Assembly (NCBI GenBank): GCA_903848955.1
Contig: CAINHS010000066.1
Span: 1 to 46,311 of the forward strand
DNA: 46,311 nucleotides
Reading direction: 5' to 3'
DNA from: an uncultured beta proteobacterium
Lineage (GTDB): Bacteria; Pseudomonadota; Gammaproteobacteria; Burkholderiales; Rhodocyclaceae
The notes under the pieces were generated by a model. That model was not told where the DNA came from. It made no database searches and saw only the letters and a list, made by a program, of their open reading frames with translations. Shown here piece after piece: positions 1 to 46,311 of this stretch. A program made the translations under genes and the position numbers. How positions within the stretch are numbered: position 1 is the first letter of the stretch; each line of letters starts with the position of its first letter.

Positions 1-2651
1 GATTCGGGCTCAGCGGCAACCGGCTCGGGCTCGGCGGCGGGAGTAGCTGCCGGCGTATCCAGTTCCAGGCTGATGCTGCCGAGATCGAGTTCGAGTGGTG
101 CCGGTTCAGGCACGGGCGCCGGCAGCGGAATACCCTGGGATATCTCGGGCAAGGGCGCCGCTGCCGCAGCCTCGGGCGGAGCAAGATCGAAGTCGAAATC
201 GATGCCGTTGGAATCCGCTGCCGCGGCAGCCGGAGCGGAAGGCGACTCGGCCGCAAGCGGCGAATCAGGTACGGTGGCGGCGGATTCTGCTGCCGGCATT
301 TCAAAATCGATATCGAGCGCGGCCACTTCGCCACTGCCCGCCGTCTGCGGAGCAGCGACAGCAACCGTCGTGGTCTCCAACGCACCCAGGTCGAGATCGA
401 AATCCAGCATCCCGGGGTCGGCCTCCGCCGCCGCAGGAGCGGCGTCGGAACCGGCCACGTCAGCAGTTCCGATATCGAGGTCAAAATCGAGGGCGGCAGC
501 CGCGGCGGTTGCTTCGGGCTCTGCTGCAACAACTTGCGGCGCCGGCTGTTCGCTGATCGGGCTGCTCAGGATCAGAGTGGCGTCCATGTCCAATGCGGCG
601 TCAGCGGGTGCCGGCGGGACTTCGGACGGCGCGCTGCCGTAGAGCGGATTTGCCGGATCGAGGGCAGCACCCATGGCAACCGCCTTCTCCCAGGACGCAC
701 CCGTGCCTCCGGTCAATTCACGCAGTTCCAGCGCCACTGACTGGAAGCGGGAAATATTCTTGCGGGCCGAATAGATGTCGAGCAGTTTCAGATGAAGCGC
801 CTGCCGCTGCGGATCCGCTTTCAGAGCATCCAGAAGTATCTCTTCTGCCTGGGTATCACGGCCGAAAGCCAGGAAGGTGTCGGCCTCGACAACCGGGTCG
901 ACCGCCTCCGGACGCCCGGCCATGTTCGCCACCGTCGCACTGAACTGACTCGACTCCTGCTCGCTCGGGGGCGGTGCTATCGATGCGCTGAATACCGAAC
1001 TGCCGGACAGATCGGCCTCGACGATGGTTGCGTTCGCCTTGGCTGCCGCGGTGCGCTTCTTGCGATAAGCGGAAATGCCCAGCCAGCCGAACAGCAGCGC
1101 CAGCACGGCACCGCCGCCAAAGACCAAGGGCGCGTTTTCCTCAATGAAATCCGGCTCGGGCGGAGGCGGCGGCGCGACGTTCTTCTTCGGCGCAACCGGC
1201 TTGGGAGCTTCAGCCGGCTTGGATGCTGCCGCAACTTCAGCCGGTTTCGCGACTTCGGCGGGCTTGGCCGCTTCGGCGGGCTTGGCCGCTTCGGCAGGCT
1301 TGGCCGCTTCGGCAGGCTTGGGTGGCTCGGCCGCCTTGGGGGCGGGTGCCGGCTTCGCCGGCTCGGCAGGCTTCGCTGCCGCCGGCAGCGGTGCTTCCGG
1401 CTTCTTTGCCGCAGGTACAGCAGGCTTTGTCGCCTGTGCCTGCTTCTGCAGATCCGCGCCGGTCTGGCTCTTCAACTCGGCGAGTTTCTTCAGATCACCC
1501 AGATTCTTTTCCAGTTCGGCGATGCGAGTGCCCGCGTCCTTGAGCGCCCTGTCGCGCGATACCAGATCCTCTTCAAGCGTGGCGATGCGCCCCTGCAATG
1601 GCTTGCCTTTGGCATCCTTCGCCGCTTCCGTGCGCGAGACTTCAAGCTTGTCCTTGCCGGTTGCCGGCGGCACCTTGTCTTCCACCCTGGGCGCGATCTT
1701 GCCGCTGACGGACTGCTTCGCCGCCTGATCCTTGGCCGGTCCGTCCGCAGCCGCAGACGCCAGGCGCTTGCGGTAGGCGTTGAAATCGGCAGCCTGAGCG
1801 ACAATCTCCTTGCGCGCTTCGCCGGCGGAAACCTTGCTCGACGCCTCTGCATCGGGGATCAAAAGGATCTTGCCGGCCTTCAGCCGGTTCATGTTGCCGC
1901 CATCAAACGCTTCGGTGTTGCTGCGGAACAAGGAAACCAGCATCTGATCGAGGCTGACGCCCTCGGGCTTCGTTTGCGCGGCAATTTTCCCAAGGGTTTC
2001 GCCCGCAACCACAGTGCGCGAAGTGCCGGCCATAGGTTTCGCCGCAGGTTTCGCCGCAGCGATTGCGGTGAGTTTCTCGGCTGGCGTCAGCGGCGCTGGC
2101 GGCGCCGGCGGGCGGCTCTCAACCACCGGACGGGTTTCCGTCTGCGGGGTCGGAGCGGCGCTTTCTGCCGGTCCGGTCACGGGCGGCCCGCTCCTGACTT
2201 CAGGTGCGGCTATCGGGACCGGCGCACTTCGTTGAGCGAGTTCCGGCGGATCAAGCAGGAATGTGTACTCCCGAACCAGCCTGCCCGATGCCCATGTCAA
2301 TTCCACCAGCATGTCGATGAACGGCTCGTTCAAAGGACGGTCCGTGCTTATTTCAAGATAGCGACGACCACCGCGTTCCTTGATGTCACGGGAAAACCGC
2401 AAACTTGCCAAGGCGGGCGAGTACTCGATGCCGGCTTGACGGAAGGCGTCGGCAGCAGCCACCCTGGCCACCAGCGAGTGGCCTTCATCGCGGCTCGCGC
2501 TGACTTCAAGCTCGGCCTTGAGCGGCTGCCCCAGAGCGGAGAATACGGAAATCTTTCCCAAGCCGGCCGCCTGCGTCGCCAAAGGCAGAACGGCAATCGC
2601 CGCCGCTATAACGGTGGCCTTGAGACGAGTTCGCTGGTCAGTATTGGGCAC
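1..2651 (-). CDS. fimV: FimV-like polar scaffold/pilus assembly protein, C-terminus cut by window edge
   Basis: Open from a GTG at 2651 to the window edge (about 883 codons seen). The start follows GGGAG with 5-nt spacing. It encodes a signal peptide (about residues 1-28, ending ATQAAG), the conserved FimV N-terminal domain starting LGKISVFSALGQPLKAELEV, a LysM-like peptidoglycan-binding region (RTVVAGETLGKIAAQ... to KAGKILLIPD), a coiled-coil stretch (IATLEEDLVSRDRALKDAG), a long Ala/Pro/Lys-rich linker, one transmembrane helix (VFGGGAVLALLFGWLGISAY), and an acidic cytoplasmic tail with repeated LDFDLD-type motifs. FimV proteins link peptidoglycan, cell-pole organisation, type IV pili and twitching, and the position directly downstream of asd is the usual one in beta- and gammaproteobacteria. 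The C-terminal FimV/TPR domain lies outside the window. Identification is strong; the exact start is moderately sure. Confidence 0.9.
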   Translation of the reverse strand, partial: MPNTDQRTRLKATVIAAAIAVLPLATQAAGLGKISVFSALGQPLKAELEVSASRDEGHSLVARVAAADAFRQAGIEYSPALASLRFSRDIKERGGRRYLEISTDRPLNEPFIDMLVELTWASGRLVREYTFLLDPPELAQRSAPVPIAAPEVRSGPPVTGPAESAAPTPQTETRPVVESRPPAPPAPLTPAEKLTAIAAAKPAAKPMAGTSRTVVAGETLGKIAAQTKPEGVSLDQMLVSLFRSNTEAFDGGNMNRLKAGKILLIPDAEASSKVSAGEARKEIVAQAADFNAYRKRLASAAADGPAKDQAAKQSVSGKIAPRVEDKVPPATGKDKLEVSRTEAAKDAKGKPLQGRIATLEEDLVSRDRALKDAGTRIAELEKNLGDLKKLAELKSQTGADLQKQAQATKPAVPAAKKPEAPLPAAAKPAEPAKPAPAPKAAEPPKPAEAAKPAEAAKPAEAAKPAEVAKPAEVAAASKPAEAPKPVAPKKNVAPPPPPEPDFIEENAPLVFGGGAVLALLFGWLGISAYRKKRTAAAKANATIVEADLSGSSVFSASIAPPPSEQESSQFSATVANMAGRPEAVDPVVEADTFLAFGRDTQAEEILLDALKADPQRQALHLKLLDIYSARKNISRFQSVALELRELTGGTGASWEKAVAMGAALDPANPLYGSAPSEVPPAPADAALDMDATLILSSPISEQPAPQVVAAEPEATAAAAALDFDLDIGTADVAGSDAAPAAAEADPGMLDFDLDLGALETTTVAVAAPQTAGSGEVAALDIDFEMPAAESAATVPDSPLAAESPSAPAAAAADSNGIDFDFDLAPPEAAAAAPLPEISQGIPLPAPVPEPAPLELDLGSISLELDTPAATPAAEPEPVAAEPE
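1261..1314 (-). repeat. Tandem 18-bp repeat in the fimV linker
   Basis: Three near-identical 18-bp units (GGCTTGGCCGCTTCGGCR on the plus strand) encode tandem AEAAKP hexapeptides in the Pro/Ala/Lys linker that follows the LysM region of FimV. Degenerate copies flank them on both sides. The unit is a multiple of three, so length changes here would keep the frame. Confidence 0.8.
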
Positions 2652-2740
2652 TGTGACTCCCGACGGGCATTTTTCAGTTTATCAAAAACGGAGGCTGACG
2701 CGAAGCTTCTCGGCATCAAGCGCAACAACCGTAACTAAAA

Positions 2741-2756
2741 TAACATCATGATGTTA
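2741..2756. promoter_or_regulatory. Perfect 16-bp palindrome between asd and fimV
   Basis: TAACATCATGATGTTA is a perfect inverted repeat in the 158-bp gap between asd and fimV. On the transcribed (minus) strand it is followed by TTTTAG. It could be a weak AT-rich terminator for leuB-asd or an operator for fimV. The stem is only about 6 bp with a CATG loop, so termination would be weak. Which role applies cannot be decided from sequence. Confidence 0.4.
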
Positions 2757-2809
2757 GCGATGCAAGCTCAACCTTATCATTACATTCCGGTCGCATCAGC
2801 CGCGCAACC

Positions 2810-3919
2810 TCAATGCAACAGGATGCGCAACATGCGCCGCAAAGGCTCCGCCGCACCCCAAAGCAGCTGGTCGCCGACGGTAAACGCCGACAGGTACTGC
2901 GGCCCCATGCTGAGCTTGCGCAAGCGCCCGACGGGCACACCCAAGGTGCCGGTCACGGCCGTCGGCGTCAGCTCTTTCAGCGTGATCTCGCGCTCATTGG
3001 GCACCACCTTAACCCAATCGTTGTGAGCCGCCAATATGCCATTGATCTCGTCCAGCGGCACATCCTTGACCAGCTTGATGGTCAAGGCCTGGGAATGGCA
3101 GCGCATGGCGCCGACACGCACACAGAGGCCGTCCACCGGAATCGGCTGCGCAGTGCGGCCGAGAATCTTGTTGGTTTCCGCCTGCCCTTTCCATTCCTCG
3201 CGGCTCTGACCGTTGCCGAGATCCTTGTCGATCCAGGGAATCAGCGAGCCGGCCAGCGGCACACCGAAGTTCGCCGTAGGAAACTTCTCGTCCCGAAGAA
3301 CGCCGGCCACCTTGCGGTCGATGTCGAGAATCGCCGAAGCCGGATCGTCGAGCAGATTCTTCACCGCACCGTGCGCCTCGCCCATCTGCACCAGCAGCTC
3401 GCGCATGTTCTGCGCGCCTGCGCCGGATGCCGCCTGGTAGGTCATCGACGTCATCCACTCGACCAGACCTGCCTTGAACAGGCCGCCCAGAGCCATCAGC
3501 ATCAGGCTCACCGTGCAATTGCCGCCGATCCAGTTGCGGCCGCCCTTGGCCAGGCTCGCCTCGATCACGTCAAGGTTCACCGGATCGAGAATGATCACCG
3601 TGTCGTCCTTCATGCGCAGGCTTGACGCCGCATCGATCCAGTGACCCGTCCAGCCGGCCGCGCGCAGCTTGGGGAACACTTCGGTGGTGTAGTCCCCGCC
3701 CTGGCAACTGATGATGATGTCAAGCGCCTTCAGCGCATCGATGTCCTTTGCATCCTTGAGTGGCGAAGCCCCGGTGGCGAATTCGGGTGCCGCGCCGCCA
3801 ACATTCGATGTCGTAAAAAATACCGGTTCGATCAGGGCGAAATCATTCTCCTCACGCATTCTCTGCATCAGGACCGAACCCACCATGCCACGCCAACCCA
3901 CCAGACCTACACGCTTCAT
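2810..3919 (-). CDS. asd: Aspartate-semialdehyde dehydrogenase
   Basis: 369 aa, NADP-dependent reduction of beta-aspartyl phosphate to aspartate semialdehyde, the branch point to lysine/diaminopimelate, threonine and methionine. The N-terminus [20 protein letters not shown] is the nucleotide-binding fold, and [17 protein letters not shown] carries the catalytic cysteine in the form typical of Gram-negative Asd. The length is as usual for the family. I chose the ATG at 3919, preceded by GAGA, over a TTG two codons upstream. It lies 20 bp downstream of leuB on the same strand, so leuB-asd are probably cotranscribed, with fimV behind them. Confidence 0.97.
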
Positions 3920-3939
3920 GATCAATCTCTCAAATCAAG

Positions 3940-4992
3940 TTACAACGCCGCGAGTACTGCATCGCCCATTTCCCGGGTGCCGACCTTCTTCATTCCGGGT
4001 TCGAAAATGTCGCCGGTACGAAAACCTTGTGCAAGGACTTTCTTCACGGCCGCCTCGATGCGCCCTGCGGCAGCCTCGTTGGCAAAAGTGTAGCGCAGCA
4101 TCATGGCTACGGAAAGGATGGTCGCCAGCGGATTCGCAACCCCCTTGCCGGCAATGTCGGGCGCCGAGCCATGCGAAGGCTCATACAGGCCCTTGTTGTT
4201 GGCATCGAGCGAAGCCGAGGGCAGCATGCCGATCGAACCGGTCAGCATCGAGGCCTCGTCCGACAGGATGTCGCCGAACATGTTGCCGGTGACCACCACG
4301 TCAAACTGCTTCGGGTTCTTCACCAGCTGCATTGCCGCGTTGTCCACCAGCATGTGCGAAAGCTCGACATCCGGGTATTCCCGGCCCGTCTCGATCGCCA
4401 CGTCGCGCCACAACTGGGTGCATTCGAGCACGTTCATCTTGTCGACCGAGCACAGCTTGCGATTGCGCTTGCGCGCCGCTTCAAACGCCACCCGCAGGAT
4501 GCGCCGGATTTCGCTCTCGGTGTAATGCATGGTGTTCAATCCAAAACGCTCGCCGTTGCGCATCTCGATGCCGCGCGGCTGGCCGAAGTAGATATCCCCG
4601 GTCAGTTCGCGCACGATCAGGATGTCCAGCCCGGCCACGACTTCCGGCTTGAGCGTGGAGGCATTGGCCAATTCCGGATACAGGATCGCCGGGCGCAGAT
4701 TGGCGAACAGCCCGAGTTGCTTGCGAATCCCCAGCAAACCGCTCTCCGGCCGCTGCTCGCGCACATTTTTGTCCCACTTTGGACCGCCGACGGCGCCCAG
4801 CAGAACGGCATCGGCCGCCTGCGCCAGCTTCTGCGTCGCCTCCGGGTAGGGGTTGCCGGTAGCATCCACGGCGCAGCCCCCCAGCAGGGCTTCCTCCATC
4901 TCGACGCCGAGATCGAGCGCCCCGAGGACCCGAACGGCCTCGGCAACAATTTCCGGCCCGATACCATCGCCGGGAAGTACGCAAATTTTCAT
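3940..4992 (-). CDS. leuB: 3-isopropylmalate dehydrogenase
   Basis: 350 aa. Oxidative decarboxylation of 3-isopropylmalate to 2-oxoisocaproate in leucine biosynthesis, cytosolic, NAD and Mg/Mn dependent. Visible hallmarks are [20 protein letters not shown] at the N-terminus, the substrate-binding LFANLRP segment, and the NAD-binding [14 protein letters not shown]-type motif (here [17 protein letters not shown]). The ATG at 4992 has AAAGGA about 8 nt upstream and is preferred to a TTG seven codons earlier. leuC and leuD, which often precede leuB in related genomes, are absent; the next gene upstream is an unrelated transporter. Confidence 0.97.
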
Positions 4993-5149
4993 TGGAAATT
5001 TCCTTTGTGCCAAACGAAGTTTCAGTGACGGCTAACATCAGGCCGGTCAGCGCCAGGCGCCACGGCTGCATACAAAACATCTTGCTCGAGCGAAGGCCAA
5101 TGCCCAAACACCGGGCCGGTGACTGACTGAGTAAGCGCGAGGGGGGGAA

Positions 5150-6307
5150 TTATCGCACAGCCGCGCCTGCTGAATCGCCCGGAACGCCCCGCCAGACCAG
5201 AATCAGACCGAGCAGAGCGAGCAGCGACGCAGCACTGAAGGTGATCTGCGGACCGAGCCTTTCCCACAGGTCACCCGCCAGCAAGGCGCCAGCCAAACCG
5301 CCGGCGCCATAGGCAACGCTGCCGTACAGCGCCTGCGCCCTCGCCTGCTGGCCGGCAACGAACCAGCGGTTGAGCGCTGCCATGGTTGCCGCATGGTGTG
5401 CGCCGAAGCTTGCGCCGTGCAGCAGTTGGGCAAATGCCAGAAGGGCGACGGATTCAACAGCCCAGCCGATCAGCATGAAGCGCAGCGCCGCCAGGGCAAA
5501 GCAGGCCAGAAGTATCTTGCGCAGGGAAGCCAGAGCCGAAATCTTCGGCATGAGCAGGAATACGACAATCTCGGCTACAACGCCCATAGTCCACAACAGG
5601 CCGACCAGGGTCTTGCCGTACCCTTGCTCCACGAGATATATCGTGTAGAAGACATAGAGCGCGCCGTGCGCTGCAGTCATGAACAGACCCGCGGCCAGCA
5701 GGTACGCCACTTTGCGCTGACGCAATACTTGCAGAATCGGGCCTGAGACTTGGCCCTCGCGTCCCTTTGCCTCGGTGAGAGTCAGCGCGCTGACAAACGC
5801 ACCGAGCAGCAGGACCCAACCCACCCAGAGCTGCGAACTGACCGGTGCTGCATCGAGCAACAGGCCGACACCCATCACGGCGACAACGAACCCGACCGAA
5901 CCCCAAAGCCGGATGCGGCCGTAGCGTTCCGGATTCGCCGCCAGATGCCCCAGCGTCAATGCTTCAACCAGTGGCAGCGATGCACTCCAGAAAAAGTGCA
6001 GAACTGCCATGCCGATCAGCAGCCCGACAAAGTCCTGCGTCAGGAAAACCACCGAGAAACTGGCGAGCGAGGCCGCCGTCGCTGCGGCGACTATGCGCAC
6101 GCGCCTGCCACCGCTGTCGGCCAACCAGCTCCACAACAGCGGCGCCAGCAGTCGCATGACCTGGCCGAGAGACATCAATACCGCGATGCGGCCGGCAGAA
6201 AAACCGATCGACTGCAGGTAGAGCCCGAAATACGGCAGGAAGGCGCCTATGAAGGCGAAGTACCAGAAATACCAGGCGGAAAGACGGCCGTGCGGCAGGA
6301 AGATCAA
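5150..6307 (-). CDS. MFS transporter, HcaT/PPP-type
   Basis: 385 aa with about 12 predicted membrane segments. The N-terminus (LSAWYFWYFAFIGAFLPYFG, then LYLQSIGFSAGRIAVLMSLG) resembles the 3-phenylpropionate/LacY-like MFS branch (HcaT, MFS_1_like). The substrate is unknown; HcaT homologues in betaproteobacteria are mostly uncharacterised. The start is a TTG whose bases overlap the TGA of the upstream ydcH-like gene (TTGA), pointing to translational coupling; no in-frame ATG occurs before the first membrane helix. The gene is followed by about 157 bp before leuB. Confidence 0.8.
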   Translation of the reverse strand: MIFLPHGRLSAWYFWYFAFIGAFLPYFGLYLQSIGFSAGRIAVLMSLGQVMRLLAPLLWSWLADSGGRRVRIVAAATAASLASFSVVFLTQDFVGLLIGMAVLHFFWSASLPLVEALTLGHLAANPERYGRIRLWGSVGFVVAVMGVGLLLDAAPVSSQLWVGWVLLLGAFVSALTLTEAKGREGQVSGPILQVLRQRKVAYLLAAGLFMTAAHGALYVFYTIYLVEQGYGKTLVGLLWTMGVVAEIVVFLLMPKISALASLRKILLACFALAALRFMLIGWAVESVALLAFAQLLHGASFGAHHAATMAALNRWFVAGQQARAQALYGSVAYGAGGLAGALLAGDLWERLGPQITFSAASLLALLGLILVWRGVPGDSAGAAVR

Positions 6308-6567
6308 GCTTTGTGTTTCTGGCCGGCGCGGAAGGCCTTCAGCAAATGGAAAATCTCGTCCTTGAGCTTGACCCGCGCCTTCTTCATGTCCTCGAGCGTG
6401 AAGTCGGCGACCGGCATGTCGTGTTCCTCCAGGTCCTCGACCTTGCCGGTGAGGCGGTTGTAGCGCCCGAACAGACTGCCGATGTAACCACCTTCGGCCT
6501 TCAACGCATCGATGGCGTCATGCATATCGGGGAATTCGGTGTAGAGATCATGATGACTGACTTGCAT
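6304..6567 (-). CDS. YdcH-family (DUF465) small coiled-coil protein
   Basis: 87 aa, highly charged and helical. It begins MQVSHHDLYTEFPDMHDAID, contains FGRYNRLTGKVEDLEEHD and ends in a Lys-rich helix (LKDEIFHLLKAF). The spacing of F..L...Y..L....E.E fits the YdcH/DUF465 family, cytosolic proteins of unknown function. The ATG at 6567 has GTGGAAAG upstream. Its stop codon overlaps the TTG of the MFS gene, so the two are probably coupled. Confidence 0.8.
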   Translation of the reverse strand: MQVSHHDLYTEFPDMHDAIDALKAEGGYIGSLFGRYNRLTGKVEDLEEHDMPVADFTLEDMKKARVKLKDEIFHLLKAFRAGQKHKA

Positions 6568-6616
6568 GGCTTTCCACCCTGTAAGACATGAAATCGGAAA
6601 TAGTGCTCAAATTCTA

Positions 6617-7726
6617 TCAGGCAATACCCGCAGCCTTGCCGGGGATCGCAGGCGTTTGGCATTCGACGTCGGCACACTGGGCGCGGTGATGCAGGGCGGC
6701 ATCGACAAGAACCAGCGCCAGCATCGCTTCGGCGATCGGCGTGGCGCGAATGCCGACACAGGGATCATGCCGGCCATGAGTTTCGATCAGCACCGGCGCA
6801 CCGGCCAGATTGATGGTACGGCGCGGCAGCCGGATGCTCGAGGTCGGCTTGACCGCCATTCTCACCACCACATCCTGTCCGGTGGAAATGCCGCCGAGCA
6901 CTCCTCCCGCGTGGTTGCCGATGAAGCCCTGCGGCGTCAGTTCGTCGCCATGTTCGCTGCCCTTCTGCGTCACGGACTTGAAGCCGGCTCCTATTTCGAC
7001 GCCCTTGACCGCATTGATGCCCATCATGGCGTAGGCAATGTCGGCATCGAGCCGCGAGTATACCGGGTCGCCCCAACCCACCGGCACGCCGCGAGCCACC
7101 ACCGTGATCTCGGCTCCGACGGAATCACCCGACTTGCGCAAGGCATCCATGTAGTCTTCAAGCCGGGGAACAATTCCACTGTTGGCCGCGAAAAAAGGGT
7201 TGCCGTCGATCGCCGCCTCATCCTGCCAGGGAATCTCGATGCTCCCCAGCTGGCTCATCCAGCCGCGCACCGCCACGCCGTAGCGTTGCCGCAGCCACTT
7301 GCGGGCAATGGCGCCGGCGGCGACGCGCACAGCCGTCTCGCGCGCCGACGAACGGCCGCCGCCGCGATGATCGCGAATCCCGTATTTCTGCCAGTACGTG
7401 TAGTCGGCATGACCCGGCCGGAAAGTCTCGGCGATGTTGCCGTAGTCCTTGCTGCGCTGGTCTTCGTTGCGGATCAGCAAGCCGATCGGCGTACCCGTGG
7501 TGCGGCCTTCGAACACGCCGGAAAGAATCTCGACGGTATCCGATTCGCGCCTCTGGGTTACGTGGCGCGATGTTCCGGGCTTGCGCCGGTCGAGTTCGAC
7601 CTGGATTTCCTCTGCCGATATTTCGAGGCCGGGCGGGCAGCCGTCGACCACACAGCCGATCGCCGGACCGTGCGATTCACCGAACGAAGTGACGCGAAAA
7701 AGAGAGCCGAAAGTATTGCCGGACAT
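6617..7726 (-). CDS. aroC: Chorismate synthase
   Basis: 369 aa. Converts 5-enolpyruvylshikimate-3-phosphate to chorismate with reduced FMN, the last step of the shikimate pathway. Diagnostic motifs are [20 protein letters not shown] at the N-terminus, [20 protein letters not shown] and [11 protein letters not shown], and the later [20 protein letters not shown] segment. Length is normal (about 350-370). A 49-bp gap separates it from the YdcH-like gene on the same strand, so ydcH and the MFS gene may share its transcript. Confidence 0.98.
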
Positions 7727-7863
7727 GGATGCTGACTGGAGCAGGGATGGAGGCGAATGGGACGTCGAAGCTTACCATGTTGATCGCAACGCCAATCGCG
7801 CTGCCATCGCTGAAACCAATCTTGTCCCTGGCGCGCTCAGGCAATGCCTAACTACCGCAGCCG

Positions 7864-8187
7864 TCAACGCTCGAGCAGGTCGCGCTTCCCCGGCTTTTGC
7901 AGCCACTCGTCGGCATCCGCCGGTGGCTCCTTGCGCTCGATGATGGCAGGCCACTTCTTCGCCAATTCGGCATTCAGTGCAATAAAAAGCTCCTGTCCCG
8001 CCGGCACGTCATCTTCGGCAAAAATCGCCTCGGCCGGACACTCGGCGACACACAGCGTGCAGTCGATGCACTCCTCGGGATCGATCACAAGGCAGTTGGG
8101 CCCTTCATGGAAACAATCCACGGGGCACACATCGACGCAATCCGTGTATTTGCATTTGATGCAGGATTCGGTGACAACGTAGGTCAT
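7864..8187 (-). CDS. fdxA: 7Fe ferredoxin (3Fe-4S/4Fe-4S)
   Basis: 107 aa. Electron carrier with one 3Fe-4S and one 4Fe-4S cluster. The cysteine pattern is C9-x7-C17-x3-C21 and C40-x2-C43-x2-C46-x3-C50, with an additional C12 and C25, as in Azotobacter FdI/FdxA-type proteins. The C-terminal extension ([17 protein letters not shown]) is typical of the group. The ATG at 8187 follows GGAG with 5-nt spacing; a longer frame upstream exists but lacks family similarity. It is transcribed divergently from trxA. Confidence 0.95.
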
Positions 8188-8368
8188 GATCACTCCAGTC
8201 TCAATGGCCAATGTACCATCGCCGTGCGCTATCGGCGCGAGGCCGCGTTCGCCATGGCTGATTTTTTTTGCTAGCATTGCAACAGCAGGTAACTGCAGCC
8301 GCTGCAAATCATCGCCCCGGCCCGCCGCAGATGCGGCAACCGGAACGCAAACACTCCCCGAGGAATTC

Positions 8369-8695
8369 ATGAGCGAACACATCCACCACGTCACCGACAG
8401 CACTTTCAAAGCCGAAGTGCTGGATTCCGCGATCCCCACTCTGGTCGATTTCTGGGCCGAATGGTGCGGTCCCTGCAAGATGATCGCGCCGATTCTCGAC
8501 GAAGTGGCCAGGGATTATTCCGGCAAGCTGCGCGTGGCCAAGCTGAACATCGATGACAACCCGAAGGTCCCCGGCGAGTTCGGCATCCGCGGCATTCCGA
8601 CCCTGCTGCTGTTCAAGGGCGGCGCCGTCGAAGCGACAAAGGTTGGTGCCCTGTCGAAGTCGCAGCTGACTGCATTCATTGACAGCAACCTCTGA
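8369..8695 (+). CDS. trxA: Thioredoxin 1
   Basis: 108 aa with the canonical WCGPC active site (C33, C36), the [20 protein letters not shown] context, the cis-proline GIRGIPT and no extra domain. General cytosolic dithiol donor. The ATG at 8369 is preceded by GAGG with 5-nt spacing; upstream in-frame codons are non-homologous. trxA followed by rho is a conserved order in proteobacteria. It is one possible electron source for the Msr enzymes encoded further on. Confidence 0.97.
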
Positions 8696-8777
8696 TCCCG
8701 TTACATTCCGGCTCGGAGTCTGATTCCGGGCCGCTGAAACAAGCAAGACAGGCGCCCACGCCTTGATGGCGCCGATT

Positions 8778-8854
8778 CGGTTCCCGTCCCGATCGAATTC
8801 TTTCCTGAATTCATCCCCTATACCCCCCTGTTCCGGCGTCCCGCCGGGATTTTT
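8778..8854 (+). promoter_or_regulatory. C-rich rho leader ending in a terminator-like hairpin
   Basis: The second half of the 172-nt trxA-rho gap is C-rich and G-poor (about 8778-8832), the composition expected of a Rho-binding rut region. It ends in CCGGCG-TCC-CGCCGG (8833-8847) followed by GA and TTTTT, a compact GC hairpin with a T-run, only 13 nt before the rho start codon. It also holds two GAATTC hexamers six bases apart that can pair. It may terminate trxA transcripts or attenuate rho. Autogenous control of rho through its leader is established in E. coli; its use here is inference. Confidence 0.45.
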
Positions 8855-8867
8855 GCGCAGGTAGTCC

Positions 8868-10127
8868 ATGCACCTATCCGAGCTCAAAGCCCATCATGTC
8901 AGCCAACTGCTGGAGATGGCGGCCGCCAACAATATCGAAAACGCCAACCGGCTGCGCAAGCAGGAGCTGATTTATGCCCTGCTGAAAAACCAGGCGAAAA
9001 AAGGCGAGACCATCTTCGGCGACGGCGTGCTGGAGATTCTGCCGGACGGCTTCGGCTTCCTGCGCTCGCCGGAGGAATCCTACCTTTCCAATGCCGATGA
9101 CATTTACATCAGCCCGAGCCAGGTGCGCCGCTTCAACCTGCACTCCGGCGACACCGTCGAAGGCGAGATCCGCACGCCCAAGGAAGGCGAGCGCTATTTC
9201 GCGCTGGTCAAGGTGGACCGCGTCAACGGCGAAGGGCCGGAAGCCGCGAAACACAAGATCCTGTTCGAGAACCTGACGCCGCTGCACCCGACCGAGCACA
9301 TGCTGCTGGAACGCGACATCCGCAGCGAAGAAAACATAACCAGCCGCGTCATCGACATGATCGCGCCGATCGGCAAAGGTCAGCGCGGCCTCATCGTATC
9401 GCCGCCCAAGGCCGGCAAGACGGTGCTGATGCAGCACGTTGCCCACGCCATCACCACCAACCATCCCGATGTCACGCTGATCGTCCTGCTGATCGACGAA
9501 CGGCCCGAAGAAGTGACGGAAATGTCCCGCACCGTCAAGGGCGAGGTGATTGCCTCGACCTTCGACGAACCGGCTACGCGCCATGTCCAGGTGGCGGAAA
9601 TGGTCATTGAGAAGGCCAAGCGCCTGGTCGAGCACAAGCGCGACGTGGTGATCCTGCTCGACTCCATCACCCGCCTGGCGCGCGCCTACAACACGGTACA
9701 GCCTGCCTCGGGCAAGGTGCTGACGGGCGGTGTCGATGCCAATGCCCTGCAAAAGCCCAAGCGCTTCTTCGGCGCCGCGCGGAATATCGAGGAAGGCGGC
9801 TCGCTGACCATCATCGCCACGGCGCTGATCGAAACCGGCTCGCGCATGGACGACGTGATCTACGAGGAATTCAAGGGCACCGGCAACATGGAAATCCACC
9901 TTGACCGCAAGATGGCGGAAAAGCGCGTCTATCCGGCGATCAACGTCAACCGTTCCGGCACCCGCCGCGAGGAACTGCTGCTGGTACCCGCCGTCCTGCA
10001 AAAGATGTGGATCCTGCGCAAACTGCTGTACAACATGGACGACATGGAAGCCATGGAGTTCCTGCTGGACAAGGTCAAGGCGACCAAAAACAACGCCGAG
10101 TTCTTCGATGCCATGCGTCAGCGCTGA
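8868..10127 (+). CDS. rho: Transcription termination factor Rho
   Basis: 419 aa hexameric RNA-dependent ATPase. The N-terminal helical domain ([18 protein letters not shown]), the cold-shock-like RNA-binding domain ([20 protein letters not shown]), the Walker A PPKAGKT, Walker [12 protein letters not shown] and the Q-loop/secondary RNA-binding segments ([20 protein letters not shown]) are all present. Length matches E. coli Rho (419). The ATG at 8868 has AGG upstream. Follows trxA; see the leader entry for possible autoregulation. Confidence 0.98.
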
Positions 10128-10204
10128 AGAAGAATTGCGTGCGGAGGCTAATTAACGGATAATGCCGCGTTTTAGTGGTGGCGCGACGCCCTTTGTTGCG
10201 GGCC

Positions 10205-10232
10205 TTGACCTTCACTGATACTCCGCTACGAT
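10205..10232 (+). promoter_or_regulatory. Predicted sigma70 promoter for rpmE
   Basis: TTGACC (10205-10210), 16-nt spacer and TACGAT (10227-10232), five of six and four of six matches to the consensus hexamers. It lies about 55 bp upstream of the rpmE start and downstream of the rho stop, giving rpmE an independent promoter. Confidence 0.5.
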
Positions 10233-10287
10233 TTTTTGTCGGTTCGCCAAATCCACGAACCGCGCATGCACTTGAAAGGAACATGAA

Positions 10288-10497
10288 ATGAAAGACGGAA
10301 TCCACCCGGCCTACGCCGAAATTGAAGTTACCTGCAGTTGCGGCAACAAGTTCAAGACCTTCTCCACCAGCGGCAAGGCCTTGCATATCGAAGTCTGTTC
10401 CGCCTGCCATCCGTTCTATACCGGCAAGCAGAAGATTGTCGACACCGCCGGACGTGTCGAGCGCTTCCGCCAGAAATACAGCAAGAAGGCGGCCTGA
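10288..10497 (+). CDS. rpmE: 50S ribosomal protein L31 (zinc-binding type)
   Basis: 69 aa. The four zinc-ligand cysteines C16, C18, C37 and C40 are all present (TCSCGN and [12 protein letters not shown]), marking the C+ RpmE type that stores zinc, as opposed to the zinc-free paralogue induced by zinc starvation. AAAGGA lies 8 nt upstream of the ATG at 10288; an ATG five bases earlier meets a stop after one codon. It follows rho and ends at a strong terminator. Confidence 0.98.
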
Positions 10498-10527
10498 GCC
10501 TGCGTCAGCCCTGCCGCAGCAAAAACG

Positions 10528-10551
10528 GGCAGCCCTCGGGCTGCCTTTTTA
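10528..10551 (+). terminator. Intrinsic terminator after rpmE
   Basis: GGCAGCC-CTCG-GGCTGCC followed by TTTTTA: a 7-bp GC-rich stem, a tetraloop and a T-run, 31 nt past the rpmE stop codon. A textbook Rho-independent terminator closing the rpmE unit. Confidence 0.9.
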
Positions 10552-10635
10552 GTTGTGGCCGCAGTGTCTGACGCCGACAGGCGCGGCGCCAGCCTTCACC
10601 GGAATGCGTTTTCAGGGTGATTGGAGCTTCGCGAC

Positions 10636-12243
10636 GTGCCCGATCTGACTGACCGCAACCATTCTCCCGCACCACTCCTGGCGCGCTACGGCACATTGTT
10701 TCTGTGTGCCGTCTGGCTGCTGGCAGGAGCCGTGGGACATGACCCCTGGAAGGCCGACGATGTACTGCACCTCGGTGTCGCATTCGGCATGGACGCGGGC
10801 GACTGGCTGGTACCGCGCATAGCCGGCGACCCCTGGCTGGTTTCGCCGCCGCTTTATCACTGGCTGGCCGCCCTGTGCGGCAAACTGCTGGGAGGGCTGT
10901 TGCCCTGGCACGATGCCGCCCGTCTCGCCTCGGTGCTGTTCGGCGCCGCCTTTCTCGCAATTCTTTCGCGCATGGCGCAGCAACTGCTCGGCGCCAGCGC
11001 CGCGCTGGCGGCCCCTTTGCTGGCCATAGGCAGCCTCGGACTACTGGTGCCGATGCACGAGGCACAACCGGCCATCGTCGGGGTGACCGGATTCATAACT
11101 TCGCTCTGGGGCCTTTCGGCCTGGCGGCAGGCACCGCTGCGCGGCGGGCTTATCTTCGGTGCCGGCATCGGCATAGGCTTCCTTGGCGCCGGCATCGACA
11201 GTGTCGCCATTCAACTCGCGACCGGCCTGATGCTGACGCTGCACCCCGCGTGGCGGACCCGGGGCAGTCTTGGCGCGTGGCTGGCTGCGGCCGCCATCGC
11301 CCTGCTGCTGGTCCTGCCCTGGCCTTTGCTGTTGTGGCTGCAGAGCCCGGCCTTGTTCGACATCTGGTGGTCCGCCGAGCGGGAGAGTCTGACACTGCGC
11401 AGCGGCTTCAGCCTGAACCATCTTGAGTTGCTGGCCTGGGCCAGCTGGCCCGTGCTGCCGCTGGCGCTGTGGAGCCTCTGGCTGGAGCGCAGACACCTGC
11501 TCAAGGCACCGACCGTCTTGCTGCTGGCCGCCAGCGCAGCGGCCATTTTCGCGTTTCTTGCCGACGTCCCCCGGCCCACCGCACTGATGCCCGCGCTCGT
11601 CCCCCTCACTCTGCTGGCGGCTGCCGGCGCGGGCCGGCTGCGGCGTGGCGCCGCCAATGCCTTCGACTGGTTCGGCATGATGACCTTCACGCTGATCGCG
11701 GCGCTGATCTGGCTCGGTGGCATCGCCATGCTGAGCGGGGAACCGGCACGGGTAGCCAAGAACTTCAGCAAGCCCGCGCCCGGCTTCATCGCCGAAACCT
11801 CGGCCATGGCCATCGTGCTGGCGATCGCCGTCAGTGTCGCCTGGATCGTCGTGATGCTTCGCACACCGCGTTCGCCCTGGCGCGCGGCGGCACGCTGGAG
11901 CCTCGGGCTGACCACCATCTGGCTGCTGCTGCTGGCGCTCTGGCTGCCGTGGATCGACTACGGAAAAAGCTACCGCAGCGTCAGCGCCGGATTCCGTCAC
12001 GAACTCGGCCCGCATCCCGGCTGCATCGCCCGACGCGGCCTGGGATTGGCGCAACGCGCCTCGCTCGACTACTTCAACGGCATTCGTACCATCGGCGGCA
12101 GCAAGGCCAAGGACTGCCCGTTCCTGATCGTGCAGACCGCGCCCGGTACCGAGCAAGACCTGCCGGGCTGGGCGCTGATGCGCGAAACCTCGCGCCCCGG
12201 CGACAAGAGCGAACGCCTGCGGCTGTATCGGCGCGCCGAATGA
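10636..12243 (+). CDS. GT39/ArnT-like membrane glycosyltransferase
   Basis: 535 aa polytopic membrane protein. The first helix (LFLCAVWLLAGAVGH) is followed by a periplasmic loop DPWKADDVLHLGVAFGMDAG with the acidic residues expected in the PMT/ArnT (GT39) family, and SPPLYHWLAAL matches the usual PPLYYWL-like motif. About 11-12 hydrophobic segments follow, then a short soluble tail with RRGLGLAQRASLDYFNGIRT. These enzymes use polyprenyl-phosphate sugars to modify lipids or proteins on the periplasmic face; donor and acceptor are not predictable here. GTG at 10636 with GGAG 9 nt upstream is preferred; a TTG at 10621 is possible. Confidence 0.8.
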   Translation: MPDLTDRNHSPAPLLARYGTLFLCAVWLLAGAVGHDPWKADDVLHLGVAFGMDAGDWLVPRIAGDPWLVSPPLYHWLAALCGKLLGGLLPWHDAARLASVLFGAAFLAILSRMAQQLLGASAALAAPLLAIGSLGLLVPMHEAQPAIVGVTGFITSLWGLSAWRQAPLRGGLIFGAGIGIGFLGAGIDSVAIQLATGLMLTLHPAWRTRGSLGAWLAAAAIALLLVLPWPLLLWLQSPALFDIWWSAERESLTLRSGFSLNHLELLAWASWPVLPLALWSLWLERRHLLKAPTVLLLAASAAAIFAFLADVPRPTALMPALVPLTLLAAAGAGRLRRGAANAFDWFGMMTFTLIAALIWLGGIAMLSGEPARVAKNFSKPAPGFIAETSAMAIVLAIAVSVAWIVVMLRTPRSPWRAAARWSLGLTTIWLLLLALWLPWIDYGKSYRSVSAGFRHELGPHPGCIARRGLGLAQRASLDYFNGIRTIGGSKAKDCPFLIVQTAPGTEQDLPGWALMRETSRPGDKSERLRLYRRAE

Positions 12244-12252
12244 TCCGGCTGA

Positions 12253-12798
12253 CTACAGCTTGAGAAAATGCTCGCGGTAGTACTTGAGTTCCTCGATCGA
12301 CTCGAGAATGTCGGCCAGCGCCTCGTGCCGGCCATGCTTCTTCAAGCCCTTCGCCACTTCCGGCTTCCAGCGCTTGCAGAGTTCCTTGAGGGTCGACACA
12401 TCAAGATTGCGGTAATGAAACCAGTCCTCGAGCTTGGGCATGTAGCGCGCCATGAAGCGCCGGTCCTGGCAAATCGAATTGCCGCACATCGGCGTCGCCA
12501 GACGCGGTACATGGCGGCGGAGAAATTCCAGCGCCTGCGCTTCCACCGCCGCTTCGTCCAGAATCGAATCACGTACCCGCTGGGTCAGGCCGGAGCGCCC
12601 GTGGGTATTGCGGTTCCACTCGTCCATGGCGTCCAGCACGGCATCGGATTGATGCACCACCCAGGTCGGCGCCTCCGCAACCACGTCCAGATTCGAGTTG
12701 GTAACGACCATCGCCAGTTCTATGATGAGATCATTGTCGGGGCTGAGGCCGGTCATTTCCATGTCGAGCCAGACGAGCGCGTTCTGATCTTGTGCCAT
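12253..12798 (-). CDS. orn: Oligoribonuclease
   Basis: 181 aa, the standard Orn length. DEDDh 3'-5' exonuclease that degrades 2-5 nt RNAs and pGpG, finishing mRNA turnover and c-di-GMP breakdown. Exo motifs are visible: WLDMEMTGL (D, E), the central NTHGRSGLT region, [10 protein letters not shown] and the C-terminal HxALxDI form ([14 protein letters not shown]). The ATG at 12798 gives the family start [18 protein letters not shown]. It is divergent from the M48 protease gene, with only 56 bp between the starts, and its stop is convergent with the GT39 gene. Confidence 0.97.
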
Positions 12799-12854
12799 AA
12801 TTTTCGATACCCTGTTGCTGTGTCCGCGCATTTTCGCACAGCGCACCCCTGCCC

Positions 12855-14129
12855 ATGACCTCCTGCCAATTCGCCTTGCTCTTTCTCGCCGCCCTTGCCC
12901 TGTCGACGGCATTGCGCATCTGGCTCGACGTCAGGCATCTGCGCCATGTCGTGGCCCACCGCGAACGGGTGCCGGCGGAGTTTGCCGACCGCATCGACCT
13001 GGCCGACCATCACAAGGCGGCCGACTACACGGTGGTCAAGCTGCGCCTCGGCCTGCTGGAAATCGTCATCGATACGCTCGTGCTGCTTGCCCTCACCTTT
13101 GGCGGCGGACTCGGGCTGGTCGATCAGTCTCTCGGCGCATGGCTTGGCGACGGCTATCCGCACGGTCTGGCACTGTTCGCCTGTGCCGGCCTGATCGGTT
13201 TTGTCGTCGGCCTGCCGGCCAGCCTCTACCGTACCTTCCGCATCGAGGCGCGCTTCGGCTTCAACAAGCTGACCTGGCCGTTGTGGTTTGCCGATCTGGC
13301 CAAGGGCACCGCGCTCGCCGCACTGATCGGCGGTCCGCTGCTGCTCGCCGTACTGTGGCTGATGGACGTCATGGGCCGGCAATGGTGGCTGTATGTGTGG
13401 CTGGTCTGGCTCGGCACCAACCTGCTGGCGCTGTTCCTCTACCCGACCGTGATCGCGCCGCTGTTCAACAAGTTCACGCCGCTGCAAGACGCCCAGCTCA
13501 AGCAACGCATTGAATCCCTGCTCGAGCGCTGCGGCTTTGCCTCCTCGGGTCTTTTCGTCATGGACGGCTCGAAGCGCTCGGCGCATGGCAACGCCTACTT
13601 CACCGGCTTCGGCCGCGCCAAGCGCATCGTATTTTTCGACACCCTGCTGGAGAAACTTGCACCGCAGGAAATCGAAGCCGTGCTGGCGCATGAACTCGGG
13701 CATTTCCGCCACCGCCACGTGATCAAGCGCATCGCCCTGTCTGCGGCGCTGAGCCTGGCCTTTCTCTGGCTGCTCGGGCAGTTGATCGACCAGCCGTGGT
13801 TCTACGCGGGGCTGGGGGTGGGCAGCGGGAATACCGCGATGGGCCTGCTGCTGTTCTCCATGGTACTGCCGGTGTTCCTCTTGCCGCTGGCGCCGCTGAC
13901 CTCGGCACTGTCGCGCAAGCATGAGTACGAAGCCGATGCCTACGCGGCGAAGCAGACCGCCGCCGCCGACCTCGTCGCCGCGCTGGTCAAGCTCTACCGC
14001 GACAACGCCGCGACGCTGACGCCGGACCCGGTGCATTCGCTGTTCCACGATTCCCATCCGCCCGCCAGCCAGCGTATTGCGCGGCTGAACCGGCTGCCGG
14101 CGAAGAACGATGCGCTGCCCAACCTGTAG
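12855..14129 (+). CDS. M48 family (Ste24-like) membrane zinc metallopeptidase
   Basis: 424 aa with multiple transmembrane segments and the zinc motif HELGH at 279-283 ([13 protein letters not shown]), plus the downstream glutamate ligand in YEADAYA (about E359). The N-terminal half ([27 protein letters not shown]) and [15 protein letters not shown] match the CAAX-prenyl-protease-like Ste24 group, inner-membrane quality-control proteases in bacteria. ATG at 12855. The stop lies 6 nt before the rsgA TTG, so M48-rsgA-WYL probably form an operon. Confidence 0.92.
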
Positions 14130-14135
14130 CCTTTC

Positions 14136-15014
14136 TTGAGCACGCCAGCCACGCGCCAGGGAACCATAGTCGCCGCCTTCGGCCGGCACTACGAGATCGA
14201 ACTGGCCGGCGGCGCCCTGGCCACCGGCTATCCGCGCGGCAAGAAAAGCCCCTTCGCCGTCGGCGACGAAGTCGAGCTCACGCCCGATGGACAGATCACC
14301 GGCCACGCCGTGCGCCGCAGCCTGCTCTACCGCAGCGACGCCTACCGGCAGAAACTCATCGCGGCCAATGCCACCCAACTGCTGCTGGTGGTCGCCACCG
14401 ATCCCTCGTTTTCCGACATGCTCTTGAGTCGGGCGCTGGTCGCCGCCGAGCATCAGGGTCTCACCACCACCATCGTCCTCAACAAGTCCGACCTCAGCGC
14501 CGCCCTGCCCGCCGCGCGCAAACTGCTGGCGCCTTTCATCGCGCTCGGTTGCCGCGTCGTCGAACTCTCGGCCAAGTTCGATCCCTCGCCCCTGCTGCCG
14601 CTGCTGGCCGGCGAAAGCTCGGTGCTGGTCGGTCAATCCGGCATGGGCAAATCGACCCTGACCAACGCTCTGGTACCGGGTGCCGCAGCGCCCACGCGCG
14701 AACTCTCCACCGCGCTCGACAGCGGCAAGCACACCACCACCTACGCCCGCCTCTACCATCTGCCCCACGGTGGCACGCTGATCGACAGCCCCGGCCTGCA
14801 GGAATTCGGCTTGAAGCACCTGACGCCGCAGGAAATCGAGTACGGCTTCGCCGAGTTCCGCCCCTTCCTCGGCCGCTGCCGCTTCCGCGATTGCCAGCAC
14901 CAGGCCGAGCCCGGCTGCGCCATCAAGGAAGCCGTGGCCGCCGGTACCCTCCATCCACGCCGCCTCGAACACTTCCGCCAATTCATCTCGGAGAACCGCC
15001 ATGGACCGTACTGA
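14136..15014 (+). CDS. rsgA: Ribosome small-subunit-dependent GTPase A
   Basis: 292 aa. Assembly GTPase that checks 30S maturation. An OB-fold N-terminus is followed by the circularly permuted GTPase order: NKSD (G4), then GQSGMGKSTLTNAL (G1/P-loop), then DSPGLQEFG (G3). The C-terminal zinc region is CRFRDCQHQAEPGC. The start is a TTG at 14136, six bases after the upstream stop; no ATG fits without losing the OB fold. It overlaps the WYL gene by 14 bp. Confidence 0.95.
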   Translation: MSTPATRQGTIVAAFGRHYEIELAGGALATGYPRGKKSPFAVGDEVELTPDGQITGHAVRRSLLYRSDAYRQKLIAANATQLLLVVATDPSFSDMLLSRALVAAEHQGLTTTIVLNKSDLSAALPAARKLLAPFIALGCRVVELSAKFDPSPLLPLLAGESSVLVGQSGMGKSTLTNALVPGAAAPTRELSTALDSGKHTTTYARLYHLPHGGTLIDSPGLQEFGLKHLTPQEIEYGFAEFRPFLGRCRFRDCQHQAEPGCAIKEAVAAGTLHPRRLEHFRQFISENRHGPY

Positions 15015-16011
15015 GCGCTTCTACAAGATAGACCAGATGATCCACGAACGCCGCCTGGTGTCCTTCGCCGACATGCTGACGGCATTGGAGGTGTCGCGCG
15101 CCACCCTCAAGCGCGACCTCGAATACATGCGCAACCGCCTCAACGCACCCATTGTCTGGGACCGCGATGCCGGTGGCTACCGCTTCGACACGCCGCACCC
15201 CGACGGCGGCGCCCAGTACGAACTGCCCGGCCTCTGGTTCAACTCCGGCGAAGTGCATGCACTGCTGACCATGCAGCACCTGCTGACCGACCTCGACCCC
15301 GGCGGCATCCTGACACCTCACATCCAGCCGCTGATCGCCCGGCTCAACGGCCTGCTCGGCAGCGCCGAAAACACCGCCGACGAAATCCGCCGCCGCGTGC
15401 TGATCGTCGGCCTCGGCCGCCGCGACCTCAAGCTCGCGCACTTCGAAAAGGTCGGCGCCGCGCTGCTACGCAGGAAGCGTCTGGCCATCACCTACTTCGC
15501 CCGCGGCAGCGGCCAGACCACCGAGCGCGAAGTCTCGCCGCAGCGCCTGGTGTATTACCGCGAGAACTGGTACCTCGACGCCTGGTGCCACCTGCGCAAC
15601 GACATCCGCAACTTCGCTCTGGACTCGATCAAGCAGGCCAATGTCATCGAGCGCAAAGCGCGCGAAGTCTCGCGCCGCAGCATGGACGAAGTACTCGGCC
15701 CCGGCTATGGAATTTTCTCCGGGCGTTCCCTGCAACACGCCAGACTGCGTTTCACGGCCCAACGCGCGCGCTGGGTGGCGCAGGAAACCTGGCATCCGAA
15801 ACAAAAGGGGCGGCACGAAGCAGACGGCTCCTGGCTGCTCGAATTTCCTTACGCCGACCACCGCGAACTGATCATGGACATCCTCAAGTTCGGCGCCGAC
15901 GTCGAAGTGCTGGCACCGCCCGACCTCAGGCAACGCGTCGCTGACGAAGCCGCGCGCATGACGCTGCTGTATTCCGCTGTGCCGCAAACGGGGAAGAAAG
16001 CCAAGCCCTGA
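15001..16011 (+). CDS. YafY-type HTH/WYL-domain transcriptional regulator
   Basis: 336 aa. N-terminal winged helix-turn-helix (about 5-60: FYKIDQMIHERRLVSFADML, then VSRATLKRDLEYMRN), followed by a WYL domain with the LVYYRENWYLDAWCH core (about 180-200) and a C-terminal WCX-like extension. WYL proteins sense nucleic-acid or nucleotide ligands and often regulate stress or defence genes; no target is obvious here. The ATG at 15001 overlaps the rsgA 3' end by 14 bp, so coexpression with the M48-rsgA pair is likely. Confidence 0.9.
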   Translation: MDRTERFYKIDQMIHERRLVSFADMLTALEVSRATLKRDLEYMRNRLNAPIVWDRDAGGYRFDTPHPDGGAQYELPGLWFNSGEVHALLTMQHLLTDLDPGGILTPHIQPLIARLNGLLGSAENTADEIRRRVLIVGLGRRDLKLAHFEKVGAALLRRKRLAITYFARGSGQTTEREVSPQRLVYYRENWYLDAWCHLRNDIRNFALDSIKQANVIERKAREVSRRSMDEVLGPGYGIFSGRSLQHARLRFTAQRARWVAQETWHPKQKGRHEADGSWLLEFPYADHRELIMDILKFGADVEVLAPPDLRQRVADEAARMTLLYSAVPQTGKKAKP

Positions 16012-16133
16012 TGCCCGCCAGCCTCGAAGGCCAGCTGCGCACGAAGGCGTAGCAGCGGCATTTCGGGCAGAGGTCCGCTTCACACCGTGATCCACCGGCA
16101 GGCGTGCGGCCGACACGGAAATAGCCTCTGCGA

Positions 16134-16574
16134 TCAATACGGCCGGCTGCCCTTGGAGCGCTCGACATCCTCACTTTGCCCGCGGTGCCGGTCAGCCAGT
16201 TCCTCTGCAAACCGGCGGGTTTGCGCATCCTCGGCCGCAGCCGCCATGTCTTGAAAGAATGCCATGTCCCGCAACTCGGTAGATAGCGCTATATCCATGG
16301 CGTCGATCAAACCAACATCAGGCGCATCTTCCTTCAAGGTCCTATCAAACGCTTCGCTGACAACCTGGGACAATTCGGGCTGCGAAACTGCTCTTGCCCC
16401 TGCCCATTTTGCGATTGCCTCTACCTGCAGCCGGCGGAAATCGGCCATCCTGTAAAAGAAATCAGAGGCGCCGAGGTCGCGTTGAGCCAGCGCGATGCCA
16501 ATGTATTTCCAGTAAAAGACTTCTGCATCCGATTCCCGCTTGGCGGCTTCGGCCAACAGTGCTGAAGTAATCAT
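16134..16574 (-). CDS. Possible ferritin-like four-helix protein, degenerate metal sites
   Basis: 146 aa, acidic and all-helical. Two similar halves are visible: E18 in DAEVFYWKYI and E100 in STELRDMAFFQ sit where the first Glu of each ferritin-like half would be, but neither half has an intact ExxH (FRRLQVEA in the first; ADRHRGQ with H130 but no paired Glu in the second). A rubrerythrin-like fold with reduced or lost iron binding is an inference. No clear Shine-Dalgarno precedes the ATG at 16574. It faces the WYL gene convergently across 122 bp. It could instead be an unrelated helical protein. Confidence 0.5.
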   Translation of the reverse strand: MITSALLAEAAKRESDAEVFYWKYIGIALAQRDLGASDFFYRMADFRRLQVEAIAKWAGARAVSQPELSQVVSEAFDRTLKEDAPDVGLIDAMDIALSTELRDMAFFQDMAAAAEDAQTRRFAEELADRHRGQSEDVERSKGSRPY

Positions 16575-16861
16575 GATTAAGTCACTTATGAGTTGCTACC
16601 GGCCATCGGGATCCCGGTCAAGCGAACGCCGTATCCCATCTATCCATCAGCGGCCGATACTGGTAGCAAGTTAAAACCGAAATCGGGAAAAGGTCAATAC
16701 AGCGCAGGTCATGACGATGCTTTGCGCAGCCTGCGGAACGCCGGACGTCGCTGCCATGCAGGGGGGGTCGCAGGCTCAGGTAAGATTCTTGCCCTGCGCA
16801 TGCCCGTCGAACGACGCACGGCGACCTTGCCCGCAACATCCGGACTTTGAGGAAAATGACC
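16575..16861. other. Intergenic region with a separated inverted repeat
   Basis: 287 bp between divergent genes without a convincing ORF. It holds the imperfect inverted repeat AGTTGCTACC (16591-16600) and GGTAGCAAGT (16662-16671), nine of ten bases matching, about 60 bp apart. This could be an operator pair or chance. No promoter stands out. Confidence 0.35.
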
Positions 16862-17713
16862 ATGGCGAATATTGCATTTCTCGGCACCGGCCTGCTCGGC
16901 GCCGCCTTCGCGGAAGCGGCGGCAAAACGCGGCGACAGCGTCACGGTGTGGAACCGCACGGCGGGCAAGGCCCAGGCCCTGGCCGCGTCCGGCATCGCGG
17001 TCGCAGCGACGCCGGCCGGGGCGGTGCGCGGCGCGTCCCGCGTGCATCTGACGCTCAAGGACGACGCCGTGGTTGACGCGATCATCGCGGCCTTGCGTCC
17101 GGGGCTTGCCGCCGGCGCCATCCTGATCGACCACAGCACCACCCTGCCTGCGCTTACCGCGCAGCGGTCGGCAGCGCTGGCGGCAGCGGGGTTGCAGTAC
17201 CTGCACTGCCCCGTGTTCATGACACCGCTGATGGCGCGCAACGCCAAGGGCTCGATGCTGGCCGCCGGGCCGGCGAGGGTGTTCGAGGCGGTCAGGGCGG
17301 ATCTCGCCGCGATGACGGGGCGCCTCGAATACCAGGGCGAGCGCGGCGACCTCGCGGCGGCGAAAAAATTGTTCGGCAACGCGCTGATCCTGAGCCTGTC
17401 GGCGGCGATGGCCGACGTCCTGACCCTGGCCCGGGCCGGCGATGTGGCGGGGCAGGAGGCGATCAAGCTGATGGAATTGCTCGATCTCAACGGGATGGTG
17501 GCGACGCGCGGTGCCAACATGGCGCGCGGCGACTTCACGCCGAGCTTCGAACTGGCCATGGCGCGCAAGGACGTCCAGTTGATGCTGGAGATGGCCGGCG
17601 GGCGGCCTCTCGCCCTGCTGCCGGGCATTGCAGCGCGCATGGACCAGCTGCTGGCCGCCGGCCATGGCGCCGATGACGTCAGCGTCATCGGCATCGATGC
17701 ACTGACACGTTGA
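16862..17713 (+). CDS. NAD(P)-dependent beta-hydroxyacid dehydrogenase family oxidoreductase
   Basis: 283 aa. Rossmann start MANIAFLGTGLLGAAFAEAA (GxGxxG), the substrate-binding LIDHSTTLPALT segment (DxST form of the 3-hydroxyisobutyrate dehydrogenase family), and the catalytic lysine motif AAAKKLFGNALILS (usual GxxGxGxxxKxxxN, here degenerate). Reduces or oxidises a small beta-hydroxyacid or succinate-semialdehyde-like substrate; which one is not predictable. ATG at 16862 has AGGA 8 nt upstream; ATG at 16856 is too close to the Shine-Dalgarno. Followed after 16 bp by a thiamine-binding-family gene. Confidence 0.85.
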   Translation: MANIAFLGTGLLGAAFAEAAAKRGDSVTVWNRTAGKAQALAASGIAVAATPAGAVRGASRVHLTLKDDAVVDAIIAALRPGLAAGAILIDHSTTLPALTAQRSAALAAAGLQYLHCPVFMTPLMARNAKGSMLAAGPARVFEAVRADLAAMTGRLEYQGERGDLAAAKKLFGNALILSLSAAMADVLTLARAGDVAGQEAIKLMELLDLNGMVATRGANMARGDFTPSFELAMARKDVQLMLEMAGGRPLALLPGIAARMDQLLAAGHGADDVSVIGIDALTR

Positions 17714-17729
17714 AGGCAAGGAAAAACCC

Positions 17730-18038
17730 ATGGTGCTGCTCGAATTTTCCATGTCGCCCTTCGCCAGGGGCGCGAGCCTCAGTGCCTATGTCGCACGCTC
17801 GCTGGACATCATCGACAAGAGCGGCCTGCCCTATCAGCTGACGCCGATGGGCACCATCATCGAAGGCGAATGGGCCGAGGTGATGGCGGTGGTCAGTGCC
17901 TGCTTCGAGGCGATGCAGTCCGATTGCGAACGCATCAGCACGCAAATCAAGATCGACTACCGCGCCGGCCCCGGCGGGCGGATCAAGTCGAAGATCGATG
18001 CCGTCGAGCAACGCCTGGGACGCAAGCTGTCCACCTGA
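17730..18038 (+). CDS. MTH1187/YqgV (UPF0045) thiamine-binding-family protein
   Basis: 102 aa. The order MVLLEFSMSPFARGASLSAY, IIDKSGLPYQLTPMGTIIEG, EWAEVMAVVSACFEAM and RISTQIKIDYR is characteristic of the MTH1187/UPF0045 family, small cytosolic homotetramers whose members bind thiamine-like ligands. AAGGA precedes the ATG. Its role beside the dehydrogenase is unknown. Confidence 0.9.
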   Translation: MVLLEFSMSPFARGASLSAYVARSLDIIDKSGLPYQLTPMGTIIEGEWAEVMAVVSACFEAMQSDCERISTQIKIDYRAGPGGRIKSKIDAVEQRLGRKLST

Positions 18039-18084
18039 GTGCCGCCGCGGCGCAGGACAGCGTCGCCAACGCTCCGGCGCTCAA

Positions 18085-19047
18085 CTACCGCTGCGGCCGC
18101 CCGCCCGCCGTGGCCCTGTTCAGCAGTTGAATGCCTGCGGCGAGAAGCCCCGGCGCACAGACACTGTGGCCTATCGCCAGCCAGAGATTGAAGCCGCTGA
18201 CCACGGTCAGGCTGCCCAGTGCAAACTCGGCAAGCAACAGGACGATCAGCCACCTGCCTGCCACGCGAGTGGCACCGGCGTTTTGCGCTTGAACCCCGGC
18301 GATCCCCAGCAACAGCAGCGCAGCCGCCGCGCAGTAGCGGTGCAGCAGATGCAGCGTCACCCCGCCGGCGTCGCCCGGCAATGATGCCGCCGCGACAACG
18401 GCGAATGGATTGAGGGCGGTCCAGCCCTCCGCTGCCGGCCACCAGACACCGGCACAAGCCGGCGTCGAGGTGCATGAGACCGCGGCATAGCGGGCGCCGA
18501 TCAAGGCCCCCAAAGCAATCGCCGCAGCCAGCGCGACAAGCCCTCCCCGCAGCGGCAAACCCGGGCGCGACAGATCCGGCCGGGGAGCGCCCGGCTCCGC
18601 CGCCAGCACCATCCGCCAGGACAGGGCAACCAGACCGAGACCGCCAAGCATGTTGACGAAACCGGCCCATACCCGGTGGGCATCGGAACTGAAGATCCCG
18701 ACCAGGGTCAGCAGGATCATCAATGCCAGCAGCATTGCGGCGTAGCGCCCCAGCGGCTGAACCGGCGCGGGCCGCGCGCAATGCCAGGCGGCGAAGAACC
18801 CCAGCAGGAGCGCAAGCGATGCCGCAACGCGGTGCATGATGCGGACAGCGCCCGTGTGCGGATGCGGTCCGCCGGCCAGCAACTGGCCGTAGCAGTCGGG
18901 CCATCCGGCGCAGCCCAGGCCGGCTCCGGTCATGCGTATGTAGGCACTGATGACGACTATCAGGAATGACAAGACGGTAAGCAGCAGCGCCAGGTTTCTG
19001 ATTCTCTTGAGACGGTCGCCCCGACTCGCCATGGCCGCGTCAATCAT
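18085..19047 (-). CDS. ctaA: Heme A synthase (CtaA/COX15 type)
   Basis: 320 aa, eight membrane helices. Converts heme O to heme A for aa3-type oxidases. The conserved histidines are visible in [24 protein letters not shown] and IGHSVCAP, the N-terminal loop RMTGAGLGCAGWPDCYGQL is diagnostic, and a loop cysteine pair occurs in SCTSTPACAG. No cytochrome oxidase, ctaB or sco gene is nearby, although these usually accompany ctaA in betaproteobacteria. Its ATG overlaps the stop of a tiny upstream ORF (ATGA), suggesting coupling. Confidence 0.93.
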   Translation of the reverse strand: MIDAAMASRGDRLKRIRNLALLLTVLSFLIVVISAYIRMTGAGLGCAGWPDCYGQLLAGGPHPHTGAVRIMHRVAASLALLLGFFAAWHCARPAPVQPLGRYAAMLLALMILLTLVGIFSSDAHRVWAGFVNMLGGLGLVALSWRMVLAAEPGAPRPDLSRPGLPLRGGLVALAAAIALGALIGARYAAVSCTSTPACAGVWWPAAEGWTALNPFAVVAAASLPGDAGGVTLHLLHRYCAAAALLLLGIAGVQAQNAGATRVAGRWLIVLLLAEFALGSLTVVSGFNLWLAIGHSVCAPGLLAAGIQLLNRATAGGRPQR

Positions 19048-19154
19048 GCGCCTGCCGTGGCATCGGCCGGCACAGGTTGAGGGTCATCCGCAGGTCCGCC
19101 GGAAAGCGCGAGGAGTCCGGCAAGGTCCAGCGGCAAACGGGCGAAATCCATCAT
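19044..19154 (-). CDS. Tiny ORF (36 aa) coupled to ctaA
   Basis: An ATG pair at 19154 with GGAG five bases upstream opens a 36-codon frame (starts MMDFARLPLDLAGLLALSGG, ends in an Ala/Pro/Asp-rich tail) whose TGA overlaps the ctaA ATG. The start region has a far better ribosome-binding site than ctaA itself. It may be a leader that couples ctaA translation or a real small protein; no family is recognised. Confidence 0.4.
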   Translation of the reverse strand: MMDFARLPLDLAGLLALSGGPADDPQPVPADATAGA

Positions 19155-19332
19155 CGGCGCTCCATGTTGAATGAGTCCCTCACACGGCTCTACTATATCC
19201 CTTGGCCGGAATATTTATAGCTCATGTCATCGGCGCACCGCGCAGACCGGATATCTTTCAGGAAATCCGGCGCACACTGCAAGCAATTGGCGGCCCGCCC
19301 GGCCAAGATGGCAAACCCTGCGGAGAAAACCG

Positions 19333-20331
19333 ATGCATGCCACCCTGCACCTGCTGAGCCATACCGACTTCCCGGCCCTGATGCGACGCTCCATCCAGAC
19401 TCTGCAGTTGAACCTCGGCTACCGCTGCAACCAGAGTTGCCTGCACTGTCATGTCAACGCCGGGCCGGCGCGTACGGAAGAAATGACGGCCGAAACCGTC
19501 GACGCCGCGATCGACTTCCTTGCCGCCAACCCGGATGTCAATGCCATCGACCTCACCGGCGGCGCGCCCGAACTCAATCCGCAGTTCCGCCGCCTGGTGA
19601 TCGCTGCCAGGGCGCGCGGCCTGCGCGTCATCGACCGCTGCAACCTGACCATTCTCGAGGAACCGGGCTTCGAGGACCTGGCCGGATTCCTCGCCGGCCA
19701 CCACGTCGAGATCGTCGCCTCATTGCCTTGTTACCTCGAAGAAAACGTCGACAGGCAGCGCGGCAAGGGGGTTTTCGAGGCAAGTCTGCGCGGGCTCAAA
19801 CAGCTCAATGCCCTGGGCTACGGACGGGAGGCAAGCGGGCTCAGCCTCAACCTCGTCTATAACCCCCAGGGCACCGCCCTGCCGCCGCCGCAGGCGGCAC
19901 TGCAAACGGATTACAAGCAGCACCTCGGCGACCGCTACGGCATCGTTTTCAATCAGCTATTCACCCTCGCCAACATGCCCATACAGCGCTTCGGCAGCCT
20001 GCTGATCTCGAAAGGCCGGTTCAACAGCTACATGGACATGCTGCGCACCGCCCACCGGCACGAGAATCTGGAACAGGTGATGTGCCGCAACCTGATCAGC
20101 GTCGACTGGCAAGGCTATCTTTACGACTGCGACTTCAACCAGCAGCTTGGCCTGGGCTTGACCGAAACGGCCGGGAGGCGACTGCACATCACCAGCGCGA
20201 CACCGGCCCTGCTGCAAAGCCTGCCGGTTCGCGTTGCCGATCACTGCTACGGCTGCAGCGCCGGCCAGGGTTCAAGCTGCGGCGGCGCCCTCGGTCATGA
20301 GACTTCGCCGGCGCCCAGTTGCAGCAATTGA
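19333..20331 (+). CDS. arsS: ArsS-like radical SAM/Cys-rich domain protein
   Basis: 332 aa. The radical SAM cluster motif is C32-x3-C36-x2-C39 (RCNQSCLHCH), followed by DLTGGAPELNPQFRRLV (the GGE-like SAM-binding strand). The C-terminal Cys-rich domain carries MCRNLISVDWQGYLYDCDFN and ends CYGCSAGQGSSCGGAL. This is the family annotated as arsenosugar biosynthesis ArsS or rSAM/selenodomain; some relatives encode selenocysteine in the Cys-rich domain, here all positions are Cys codons. GGAG lies 7 nt before the ATG at 19333. The downstream flavoenzymes and transferases are the families that commonly travel with it. No arsM is in the window, so the true substrate is uncertain. Confidence 0.88.
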   Translation: MHATLHLLSHTDFPALMRRSIQTLQLNLGYRCNQSCLHCHVNAGPARTEEMTAETVDAAIDFLAANPDVNAIDLTGGAPELNPQFRRLVIAARARGLRVIDRCNLTILEEPGFEDLAGFLAGHHVEIVASLPCYLEENVDRQRGKGVFEASLRGLKQLNALGYGREASGLSLNLVYNPQGTALPPPQAALQTDYKQHLGDRYGIVFNQLFTLANMPIQRFGSLLISKGRFNSYMDMLRTAHRHENLEQVMCRNLISVDWQGYLYDCDFNQQLGLGLTETAGRRLHITSATPALLQSLPVRVADHCYGCSAGQGSSCGGALGHETSPAPSCSN

Positions 20332-20334
20332 GCG

Positions 20335-20556
20335 TCAGCCCGGGTCGTGCGGCAACAGCCTGGCCTTGAGGCACTCCGGGCAGAGACAGCTTGCCCCGGG
20401 AGAATCCGCGCTGCCTGTCGCCGGCACCGGCAGCAGGGGCGGCAGGCTCGCGCACCAGCACTCCTTGTCGCCGCCCTCCATGCCGCAGCGAAAGCGGGCG
20501 CCGCATTGGGGGCAGACGTTGGTGGCATCCGGCTTGGTCTGACGATCCGGTTCCAT
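20335..20556 (-). CDS. Cysteine-rich CWC-family protein
   Basis: 73 aa with eight cysteines (15, 18, 24, 33, 35, 57, 59, 62). VCPQCGARFRCGM followed by CWCASLPP is the signature of the Cys_rich_CWC family (PF14375 as I remember it), probable zinc-binding proteins of unknown function. It ends 3 bp from the arsS stop in convergent orientation and its start region faces msrB divergently. Confidence 0.8.
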   Translation of the reverse strand: MEPDRQTKPDATNVCPQCGARFRCGMEGGDKECWCASLPPLLPVPATGSADSPGASCLCPECLKARLLPHDPG

Positions 20557-20677
20557 GGGGCTCGCTTGAAAAATCGATGGAACGCATTGTCACCCACGAT
20601 GACTAACAGCGGCAATCTGTAAAGAATATTCAAGCCGGACGGACCAAGCGGCACGTATCGACCCACAGGAGACAATG

Positions 20678-21178
20678 ATGAACCGTCGCAACTGGATTTC
20701 TCGCATTCCCGGACTCATGGCCGCATTCTCGCTACCAGTCGCCTCTGCCGGCGCAGCGAGCGCATTTCCGCTGACCAGGAGCAAGCGCGAGTGGCAGGGG
20801 CAGCTGCCGGCAGACGCCTACCGCGTGCTGTTCGAAGAAGGCACGGAAATGGCCGGCAGCAGCGCGCTGAACGCCGAAAAGCGCGCCGGCACCTTTGTCT
20901 GTGCCGCCTGCAACCTGCCGCTGTTCGACAGCGCCCACAAGTACGAAAGCGGCACCGGCTGGCCGAGCTTCTGGCAGCCGCTGCCGGGTGGCATCGGCAC
21001 GTCGACCGACTTCAAGCTGATCTACCCGCGCACCGAATATCACTGCTCGCGTTGTGGCGGGCACCAGGGCCACGTCTTCAACGACGGCCCGCAACCCACG
21101 GGCAAGCGCTACTGCAATAATGGCGTCGCCTTGAAGTTCGTCCTGCAGGGCGAAACCCTTCCAGCACTGAGGACATAG
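20678..21178 (+). CDS. msrB: Exported methionine-R-sulfoxide reductase MsrB
   Basis: About 166 aa. An N-terminal signal (NRRNWISRIPGLMAAFSLPV, ending GAASA) has a twin-arginine-like RR. The mature part is MsrB: two zinc CxxC pairs (CAAC, CSRC), SGTGWPSFWQP, HCSRCGGHQGHVFNDGP and the catalytic cysteine in RYCNNGVALKF. Reduces the R epimer of methionine sulfoxide. AGGAG is spaced 6 nt from the ATG at 20678 (an adjacent ATG at 20675 is alternative). Two bases separate its stop from the msrA GTG. Export of both enzymes points to protein repair in the envelope. Confidence 0.93.
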   Translation: MNRRNWISRIPGLMAAFSLPVASAGAASAFPLTRSKREWQGQLPADAYRVLFEEGTEMAGSSALNAEKRAGTFVCAACNLPLFDSAHKYESGTGWPSFWQPLPGGIGTSTDFKLIYPRTEYHCSRCGGHQGHVFNDGPQPTGKRYCNNGVALKFVLQGETLPALRT

Positions 21179-21180
21179 CC

Positions 21181-21795
21181 GTGAAATTCCTGATGCGGAC
21201 GATCTGGCTCTGCGCCTTCCTTGCCAGCGCCGCCCATGCCGACACGCCGGCGGCACCGGCCGTGGTGCCGCCGGGCAGCGCCACGGCGATTTTCGCCGGC
21301 GGCTGTTTCTGGTGCATCGAAAAGGACTTCGAGGCGCTGCCCGGCGTCGTCGAAGTGGAATCCGGCTATACCGGCGGCAGGACGGCCAACCCGAACTACG
21401 AGCAGGTCAGCGCCGGCGGCACCGGGCACGCCGAAGCGGTGCGGGTGATCTACGACCCGCGCAAAGTCAGCTATCCGCAACTGCTCGACTATTTCTGGCG
21501 GCACATCGACCCCACGGTCAAGGACCGGCAGTTCTGCGACACCGGCAGCCAGTACCGCAGCGCCATCTACTGGCAGAACGAGGCCGAGCGCAAGGCCGCC
21601 GAGGCCAGCCGCGACGCGCTGCTGAAGAGCGGCAGGTTCAAGCTTATCCACACCGAACTGGCCCCTGCCGGCGCCTTCTGGCTGGCCGAGAACTACCACC
21701 AGGACTACTACAGGAAGAACCCGATCCGCTACAGCTACTACCGCAAATCCTGCGGCAGGGACGCACGGGTGGAAGAAGTCTGGGGCAGCAAGTGA
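21181..21795 (+). CDS. msrA: Exported methionine-S-sulfoxide reductase MsrA
   Basis: 204 aa. Signal peptide (TIWLCAFLASAAHA, likely cut before DTPAAP) and the MsrA catalytic motif GGCFWCIEKDFEALPGV, followed by GYTGGRTANPNYEQVSAGGT, the RQFCDTGSQYRSAIYW segment and a C-terminal Cys (RKSCGRD) that could resolve the catalytic Cys. Reduces the S epimer. Start is GTG at 21181; ATG at 21193 would also keep the signal. It forms a tight pair with msrB and precedes the membrane flavoenzyme fusion by 13 bp. Confidence 0.95.
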   Translation: MKFLMRTIWLCAFLASAAHADTPAAPAVVPPGSATAIFAGGCFWCIEKDFEALPGVVEVESGYTGGRTANPNYEQVSAGGTGHAEAVRVIYDPRKVSYPQLLDYFWRHIDPTVKDRQFCDTGSQYRSAIYWQNEAERKAAEASRDALLKSGRFKLIHTELAPAGAFWLAENYHQDYYRKNPIRYSYYRKSCGRDARVEEVWGSK

Positions 21796-21808
21796 GCATG
21801 CCACACGC

Positions 21809-23953
21809 ATGAGCCGGCGGCGCCTGCTCCTGCTCCTCGCGCTGCTGGCGGCCGTCGCCGCCTTCGTCGCGCTCGACCTCGGCCGTTACCTCAGCCTCGA
21901 CTACTTCAAGGACAAGCAGGCGGCGATCGAGGCCTGGCGCGCGGCGAATCCGGCCATGGCGGCGCTGGCATTCTTCCTCCTCTATGTCGCGGTCACCGGC
22001 CTGTCGCTGCCCGGCGCGACGCTGATGACGCTCGCCGCCGGCGCAATTTTCGGCCTGCTGGCGGGCACCATCCTGGTGTCGTTCGCCTCCAGCATCGGCG
22101 CCACGCTGGCCTTTCTCGCTTCGCGCTTCCTGTTGCGCGACTGGGTACAGCAACGCTTCGGCGACCGGCTGCGGGCGATCAATTCCGGCGTCGAGCAGCA
22201 AGGCGGCTTCTACCTGTTCACCCTGCGCCTGGTGCCGGCCTTCCCCTTCTTCATGATCAACCTGCTGCTGGGCCTGACGCCGATGCGCACCGGAACCTTC
22301 TACCGGGTCAGCCAGGTCGGCATGCTCGCCGGCACCGTCGTGTATGTGAATGCCGGCACGCAACTCTCCCGCATCGACAGCCTGGCGGGCATCCTGTCGC
22401 CGGCGCTGATCGCCTCATTCACCCTGCTCGGCATCTTCCCGCTGATCGCCAGGAGGATCGTCGGGATGATCCAGACGCGTCGCATTTACGCCGGCTGGAA
22501 CAGGCCGCGGCGCTTCCAGCGCAACCTGATTGTCATCGGCGGCGGCAGCGCCGGCCTGGTCACCGCCTACATTGCTGCGGCAGTCAGATCCGAAGTCACG
22601 CTGATCGAGCAGCACAAGCTGGGGGGCGACTGCCTGAACACCGGCTGCGTGCCGTCCAAGGCCCTGATCCGCTCGGCCCGGCTGCTGTCGCAGATGCGGC
22701 ACTCGAAGGAATTCGGCATCCGCTCGGCGCAGGCAGACTTCGACTTCGCCGAGGTCATGGAGCGCGTTCAGCGCGTGGTGCAGACGGTCGAACCCCACGA
22801 TTCCGCCGCGCGCTACACCGCGCTGGGCGTCGAGGTGATCGAAGGCAAGGCAAAAATCGTCTCGCCCTGGGAAGTCGAGGTGGTCGACAAGGACGGTCGC
22901 AGCCGGCGCCTGAGCACGCGCAGCATCGTGATCGCGGCCGGTGCCCGGCCCTTGGTGCCGCCGATACCCGGCATCGACGCGGTCGGCTATCTGACCTCGG
23001 ACACCGTCTGGGCGCTGCGCGAGTTGCCGCAGCGACTGCTCGTCCTCGGCGGCGGCCCCATCGGCACCGAACTGGCCCAGGCCTTCGCCCGCTTCGGCGC
23101 CCGGGTTACTCAAGTGGAAATGGCGCCGCGCCTGCTGATGAGGGAAGACCCGGATGTCTCCGCGCTCGTCCTGCAGCGCTTCCGCGACGAGGGCATCAGC
23201 GTGCTGCTCGAACATCGCGCCAGACAGTTCGTCATCGAAAACGGCGAGAAAATTCTGATCGCCGAACATCGCGACACCGACATCCGCGTTCCCTTCGATG
23301 CCGTGCTGGTGGCCGTCGGCCGTGTCGCCAACCTCAAGGGCTACGGACTGGAGGAACTCGGCATTGCCACCGGACGCACCATCGAGACCAACGAGTTCCT
23401 GCAGACCAAGTACCCCAACATCTATGCCGCGGGCGATGTCGCCGGCCCCTATCAATTCACCCACACGGCGGCGCATCAGGCCTGGTATGCCGCCGTCAAT
23501 GCCCTGTCCGATCCCTTCGCCAGGTTCCGCGCCGACTATTCCGTGATCCCCCGGGCCACGTTTGTCGACCCCGAAGTGGCGTGCGTCGGGCTCAACCAAA
23601 GCGAGGCAACGGAGCGCGGCATCGCTCACGAAATCACGGTCTACGCCATGGACGACCTCGACCGCGCGATTGCCGACGGCGAGGCGCATGGCTTCGTCAA
23701 GGTGCTGACCGTGCCGGGCAAGGACAGGATACTGGGCGTCACCATCGTCGGCGAACATGCCGCCGACCTGTTGGCCGAATTCGTCCTGGCCATGCGCCAC
23801 GGGCTCGGCCTGAACAAGCTGCTCGGCACCATCCACATCTACCCGACGCTGGCCGAGGCCAACAAATTCGCCGCCGGCGCCTGGAAGAAGGCGCATGCGC
23901 CGCAGAAGCTTCTGACCTGGGCGGCCCGCTTTCATGCCTGGCGGCGCGGATAA
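21809..23953 (+). CDS. TVP38/TMEM64 membrane domain fused to mercuric-reductase-like flavoenzyme
   Basis: 714 aa two-domain fusion. Residues 1-220 are a TVP38/TMEM64 (VTT, DedA-like) membrane domain with GATLMTLAAGAIFGLLAGT and FTLRLVPAFPFFMINLLLG. From about 240 a pyridine nucleotide-disulfide oxidoreductase follows: FAD-binding IVIGGGSAGL, redox disulfide C275-LNTG-C280 (GGDCLNTGCVPSKALI), a NAD-binding GGGPIGTELAQAFARFG, the FAD-binding AAGDVAGPYQFTHTA, and the dimerisation domain ending GTIHIYPTLAEANKFA. Probably shuttles electrons between NAD(P)H and a thiol or quinone substrate at the membrane; substrate unknown. It sits in one operon-like run with msrBA and the transferases, 3 bp ahead of the next gene. 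Confidence 0.9.
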   Translation: MSRRRLLLLLALLAAVAAFVALDLGRYLSLDYFKDKQAAIEAWRAANPAMAALAFFLLYVAVTGLSLPGATLMTLAAGAIFGLLAGTILVSFASSIGATLAFLASRFLLRDWVQQRFGDRLRAINSGVEQQGGFYLFTLRLVPAFPFFMINLLLGLTPMRTGTFYRVSQVGMLAGTVVYVNAGTQLSRIDSLAGILSPALIASFTLLGIFPLIARRIVGMIQTRRIYAGWNRPRRFQRNLIVIGGGSAGLVTAYIAAAVRSEVTLIEQHKLGGDCLNTGCVPSKALIRSARLLSQMRHSKEFGIRSAQADFDFAEVMERVQRVVQTVEPHDSAARYTALGVEVIEGKAKIVSPWEVEVVDKDGRSRRLSTRSIVIAAGARPLVPPIPGIDAVGYLTSDTVWALRELPQRLLVLGGGPIGTELAQAFARFGARVTQVEMAPRLLMREDPDVSALVLQRFRDEGISVLLEHRARQFVIENGEKILIAEHRDTDIRVPFDAVLVAVGRVANLKGYGLEELGIATGRTIETNEFLQTKYPNIYAAGDVAGPYQFTHTAAHQAWYAAVNALSDPFARFRADYSVIPRATFVDPEVACVGLNQSEATERGIAHEITVYAMDDLDRAIADGEAHGFVKVLTVPGKDRILGVTIVGEHAADLLAEFVLAMRHGLGLNKLLGTIHIYPTLAEANKFAAGAWKKAHAPQKLLTWAARFHAWRRG

Positions 23954-23956
23954 GAC

Positions 23957-24652
23957 ATGAGGGCTGATCTGTCCATCATCATGCCGGTGCTCGACGAAGC
24001 GCCGCAGATCGTCGAGCACCTCCTGCGGCTGCAGGCATGGCGGGCGAAGGGCGTGGAACTGATCGTGGTCGATGGCGGCAGCAGCGACGGCACGCCGGCC
24101 CTGGCCGGCCCGCTGGCCGATCGCGTACTGACCGCGCCGCGCGGTCGTGCCGCACAGATGAATGCCGGCGCCGCCGCCGGCCAGGCCGCAGTCCTGCTCT
24201 TCCTCCACGCCGACACGACGCTTCCCGCCAACGCGGTGACGGCGCTGCGAACGGCCATGGACGACGGCGCCGCATGGGGACGCTTTGATGTCCGCATCGA
24301 CGGCCGCCAGCCCTTGCTGCGCCTCGTCGAAGGCCTGATGAACCTGCGCTCGCGCCTGACCGGCATCGCCACCGGCGATCAGGCCATCTTCGTCCGACGC
24401 GAGGCATTCGATCTCGTCGGCGGTTACGCCGATCTGCCGCTGATGGAGGACATTGCGCTGTCCGCCGCGCTGAAGAAACTGGCAGCGCCCGCCTGCCTGC
24501 ATGAAACGGTGCTCACTTCAGGCAGGCGCTGGGAGCGGCACGGCGTGCTGCGCACCATCGTGCTGATGTGGTGGCTGCGCGCCGCCTACTTTCTCGGCGC
24601 CGACCCGGCGCGACTGGCACGACGTTATGGCTACCTGCCGCGTGCCGGCTGA
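23957..24652 (+). CDS. GT2 glycosyltransferase, rSAM/selenodomain-associated transferase 2 type
   Basis: 231 aa GT-A fold. LSIIMPVLDEAPQIVEHL, VELIVVDGGSSDGTPALA and FLHADTTLPANAV (DxD-like HAD) are the donor and metal sites; GDQAIFVRREAFDLVGGYAD and LMEDIALSAALKKL form the acceptor side. This matches the TIGR04283-type transferase that co-occurs with ArsS-like radical SAM proteins. Likely glycosylates a small product of the pathway. ATG three bases after the upstream stop; 3' end overlaps the next gene by 26 bp. Confidence 0.85.
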   Translation: MRADLSIIMPVLDEAPQIVEHLLRLQAWRAKGVELIVVDGGSSDGTPALAGPLADRVLTAPRGRAAQMNAGAAAGQAAVLLFLHADTTLPANAVTALRTAMDDGAAWGRFDVRIDGRQPLLRLVEGLMNLRSRLTGIATGDQAIFVRREAFDLVGGYADLPLMEDIALSAALKKLAAPACLHETVLTSGRRWERHGVLRTIVLMWWLRAAYFLGADPARLARRYGYLPRAG

Positions 24653-25265
24653 ATCCATCGAAATCGCAGTCATGGCCAAGGCGCCCGTTTCCGGCTACGC
24701 CAAGACCCGGTTGATCCCGACGCTGGGCGCGGCCGCCGCGGCGCGCCTGCACCGGCAACTGACCCTGCGCACGCTCGCCACCATCCATGCCGCTGGCATC
24801 GGCGCGACGACAGTCTGGTGCGCGCCCGACGCCGGACACCGGTTCTTTCGTGCCTTGCGACAACGCTGCGGACTCCCCTTGCGCGCCCAAGCCGATGGCG
24901 ATATCGGTCAGCGCATGGCTCACGTCTTTGCCGCCGGCGGCGGGCAGCCGCTGCTGCTGGTCGGCACCGACTGCCCGGCCCTGAACGCCGGCCATCTGCG
25001 GCAGGCCGCCGCCGCCCTGCGTTGCGTCGATGCCGTTTTCATAAGCACCGAGGACGGCGGCTACTGCCTGGTCGGACTGCAACAACCGGCCCCGGAACTG
25101 TTCGACGACATCGCCTGGAGCACCGCCGAGGTCATGGCCCGGACCCGCGACCGGCTGGCGCGGCTCGGGCTGAGCTGGAAAGAAGTGGCGATGCTCTGGG
25201 ATGTCGATCGGCCGGAGGACGTGGCGCGCTGGCAAGCCCTGCGGCAACAGGAGGCCGACGCATGA
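24627..25265 (+). CDS. CofC-like nucleotidyl/glycosyl transferase, rSAM/selenodomain-associated transferase 1 type
   Basis: 212 aa. IAVMAKAPVSGYAKTRLIPT is the nucleotide-binding loop, LLVGTDCPALNAGHLRQA the TDxP motif, and STEDGGYCLVGLQ the product-side motif of the CofC/TIGR04282 group. Members resemble cofactor guanylyltransferases and are paired with the TIGR04283 transferase. The ATG at 24627 overlaps the upstream gene by 26 bp; GTG at 24642 is an alternative. The stop overlaps the next ATG (ATGA). Confidence 0.85.
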   Translation: MATCRVPAESIEIAVMAKAPVSGYAKTRLIPTLGAAAAARLHRQLTLRTLATIHAAGIGATTVWCAPDAGHRFFRALRQRCGLPLRAQADGDIGQRMAHVFAAGGGQPLLLVGTDCPALNAGHLRQAAAALRCVDAVFISTEDGGYCLVGLQQPAPELFDDIAWSTAEVMARTRDRLARLGLSWKEVAMLWDVDRPEDVARWQALRQQEADA

Positions 25266-26365
25266 CGCGCCTGATCCTGATCGGCGGCGGCCATGCCCAC
25301 GTCCATGTGCTGGCAGCGCTGGCGGCGAAGCCCATGGCCGATACCGACGTCACGCTGCTGTCGCCGTATTCCCGCCAGATTTATTCGGGCATGCTGCCCG
25401 GCTGGATCGAAGGCCGCTACGCCATTGAAGACTGCTGCCTGGCGCTCGACCTGCTGGCGCAGCGTGCCGGCGTCCGCCTGGCGCAGAGCGCCTGCGACGA
25501 ACTCGATCTCGAAGCACGGCAGGTGCTCTGCGCCAACGGCGACAGCATCCCGTTCGACCATGTTTCGATCGACAGCGGCCCCGTCGCCCATCCGGATGAC
25601 CTGCCCGGCGCGCTCGAACACGCCTTGCCTGTGCGACCCATCGAAGGCTTTGTCGCTGCCTGGCCCGGCCTGCTGGAGCGGGCGCGGCAATCCGAGTTGA
25701 AGCTGGCGATCGTCGGCGACGGCGCTGCGGCGGTCGAACTGGCCTTTGCCATGCAGGCCCGTTTTGCTGCCGAAGGGCTGGACCATGCGCGCCTCGCCCT
25801 TATCGGCGGCAACCACCGGCCGTTGGCCTGCTTTCCCCTTGCGTTGCGCCGCAAGGCAATGCAACTGCTCGCGGCGAAGGGCATCGCGCACCAGGCAGGC
25901 CGGCGCGCAGTCGCCGTGACGCCAGATCATGTCCAACTCGACGACGGCTCACAACTCGCCGCCGATGCCGTGCTGGTCGCCACTGGCGCGGCGGCGCCTT
26001 CCTGGCCGGCGCACAGCGGACTGGCCACGGACAGTGACGGCTTCATCCGCGTCAACCGGAGGCTGCAGAGCCTCTCCCACCCCTTTGTGTTCGCCGCCGG
26101 CGATGTCGCCGCCTACAGCGACGCCCGCCCCAAGTCAGGCGTGTTTGCCGTGCGCGCCGGGCCGCCTCTGGCTGCAAACCTGCGCGCCCTTTGCTGCGGA
26201 CAGGCCCTGCACGAATGGCTGCCGCAAAAGCGCGCGCTCTACCTGATCAGTACCGGCAACGGCAATGCCCTGGCGTCATGGGGCGGCTTCAGCGCATCCG
26301 GCGCCTGGGCATGGCGCTGGAAGGACAGGATAGACCGGCGCTTCATGGCGCAATTCGGGGCCTGA
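25262..26365 (+). CDS. Stand-alone SelD-N-terminal-type pyridine nucleotide-disulfide oxidoreductase
   Basis: 367 aa. FAD-binding LILIGGGHAHVHVLAALA, IYSGMLPGWIEGRY and the second Rossmann LAIVGDGAAAVELAFAM, then FVFAAGDVAAYSDARPKSGV and AVRAGPPLAANLRA. This is the NDH-2-like family (TIGR03169 as I remember it) that elsewhere is fused to the N-terminus of selenide-water dikinase SelD. Here it is free-standing with no SelD. No CxxC disulfide is visible, so an NADH:quinone-type role is more likely than a disulfide reductase. AGGAG precedes the ATG, which overlaps the upstream stop. Confidence 0.88.
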   Translation: MTRLILIGGGHAHVHVLAALAAKPMADTDVTLLSPYSRQIYSGMLPGWIEGRYAIEDCCLALDLLAQRAGVRLAQSACDELDLEARQVLCANGDSIPFDHVSIDSGPVAHPDDLPGALEHALPVRPIEGFVAAWPGLLERARQSELKLAIVGDGAAAVELAFAMQARFAAEGLDHARLALIGGNHRPLACFPLALRRKAMQLLAAKGIAHQAGRRAVAVTPDHVQLDDGSQLAADAVLVATGAAAPSWPAHSGLATDSDGFIRVNRRLQSLSHPFVFAAGDVAAYSDARPKSGVFAVRAGPPLAANLRALCCGQALHEWLPQKRALYLISTGNGNALASWGGFSASGAWAWRWKDRIDRRFMAQFGA

Positions 26366-26372
26366 GAACCCC

Positions 26373-27755
26373 TCAAGGCAACCCGGCCGCTTTCAGGATG
26401 GCACGCACGAAGTTACGAGTGTGGGCGCCGAAATTGCCCATCAGGTCGGCAACTTCATGGTCCAGTTCGGCGCGTCGGGCAGGATCCCGGTGCGACAGTT
26501 CGGCCAGCAGGTCGACCCTGTCGCCTTGTACGCCGAAGTCATAGTCCGGATCCGCCACATAGCCCTTGGGCATGGTTGCCATCAGCAACGCCGCCAGGCC
26601 CGGGCCATGCGCATGGGCCTGGCGCGCGACGACATCCCTGAGGTAGGCATCCGACCAGGCGGGATAGGATGCATCGCGCGCATCGCTGCGCAGGGCAAGA
26701 ACGACGGGGCTGTCCAGTCTCGCCTGCGCCGCACTCTGCAACAGTTGCAACTGGTAGCGCTCAAGTGCCAGATGACGGTTGGAGAGCAGAACGGTGAGAT
26801 TGCGCTTCATTGCCGGCAGACCGGCCAGCGCCAGGATGTTTGCCGTGATCAGCCCCACGGCGGACTCGCCGGGCGCGAGACTGGCGTGATACGGCTGCGT
26901 CAGGTCCTGCACGTAATGCAGCGCAAGCCCGGTAAAGCGCCAGCCCCAGTAGGCATGTCCGGTACGGAAGGCGAGGACGGCCAGGGTCGAGTACTGGTGC
27001 GCACGCAACAGCGGAAATGTCCGCCGGAGGAAGGGCGCGGCCTGGTAGATCACGCTGCTTTCGTGAAAGAAACCCATGTGAAACGGCGCCTGGGTGGCAA
27101 ACGCCAGTGCCGGATTGCCGAACGGCAGAGGGCCGAAGCCGTAGGTCTTGCCCCATGCGCCGGGACTGTCCTGCCAGCAGTTGATGTCGAGGCCGTAGTC
27201 CGGTTCATCGGTAGCGGATGCGACCACCTCCAGCGCCGGGACGCGTTCGCCCGGCGCCAGCGCGACGAAGCGCGGGAAGAAGCCGGCGGGCTGCGGCAAG
27301 CTGCTCGCGGCCGCGAAGGGCAGCGCTCTGCGCTGCGGCACCGCCTCCTGCCCGTCCGGCTGGAGGTAGAGCGCAAAGCGGCTGTCCTGCGCGATGCGCA
27401 GTGCCCGGAAAAACGCCATCCTTCTGGCCGCATCCGGGGCCCCCGCCTCCGGCCTGAAATCGAGCGCCGACGGCCGCGGCGGATAGGCGTCGATATTGGC
27501 CCGCGCCCAGACTTCCTGCCCGGCCAGGAGTTGCGCAACGGCTTTTTCTTCCGCCTTGAGGAAGGCGTCGAGGGCTTCCGCTTGCACCGGCGGCGCTGCG
27601 GCAATCTCTGGCATACGCTCGAAGGCGCGGTAGGCCGGCAAGCTGTGGTTTTCCCAGGCGCCGGCCTCGCCAACAGGCATCCCGCAAAAACACAGGAACA
27701 CGAGCGCCGACCGCGCGGCGGCCTCGATGATCCGGATCACTGCCCGTGCCGCCAT
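26373..27755 (-). CDS. Exported zinc phospholipase C/P1-nuclease-like protein
   Basis: 460 aa. The signal peptide (about 1-33) ends AGA and the mature chain starts at Trp34 (WENHSLP), the position where bacterial phospholipase C and P1 nuclease use the N-terminal Trp as a zinc ligand. H280-x3-D284-x5-H290 (HYVQDLTQPYH) exactly matches the zinc spacing of Bacillus cereus phospholipase C; H267 (GHAYWGW) is a further candidate ligand. The protein is longer than known enzymes, so substrate is uncertain. It is convergent with the flavoprotein gene (7 bp apart) and lies 25 bp downstream of the chemoreceptor gene. The start, ATG or a GTG 9 bases upstream, lacks a strong Shine-Dalgarno. Confidence 0.75.
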   Translation of the reverse strand: MAARAVIRIIEAAARSALVFLCFCGMPVGEAGAWENHSLPAYRAFERMPEIAAAPPVQAEALDAFLKAEEKAVAQLLAGQEVWARANIDAYPPRPSALDFRPEAGAPDAARRMAFFRALRIAQDSRFALYLQPDGQEAVPQRRALPFAAASSLPQPAGFFPRFVALAPGERVPALEVVASATDEPDYGLDINCWQDSPGAWGKTYGFGPLPFGNPALAFATQAPFHMGFFHESSVIYQAAPFLRRTFPLLRAHQYSTLAVLAFRTGHAYWGWRFTGLALHYVQDLTQPYHASLAPGESAVGLITANILALAGLPAMKRNLTVLLSNRHLALERYQLQLLQSAAQARLDSPVVLALRSDARDASYPAWSDAYLRDVVARQAHAHGPGLAALLMATMPKGYVADPDYDFGVQGDRVDLLAELSHRDPARRAELDHEVADLMGNFGAHTRNFVRAILKAAGLP

Positions 27756-27780
27756 GGATGGCACCGCCCGTTGCCTGCAC

Positions 27781-29439
27781 TCAGAGCTTGAATTGCCCCA
27801 TGGATTGCTTCAGGTCTGCCGCCAGGCGCTCGAGTTCATCAGCGGACACGGAAACATCCTTGACGACGGCGCTGGTTTCCTCCGTCATCCGGGCGATTCC
27901 CTCGACATTCCTGGCAATCAGGTGACTGGTTGCGCTTTGCTCCTTCAGCGACGCAGAGATGTCATCCACCGCAGCGAGGACCTGCTGCACGGCACCCTGG
28001 ATCTTTCCCATCGAGTCGCCGGCACGGCCGACCATGCGAACCCCGTCATTGACGCGCACCAGGCCCGTCGACATGCCCTCTACCGCTTCGCTGGTACCGC
28101 TCTGGATGGTCTCGATCATCGACGATATCTCCCGCGTCGACAGGGCTGTCCGTTCGGCCAGCTTTCTTACCTCGTCGGCAACGACGGCGAAGCCGCGTCC
28201 CTGTTCCCCGGCGCGGGCGGCCTCGATGGCGGCGTTCAAGGCCAGCAGATTGGTCTGTTCCGCGATCTCCTTGATGACCTGGACGATATTGGATATCTCG
28301 TGCGATTTTTCACCCAGCGAGGTGATTTCTCCGGATGAGGTGGTGACGGCTGCAGAGATCTTGTCCATCTCGGCGACCACTTCCTGCGCCACGCCCGATC
28401 CTTCCTTGGCCAGTACGCCGGTCGCCGACGCATACTTCTGCGCATCATCGGCATTTTGCGCGATCTGCCCGATGCAGACGGTCATTTCCTCAACCGCGGC
28501 CGCGGTCGACGAGGACGCATCGCTCTGACGCTCCGACGCCTTCTGCACTTGATGCGCGGCAGTCGCCAGGCGGTGGGATGACTGCGCCAGCCGGTCGGCC
28601 GTCTGCAGTATTCCGCCAACAATGTCCCTCAGGCCGGCTTGCATCTGCTTCATCGCCGCCAACAGGCTGCTGCGGTCACCGCTGCCGGTTGCGATGTCGC
28701 GCGACAGGTTGCCCGCGGCGATCTGGCGCACGATGTCGATGACATAGGCCGGCTCGCCGCCGAGCTGACTCAGCAGCCGGCGCACGATCAAGCCTATGAC
28801 CAGAAACAATATGACTTGCAGGATTCCCTGGCCGACCCAGATCAAGGTATCGACGTTGCGGATGATGGCCATGTCGTCCTTGACGTCGATGATGACACTG
28901 GCCGCGCCGAGCACCGTACCCTCTTCCACCCCATGGCATTTGAGGCAATCGATGGTGCGGAAATTCTTCCTGGCGATGAAGGGCACCACCGTTCTGAACC
29001 CGGCATCACCGTTGTCGCCCCGGATCAACCTGGACTCGGTCTTGCCGCTGGCGAGGACGCTGCGGTCCATTTCGTCGACCGGATACTCCTCGGCAAGGCC
29101 AGCCGGAAACTCGGTGTCAAGTTGCTTGGCGCGGAAAGCCCGCATTTCCTTGACCGTTTCCGAAGCGCCCATCTTCTTCAGAAAGGATATGCGGGCCGTC
29201 TTGTTGCTGATGACTTCGCTGTCGCCCGCCTTGATGACCATCAAGGTATTCAAGCCGTTGATGGCGCCGTCCGCCACCGCTATGGCACGCTGTTCGGCGG
29301 CGTTGAGGACCTGGTGCTCGAACCGGTAGAGGATCCATTGCTGGGCCGCGAGAAGAATGACAATCAGGAATCCCTGAATGAGAATCTGCAATTTCAACTG
29401 CAGTCCGAGCTTGCCCCACCAACCTGATATTGCGTTCAT
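27781..29439 (-). CDS. Methyl-accepting chemotaxis protein with periplasmic heme-c motif
   Basis: 552 aa. TM1 about 16-33, a periplasmic domain of the DUF3365/Tll0287 type (about 40-195) with the heme-c motif CLKCH at 165-169, TM2 about 198-220, a HAMP domain, and a methyl-accepting domain with the conserved hairpin ([20 protein letters not shown]). A covalently bound heme suggests redox, oxygen or NO sensing for chemotaxis. ATG at 29439 with GGAAGG upstream; the longer frame starting at 29499 is not supported. No che genes are adjacent. Confidence 0.93.
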
Positions 29440-29756
29440 TTCACTACCTTCCACAGAAGCATTGGACAGCGCAGCCTTGCCGGGCATTTTTGACCGCATT
29501 CAACCTTAGAACAAAGTCATACGGCAGTATATCAGCCCGAATGACGAGCGGATGCCTGCCCCGGCGGGAAACAGGCCGCGGACGCCACCCCGCCGGCAAG
29601 CACGGCGCGCTGCTGAAATCGATATGCAGACATCCGTGCGCGGCGGGAGTCGAAACGGACAGAAAGGCTTTTTCATGACACACTTGGCGGATTAATCAGG
29701 CCGTGCAGTTTCAATCTGCCGCGCGCCTGCCAACGCATTTTTTCCGAATTGGTCCG
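29440..29756. other. 317-bp intergenic region between divergent genes
   Basis: Holds the start regions of the chemoreceptor (minus) and the ATP-grasp gene (plus). I see no credible small gene, no convincing sigma28 or sigma54 site, and no repeat. A GTG at 29703 could extend the ATP-grasp ORF by 18 codons. Confidence 0.5.
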
Positions 29757-31001
29757 ATGAACTCAAGTCACTCCGGAAACACGCCCCGGCCGAAGACGGC
29801 TTTTGCGGGGCTTGCTCCTTTTCTGCGCATGAGCATTGCCGGCACCGACCTGTCGCCGGTCGCCCGGGAGATGCTGGCGCGGGCCACCGATGATGCCGAC
29901 GACGCCAACCTGTGGATGAACCTGTCCATCGCCATGCTGTGCCTCGGTCAGCGCGATCTCGGCTTGGCCATGCAGAGCCAGGCCCTGGCGCTGAAGCGGA
30001 TCTACCACCTCGCCGCCGCAGTACAACCGGCAAGATGCCGCTTGCTGATGCTCATGGTGCCGGGCGACCTGGCAGCCAATACGCCGCTCGAATGCCTGCT
30101 GGAAAACAGCGACATCGACCTCGACTTCTATTACGTGACCCCCGGCAACCCCCTGGCCTTGCCGGTTCCCGAACACGACGCCCTGATCGTCGCCATCAGC
30201 GAGGCCGACGAGAACCACGAACTCCTGGCCACGCTCGAGCAGGCGCTGAGCGCCTGGCCGAAGCCCGTCATCAATGCGCCGCGGCATATCCCGGCAGTCG
30301 GCCGCGCCGCCGCCAGTTCGCTCCTGCAAGATGCACCGGGCGTGCTGATACCCGCAACCCATCGCGCTTCCCGCTCCTTGCTGCAGGACATTGCCAGCGG
30401 CGCGAAACGCCTGTCCGAACTGTTCGAGGACTGTGATTTCCCGCTCATTCTGCGTCCGGTCGGCTCCCACGCCGGACGCGATCTTGACAAGATCGACGGT
30501 CCGCAGGGCATCGCCGGCTATCTTTCCCGCGTTGATGAGGCGGAATTCTTTCTGTCCCGCTTCATCGACTACAGCGGCAGTGACGGACTGTTCAGAAAGA
30601 TGCGGGTCGCCCTGATCGGCGGCAGGCCGTTTGCCTGCCACATGGCCGTCTCATCCCACTGGATGATCCATTACGTGAATGCGGGGATGTACGAAGAGGC
30701 GCGAAAGAGAGAAGAGGAAGCCTCCTTCATGGCGAATTTCGACGATTTCGTCCGGCGCCATCGATCGGCACTGGATGCCGTCTGGCAGCGCACGCAGCTT
30801 GACTACCTGTGCATTGATTGCGCGCAGACCGCGGACGGGCAACTGCTGATATTTGAAATCGACCATGCCATGGTAGTCCATGCCATGGATCCGGAAGAAA
30901 AGTTTCCCTACAAGCAGGTGCATATGCTGAAGGTCAAGGACGCGTTTCGCGATTTCCTCTTCAAACTGACCGATCAACCCGCAACTTCAGCCGATGCGTG
31001 A
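29757..31001 (+). CDS. ATP-grasp (RimK-like) ligase with N-terminal TPR-like region
   Basis: 414 aa. Residues about 20-85 look like TPR/helical repeats (NLWMNLSIAMLCLGQRDLGL). The ATP-grasp core follows: FPLILRPVGSHAGRDLDKI (ATP lysine-region replaced by Arg), EFFLSRFIDYSGSDGLFRK, MRVALIGGRPFACHMAVS and the metal-binding DYLCIDCAQTADGQLLIFEI. Ligases of this fold join a carboxylate to an amine or thiol. Product unknown. It overlaps the SerC-like gene by 8 bp, implying a shared pathway. Start ambiguous between ATG 29757 and GTG 29703; no strong Shine-Dalgarno at either. Confidence 0.75.
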   Translation: MNSSHSGNTPRPKTAFAGLAPFLRMSIAGTDLSPVAREMLARATDDADDANLWMNLSIAMLCLGQRDLGLAMQSQALALKRIYHLAAAVQPARCRLLMLMVPGDLAANTPLECLLENSDIDLDFYYVTPGNPLALPVPEHDALIVAISEADENHELLATLEQALSAWPKPVINAPRHIPAVGRAAASSLLQDAPGVLIPATHRASRSLLQDIASGAKRLSELFEDCDFPLILRPVGSHAGRDLDKIDGPQGIAGYLSRVDEAEFFLSRFIDYSGSDGLFRKMRVALIGGRPFACHMAVSSHWMIHYVNAGMYEEARKREEEASFMANFDDFVRRHRSALDAVWQRTQLDYLCIDCAQTADGQLLIFEIDHAMVVHAMDPEEKFPYKQVHMLKVKDAFRDFLFKLTDQPATSADA

Positions 31002-32124
31002 GCGTGCCATGTCACCGCACTCGCCGGGGCGTCCGCAAAACCGCCTGAATTTTTCCGGCGGACCCGGCGCATTGCCGGCGAGCGTATTGCTGCAGGTTCA
31101 GCAGGCGATTGCCGAGGTGCCCGAAACCGGCCTCTCGATCCTCGGCATCAGCCACCGCTCGGACTGGTTTGCCGCAGTGATCAGCGAGCTTGAAACCAAT
31201 ATCCGGACGCTGCTGGGGCTGTCCGCCGACTATCACGTACTGTTGTTGCAAGGCGGGGCGACGCAGCAGTTCTCCATGGTGCCGATGAGCCTGCTGCACG
31301 GAAAAACGCGTCCGGCGGAATACCTGCATACCGGCTACTGGAGCGGCAAGTCGCTTCCCGAAGCCAGGCGTGAAGGACCGCTGCGCGTCGTCTGGAGCGG
31401 CGAGGCGGGCGGCTTCAGGCGCCTGCCGGGCGACGACGAACTGCCCTTCTCCGCCGACGCCGCCTATCTCCACTACGTTTCCAATGAAACGGTCGAGGGA
31501 CTGCAGTTCCATCGGGTTCTCGGCCGCGACGATGTTCCCCGTGTCTGCGACATGTCGTCCGACTTCCTCTCCAGGCCGTGCGAAGCATCGCGGTTTTCCC
31601 TGATCTATGCCCATGCCCAGAAGAATATCGGGCCGGCCGGGGTGACCGTCGTTCTGCTGCGCGACGAGGTGCTACGGAATGCGCCTGACGATCTGCCGGG
31701 TTTTCTCGATTACCGCAGCCATATCGAGACACATTCCAACTTCAACACGCCGCCGGTGCTGGCGATCTACGTGGTCCTGCTGGTTACGCGCTGGCTGATC
31801 GACGACATCGGCGGTGTGGCGCGGATGGACCAGATCAACCGGCAGAAGGCGGAACTGCTGTATCGCCTGCTGGACGGCAGCCATGGTTTCTACCGGGGCC
31901 GGGCCGCGGCCCGGGACCGCTCCATGATGAACGTAGCGTTCAATCTCGGATCCCCGGCGCTGGAACAACAATTTCTGGCCGAGGCGCTGGCGGCAGGATT
32001 TTCCGGACTCCCGGGCCATCGGGCAATCGGCGGGGTGCGGGCTTCGATCTACAACGGACTGACCTTGGCGGCGGTTGAGGAACTAGCTGTTTTCATGGAA
32101 GATTTCCAGCGCAGACACGGCTAG
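30994..32124 (+). CDS. SerC-like (phosphoserine) aminotransferase
   Basis: 376 aa fold-type I PLP enzyme. GGATQQF (88-94), DMSSDFLSRP, the PLP lysine K210 in HAQKNIGPAG, NFNTPPVLAIYV and GHRAIGGVRASIYNGLT are all SerC signatures, so catalytic residues for phosphoserine:2-oxoglutarate transamination are kept. Yet it sits behind an ATP-grasp gene with an 8-bp overlap, not in the usual serC context, so it may be a specialised paralogue feeding an amino acid to the ligase. It could also be the housekeeping SerC if no other copy exists. ATG at 30994; ATG at 31009 is an alternative. Confidence 0.85.
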   Translation: MRERAMSPHSPGRPQNRLNFSGGPGALPASVLLQVQQAIAEVPETGLSILGISHRSDWFAAVISELETNIRTLLGLSADYHVLLLQGGATQQFSMVPMSLLHGKTRPAEYLHTGYWSGKSLPEARREGPLRVVWSGEAGGFRRLPGDDELPFSADAAYLHYVSNETVEGLQFHRVLGRDDVPRVCDMSSDFLSRPCEASRFSLIYAHAQKNIGPAGVTVVLLRDEVLRNAPDDLPGFLDYRSHIETHSNFNTPPVLAIYVVLLVTRWLIDDIGGVARMDQINRQKAELLYRLLDGSHGFYRGRAAARDRSMMNVAFNLGSPALEQQFLAEALAAGFSGLPGHRAIGGVRASIYNGLTLAAVEELAVFMEDFQRRHG

Positions 32125-32180
32125 GATCGGGTTCAGCAGTCACGACCGAGCCGGATTTGCATTTATTTACAATCAAGCCC

Positions 32181-32207
32181 TCAAGTTGCGCCTAAAGCCG
32201 CCGTAAA
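32181..32207 (+). promoter_or_regulatory. Sigma28 (FliA)-type promoter upstream of flaG
   Basis: TCAAGTTG, exactly 11 nt, then GCCGTAAA, close to the FliA consensus TAAAGTTT-N11-GCCGATAA (six of eight in each element). About 75 bp upstream of the flaG ATG. It supports late-class flagellar expression of this pair. Confidence 0.65.
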
Positions 32208-32282
32208 TGATGGACGTAACCCGGGTAAGTTCGCCCGGCAATGGGATAGGGTCATGAATACCTGCAATAAGGGGAAGCCGTT

Positions 32283-32669
32283 ATGAACAACATTTCCTCA
32301 ACCACCGGTGCGGCACCGCCGATACCGGATCAACGCCAGGCCTCATCCGCCGCTCAAGCGACTGTGCCGGTGAAGGCCGCTACCGCTGCCACCGGCCAGC
32401 CACCGGTCGCAGCCGCCGCTCAAGCCGCAAAACCGCAACCGAGCGCGGAAGAGCTGCAGCGCATCACCGGAGAACTGCAGCGCCGGGTCAGCGCCGTCGC
32501 GCCCGAACTGAGCTTCTCCGTCGATGAAAGCAGCGGTCGGCCGATCGTCAAGATCACCGACCCGGTGACCAAGGAAGTCATTCAGCAGATTCCGTCGGAG
32601 GAGATGCTGCAAATCGACAAGGCCCTGGACAAGTTCCAGCAGGGCTTGTTGCTCAACCGCAAAGCGTGA
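32283..32669 (+). CDS. flaG: FlaG-family flagellar protein
   Basis: 128 aa. A disordered Ala/Pro/Gln-rich N-terminus (1-52) is followed by the FlaG domain: ELSFSVDESSGRPIVKITDP, VTKEVIQQIPSEEMLQID. FlaG proteins affect flagellar filament length or assembly and usually lie beside flagellin and fliD; neither is here, so this is an orphan flaG. GGGGAAG precedes the ATG at 32283. A sigma28-type promoter is upstream and a small satellite gene follows after 26 bp. Confidence 0.88.
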   Translation: MNNISSTTGAAPPIPDQRQASSAAQATVPVKAATAATGQPPVAAAAQAAKPQPSAEELQRITGELQRRVSAVAPELSFSVDESSGRPIVKITDPVTKEVIQQIPSEEMLQIDKALDKFQQGLLLNRKA

Positions 32670-32695
32670 CCGCTTCATAACGCAAAGGAAACATC

Positions 32696-32902
32696 ATGAA
32701 CGCAATCGGATCCATCAGCAGCGGCAACAGCAGCACGGCAGCACAGGCCACGCAACGCGCACCGGAGGCTGCCGAAGTCAAGGGCGCGCCTGAAAAAGAC
32801 GGCAATGCGGATGATGGCGCAAGCAAGACGGTCAAAGCGCCGGCCCCCACCGTAAATATGAACGGGCAGAAAATCGGCCAGTTGATCAACGTCGCGGCTT
32901 AA
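32696..32902 (+). CDS. Small hypothetical protein in flaG unit
   Basis: 68 aa, low complexity, no membrane segment. Its N-terminus (SSTAAQATQRAPEAAEVKGA) resembles the FlaG N-terminus just upstream (SSAAQATVPVKAA), and it ends TVNMNGQKIGQLINVAA. AAGGAA lies 7 nt before the ATG. Not a recognised family; probably coexpressed with flaG. Convergent with dnaE2. Confidence 0.6.
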   Translation: MNAIGSISSGNSSTAAQATQRAPEAAEVKGAPEKDGNADDGASKTVKAPAPTVNMNGQKIGQLINVAA

Positions 32903-32962
32903 AGTCTCCTGCGGCGGGACGCAGCACGTGTCGGCATGCCTTGGCGGCATGGCCGGCTGCCT

Positions 32963-35900
32963 TCAGCAAAAATCCCGGCTCGTCGTCACCAGGCGCCCGA
33001 GCAGTTCGCTGTGATCGAACAGACGTTTGGCAAGCAGATGCACCACGGCATGTTCGCCCTCGCCCTGGCGCTGCAACTGCCCGGCGACGCCCAGTAGCCG
33101 GCTGCCGAGCAGGATCCGGCGTTGGCGCAGCGCAAGGTCCTGGAACACCACGACATTGGCGAAACCGGTTTCATCCTCCAGCGTGACGAAAATGACGCCG
33201 CCGGCCGTTCCCGGCCGCTGGCGGCAGGTGACGATGCCGGCGCAGCGCAGCAGCGCGTTGTTGCCGCCCTCGCGCAGGGCACTGGCCGGCAGGTAGCGCT
33301 TCGCCGCCAGTGTGGCGCGCAACAGCGCCAGCGGATGGCGGCCGAGACTGAGGCCGAGACTGCGGTAGTCGGCGGCGATGTCCTCGCCCTCGCGCGGCGC
33401 GGCGAAATTCACCGCCTCTTCGCGCGGCGCAATGCCGGCAAAAAGGTCGCGCTGCAGAGGAATCGCTGCCGCCGCCCAGGCCGCCTGACGCCGATGCCCG
33501 GCCAGATGCGCCAAGGCGCCGGCGCCGGCCAGCGCATCGAGATCGGCGCAGCCAAGTTCCGCGCGCCGGGCCAGATCGGCCAGATCGGCAAAAGGCGCCT
33601 GCGCTCTCGCCGCGACGATGCGGCTGCCCGCCGCCGCAGGAAAGTTGCCTACCTGATGCAGCCCGAGACGCACGGCGGACATGCCTTCAGCTTCCAGAGT
33701 GCTCTCCCGCTCGCTCACGGTGACATCCACCGGCCGCACTTCGACGCCGTGACGGCGCGCGTCCTGCACCAGTTGCGAGGCGGAATAGAAACCCATGGGT
33801 TGCGAGTTCAGCAGCCCGAGCAGAAAAGCGGCCGGCTCATGGCGCTTGAGCCAGGCCGAGACATAGACCAGCAGGGCGAAACTTGCCGCGTGCGATTCGG
33901 GAAAGCCGTAGTCGCCGAAACCTTCGATCTGGCGATACAGCGCTTCGGCGAACTCGTCGGTGTAGCCGCGTTCGCGCATGCCGCCGAGCAGCTTGTCGCG
34001 GAAAGGCCCGAGCCCGCCCTTGCGCTTCCACGCCGCCATCGCCCGGCGCAACTGATCGGCTTCGCCCGCCGTGAAACCGGCGGCGACGATGGCGATCTGC
34101 ATCGCCTGCTCCTGGAAAATCGGGATGCCCAGGGTGCGTTCGAGTACGCCGCGCACCGCCTCGCTCGGGTAGCTGACCGGCTCCAGCCCCTGCCGCCGCC
34201 TGAGATACGGATGCACCATGTTGCCCTGGATCGGCCCCGGCCGCACCAACGCCACTTCGATCACCAGGTCGTAGTAGCAGGCCGGCCTGAGGCGCGGCAG
34301 CATGGCCATCTGCGCCCGCGACTCGATCTGGAACACGCCGACGGTATCGGCGCGCGACACCATGGCGTAGGTGGCGGCATCCTCGGCCGGCACATCGGCC
34401 AAAGCGAACGGCCGGCCATGCCGCAGCGCCACGGCGGCCAACATGCGGCGGATGGCGCTCAACATGCCCAGTGCCAGCACGTCGACCTTCATCAGGCCCA
34501 GCGCGTCGATGTCGTCCTTGTCCCACTGGATCACCGTGCGCTCCGGCATCGCGGCGTTTTCCACCGGCACCAGGCGGTCGAGGCGCGAGCGGGCGATAAC
34601 GAAGCCGCCGACGTGCTGCGACAGATGGCGCGGAAAACCCCGGAGCATTCCGGCGATCGCCAGCCAGCGCTGGACGGCGGGAGCGGCCGGGTCGAGCCCG
34701 ACCTCGGCGAAACGCTGCGGCAGTTCCTCGCGCTTTTCCCACCAGGCCAGGTTGCCGGCCAGGCGGTCGATCGCCGCCGGCGCGAAACCCAGCGCCCGCC
34801 CGGCGTCGCGCAGGGAGCCGCGAGTCCGCCAGGTGATCACCGCCGCGGCCAGCGCCGCGCGTTCGCGGCCGTACCTGGCATAGATGTACTGGATCACTTC
34901 CTCGCGCCGCTGATGCTCGAAGTCGACGTCGATGTCAGGCGGCTCGTTGCGCTCCTTCGACACGAAGCGCTCGAACAGCATCGCGGCTCGCGCCGGATCG
35001 ACCTCGGTGATGAAAAGCGCATAGCACACCGCCGAGTTCGCCGCCGAGCCGCGCCCCTGGCACAGGATGCCCCGTCCGCGGGCCCAGGCGACGATGTCGT
35101 GAACCGTCAGAAAATACGGCGCATAAACCATCTCCTCGATCAGCCGCAGTTCGTGTTCGACCTGCGCCTGCACCTTGCCCGGCACGCCGGCCGGATAGCG
35201 TCGGGCGAGACCGTCCCGGGTCAGCTGCCGCAGCCAGGAGTCGGGTGTCTGGCCCGCCGGTACGACTTCCTCCGGATACTCGTAGCGCAGTTCGTCGAAG
35301 GAAAACGTGCAGCGCGCGGCGATCTTCAGCGTCTCGGCCAGCAGTTCCGGCGGATACAGGCGCGCCAGGGCCAGCCGCGAACGCAGGTGGCGCTCAGCGT
35401 TGGCAAACAGTGCCTGCCCGGCTTCCGCCACAGTGGTGTTCAGGCGCAAGGCGGCGAGCACGTCCTGCAGGGGACGCCGCGAGCGCGCATGCATATGCAC
35501 GTCGCCGGCGGCGACCAGAGGCAGATGCGTCGTCGTCGCCAACTGGCGCAACTGCGCCAGGCGTTCGTGGTCATCGGGCCGCAAATGCCGCTCGAAGGCG
35601 ATCCAGGCGCGGCCGGCGAAATGTTCGGCCAGCCAGATCGCATCGGCAGCATCGGGTTGCGCGGCGGGAAGCCACAAGGCCAGGCAATCCGGCACGCCGC
35701 CGCCATCCCATCCGGCGAGATCGTTGCGCGTCAGGCAATACGTCCCCTTCGCCGCGCGCCGGCGGCCGAGGGTCACCAGCGCCGAGAGATTTCCGTAGCC
35801 GGCACGATTGCACGCCAGCAGCACCAGCTTCATGCCGCAGGCGAGCTGCAGCTCGGTGCCGTGGATCAGATGCAGCGCGGCATCCCGCGCCGCCAGGTGC

Positions 35901-36061
35901 GCCCGCACACTGCCGGCGAAGCTGCATTCGTCGGTGATCGCCAGTGCCGCATAACCCAGCTGCGCGGCCCGCGCCACCAGTTCCGCGGCGTGCGACGCCC
36001 CGCGCAGAAAACTGAAGTTGGAAAGGCAGTGGAGTTCGGCGTAGGGCGGCAGGGATGACAT
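32963..36061 (-). CDS. dnaE2: Error-prone DNA polymerase DnaE2
   Basis: 1032 aa C-family polymerase, the catalytic member of the SOS mutasome with ImuA and ImuB. N-terminal PHP domain (PYAELHCLSNFSFLRGASHA), catalytic acidic motif PDIDVDF (about 375-381), the FxxCQGRGSAANS-type active-site loop (GILCQGRGSAANSAVCYALF), and a C-terminal OB fold (GIVTCRQRPGTAGGVIFVTL). Length is that of DnaE2, shorter than the replicative DnaE (about 1160). A LexA box lies 15 bp upstream of its ATG, so it has its own SOS promoter. It is separated from imuB by about 3 kb carrying two unrelated genes. Confidence 0.96.
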   Translation of the reverse strand: MSSLPPYAELHCLSNFSFLRGASHAAELVARAAQLGYAALAITDECSFAGSVRAHLAARDAALHLIHGTELQLACGMKLVLLACNRAGYGNLSALVTLGRRRAAKGTYCLTRNDLAGWDGGGVPDCLALWLPAAQPDAADAIWLAEHFAGRAWIAFERHLRPDDHERLAQLRQLATTTHLPLVAAGDVHMHARSRRPLQDVLAALRLNTTVAEAGQALFANAERHLRSRLALARLYPPELLAETLKIAARCTFSFDELRYEYPEEVVPAGQTPDSWLRQLTRDGLARRYPAGVPGKVQAQVEHELRLIEEMVYAPYFLTVHDIVAWARGRGILCQGRGSAANSAVCYALFITEVDPARAAMLFERFVSKERNEPPDIDVDFEHQRREEVIQYIYARYGRERAALAAAVITWRTRGSLRDAGRALGFAPAAIDRLAGNLAWWEKREELPQRFAEVGLDPAAPAVQRWLAIAGMLRGFPRHLSQHVGGFVIARSRLDRLVPVENAAMPERTVIQWDKDDIDALGLMKVDVLALGMLSAIRRMLAAVALRHGRPFALADVPAEDAATYAMVSRADTVGVFQIESRAQMAMLPRLRPACYYDLVIEVALVRPGPIQGNMVHPYLRRRQGLEPVSYPSEAVRGVLERTLGIPIFQEQAMQIAIVAAGFTAGEADQLRRAMAAWKRKGGLGPFRDKLLGGMRERGYTDEFAEALYRQIEGFGDYGFPESHAASFALLVYVSAWLKRHEPAAFLLGLLNSQPMGFYSASQLVQDARRHGVEVRPVDVTVSERESTLEAEGMSAVRLGLHQVGNFPAAAGSRIVAARAQAPFADLADLARRAELGCADLDALAGAGALAHLAGHRRQAAWAAAAIPLQRDLFAGIAPREEAVNFAAPREGEDIAADYRSLGLSLGRHPLALLRATLAAKRYLPASALREGGNNALLRCAGIVTCRQRPGTAGGVIFVTLEDETGFANVVVFQDLALRQRRILLGSRLLGVAGQLQRQGEGEHAVVHLLAKRLFDHSELLGRLVTTSRDFC

Positions 36062-36075
36062 GGCTCGGCTGACAA

Positions 36076-36091
36076 CTGTGTTTATATACAG
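36076..36091. promoter_or_regulatory. LexA box upstream of dnaE2
   Basis: CTGTGTTTATATACAG fits CTGT-N8-ACAG exactly and lies 15 bp upstream of the dnaE2 start, in the gap after the subtilase gene. It supports LexA repression and SOS induction of dnaE2 independently of the lexA-imuAB transcript. Confidence 0.85.
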
Positions 36092-36158
36092 TGTAGCGCA
36101 AACCCGCGTATTTTCCGGCCCGCGAGAGGGCGTGCCTGCCTGTCAAGCGTGATGCCGG

Positions 36159-38390
36159 CTACGGCATATTCACCCAGAACCCTGTTGTCGAAGAAAGCGT
36201 GCCGGCGGGTGTGCCTGGCAGGGTCGAAAAATCGAGATAGTTCCTGCTGCCGAGATAACTCGTCAAGCCGCCGCTGTTGACCAGACTCGGGGCCCAAAAA
36301 TACCATTTCTGTGCCGTTGCGTCCCAGGCCCACAGGGTGGTGAGGTTGCTGTAAACCTGACCGGCCACAGGCGGCGCGGAATTGGCGTTGGCAATGGCGG
36401 CATCGAACTGCGCCGGCGTCGGGCGGTCTCCGCTACCGATCAGACTCCAGCCGGATGGCAAGGCATGGGTTCCGCCGGGAGTCGCCGGGCTCGATACCGC
36501 CGGCTTGAAGCTCGACGATTGCACGGAGCTTGCCGATGGCAGCGGCACCGAGAATGCCGTAGCAGCATTTACCCAGAAGCCCTCGCCGGCATTGATGACG
36601 GCAAGGCTGCTGTAGCCCTTGCTGTCAGCGTAGGCGGCACCCCCGTCAGTATGAGCCGGGGTGTAGAAGGCCCAGTTCGAGCTGCCCGGAAGCCACTTCC
36701 ATACGGATGCGACCTTGCTGGAATCGTTGAACGTGCCGGCTACCGTGATTGGCGCTTCGACGCCGTTGCCGACGAGATTCCAGCCGCGAACAAAGGCGAA
36801 CGCTGCCGGGGCACTCTGTACAGCGCTGGCTACCGCTGCCGCCGCATCGAGCATGCCGGCGCCGCAGGTCGACGTGGTGCAGTAGCACTCCAGTTGCTCG
36901 CGACTGCCCGGTGCGCGGCAATTCCTCACCGTTGCGGCCGCACCGCTGGTCGGAAAAGCGCGCGCAGATTTGACCAGCATGTCCTTGACTTGCGCCGGTG
37001 TCAGCGTCGGATTGACCGACATCATCAGAGCGACGGTGCCGGCGACGAGTGGTGCGGCGAAGCTTGTGCCGATGCTGTAGTTGAAGCCGTCGGTATAGCC
37101 CGATGCCACCGGCACGGTAAGACCCGTATTGGTTGCGGCGAGTATCGGATACAGGCAGGCGGCTCCCGCCGCCGTATCGACACAGTTGCCGCCAGGCGCG
37201 CTGATGCTGATCTCCGGCCCGATATCCGAGAATCCGACCTTGGTGCCGATGTGGCGCACACCCGCCACGGCGATTACGCCCGGACAGTTGGCCGGTGCTG
37301 TAACGGCAAGGCCGGAGGTGTTCCCCGCGGATATCACGATCACCGCCGGATTCTGTTTGCCGGTGATGGAGTTGATCGCATCGATGTAGCTCTGAGGGCA
37401 CGGCTCCGTGCTGCCCAGGCTCATGTTGATGACGCGGGCAGGGCTCGGATTGAGCGGAACGCCGGGAACCGGCAGACCGGCCGCCCATTGCATGCCGGCG
37501 ATGATGTCGGAATCGTAGCCGCCGCATTTGCCGAGCACGCGAACCGGCAGCAGCCTTACCCCCCACGCCACACCCGCCATGCCCACAGCATTGTTGGATG
37601 CGGCACCCACCAGGCTCGTGGTCATCGTTCCGTGCCACGAACTGTCGGACGCGTCGCACTGGTAGAACGGACTGGACGGGTCGTTGGATTCGGTCGCCGT
37701 CACCCAGTCGCCCGGATCGGAGGCATCCGCGTCCCGGCCGCCACCATCATTGCCTGTCGCTATATCGCTCACCATGTTGTAGCCGGGCAGCAGTCTGCCG
37801 TTCAGGTCGGGGTGCTCCGGGCGGACCCCGGTATCAAGCACGGCCACCACGATGTCGGCACTGCCCGTAGTCAGGTCCCAGGCGCCGGCGGCATTGATGC
37901 CGGAGACAAGCGTAGCGCTAGGCGCATGGAGGTACCACTGGCCGGCGACCGGTCCGCCCGTGCTGCCGGTAACCGGCGGTCCCTGGGCATACAAGGGATC
38001 AGCGGGTAAGGCGAAGTGTCTGCGCCGGTAGTCTATGACGGCGTACTCAACGTCGGGCTCTTGCGCAAGGCGCGCCGCAAGATCGGCGGCACTGATGCCG
38101 CGCGCGGTCACGACCTGCGCATGGGCGTGAAGTGCGCGGCCGGCGGCCAGGGTCAGGCCCGTGCGGCCAGCCAGGGAATTGGCGCGGGCCGCAAGCATGG
38201 TGAAAGTTTCCGCAGTCCCTGCCGTAGCCGCTAGCGCGTGCTTTCGAACCAGAAAAGACTCTTGCTTGAATTTGACGATGACGCGAGCCTTGTCGCCCCC
38301 GGCGAAAGCCATGACCGAACCGGGGAAGAAGGTAAATGCAAGGCAAATGCCCAAGCAGCACCTCAACCGGAAATTCCTCAGACGTCGCAT
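36159..38390 (-). CDS. Secreted S8 (subtilisin-like) serine protease with tandem C-terminal domains
   Basis: 743 aa. Signal peptide (about 1-30, FFPGSVMAFA), an I9-like propeptide region (about 35-125), and the catalytic domain with D186 (AVLDTGV), H253 (SWHGTMT), oxyanion N357 (SAGNTSG) and S443 (GTSFAAPLVAG). Several Cys pairs suggest extracellular disulfides. The C-terminus holds two copies of an unnamed domain: about 535-608 (GWNLVGNG... to GEGFWVN) and 647-742 (GWSLIGSG... to TGFWVNM). ATG at 38390; longer upstream frame lacks a signal. It lies 19 bp behind a small membrane-protein gene, both inserted between imuB and dnaE2. Confidence 0.9.
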   Translation of the reverse strand: MRRLRNFRLRCCLGICLAFTFFPGSVMAFAGGDKARVIVKFKQESFLVRKHALAATAGTAETFTMLAARANSLAGRTGLTLAAGRALHAHAQVVTARGISAADLAARLAQEPDVEYAVIDYRRRHFALPADPLYAQGPPVTGSTGGPVAGQWYLHAPSATLVSGINAAGAWDLTTGSADIVVAVLDTGVRPEHPDLNGRLLPGYNMVSDIATGNDGGGRDADASDPGDWVTATESNDPSSPFYQCDASDSSWHGTMTTSLVGAASNNAVGMAGVAWGVRLLPVRVLGKCGGYDSDIIAGMQWAAGLPVPGVPLNPSPARVINMSLGSTEPCPQSYIDAINSITGKQNPAVIVISAGNTSGLAVTAPANCPGVIAVAGVRHIGTKVGFSDIGPEISISAPGGNCVDTAAGAACLYPILAATNTGLTVPVASGYTDGFNYSIGTSFAAPLVAGTVALMMSVNPTLTPAQVKDMLVKSARAFPTSGAAATVRNCRAPGSREQLECYCTTSTCGAGMLDAAAAVASAVQSAPAAFAFVRGWNLVGNGVEAPITVAGTFNDSSKVASVWKWLPGSSNWAFYTPAHTDGGAAYADSKGYSSLAVINAGEGFWVNAATAFSVPLPSASSVQSSSFKPAVSSPATPGGTHALPSGWSLIGSGDRPTPAQFDAAIANANSAPPVAGQVYSNLTTLWAWDATAQKWYFWAPSLVNSGGLTSYLGSRNYLDFSTLPGTPAGTLSSTTGFWVNMP

Positions 38391-38409
38391 CAAATCAGTA
38401 CGACTGCGG

Positions 38410-38916
38410 CTACTGTCCGCCCTTCGGCGAACCCACTCCCGGTGGCGATTCGAACTCCATCGACGATTTCGGCGCACCCGTGTTGGGCTGAAGCAGAGCC
38501 GGTACGGACAAGTTATCCCGTGTCGCTGCAGCGACTGCGTTTTGCTTGTTCGGGCTACCCAGATTCATCGCGCCGATTTGTGGCATCACGGCCTGCAGTG
38601 TCGGATTTCCACCCCCATTCAGGGGCGCATCACCTGCCCCCGTTCGCGCCACTTGTCCGAAAGGACTTGCCGCCGATGGATGGATGCCGACATTTCCGGG
38701 AGGAGGGCGAAACTCATTGTTCTGCATCATTCTTTCTACCAGTTCGTGGCGCTTTGTCCGTTCTTCCGGCGACAGTGTTGAAGGCGCAGCACCCGAGCCC
38801 GGAACAGACCCGAAGGCCGGTTCCGCAACGTCCTGGTTGCGACTGCTCAGGAGGTAAAAGGCGACGCCGATGGCCAGCGCCAATCCCAGCCAAAACCGAA
38901 TATTTTGTAGCTTCAT
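38410..38916 (-). CDS. Small membrane-anchored hypothetical protein
   Basis: 168 aa. After MKLQNIRF one transmembrane helix (WLGLALAIGVAFYLL), then a Pro/Gly/Asn-rich periplasmic segment with a short helix (LSPEERTKRHELVERMMQN) and no cysteine. No family recognised. 19 bp upstream of the subtilase start on the same strand, so it may be an accessory or substrate of the protease, or an inhibitor. Start ATG 38916 chosen over a longer frame from 39003; the Shine-Dalgarno is weak. Confidence 0.6.
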   Translation of the reverse strand: MKLQNIRFWLGLALAIGVAFYLLSSRNQDVAEPAFGSVPGSGAAPSTLSPEERTKRHELVERMMQNNEFRPPPGNVGIHPSAASPFGQVARTGAGDAPLNGGGNPTLQAVMPQIGAMNLGSPNKQNAVAAATRDNLSVPALLQPNTGAPKSSMEFESPPGVGSPKGGQ

Positions 38917-39128
38917 TCCGACTCGACATCCTGCCGTTGCCTGCGTCTGCAAAAGTAATCCAGTGGCGAAGAACTTGACTCGATGAGTATGGACGCCTGC
39001 CACAGCATCCAGCCTGACTTCGCCATGAGATTAACCTATTTTCATTAAACGCTCGATCGCAACTGCGGATGACGGGGTCGAACGGATACTGCAGCGGCGA
39101 ACGGACCGGCGGCCTTGCTCACACGCCA

Positions 39129-40424
39129 TCAGGCAAACCATCCGTGCAGGTACCAGCCGCCGGGCGGGCGCGGATCGCGAAAAAGCCACAGCCAGCGACC
39201 TGCGCCGTCGATGGCGACGAAGTAGTCGCGGCGGGCGTCACCGCCGTCCCACCAGCCGGATTCGATGCGTTCCGGGCCGGCGAGCAGCGTCAGCGGGCCC
39301 TCCCGTTGCGGGCGGCCACGGGCTTCACGCAAGGCCTCGGGTGGATCGACCAGCCACAGCGGGCGCGGCAGGCCGGCCGGCGCCGGCAGTTTTCCGGCCG
39401 GTGCCTCCGGGTCGGCCCGGCTCGCCAGTTCCGGGCGATGATCGGCATGGCAGGCCAGTCCTTGCACGGCCCGCGGCCCCAGCCGTGCGCCAAGGCGATC
39501 CATGAGATCGGCCAGAGCCTCATGCCGCTGCCCGCCACCGTCAAACAAGGCATGGCTGCGCTCCTCGCGCGGCTGCGCCTCCTGCACACGCAGACGCAGC
39601 GCCAGCGCCGGCGCGGTCAGGACCAGCCGGTCCAGCCGCTGCCTGAACACGCGTTCGATGCGCTCGGCGCTATGCACCGGCGCGCTGAAGGCCAGCGGCA
39701 TCGCGGTGATCAGGCCATGACCGTGATCGATCAGGCATTCGATTTCGCGCACCGCCCCATTCCGCGCCGCCAGCCAGCCGGCAAGCGCCGCAATCAGGCG
39801 TCGCGCGGCAAACAGCAGCACCGGCGCAGCGTCGACCGGCGCCGGCAGTTCCAGCCCCTGCTCGAAGCGCTCGGGAAAAACGAAGTACGCCTGCGGGTCG
39901 GCAATCTCGCCCAGGGCGCGCGCCAGGTCGATGACAAATGGTTTTCCGAGGCGCAGTCCGAGGCTGGCGCGCGGCAGGGCCAGCAGATCGCCGATGCGGC
40001 GCAGGCCGCAGCCCTCGATGCGCCGCGCCAGCGGCGGCGGCAGTTGCAGCGCAGTCAGGGGCACGGCAGCGAGTGCCGCGCGCGTGGCCGGCAGATCGGT
40101 ACAGAGAGCATCCGCAGCGGAACGCGCCAGCCACAAGGCGGCGAGCGGCGTCGCCGCCACCGCCAGTTGCGCGGTAATAGCCATGGCGGCAAGATCTTCG
40201 CGCACCCGGCGCAACAGCGCCGGCAGGCCGCCGAACAAGCGCAGGCTGGCGGCAACTTCGAGGCGCAGCGCATCCGGTGCGAGATTGACGTGCGGCGTAA
40301 AACGCCCGGCCCAGCAAGCCAGCGCCGGAGTCGGGAATGTCGTGACCGGGGCGTCGTCAGGCGGCGACGCGGCTGCGCCGTCGGCTGCCGTTTGTGTCGG
40401 GCAATGCAGCGCCAGCCACAGCAT
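39129..40424 (-). CDS. imuB: ImuB, Y-family polymerase-like mutasome subunit
   Basis: 431 aa. Y-family fold without the catalytic acidic residues: the usual DMDAFFASVE start is replaced by MLWLALHCP and no DE pair is seen in the palm. It has the little-finger region and a C-terminal tail ending GGWYLHGWFA. ImuB bridges the beta clamp, ImuA and DnaE2 during SOS mutagenesis; a clamp-binding-like LPRPLWLVDPP lies at about 370. It overlaps imuA by 68 bp, so the two are cotranslated. Confidence 0.93.
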   Translation of the reverse strand: MLWLALHCPTQTAADGAAASPPDDAPVTTFPTPALACWAGRFTPHVNLAPDALRLEVAASLRLFGGLPALLRRVREDLAAMAITAQLAVAATPLAALWLARSAADALCTDLPATRAALAAVPLTALQLPPPLARRIEGCGLRRIGDLLALPRASLGLRLGKPFVIDLARALGEIADPQAYFVFPERFEQGLELPAPVDAAPVLLFAARRLIAALAGWLAARNGAVREIECLIDHGHGLITAMPLAFSAPVHSAERIERVFRQRLDRLVLTAPALALRLRVQEAQPREERSHALFDGGGQRHEALADLMDRLGARLGPRAVQGLACHADHRPELASRADPEAPAGKLPAPAGLPRPLWLVDPPEALREARGRPQREGPLTLLAGPERIESGWWDGGDARRDYFVAIDGAGRWLWLFRDPRPPGGWYLHGWFA

Positions 40425-41073
40425 GGGGAAAATGCGCGGGTCGCGCGATGTCGAGCAGGAGCGCCTGCCGGGCGGGCGGTCCGCGCCGCTTAAGAATATT
40501 TACGCGCAACTGCCGGCCCGCCGCTTGCAGGTGAAGACGCAGTGATGCGGCAGAAGCCCCGGCGGCACACTGCGCGGGACGGAAGAAAAATGCCCCGCCG
40601 CCGCCCTCGCCCGCCGCCAGATGCAAACGACGCAGGCTGTTGGCGGGCAATTGCCGGCGGAACAAGTCATCAAGCCAGAGCAGCGTGGCCGCCACGCCGC
40701 CGCAACGCAGGGACTCGACGCCGGCCCACAGGGCATCGCGCGGCTGGCGTGGAAACACCAGACGCAGGCAATCGAGACGAATGCCGGCAGCAGCCCAGGC
40801 CGGCGCATGGGCACAGTGCGGCGGAGCGATCAGCACCACGGTCCGGCCGGCAGCGGTAAGCGCCGCCAGCGCCGGCAGCAAGAGGCCGAGTTCGCCGATG
40901 CCGCCGTGTTCCGCCAGCAACTCGGTCAAAGCCCCGCGCGGCCAGCCGCCGCCGGGCAGTTGGGCATCCAGCCGGGGGAAGCCGGTAGCCAGCGCCGGCA
41001 ACGGCGCCATGCCGAAGGCATCGCCGCGGCGGATGTCGGAGCGCTCCAGTACTTGGGTCAGTGCAGGGTTCAT
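40357..41073 (-). CDS. imuA: ImuA, RecA-like mutasome subunit
   Basis: 238 aa. RecA/SulA-like fold: TGFPRLDAQLPGGGWPRGAL, LTELLAEHGGIGELGLLLPA and VVLIAPPHCAHAPAWAAAGI, the ImuA pattern with a degenerate P-loop. Required with ImuB and DnaE2 for damage-induced mutagenesis. I placed the start at ATG 41073 (MNPALTQVLE); codons upstream come from the palindromic repeat. No LexA box directly upstream, so it likely reads from the lexA promoter. The Shine-Dalgarno is weak. Confidence 0.92.
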   Translation of the reverse strand: MNPALTQVLERSDIRRGDAFGMAPLPALATGFPRLDAQLPGGGWPRGALTELLAEHGGIGELGLLLPALAALTAAGRTVVLIAPPHCAHAPAWAAAGIRLDCLRLVFPRQPRDALWAGVESLRCGGVAATLLWLDDLFRRQLPANSLRRLHLAAGEGGGGAFFFRPAQCAAGASAASLRLHLQAAGRQLRVNILKRRGPPARQALLLDIARPAHFPHAVAGAALPDTNGSRRRSRVAA

Positions 41074-41087
41074 GCCGAAACAAATCC

Positions 41088-41171
41088 ACCGCAGAGGCGC
41101 AGAGGCACAGAGGAATCGCAGAGAAAAGCAAGATTCTTTTGATTTTCTCTGCGCCTCTGCGCCTCTGCGGT
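41088..41171. repeat. Palindromic repeat, copy 1 (lexA-imuA gap)
   Basis: Left arm starting ACCGCAGAGGCGCAGAGG and right arm ending CCTCTGCGCCTCTGCGGT are reverse complements (19 bp, then 11 bp after one extra 10-bp unit in the left arm), flanking a short A/T-rich loop. The arms are made of tandem CGCAGAGG/CACAGAGG units. Would form a long RNA hairpin between lexA and imuA. Confidence 0.9.
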
Positions 41172-41194
41172 AAAGCTTTTTTTGCCTTTGGAAC

Positions 41195-41800
41195 TCACAG
41201 CGTCCGGCCATCCCGGATCAGGCCGACAGCGATGCCCTCGATGGTCAGCGGCTCCTTGCGCGTATTGACCAGGATGGGGGCGAAGTCGCGGTTCTCGGCG
41301 ATCAGTTCGACCATGGCGCCGCGCCGCTTGAAGCGCTTGACGGTGACTTCGTCGCCCAGCCGGGCGATGACGATCTGACCGTTGGAGGCTTCGGTCGTGC
41401 GGTGCACGGCGAGCAGGTCGCCATCGAGGATGCCGGCCTCGATCATCGACAGGCCGCGCACGCGCAGCAGGAAATCGGCGCGAGGCGTGAATAGGGCGGG
41501 ATCGATGCGTATCTGGCCGAGACGGTTTTCAATCGCCAGCAACGGGCTGCCGGCGGCGACGATGCCGATCAGCGGCAAACCGAGCTGTTCCACCAGCCGG
41601 ATGCCGCGCGCGGAACCGGGCTCGAGGGTGATCGCACCCTTTTTCGCCAATGCCTTGAGATGATCCTCGGCGGCATTGGGCGAAGCGAAACCGAAGGCGC
41701 CGGCGATCTCGGCGCGCGTCGGCGGCACGCTGAAGACTTCCAGACTGTTGCGTATGAAATCGAGAATTTCCCGCTGGCGGGGAGTCAGATCATCGGCCAT
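41195..41800 (-). CDS. lexA: LexA repressor
   Basis: 201 aa. N-terminal winged helix ([20 protein letters not shown], then [20 protein letters not shown]), autocleavage site A83-G84 (VAAGSP), catalytic S118 ([10 protein letters not shown]) and K155 (EVTVKRFKR). Master repressor of the SOS regulon. ATG 41800 has AGGAG with 7-nt spacing, better than the ATG two codons upstream. A LexA box immediately upstream shows autoregulation. It heads the imuA-imuB run, with 121 bp of gap that is mostly a palindromic repeat. Confidence 0.97.
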
Positions 41801-41816
41801 GGCCATGCTCCTGTGA

Positions 41817-41832
41817 CTGTATTTCCATACAG
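41817..41832. promoter_or_regulatory. LexA box upstream of lexA
   Basis: CTGTATTTCCATACAG fits CTGT-N8-ACAG exactly, 16 bp upstream of the lexA ATG. On the minus strand TTTACT-N17-TACTGT overlaps it and may be the promoter, so LexA would block its own transcription. Confidence 0.9.
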
Positions 41833-41937
41833 TACCGCAAGGCTGCGCTTTAGTAAAGCCCGGCCCGCCGCGAATGGGCGGAACCCGTGCCCGACGCCGG
41901 GGAATGAACGGCCGGGCCGCGATAATGCGGTTTCGGC

Positions 41938-41965
41938 TTCGCAATGCGTCGATTTATAGGATAAT
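41938..41965 (+). promoter_or_regulatory. Predicted sigma70 promoter of the gcv operon
   Basis: TTCGCA (41938-41943), 16-nt spacer, GATAAT (41960-41965). The expected start point, about 7-9 bases downstream, coincides with the first base of the riboswitch P1 stem (41974), which supports the call. Confidence 0.55.
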
Positions 41966-41973
41966 CAGGCCTG

Positions 41974-42150
41974 GTCGTCGGGAGAGAGTGACACTTTTCC
42001 CACCGTCACCGCCGAAGGCGCAACCCCCAGGAACCGCTCAGGCAAAAGGGCCGACGACGCAGCAAAAATCTGGAGAGCGGCAGCTCGCTGCAACACGCGA
42101 AGCCTGCCCGCCGACGGAGTAAATCTCTCAGGCGCCAAGGACAGATGGGG
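41974..42150 (+). ncRNA. Tandem glycine riboswitch
   Basis: Two aptamers in series upstream of gcvT. Aptamer 1: P1 GTCGTCGG (41974-) pairs with CCGACGAC (42051-), enclosing GAGAGAG, CCGCCGAAGG, CCCCAGGAACCGCTCAGGCA. Aptamer 2: ATCTGGAGAG (42068-) to CAGAT (42142-), with ACGGAGTAAATCTCTCAGGC. A short A-rich linker separates them. These are the conserved glycine-aptamer elements. In other bacteria the RNA turns on gcv genes when glycine is abundant. Confidence 0.93.
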
Positions 42151-42152
42151 AT

Positions 42153-42178
42153 GTGACGGGACCCCGTCGCGTCTTTTG
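42153..42178 (+). terminator. Riboswitch expression-platform hairpin
   Basis: GTGACGG-GACC-CCGTCGC (42153-42170) is a 7-bp stem with a tetraloop, followed by GTCTTTTG. It directly follows aptamer 2 and lies 24 bp before gcvT, as expected of a terminator or sequestering stem controlled by the riboswitch. The T-run is short, so translation control is also possible. Confidence 0.5.
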
Positions 42179-42201
42179 TCGCACTCCGTCCGGGGACCGC
42201 C

Positions 42202-43299
42202 ATGCCGCTGCGCACACCGCTTTACGACTGCCACCTCGCCGCCGGCGCCAGGATGGTCGATTTCTCCGGATGGGAAATGCCGATCCACTACGGCTCGCAG
42301 ATCGAGGAGCACCATGCCGTGCGCCGCGACGCCGGCATGTTCGACGTCTCCCACATGTGCGCGCTGGACCTCACCGGTGCCGATGCCACGCCTTGGCTGC
42401 GCCGCCTGCTGGCCAACGACGTAGCCAAGCTGACGCAGCCCGGCAAGGCGCTCTACTCCTGCCTGCTCGACGAATCCGCCGGTGTCATCGACGACCTGAT
42501 CGTGTATTTCTTCACGGCCGAACACTTCCGCATCGTGGTCAATGCCGGCACCGCCGGGAAAGACATCGCCTGGATGCGCAAGCAATTGCCCGGGTTCAAG
42601 GCCGAACTGACGCAGCGCCGCGACGGTCCCGACGCGCTGGCCATGATCGCCGTGCAGGGTCCGGATGCCCGCGCCAGATTCTGGACGGCCTTCCCCGCCA
42701 CGCGCGCCGCAAGCGAACCGCTCGCCGTCTTCCAGGCCGCCGGGCATGACGACTGGCTGATCGCCCGCACCGGCTACACCGGCGAAGACGGTTTCGAGAT
42801 AACGCTGCCGGCAGGCGATGCCGCCCGGGTCTGGCAAAAACTCCTCGACGCCGGCATCAAGCCCTGCGGCCTCGGCGCCCGCGACACGCTGCGGCTCGAA
42901 GCCGGCATGAACCTCTACGGCCAGGACATGGACGAGAGCATCTCGCCCTACGAAGCCGGACTCAAATGGACGGTCGACCTGAAGGACACGGCGCGCGACT
43001 TCATCGGCAAGCCGGCGCTGGAGGGTAACAATGCGCGCCCGGTACGCAACCAATTTGCCGGCCTGCTGCTGCTCGACCGCGGCGTGCTGCGCGCCCACCA
43101 GAAAGTCATCACGGCGCAAGGCGCGGGCGAAATCACCAGCGGCACGTTCTCGCCCAGCCTCAACCAGTCGATCGCGCTGGCGCGTCTGCCGGCCGGCGTC
43201 GCCATCGGCAGCGAGGTCGAGGTCGAAATACGCGACAGGCGCCTCAAGGCACGCGTCGTCAAACCAAGCTTCGTGCGCAATGGCAAAAACCTGATTTAG
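42202..43299 (+). CDS. gcvT: Glycine cleavage system T protein (aminomethyltransferase)
   Basis: 365 aa. Transfers the methylene of glycine from lipoyl-GcvH to tetrahydrofolate, releasing ammonia. [40 protein letters not shown] (conserved substrate/folate region), [12 protein letters not shown] and [20 protein letters not shown] are diagnostic. Length is normal. ATG at 42202. First gene of the glycine-riboswitch operon; a palindromic repeat separates it from gcvH. Confidence 0.97.
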
Positions 43300-43372
43300 C
43301 CACAGAGGACACAGAGGGCACAGAGGAAAAACTCCGCGCCTGCTCTGTGTTCTCTGTGATCTCTGTGACCCG
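43300..43372. repeat. Palindromic repeat, copy 2 (gcvT-gcvH gap)
   Basis: Starts one base after the gcvT stop: CCACAGAGGACACAGAGG plus one more unit, against CTCTGTGTTCTCTGTGATC plus CTCTGTG on the right. Three ACAGAG units per arm, loop about 15 nt. Imperfect but clearly the same family as copies 1 and 3. Confidence 0.9.
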
Positions 43373-43394
43373 TGATTTTTCTTGGAGATTGGAA

Positions 43395-43781
43395 ATGAAC
43401 GCACCCGCCAACCTGAAATACGCCGCCTCCCACGAGTGGGCCAGGCTGGAAGCCGACGGCAGCGTCACCATCGGTATCACCGACCACGCCCAGGAAGCAC
43501 TGGGCGACATCGTCTTCCTCGAACTGCCGGCCGTCGGCCGCGTCGTCAAGGCCGGCGAGGAATGCGCGGTGGTCGAATCGGTGAAGGCCGCCTCCGACAT
43601 CTACGTGCCGGTTTCCGGCGAAGTGGTAGACATCAACCAGGCCGCCGCCGACGCACCGGAGTCGGTCAATGCCGATGCCTATGCCACCTGGCTGTTCCGC
43701 ATCATGCCGGCCGATTCCGCCAAGTGTGCGGCAGAGCTCGGCGCCCTGCTCGACGCCGCTGCCTACACCGCCACGTTTTAG
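43395..43781 (+). CDS. gcvH: Glycine cleavage system H protein
   Basis: 128 aa lipoyl carrier. [20 protein letters not shown] at the N-terminus and the lipoylation site [15 protein letters not shown] (Lys in SVKAAS) are standard. GGAG lies about 10 nt before ATG 43395, which restores the family start; an upstream in-frame extension comes from the palindromic repeat. Shuttles the aminomethyl group between GcvP, GcvT and the dihydrolipoyl dehydrogenase. Confidence 0.97.
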
Positions 43782-43794
43782 GCGAAAACCTTTC

Positions 43795-43875
43795 ACCACA
43801 GAGACACAGAGGCGCAGAGAACTGCAAAAGCTTTTCTCGCCAGACTTTTCTCTGTGCCTCTGTGTCTCTGTGGTT
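43795..43875. repeat. Palindromic repeat, copy 3 (gcvH-gcvP gap)
   Basis: ACCACAGAGACACAGAGGCG continuing to CAGAGAA on the left, against TTTTCTCTGTGCCTCTGTG continuing to TCTCTGTGGT on the right. Near-perfect 27-bp arms and an about 25-nt loop containing AAAGCTTTT. The most regular of the three copies. Confidence 0.92.
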
Positions 43876-43906
43876 CAACTGAATTTTTCAATTTCCATAC
43901 ATCGCC

Positions 43907-46311
<2,405 letters not shown>

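What the first reader, a model, noticed from the sequence alone, without database searches (positions are those of the whole stretch)
19333..26365. ArsS-like radical SAM cluster with two transferases and two flavoenzymes but no arsM
An ArsS-like radical SAM/Cys-rich protein is followed by the TMEM64-oxidoreductase fusion, both rSAM/selenodomain-associated transferases (CofC-like and GT2-like) and the SelD-N-terminal-type flavoprotein. The three genes from the GT2-like transferase to the flavoprotein overlap or nearly touch. Family knowledge links ArsS to arsenosugar synthesis from a methylated arsenical, but the methyltransferase is missing here and exported Msr genes are present. The cluster may make a different nucleoside-derived product, or use imported methylarsenic or a remote arsM.
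Basis: partly seen in the sequence, partly recalled or inferred. Interest (0 to 1): 0.75.

Follow-up and report, generated by a model that had tools for sequence, protein, structure and literature searches.

The report
Arsenosugar-type gene cluster without arsM
This bacterium carries the genes thought to build arsenic-containing sugars but lacks the usual gene that first methylates the arsenic, a gap that turns out to be common in its relatives and raises the question of which arsenic compound the pathway starts from.

Summary
No arsM was found in the window's 99.97%-complete, 151-contig draft genome (best 46 bits against a cut-off of 263; 22.7 against 400), although it has arsR-arsC-acr3 and selD. 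The gap is common: 47 of 65 ArsS genomes in a 200-genome order sample show no arsM at E 1e-40. ArsS looks unchanged: it keeps 105 of 106 columns invariant in 21 ArsS encoded in one locus with an arsM-type gene, and arsM presence is scattered over the ArsS tree. Best reading: the usual ArsS adenosylation, fed by methylarsenic made elsewhere. Not excluded: ArsS acting on unmethylated arsenite. An antisense CWC gene separates arsS from the MsrB-to-flavoprotein run, so these are probably two transcription units; Msr genes lie near ArsS in 6 of 146 loci. By-product: an unannotated calcineurin-fold family detected in 31 of 200 genomes, all 31 with ArsS, but not detected here.

The parts
19333..20331 (+). 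arsS-like radical SAM protein (332 aa from ATG 19333; an in-frame ATG at 19171 gives 386 aa). CX3CX2C at residues 32/36/39; Cys at residue 316 in GSSC, which fits the GxxU position of selenoprotein members
   Evidence: TIGR04167 446 bits, PF12345, PF04055; conservation test; GxxU motif of TIGR04167 from a PMC13188914 passage
20335..20556 (-). 73-aa Cys-rich CWC protein between arsS and msrB, opposite strand
   Evidence: PF14375 42.8 bits, cut-off 24
20675..21178 (+). MsrB with N-terminal export-like leader (leader judged by eye)
   Evidence: TIGR00357, PF01641
21181..21795 (+). MsrA with export-like leader (judged by eye), GTG start
   Evidence: TIGR00401, PF01625
21809..23953 (+). TMEM64/VTT-disulfide oxidoreductase (MerA/lipoamide-DH-like) fusion; CLNTGC redox pair at residue 275 and HIYPT at 676
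   Evidence: PF09335, PF07992, PF02852; motifs
23957..24652 (+). GT2-like transferase, TIGR04283
24627..25265 (+). CofC-like transferase, TIGR04282 (DUF2064)
25262..26365 (+). SelD-N-terminal-type FAD oxidoreductase, TIGR03169, stand-alone
18085..19047 (-). COX15/CtaA heme A synthase, flanking gene also seen near ArsS in three relatives (4 of 146 loci with the window)
26373..27764 (-). 463-aa protein without Pfam or NCBIfam match at E 0.001; right-hand border

Best explanation
This is an ArsS module of the usual kind whose arsenic-methylating partner is not encoded in the assembled genome. Arsenate and arsenite are handled by arsC and acr3 (genes shown). Methylated arsenic made by other microbes enters the cell; the TMEM64-anchored disulfide oxidoreductase keeps it trivalent; ArsS attaches the 5'-deoxyadenosyl group of SAM to the trivalent dimethylarsenical; adenine is removed; and the two transferases convert the 5-arsenoribose to a glycosylated arsenosugar-type product. 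Shown: genes, order, conservation of ArsS, no arsM found in the assembly, patchy arsM in relatives. Inferred: every chemical step, uptake of the substrate, and the product.
For: ArsS keeps 105 of 106 columns invariant among 21 ArsS encoded in one locus with an arsM-type gene; 39 of the 46 other ArsS rows from arsM-less order genomes keep 101 or more, mean 104.5 (the 7 left out of that mean belong to a divergent clade, see against). arsM status changes at least 14 times for 19 arsM rows of 66 on the ArsS tree, near random (shuffles 16.6 +- 1.4, 41 of 500 as low), so arsM comes and goes with little change in ArsS. Of the 10 listed genomes with the most similar ArsS, 6 carry an arsM at E 1e-20 and 4 show none; in five of the six it is on another contig than arsS (contig lengths and positions), in the sixth the distance is not known. 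The same parts stand in one locus with a methyltransferase and mtnP in Acinetobacter portensis, and as TMEM64, mercuric reductase, arsM, TMEM64, arsS in Pseudanabaena. MTAP homologues lie in 8 of 146 ArsS loci, as expected if an arsenonucleoside is split next. Importer-type genes (PhnD, PhnE or sodium-solute symporter) lie in 22 of 144 ArsS loci, 20 of them without arsM in the locus. ArsS still goes with arsM overall: 18 of 65 against 6 of 135 (p 6.6e-6).
Against: No importer was seen beside the window's arsS (genes from 15 to 31 kb scanned). No tool here shows substrate or product. With 47 of 65 ArsS genomes showing no arsM, dependence on outside methylarsenic would have to be very common. 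The importer link is with the MPE family (18 of 22, p 1e-9), and importers are not significantly rarer where arsM is in the locus (2 of 22, p 0.53). Seven arsM-less order genomes (with one arsM-bearing) form a divergent ArsS clade that keeps only 87-91 of the 106 columns, so some ArsS without arsM has changed.
Confidence: 0.5

Rival explanations
1. ArsS in arsM-less genomes adenosylates inorganic arsenite (or monomethylarsenite) directly, giving an unmethylated or less methylated arsenonucleoside; no methyltransferase is needed.
For: 47 of 65 ArsS genomes of the order show no arsM at E 1e-40; phylum sample at E 1e-30: outside one family (f76, 55 of 60 with arsM) only 13 of 55 ArsS genomes have it. 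Own genome has arsR-arsC-acr3, so intracellular As(III) would be at hand. Precedent in print for a radical SAM enzyme acting at arsenic: ArsL in arsinothricin (PMC8552651 and PMC12159101 passages).
Against: No residue set separates 39 ArsS of arsM-less genomes from 21 ArsS of arsM-bearing loci: ten columns differ by more than half in make-up and none of these is invariant in either group.
Confidence: 0.2
2. The organism has an arsM that the assembly lacks (gap or plasmid), or methylates with a distant enzyme, so the pathway is complete.
For: 151 contigs; completeness is counted on core genes (recalled). Plasmid-borne ArsS loci exist (52 plasmid records). Nine weak methyltransferase matches in the genome. 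Remote arsM in 6 of the 10 nearest relatives.
Against: Two arsM profiles both fail with all first-look candidates scored (46 of 263 bits, 22.7 of 400); the pattern recurs in 46 other ArsS genomes of the order sample.
Confidence: 0.17
3. The module makes a non-arsenic nucleoside-derived product.
For: arsM not found; phosphonate-type ABC transporter genes sit beside some ArsS loci. An eight-member lone ArsS clade has lost 15-19 of the 106 columns and shows no partner genes in its loci.
Against: Window ArsS is not in that clade and keeps 105 of 106 columns; its partners match arsM-bearing loci.
Confidence: 0.1

Closest known systems
Cyanobacterial arsenosugar genes (ArsM + ArsS, shown in Synechocystis PCC 6803; cited as Xue 2019 in PMC8552651, passage seen; Xue 2019 itself not held)
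   Same: ArsS family (TIGR04167), TMEM64 and mercuric-reductase-like partners (Pseudanabaena plasmid)
   Different: no arsM found in the assembly; TMEM64 and reductase fused; extra GT2, CofC-like and SelD-N-type genes
Acinetobacter portensis plasmid locus (L228)
   Same: ArsS, TMEM64-FAD oxidoreductase fusion, TIGR04283, TIGR04282 in the same order
   Different: adds DUF547, a methyltransferase, phosphate transporter and mtnP; no Msr or SelD-N-type gene annotated in the stretch read
ArsS loci of the ten most similar ArsS (L050-L059, 77-80% identity; titles name uncultured betaproteobacteria, Rhodocyclales, Sulfuritalea)
   Same: ArsS; in L050 and L051 also CtaA, MsrB and MsrA; in L051 GT2 and CofC
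   Different: TMEM64 fusion and flavoprotein not detected in the fetched stretches of L050-L059 (several are short); L051 and L058 carry the MPE gene and a symporter

Membership tests
ArsS (TIGR04167) | profile score above the curated cut-off | tested here: met
   446 bits against 300
ArsS (TIGR04167) | CX3CX2C radical SAM motif and C-terminal DUF3641 domain | tested here: met
   PF04055 47.6 bits, PF12345 178.9 bits; C32/C36/C39 (sequence)
ArsS (TIGR04167) | residues invariant in ArsS encoded in one locus with arsM | tested here: met
   105 of 106; the exception is Thr to Ser at residue 309. No characterised ArsS sequence was at hand for comparison
ArsS (TIGR04167) | adenosylation of a trivalent arsenical | not testable with these tools
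   needs enzyme assay; the chemistry is cited in PMC12159101 (passages)
Complete arsenosugar pathway | arsM in the locus or genome | tested here: not met
   NF008823 46 bits of 263, NF038099 22.7 of 400; draft assembly
Complete arsenosugar pathway | TIGR04282 and TIGR04283 transferases named for arsenosugar biosynthesis | tested here: met
   195 of 134 and 272 of 182 bits
Arsinothricin cluster | ArsL-type radical SAM enzyme | not tested
   no ArsL profile or sequence was compared; the window gene is ArsS by profile
MPE (ArsS partner of relatives) as calcineurin-like phosphoesterase | fold | tested here: met
MPE (ArsS partner of relatives) as calcineurin-like phosphoesterase | D-x-H first motif and H-x-H last motif (recalled) | tested here: not met
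   GGLYGN in 36 of 37 sequences at the first motif, HTC in 37 of 37 at the last; CGC in 37 of 37; motif positions assigned by eye, not from coordinates

The most novel reading that the evidence does not exclude
ArsS systems without arsM are a branch of their own in which ArsS works on arsenic that the cell did not methylate, arsenite itself or an imported arsenical. In about half of the ArsS genomes of the order a calcineurin-fold protein (MPE) with a cysteine-substituted metal site (CGC plus HTC) accompanies ArsS, binding or processing the arsenonucleoside; the window shows a reduced form with neither arsM nor MPE detected.
Probability: 0.2. Interest if true: 0.8.

Novelty: new variant of a known kind. 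Interest (0 to 1): 0.5.

Why it matters
If ArsS is widespread without arsM, the annotation 'arsenosugar biosynthesis' in many betaproteobacterial genomes rests on an untested substrate. One in-vitro assay with As(III), MAs(III) and DMAs(III) would tell whether these bacteria salvage methylarsenic made by neighbours or build carbon-arsenic bonds on inorganic arsenic. The MPE family gives a second handle: a family without a Pfam or NCBIfam match in the members tested, detected only in ArsS genomes of the order sample.

Tried and rejected
Rejected: Msr genes as part of the system (6 of 146 loci, four of these six, the window included, in one ArsS subclade). Rejected for the window's type: a changed ArsS active site; the divergent eight-member clade is an exception, and 7 of its 8 genomes show no arsM. 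Rejected: MPE and arsM as strict alternatives: MPE shares a locus with arsM in 2 of 36 MPE loci, p 0.066, and within ArsS genomes 6 of 31 against 12 of 34, p 0.18.

Limits of the counts. arsM in the order sample was counted at E 1e-40 (24 of 200); only 8 of 200 pass the curated cut-off, and NF038099 at E 1e-15 gives 23 of the 24, none above its cut-off. In some searches at most 11 first-look candidates per genome were scored (11 of 21 and 11 of 26 for the own genome in those calls; all 21 were scored), so misses are possible. The 28 genomes were chosen by me, some because arsM was already seen, so 14 of 28 is not a rate; no completeness is told for them. In Aromatoleum anaerobium (L081) an arsM match lies about 15 kb from arsS on a contig of the same length, outside the fetched stretch, so locus counts of arsM are lower bounds. 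Gene calling in relatives is a home-made ORF picker, and many loci end at contig ends. L118 counted as an arsM locus only by a loose cluster and was left out.

Other blanks. PDB sequence search gave no close match for ArsS (YydG E 1.2e-5 over 66 residues) and none for MPE at E 0.01 (at E 10 one weak match). The viral fold library gave mostly generic phosphatases. One search translated the gap in a wrong frame; one search found the right one. Rfam at gathering scores: one match, a glycine riboswitch at 41969-42063. Papers: six searches of the held library list no title on ArsS without arsM; most subscription papers are not held, so this is no claim that it is unpublished. Passages only were seen of PMC8552651, PMC12159101, PMC8801600, PMC13188914, PMC13077682 and PMC11237643; PMC6467767 is not held.
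Full report
OBSERVATION. ArsS scores 446 bits against a cut-off of 300 for TIGR04167. The GT2-like, CofC-like and SelD-N-type genes overlap by 26 and 4 bases, and the six genes from MsrB to the flavoprotein are at most 13 bases apart (coordinates). One correction matters: arsS is not joined to them. A 73-aa Cys-rich CWC gene lies on the minus strand at 20335-20556 between arsS and msrB, so arsS and the MsrB-to-flavoprotein run are probably separate transcription units (inference; no transcript data).

ABSENCE OF arsM. The window lies in a draft genome of 3,621,306 bases, 151 contigs, 99.97% complete. The general arsenite methyltransferase profile NF008823 gives at best 46 bits against 263 (all 21 candidates scored) and the arsenosugar-type ArsM profile NF038099 22.7 against 400. 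Other arsenic genes are present: an ArsR/SmtB-type regulator, an ArsC of the thioredoxin type (below its cut-off, 75 of 174 bits) and ACR3 (446 of 282.8 bits) in a row at G000:C79:283-2330. Another ArsR-family gene stands next to a permease with partial similarity to SaoE (132 of 325 bits). A selD above cut-off is present (440 of 125 bits). So the cell has genes for inorganic arsenic but no detected arsenic methylation gene.

HOW UNUSUAL IS THAT. In a sample of 200 genomes of the same order, 65 have ArsS above cut-off and 24 have an arsM match at E 1e-40, 8 of them above its curated cut-off; 18 of these 24 are ArsS genomes. So 47 of 65 ArsS genomes show no arsM, while the two genes are still associated (18 of 65 against 6 of 135, p 6.6e-6). 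NF038099 at E 1e-15 finds 23 of these same 24 genomes. In a phylum-wide sample of 299, 115 have ArsS at E 1e-60 and 86 have arsM at E 1e-30, 68 both; one family (f76) accounts for 55 of the 68, and outside it 13 of 55 ArsS genomes have arsM. So the state depends on the lineage. Of the ten listed genomes with the ArsS most like the window's (77-80% identity), six carry an arsM at E 1e-20, four of them above cut-off.

IS THE ENZYME CHANGED. I aligned 21 ArsS encoded in one locus with an arsM-type gene, the order ArsS and the window. Of 106 columns invariant in the 21, the window keeps 105. Of the 46 other ArsS rows from arsM-less order genomes, 39 keep 101 or more, mean 104.5; the other 7 belong to a divergent clade. 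No column separates the 39 from the 21. A maximum-likelihood tree of 89 ArsS shows arsM status changing at least 14 times for 19 positive rows of 66, close to shuffled labels (16.6 +- 1.4; 41 of 500 at or below 14). The window's nearest rows in the tree are L053, L051 and L050. The divergent clade of eight (seven arsM-less genomes and G039, which has arsM) keeps only 87-91 of the 106 columns, has lost Cys127 (alignment numbering) in all eight, and shows none of the partner genes in its loci: that is where a new function would be sought, and the window is not in it.

PARTNERS. Across 146 ArsS loci (80 named, 65 from the order sample, the window) the TMEM64 fusion or a relative of it is found in 86, GT2 in 83, CofC-like in 72, SelD-N-type in 31, a relative of one ArsM query in 18, MsrB and MsrA in 6. 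The same parts occur in named annotated records: Acinetobacter portensis (ArsS, TMEM64-FAD oxidoreductase, DUF547, TIGR04283, TIGR04282, methyltransferase, phosphate transporter, mtnP) and Pseudanabaena (TMEM64, mercuric reductase, arsM, TMEM64, arsS). MTAP homologues stand in 8 of 146 loci and in B. glumae, which fits release of adenine from an arsenonucleoside as the second step (inference).

CONCLUSION. The best-supported reading is an ArsS module with the usual chemistry and an external or lost methylation step (0.5). Direct action on arsenite (0.2), an arsM missed by the draft assembly (0.17) and a non-arsenic product (0.1) remain. The chemistry of ArsS is taken from passages of PMC8552651 and PMC12159101; no biochemical step was tested here.

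Noticed in passing
L057:9839-10786 and 36 further sequences; A1, A2: MPE: unannotated calcineurin-fold family detected only in ArsS genomes (31 of 31 in a 200-genome sample), with GGLYGN in place of the usual first metal motif (recalled) and conserved CGC and HTC cysteines.
   Followed up: partly
L136, L144, L149, L153, L155, L169, L182, L192: A separate ArsS clade with no partner genes seen in its loci that has lost Cys127 (alignment numbering) and 15-19 of 106 conserved columns in all; possibly a different function.
   Followed up: partly
L065, L069, L073, L078, L122, L133, L171, L185 and others: Phosphonate-type ABC transporter genes (PhnD/PhnE/PhnC) or a sodium-solute symporter beside ArsS, 18 of 22 such loci with MPE; possible importers of an arsenical.
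   Followed up: partly
L228 (NZ_CP096121.1): An ArsS-methyltransferase-mtnP locus sits on a plasmid whose name carries NDM-1.
   Followed up: no
L173 and L174 (G132): One genome with two ArsS copies: one locus has MPE, the other an ArsM relative.
   Followed up: no
window 41969-42063, + strand: Glycine riboswitch aptamer, 62.3 bits.
   Followed up: no
L213 (Burkholderia glumae plasmid): ArsS with MPE, a second radical SAM protein, DUF547, both transferases and an MTAP on one plasmid; MPE in 47 plasmid records, all B. glumae.
   Followed up: no
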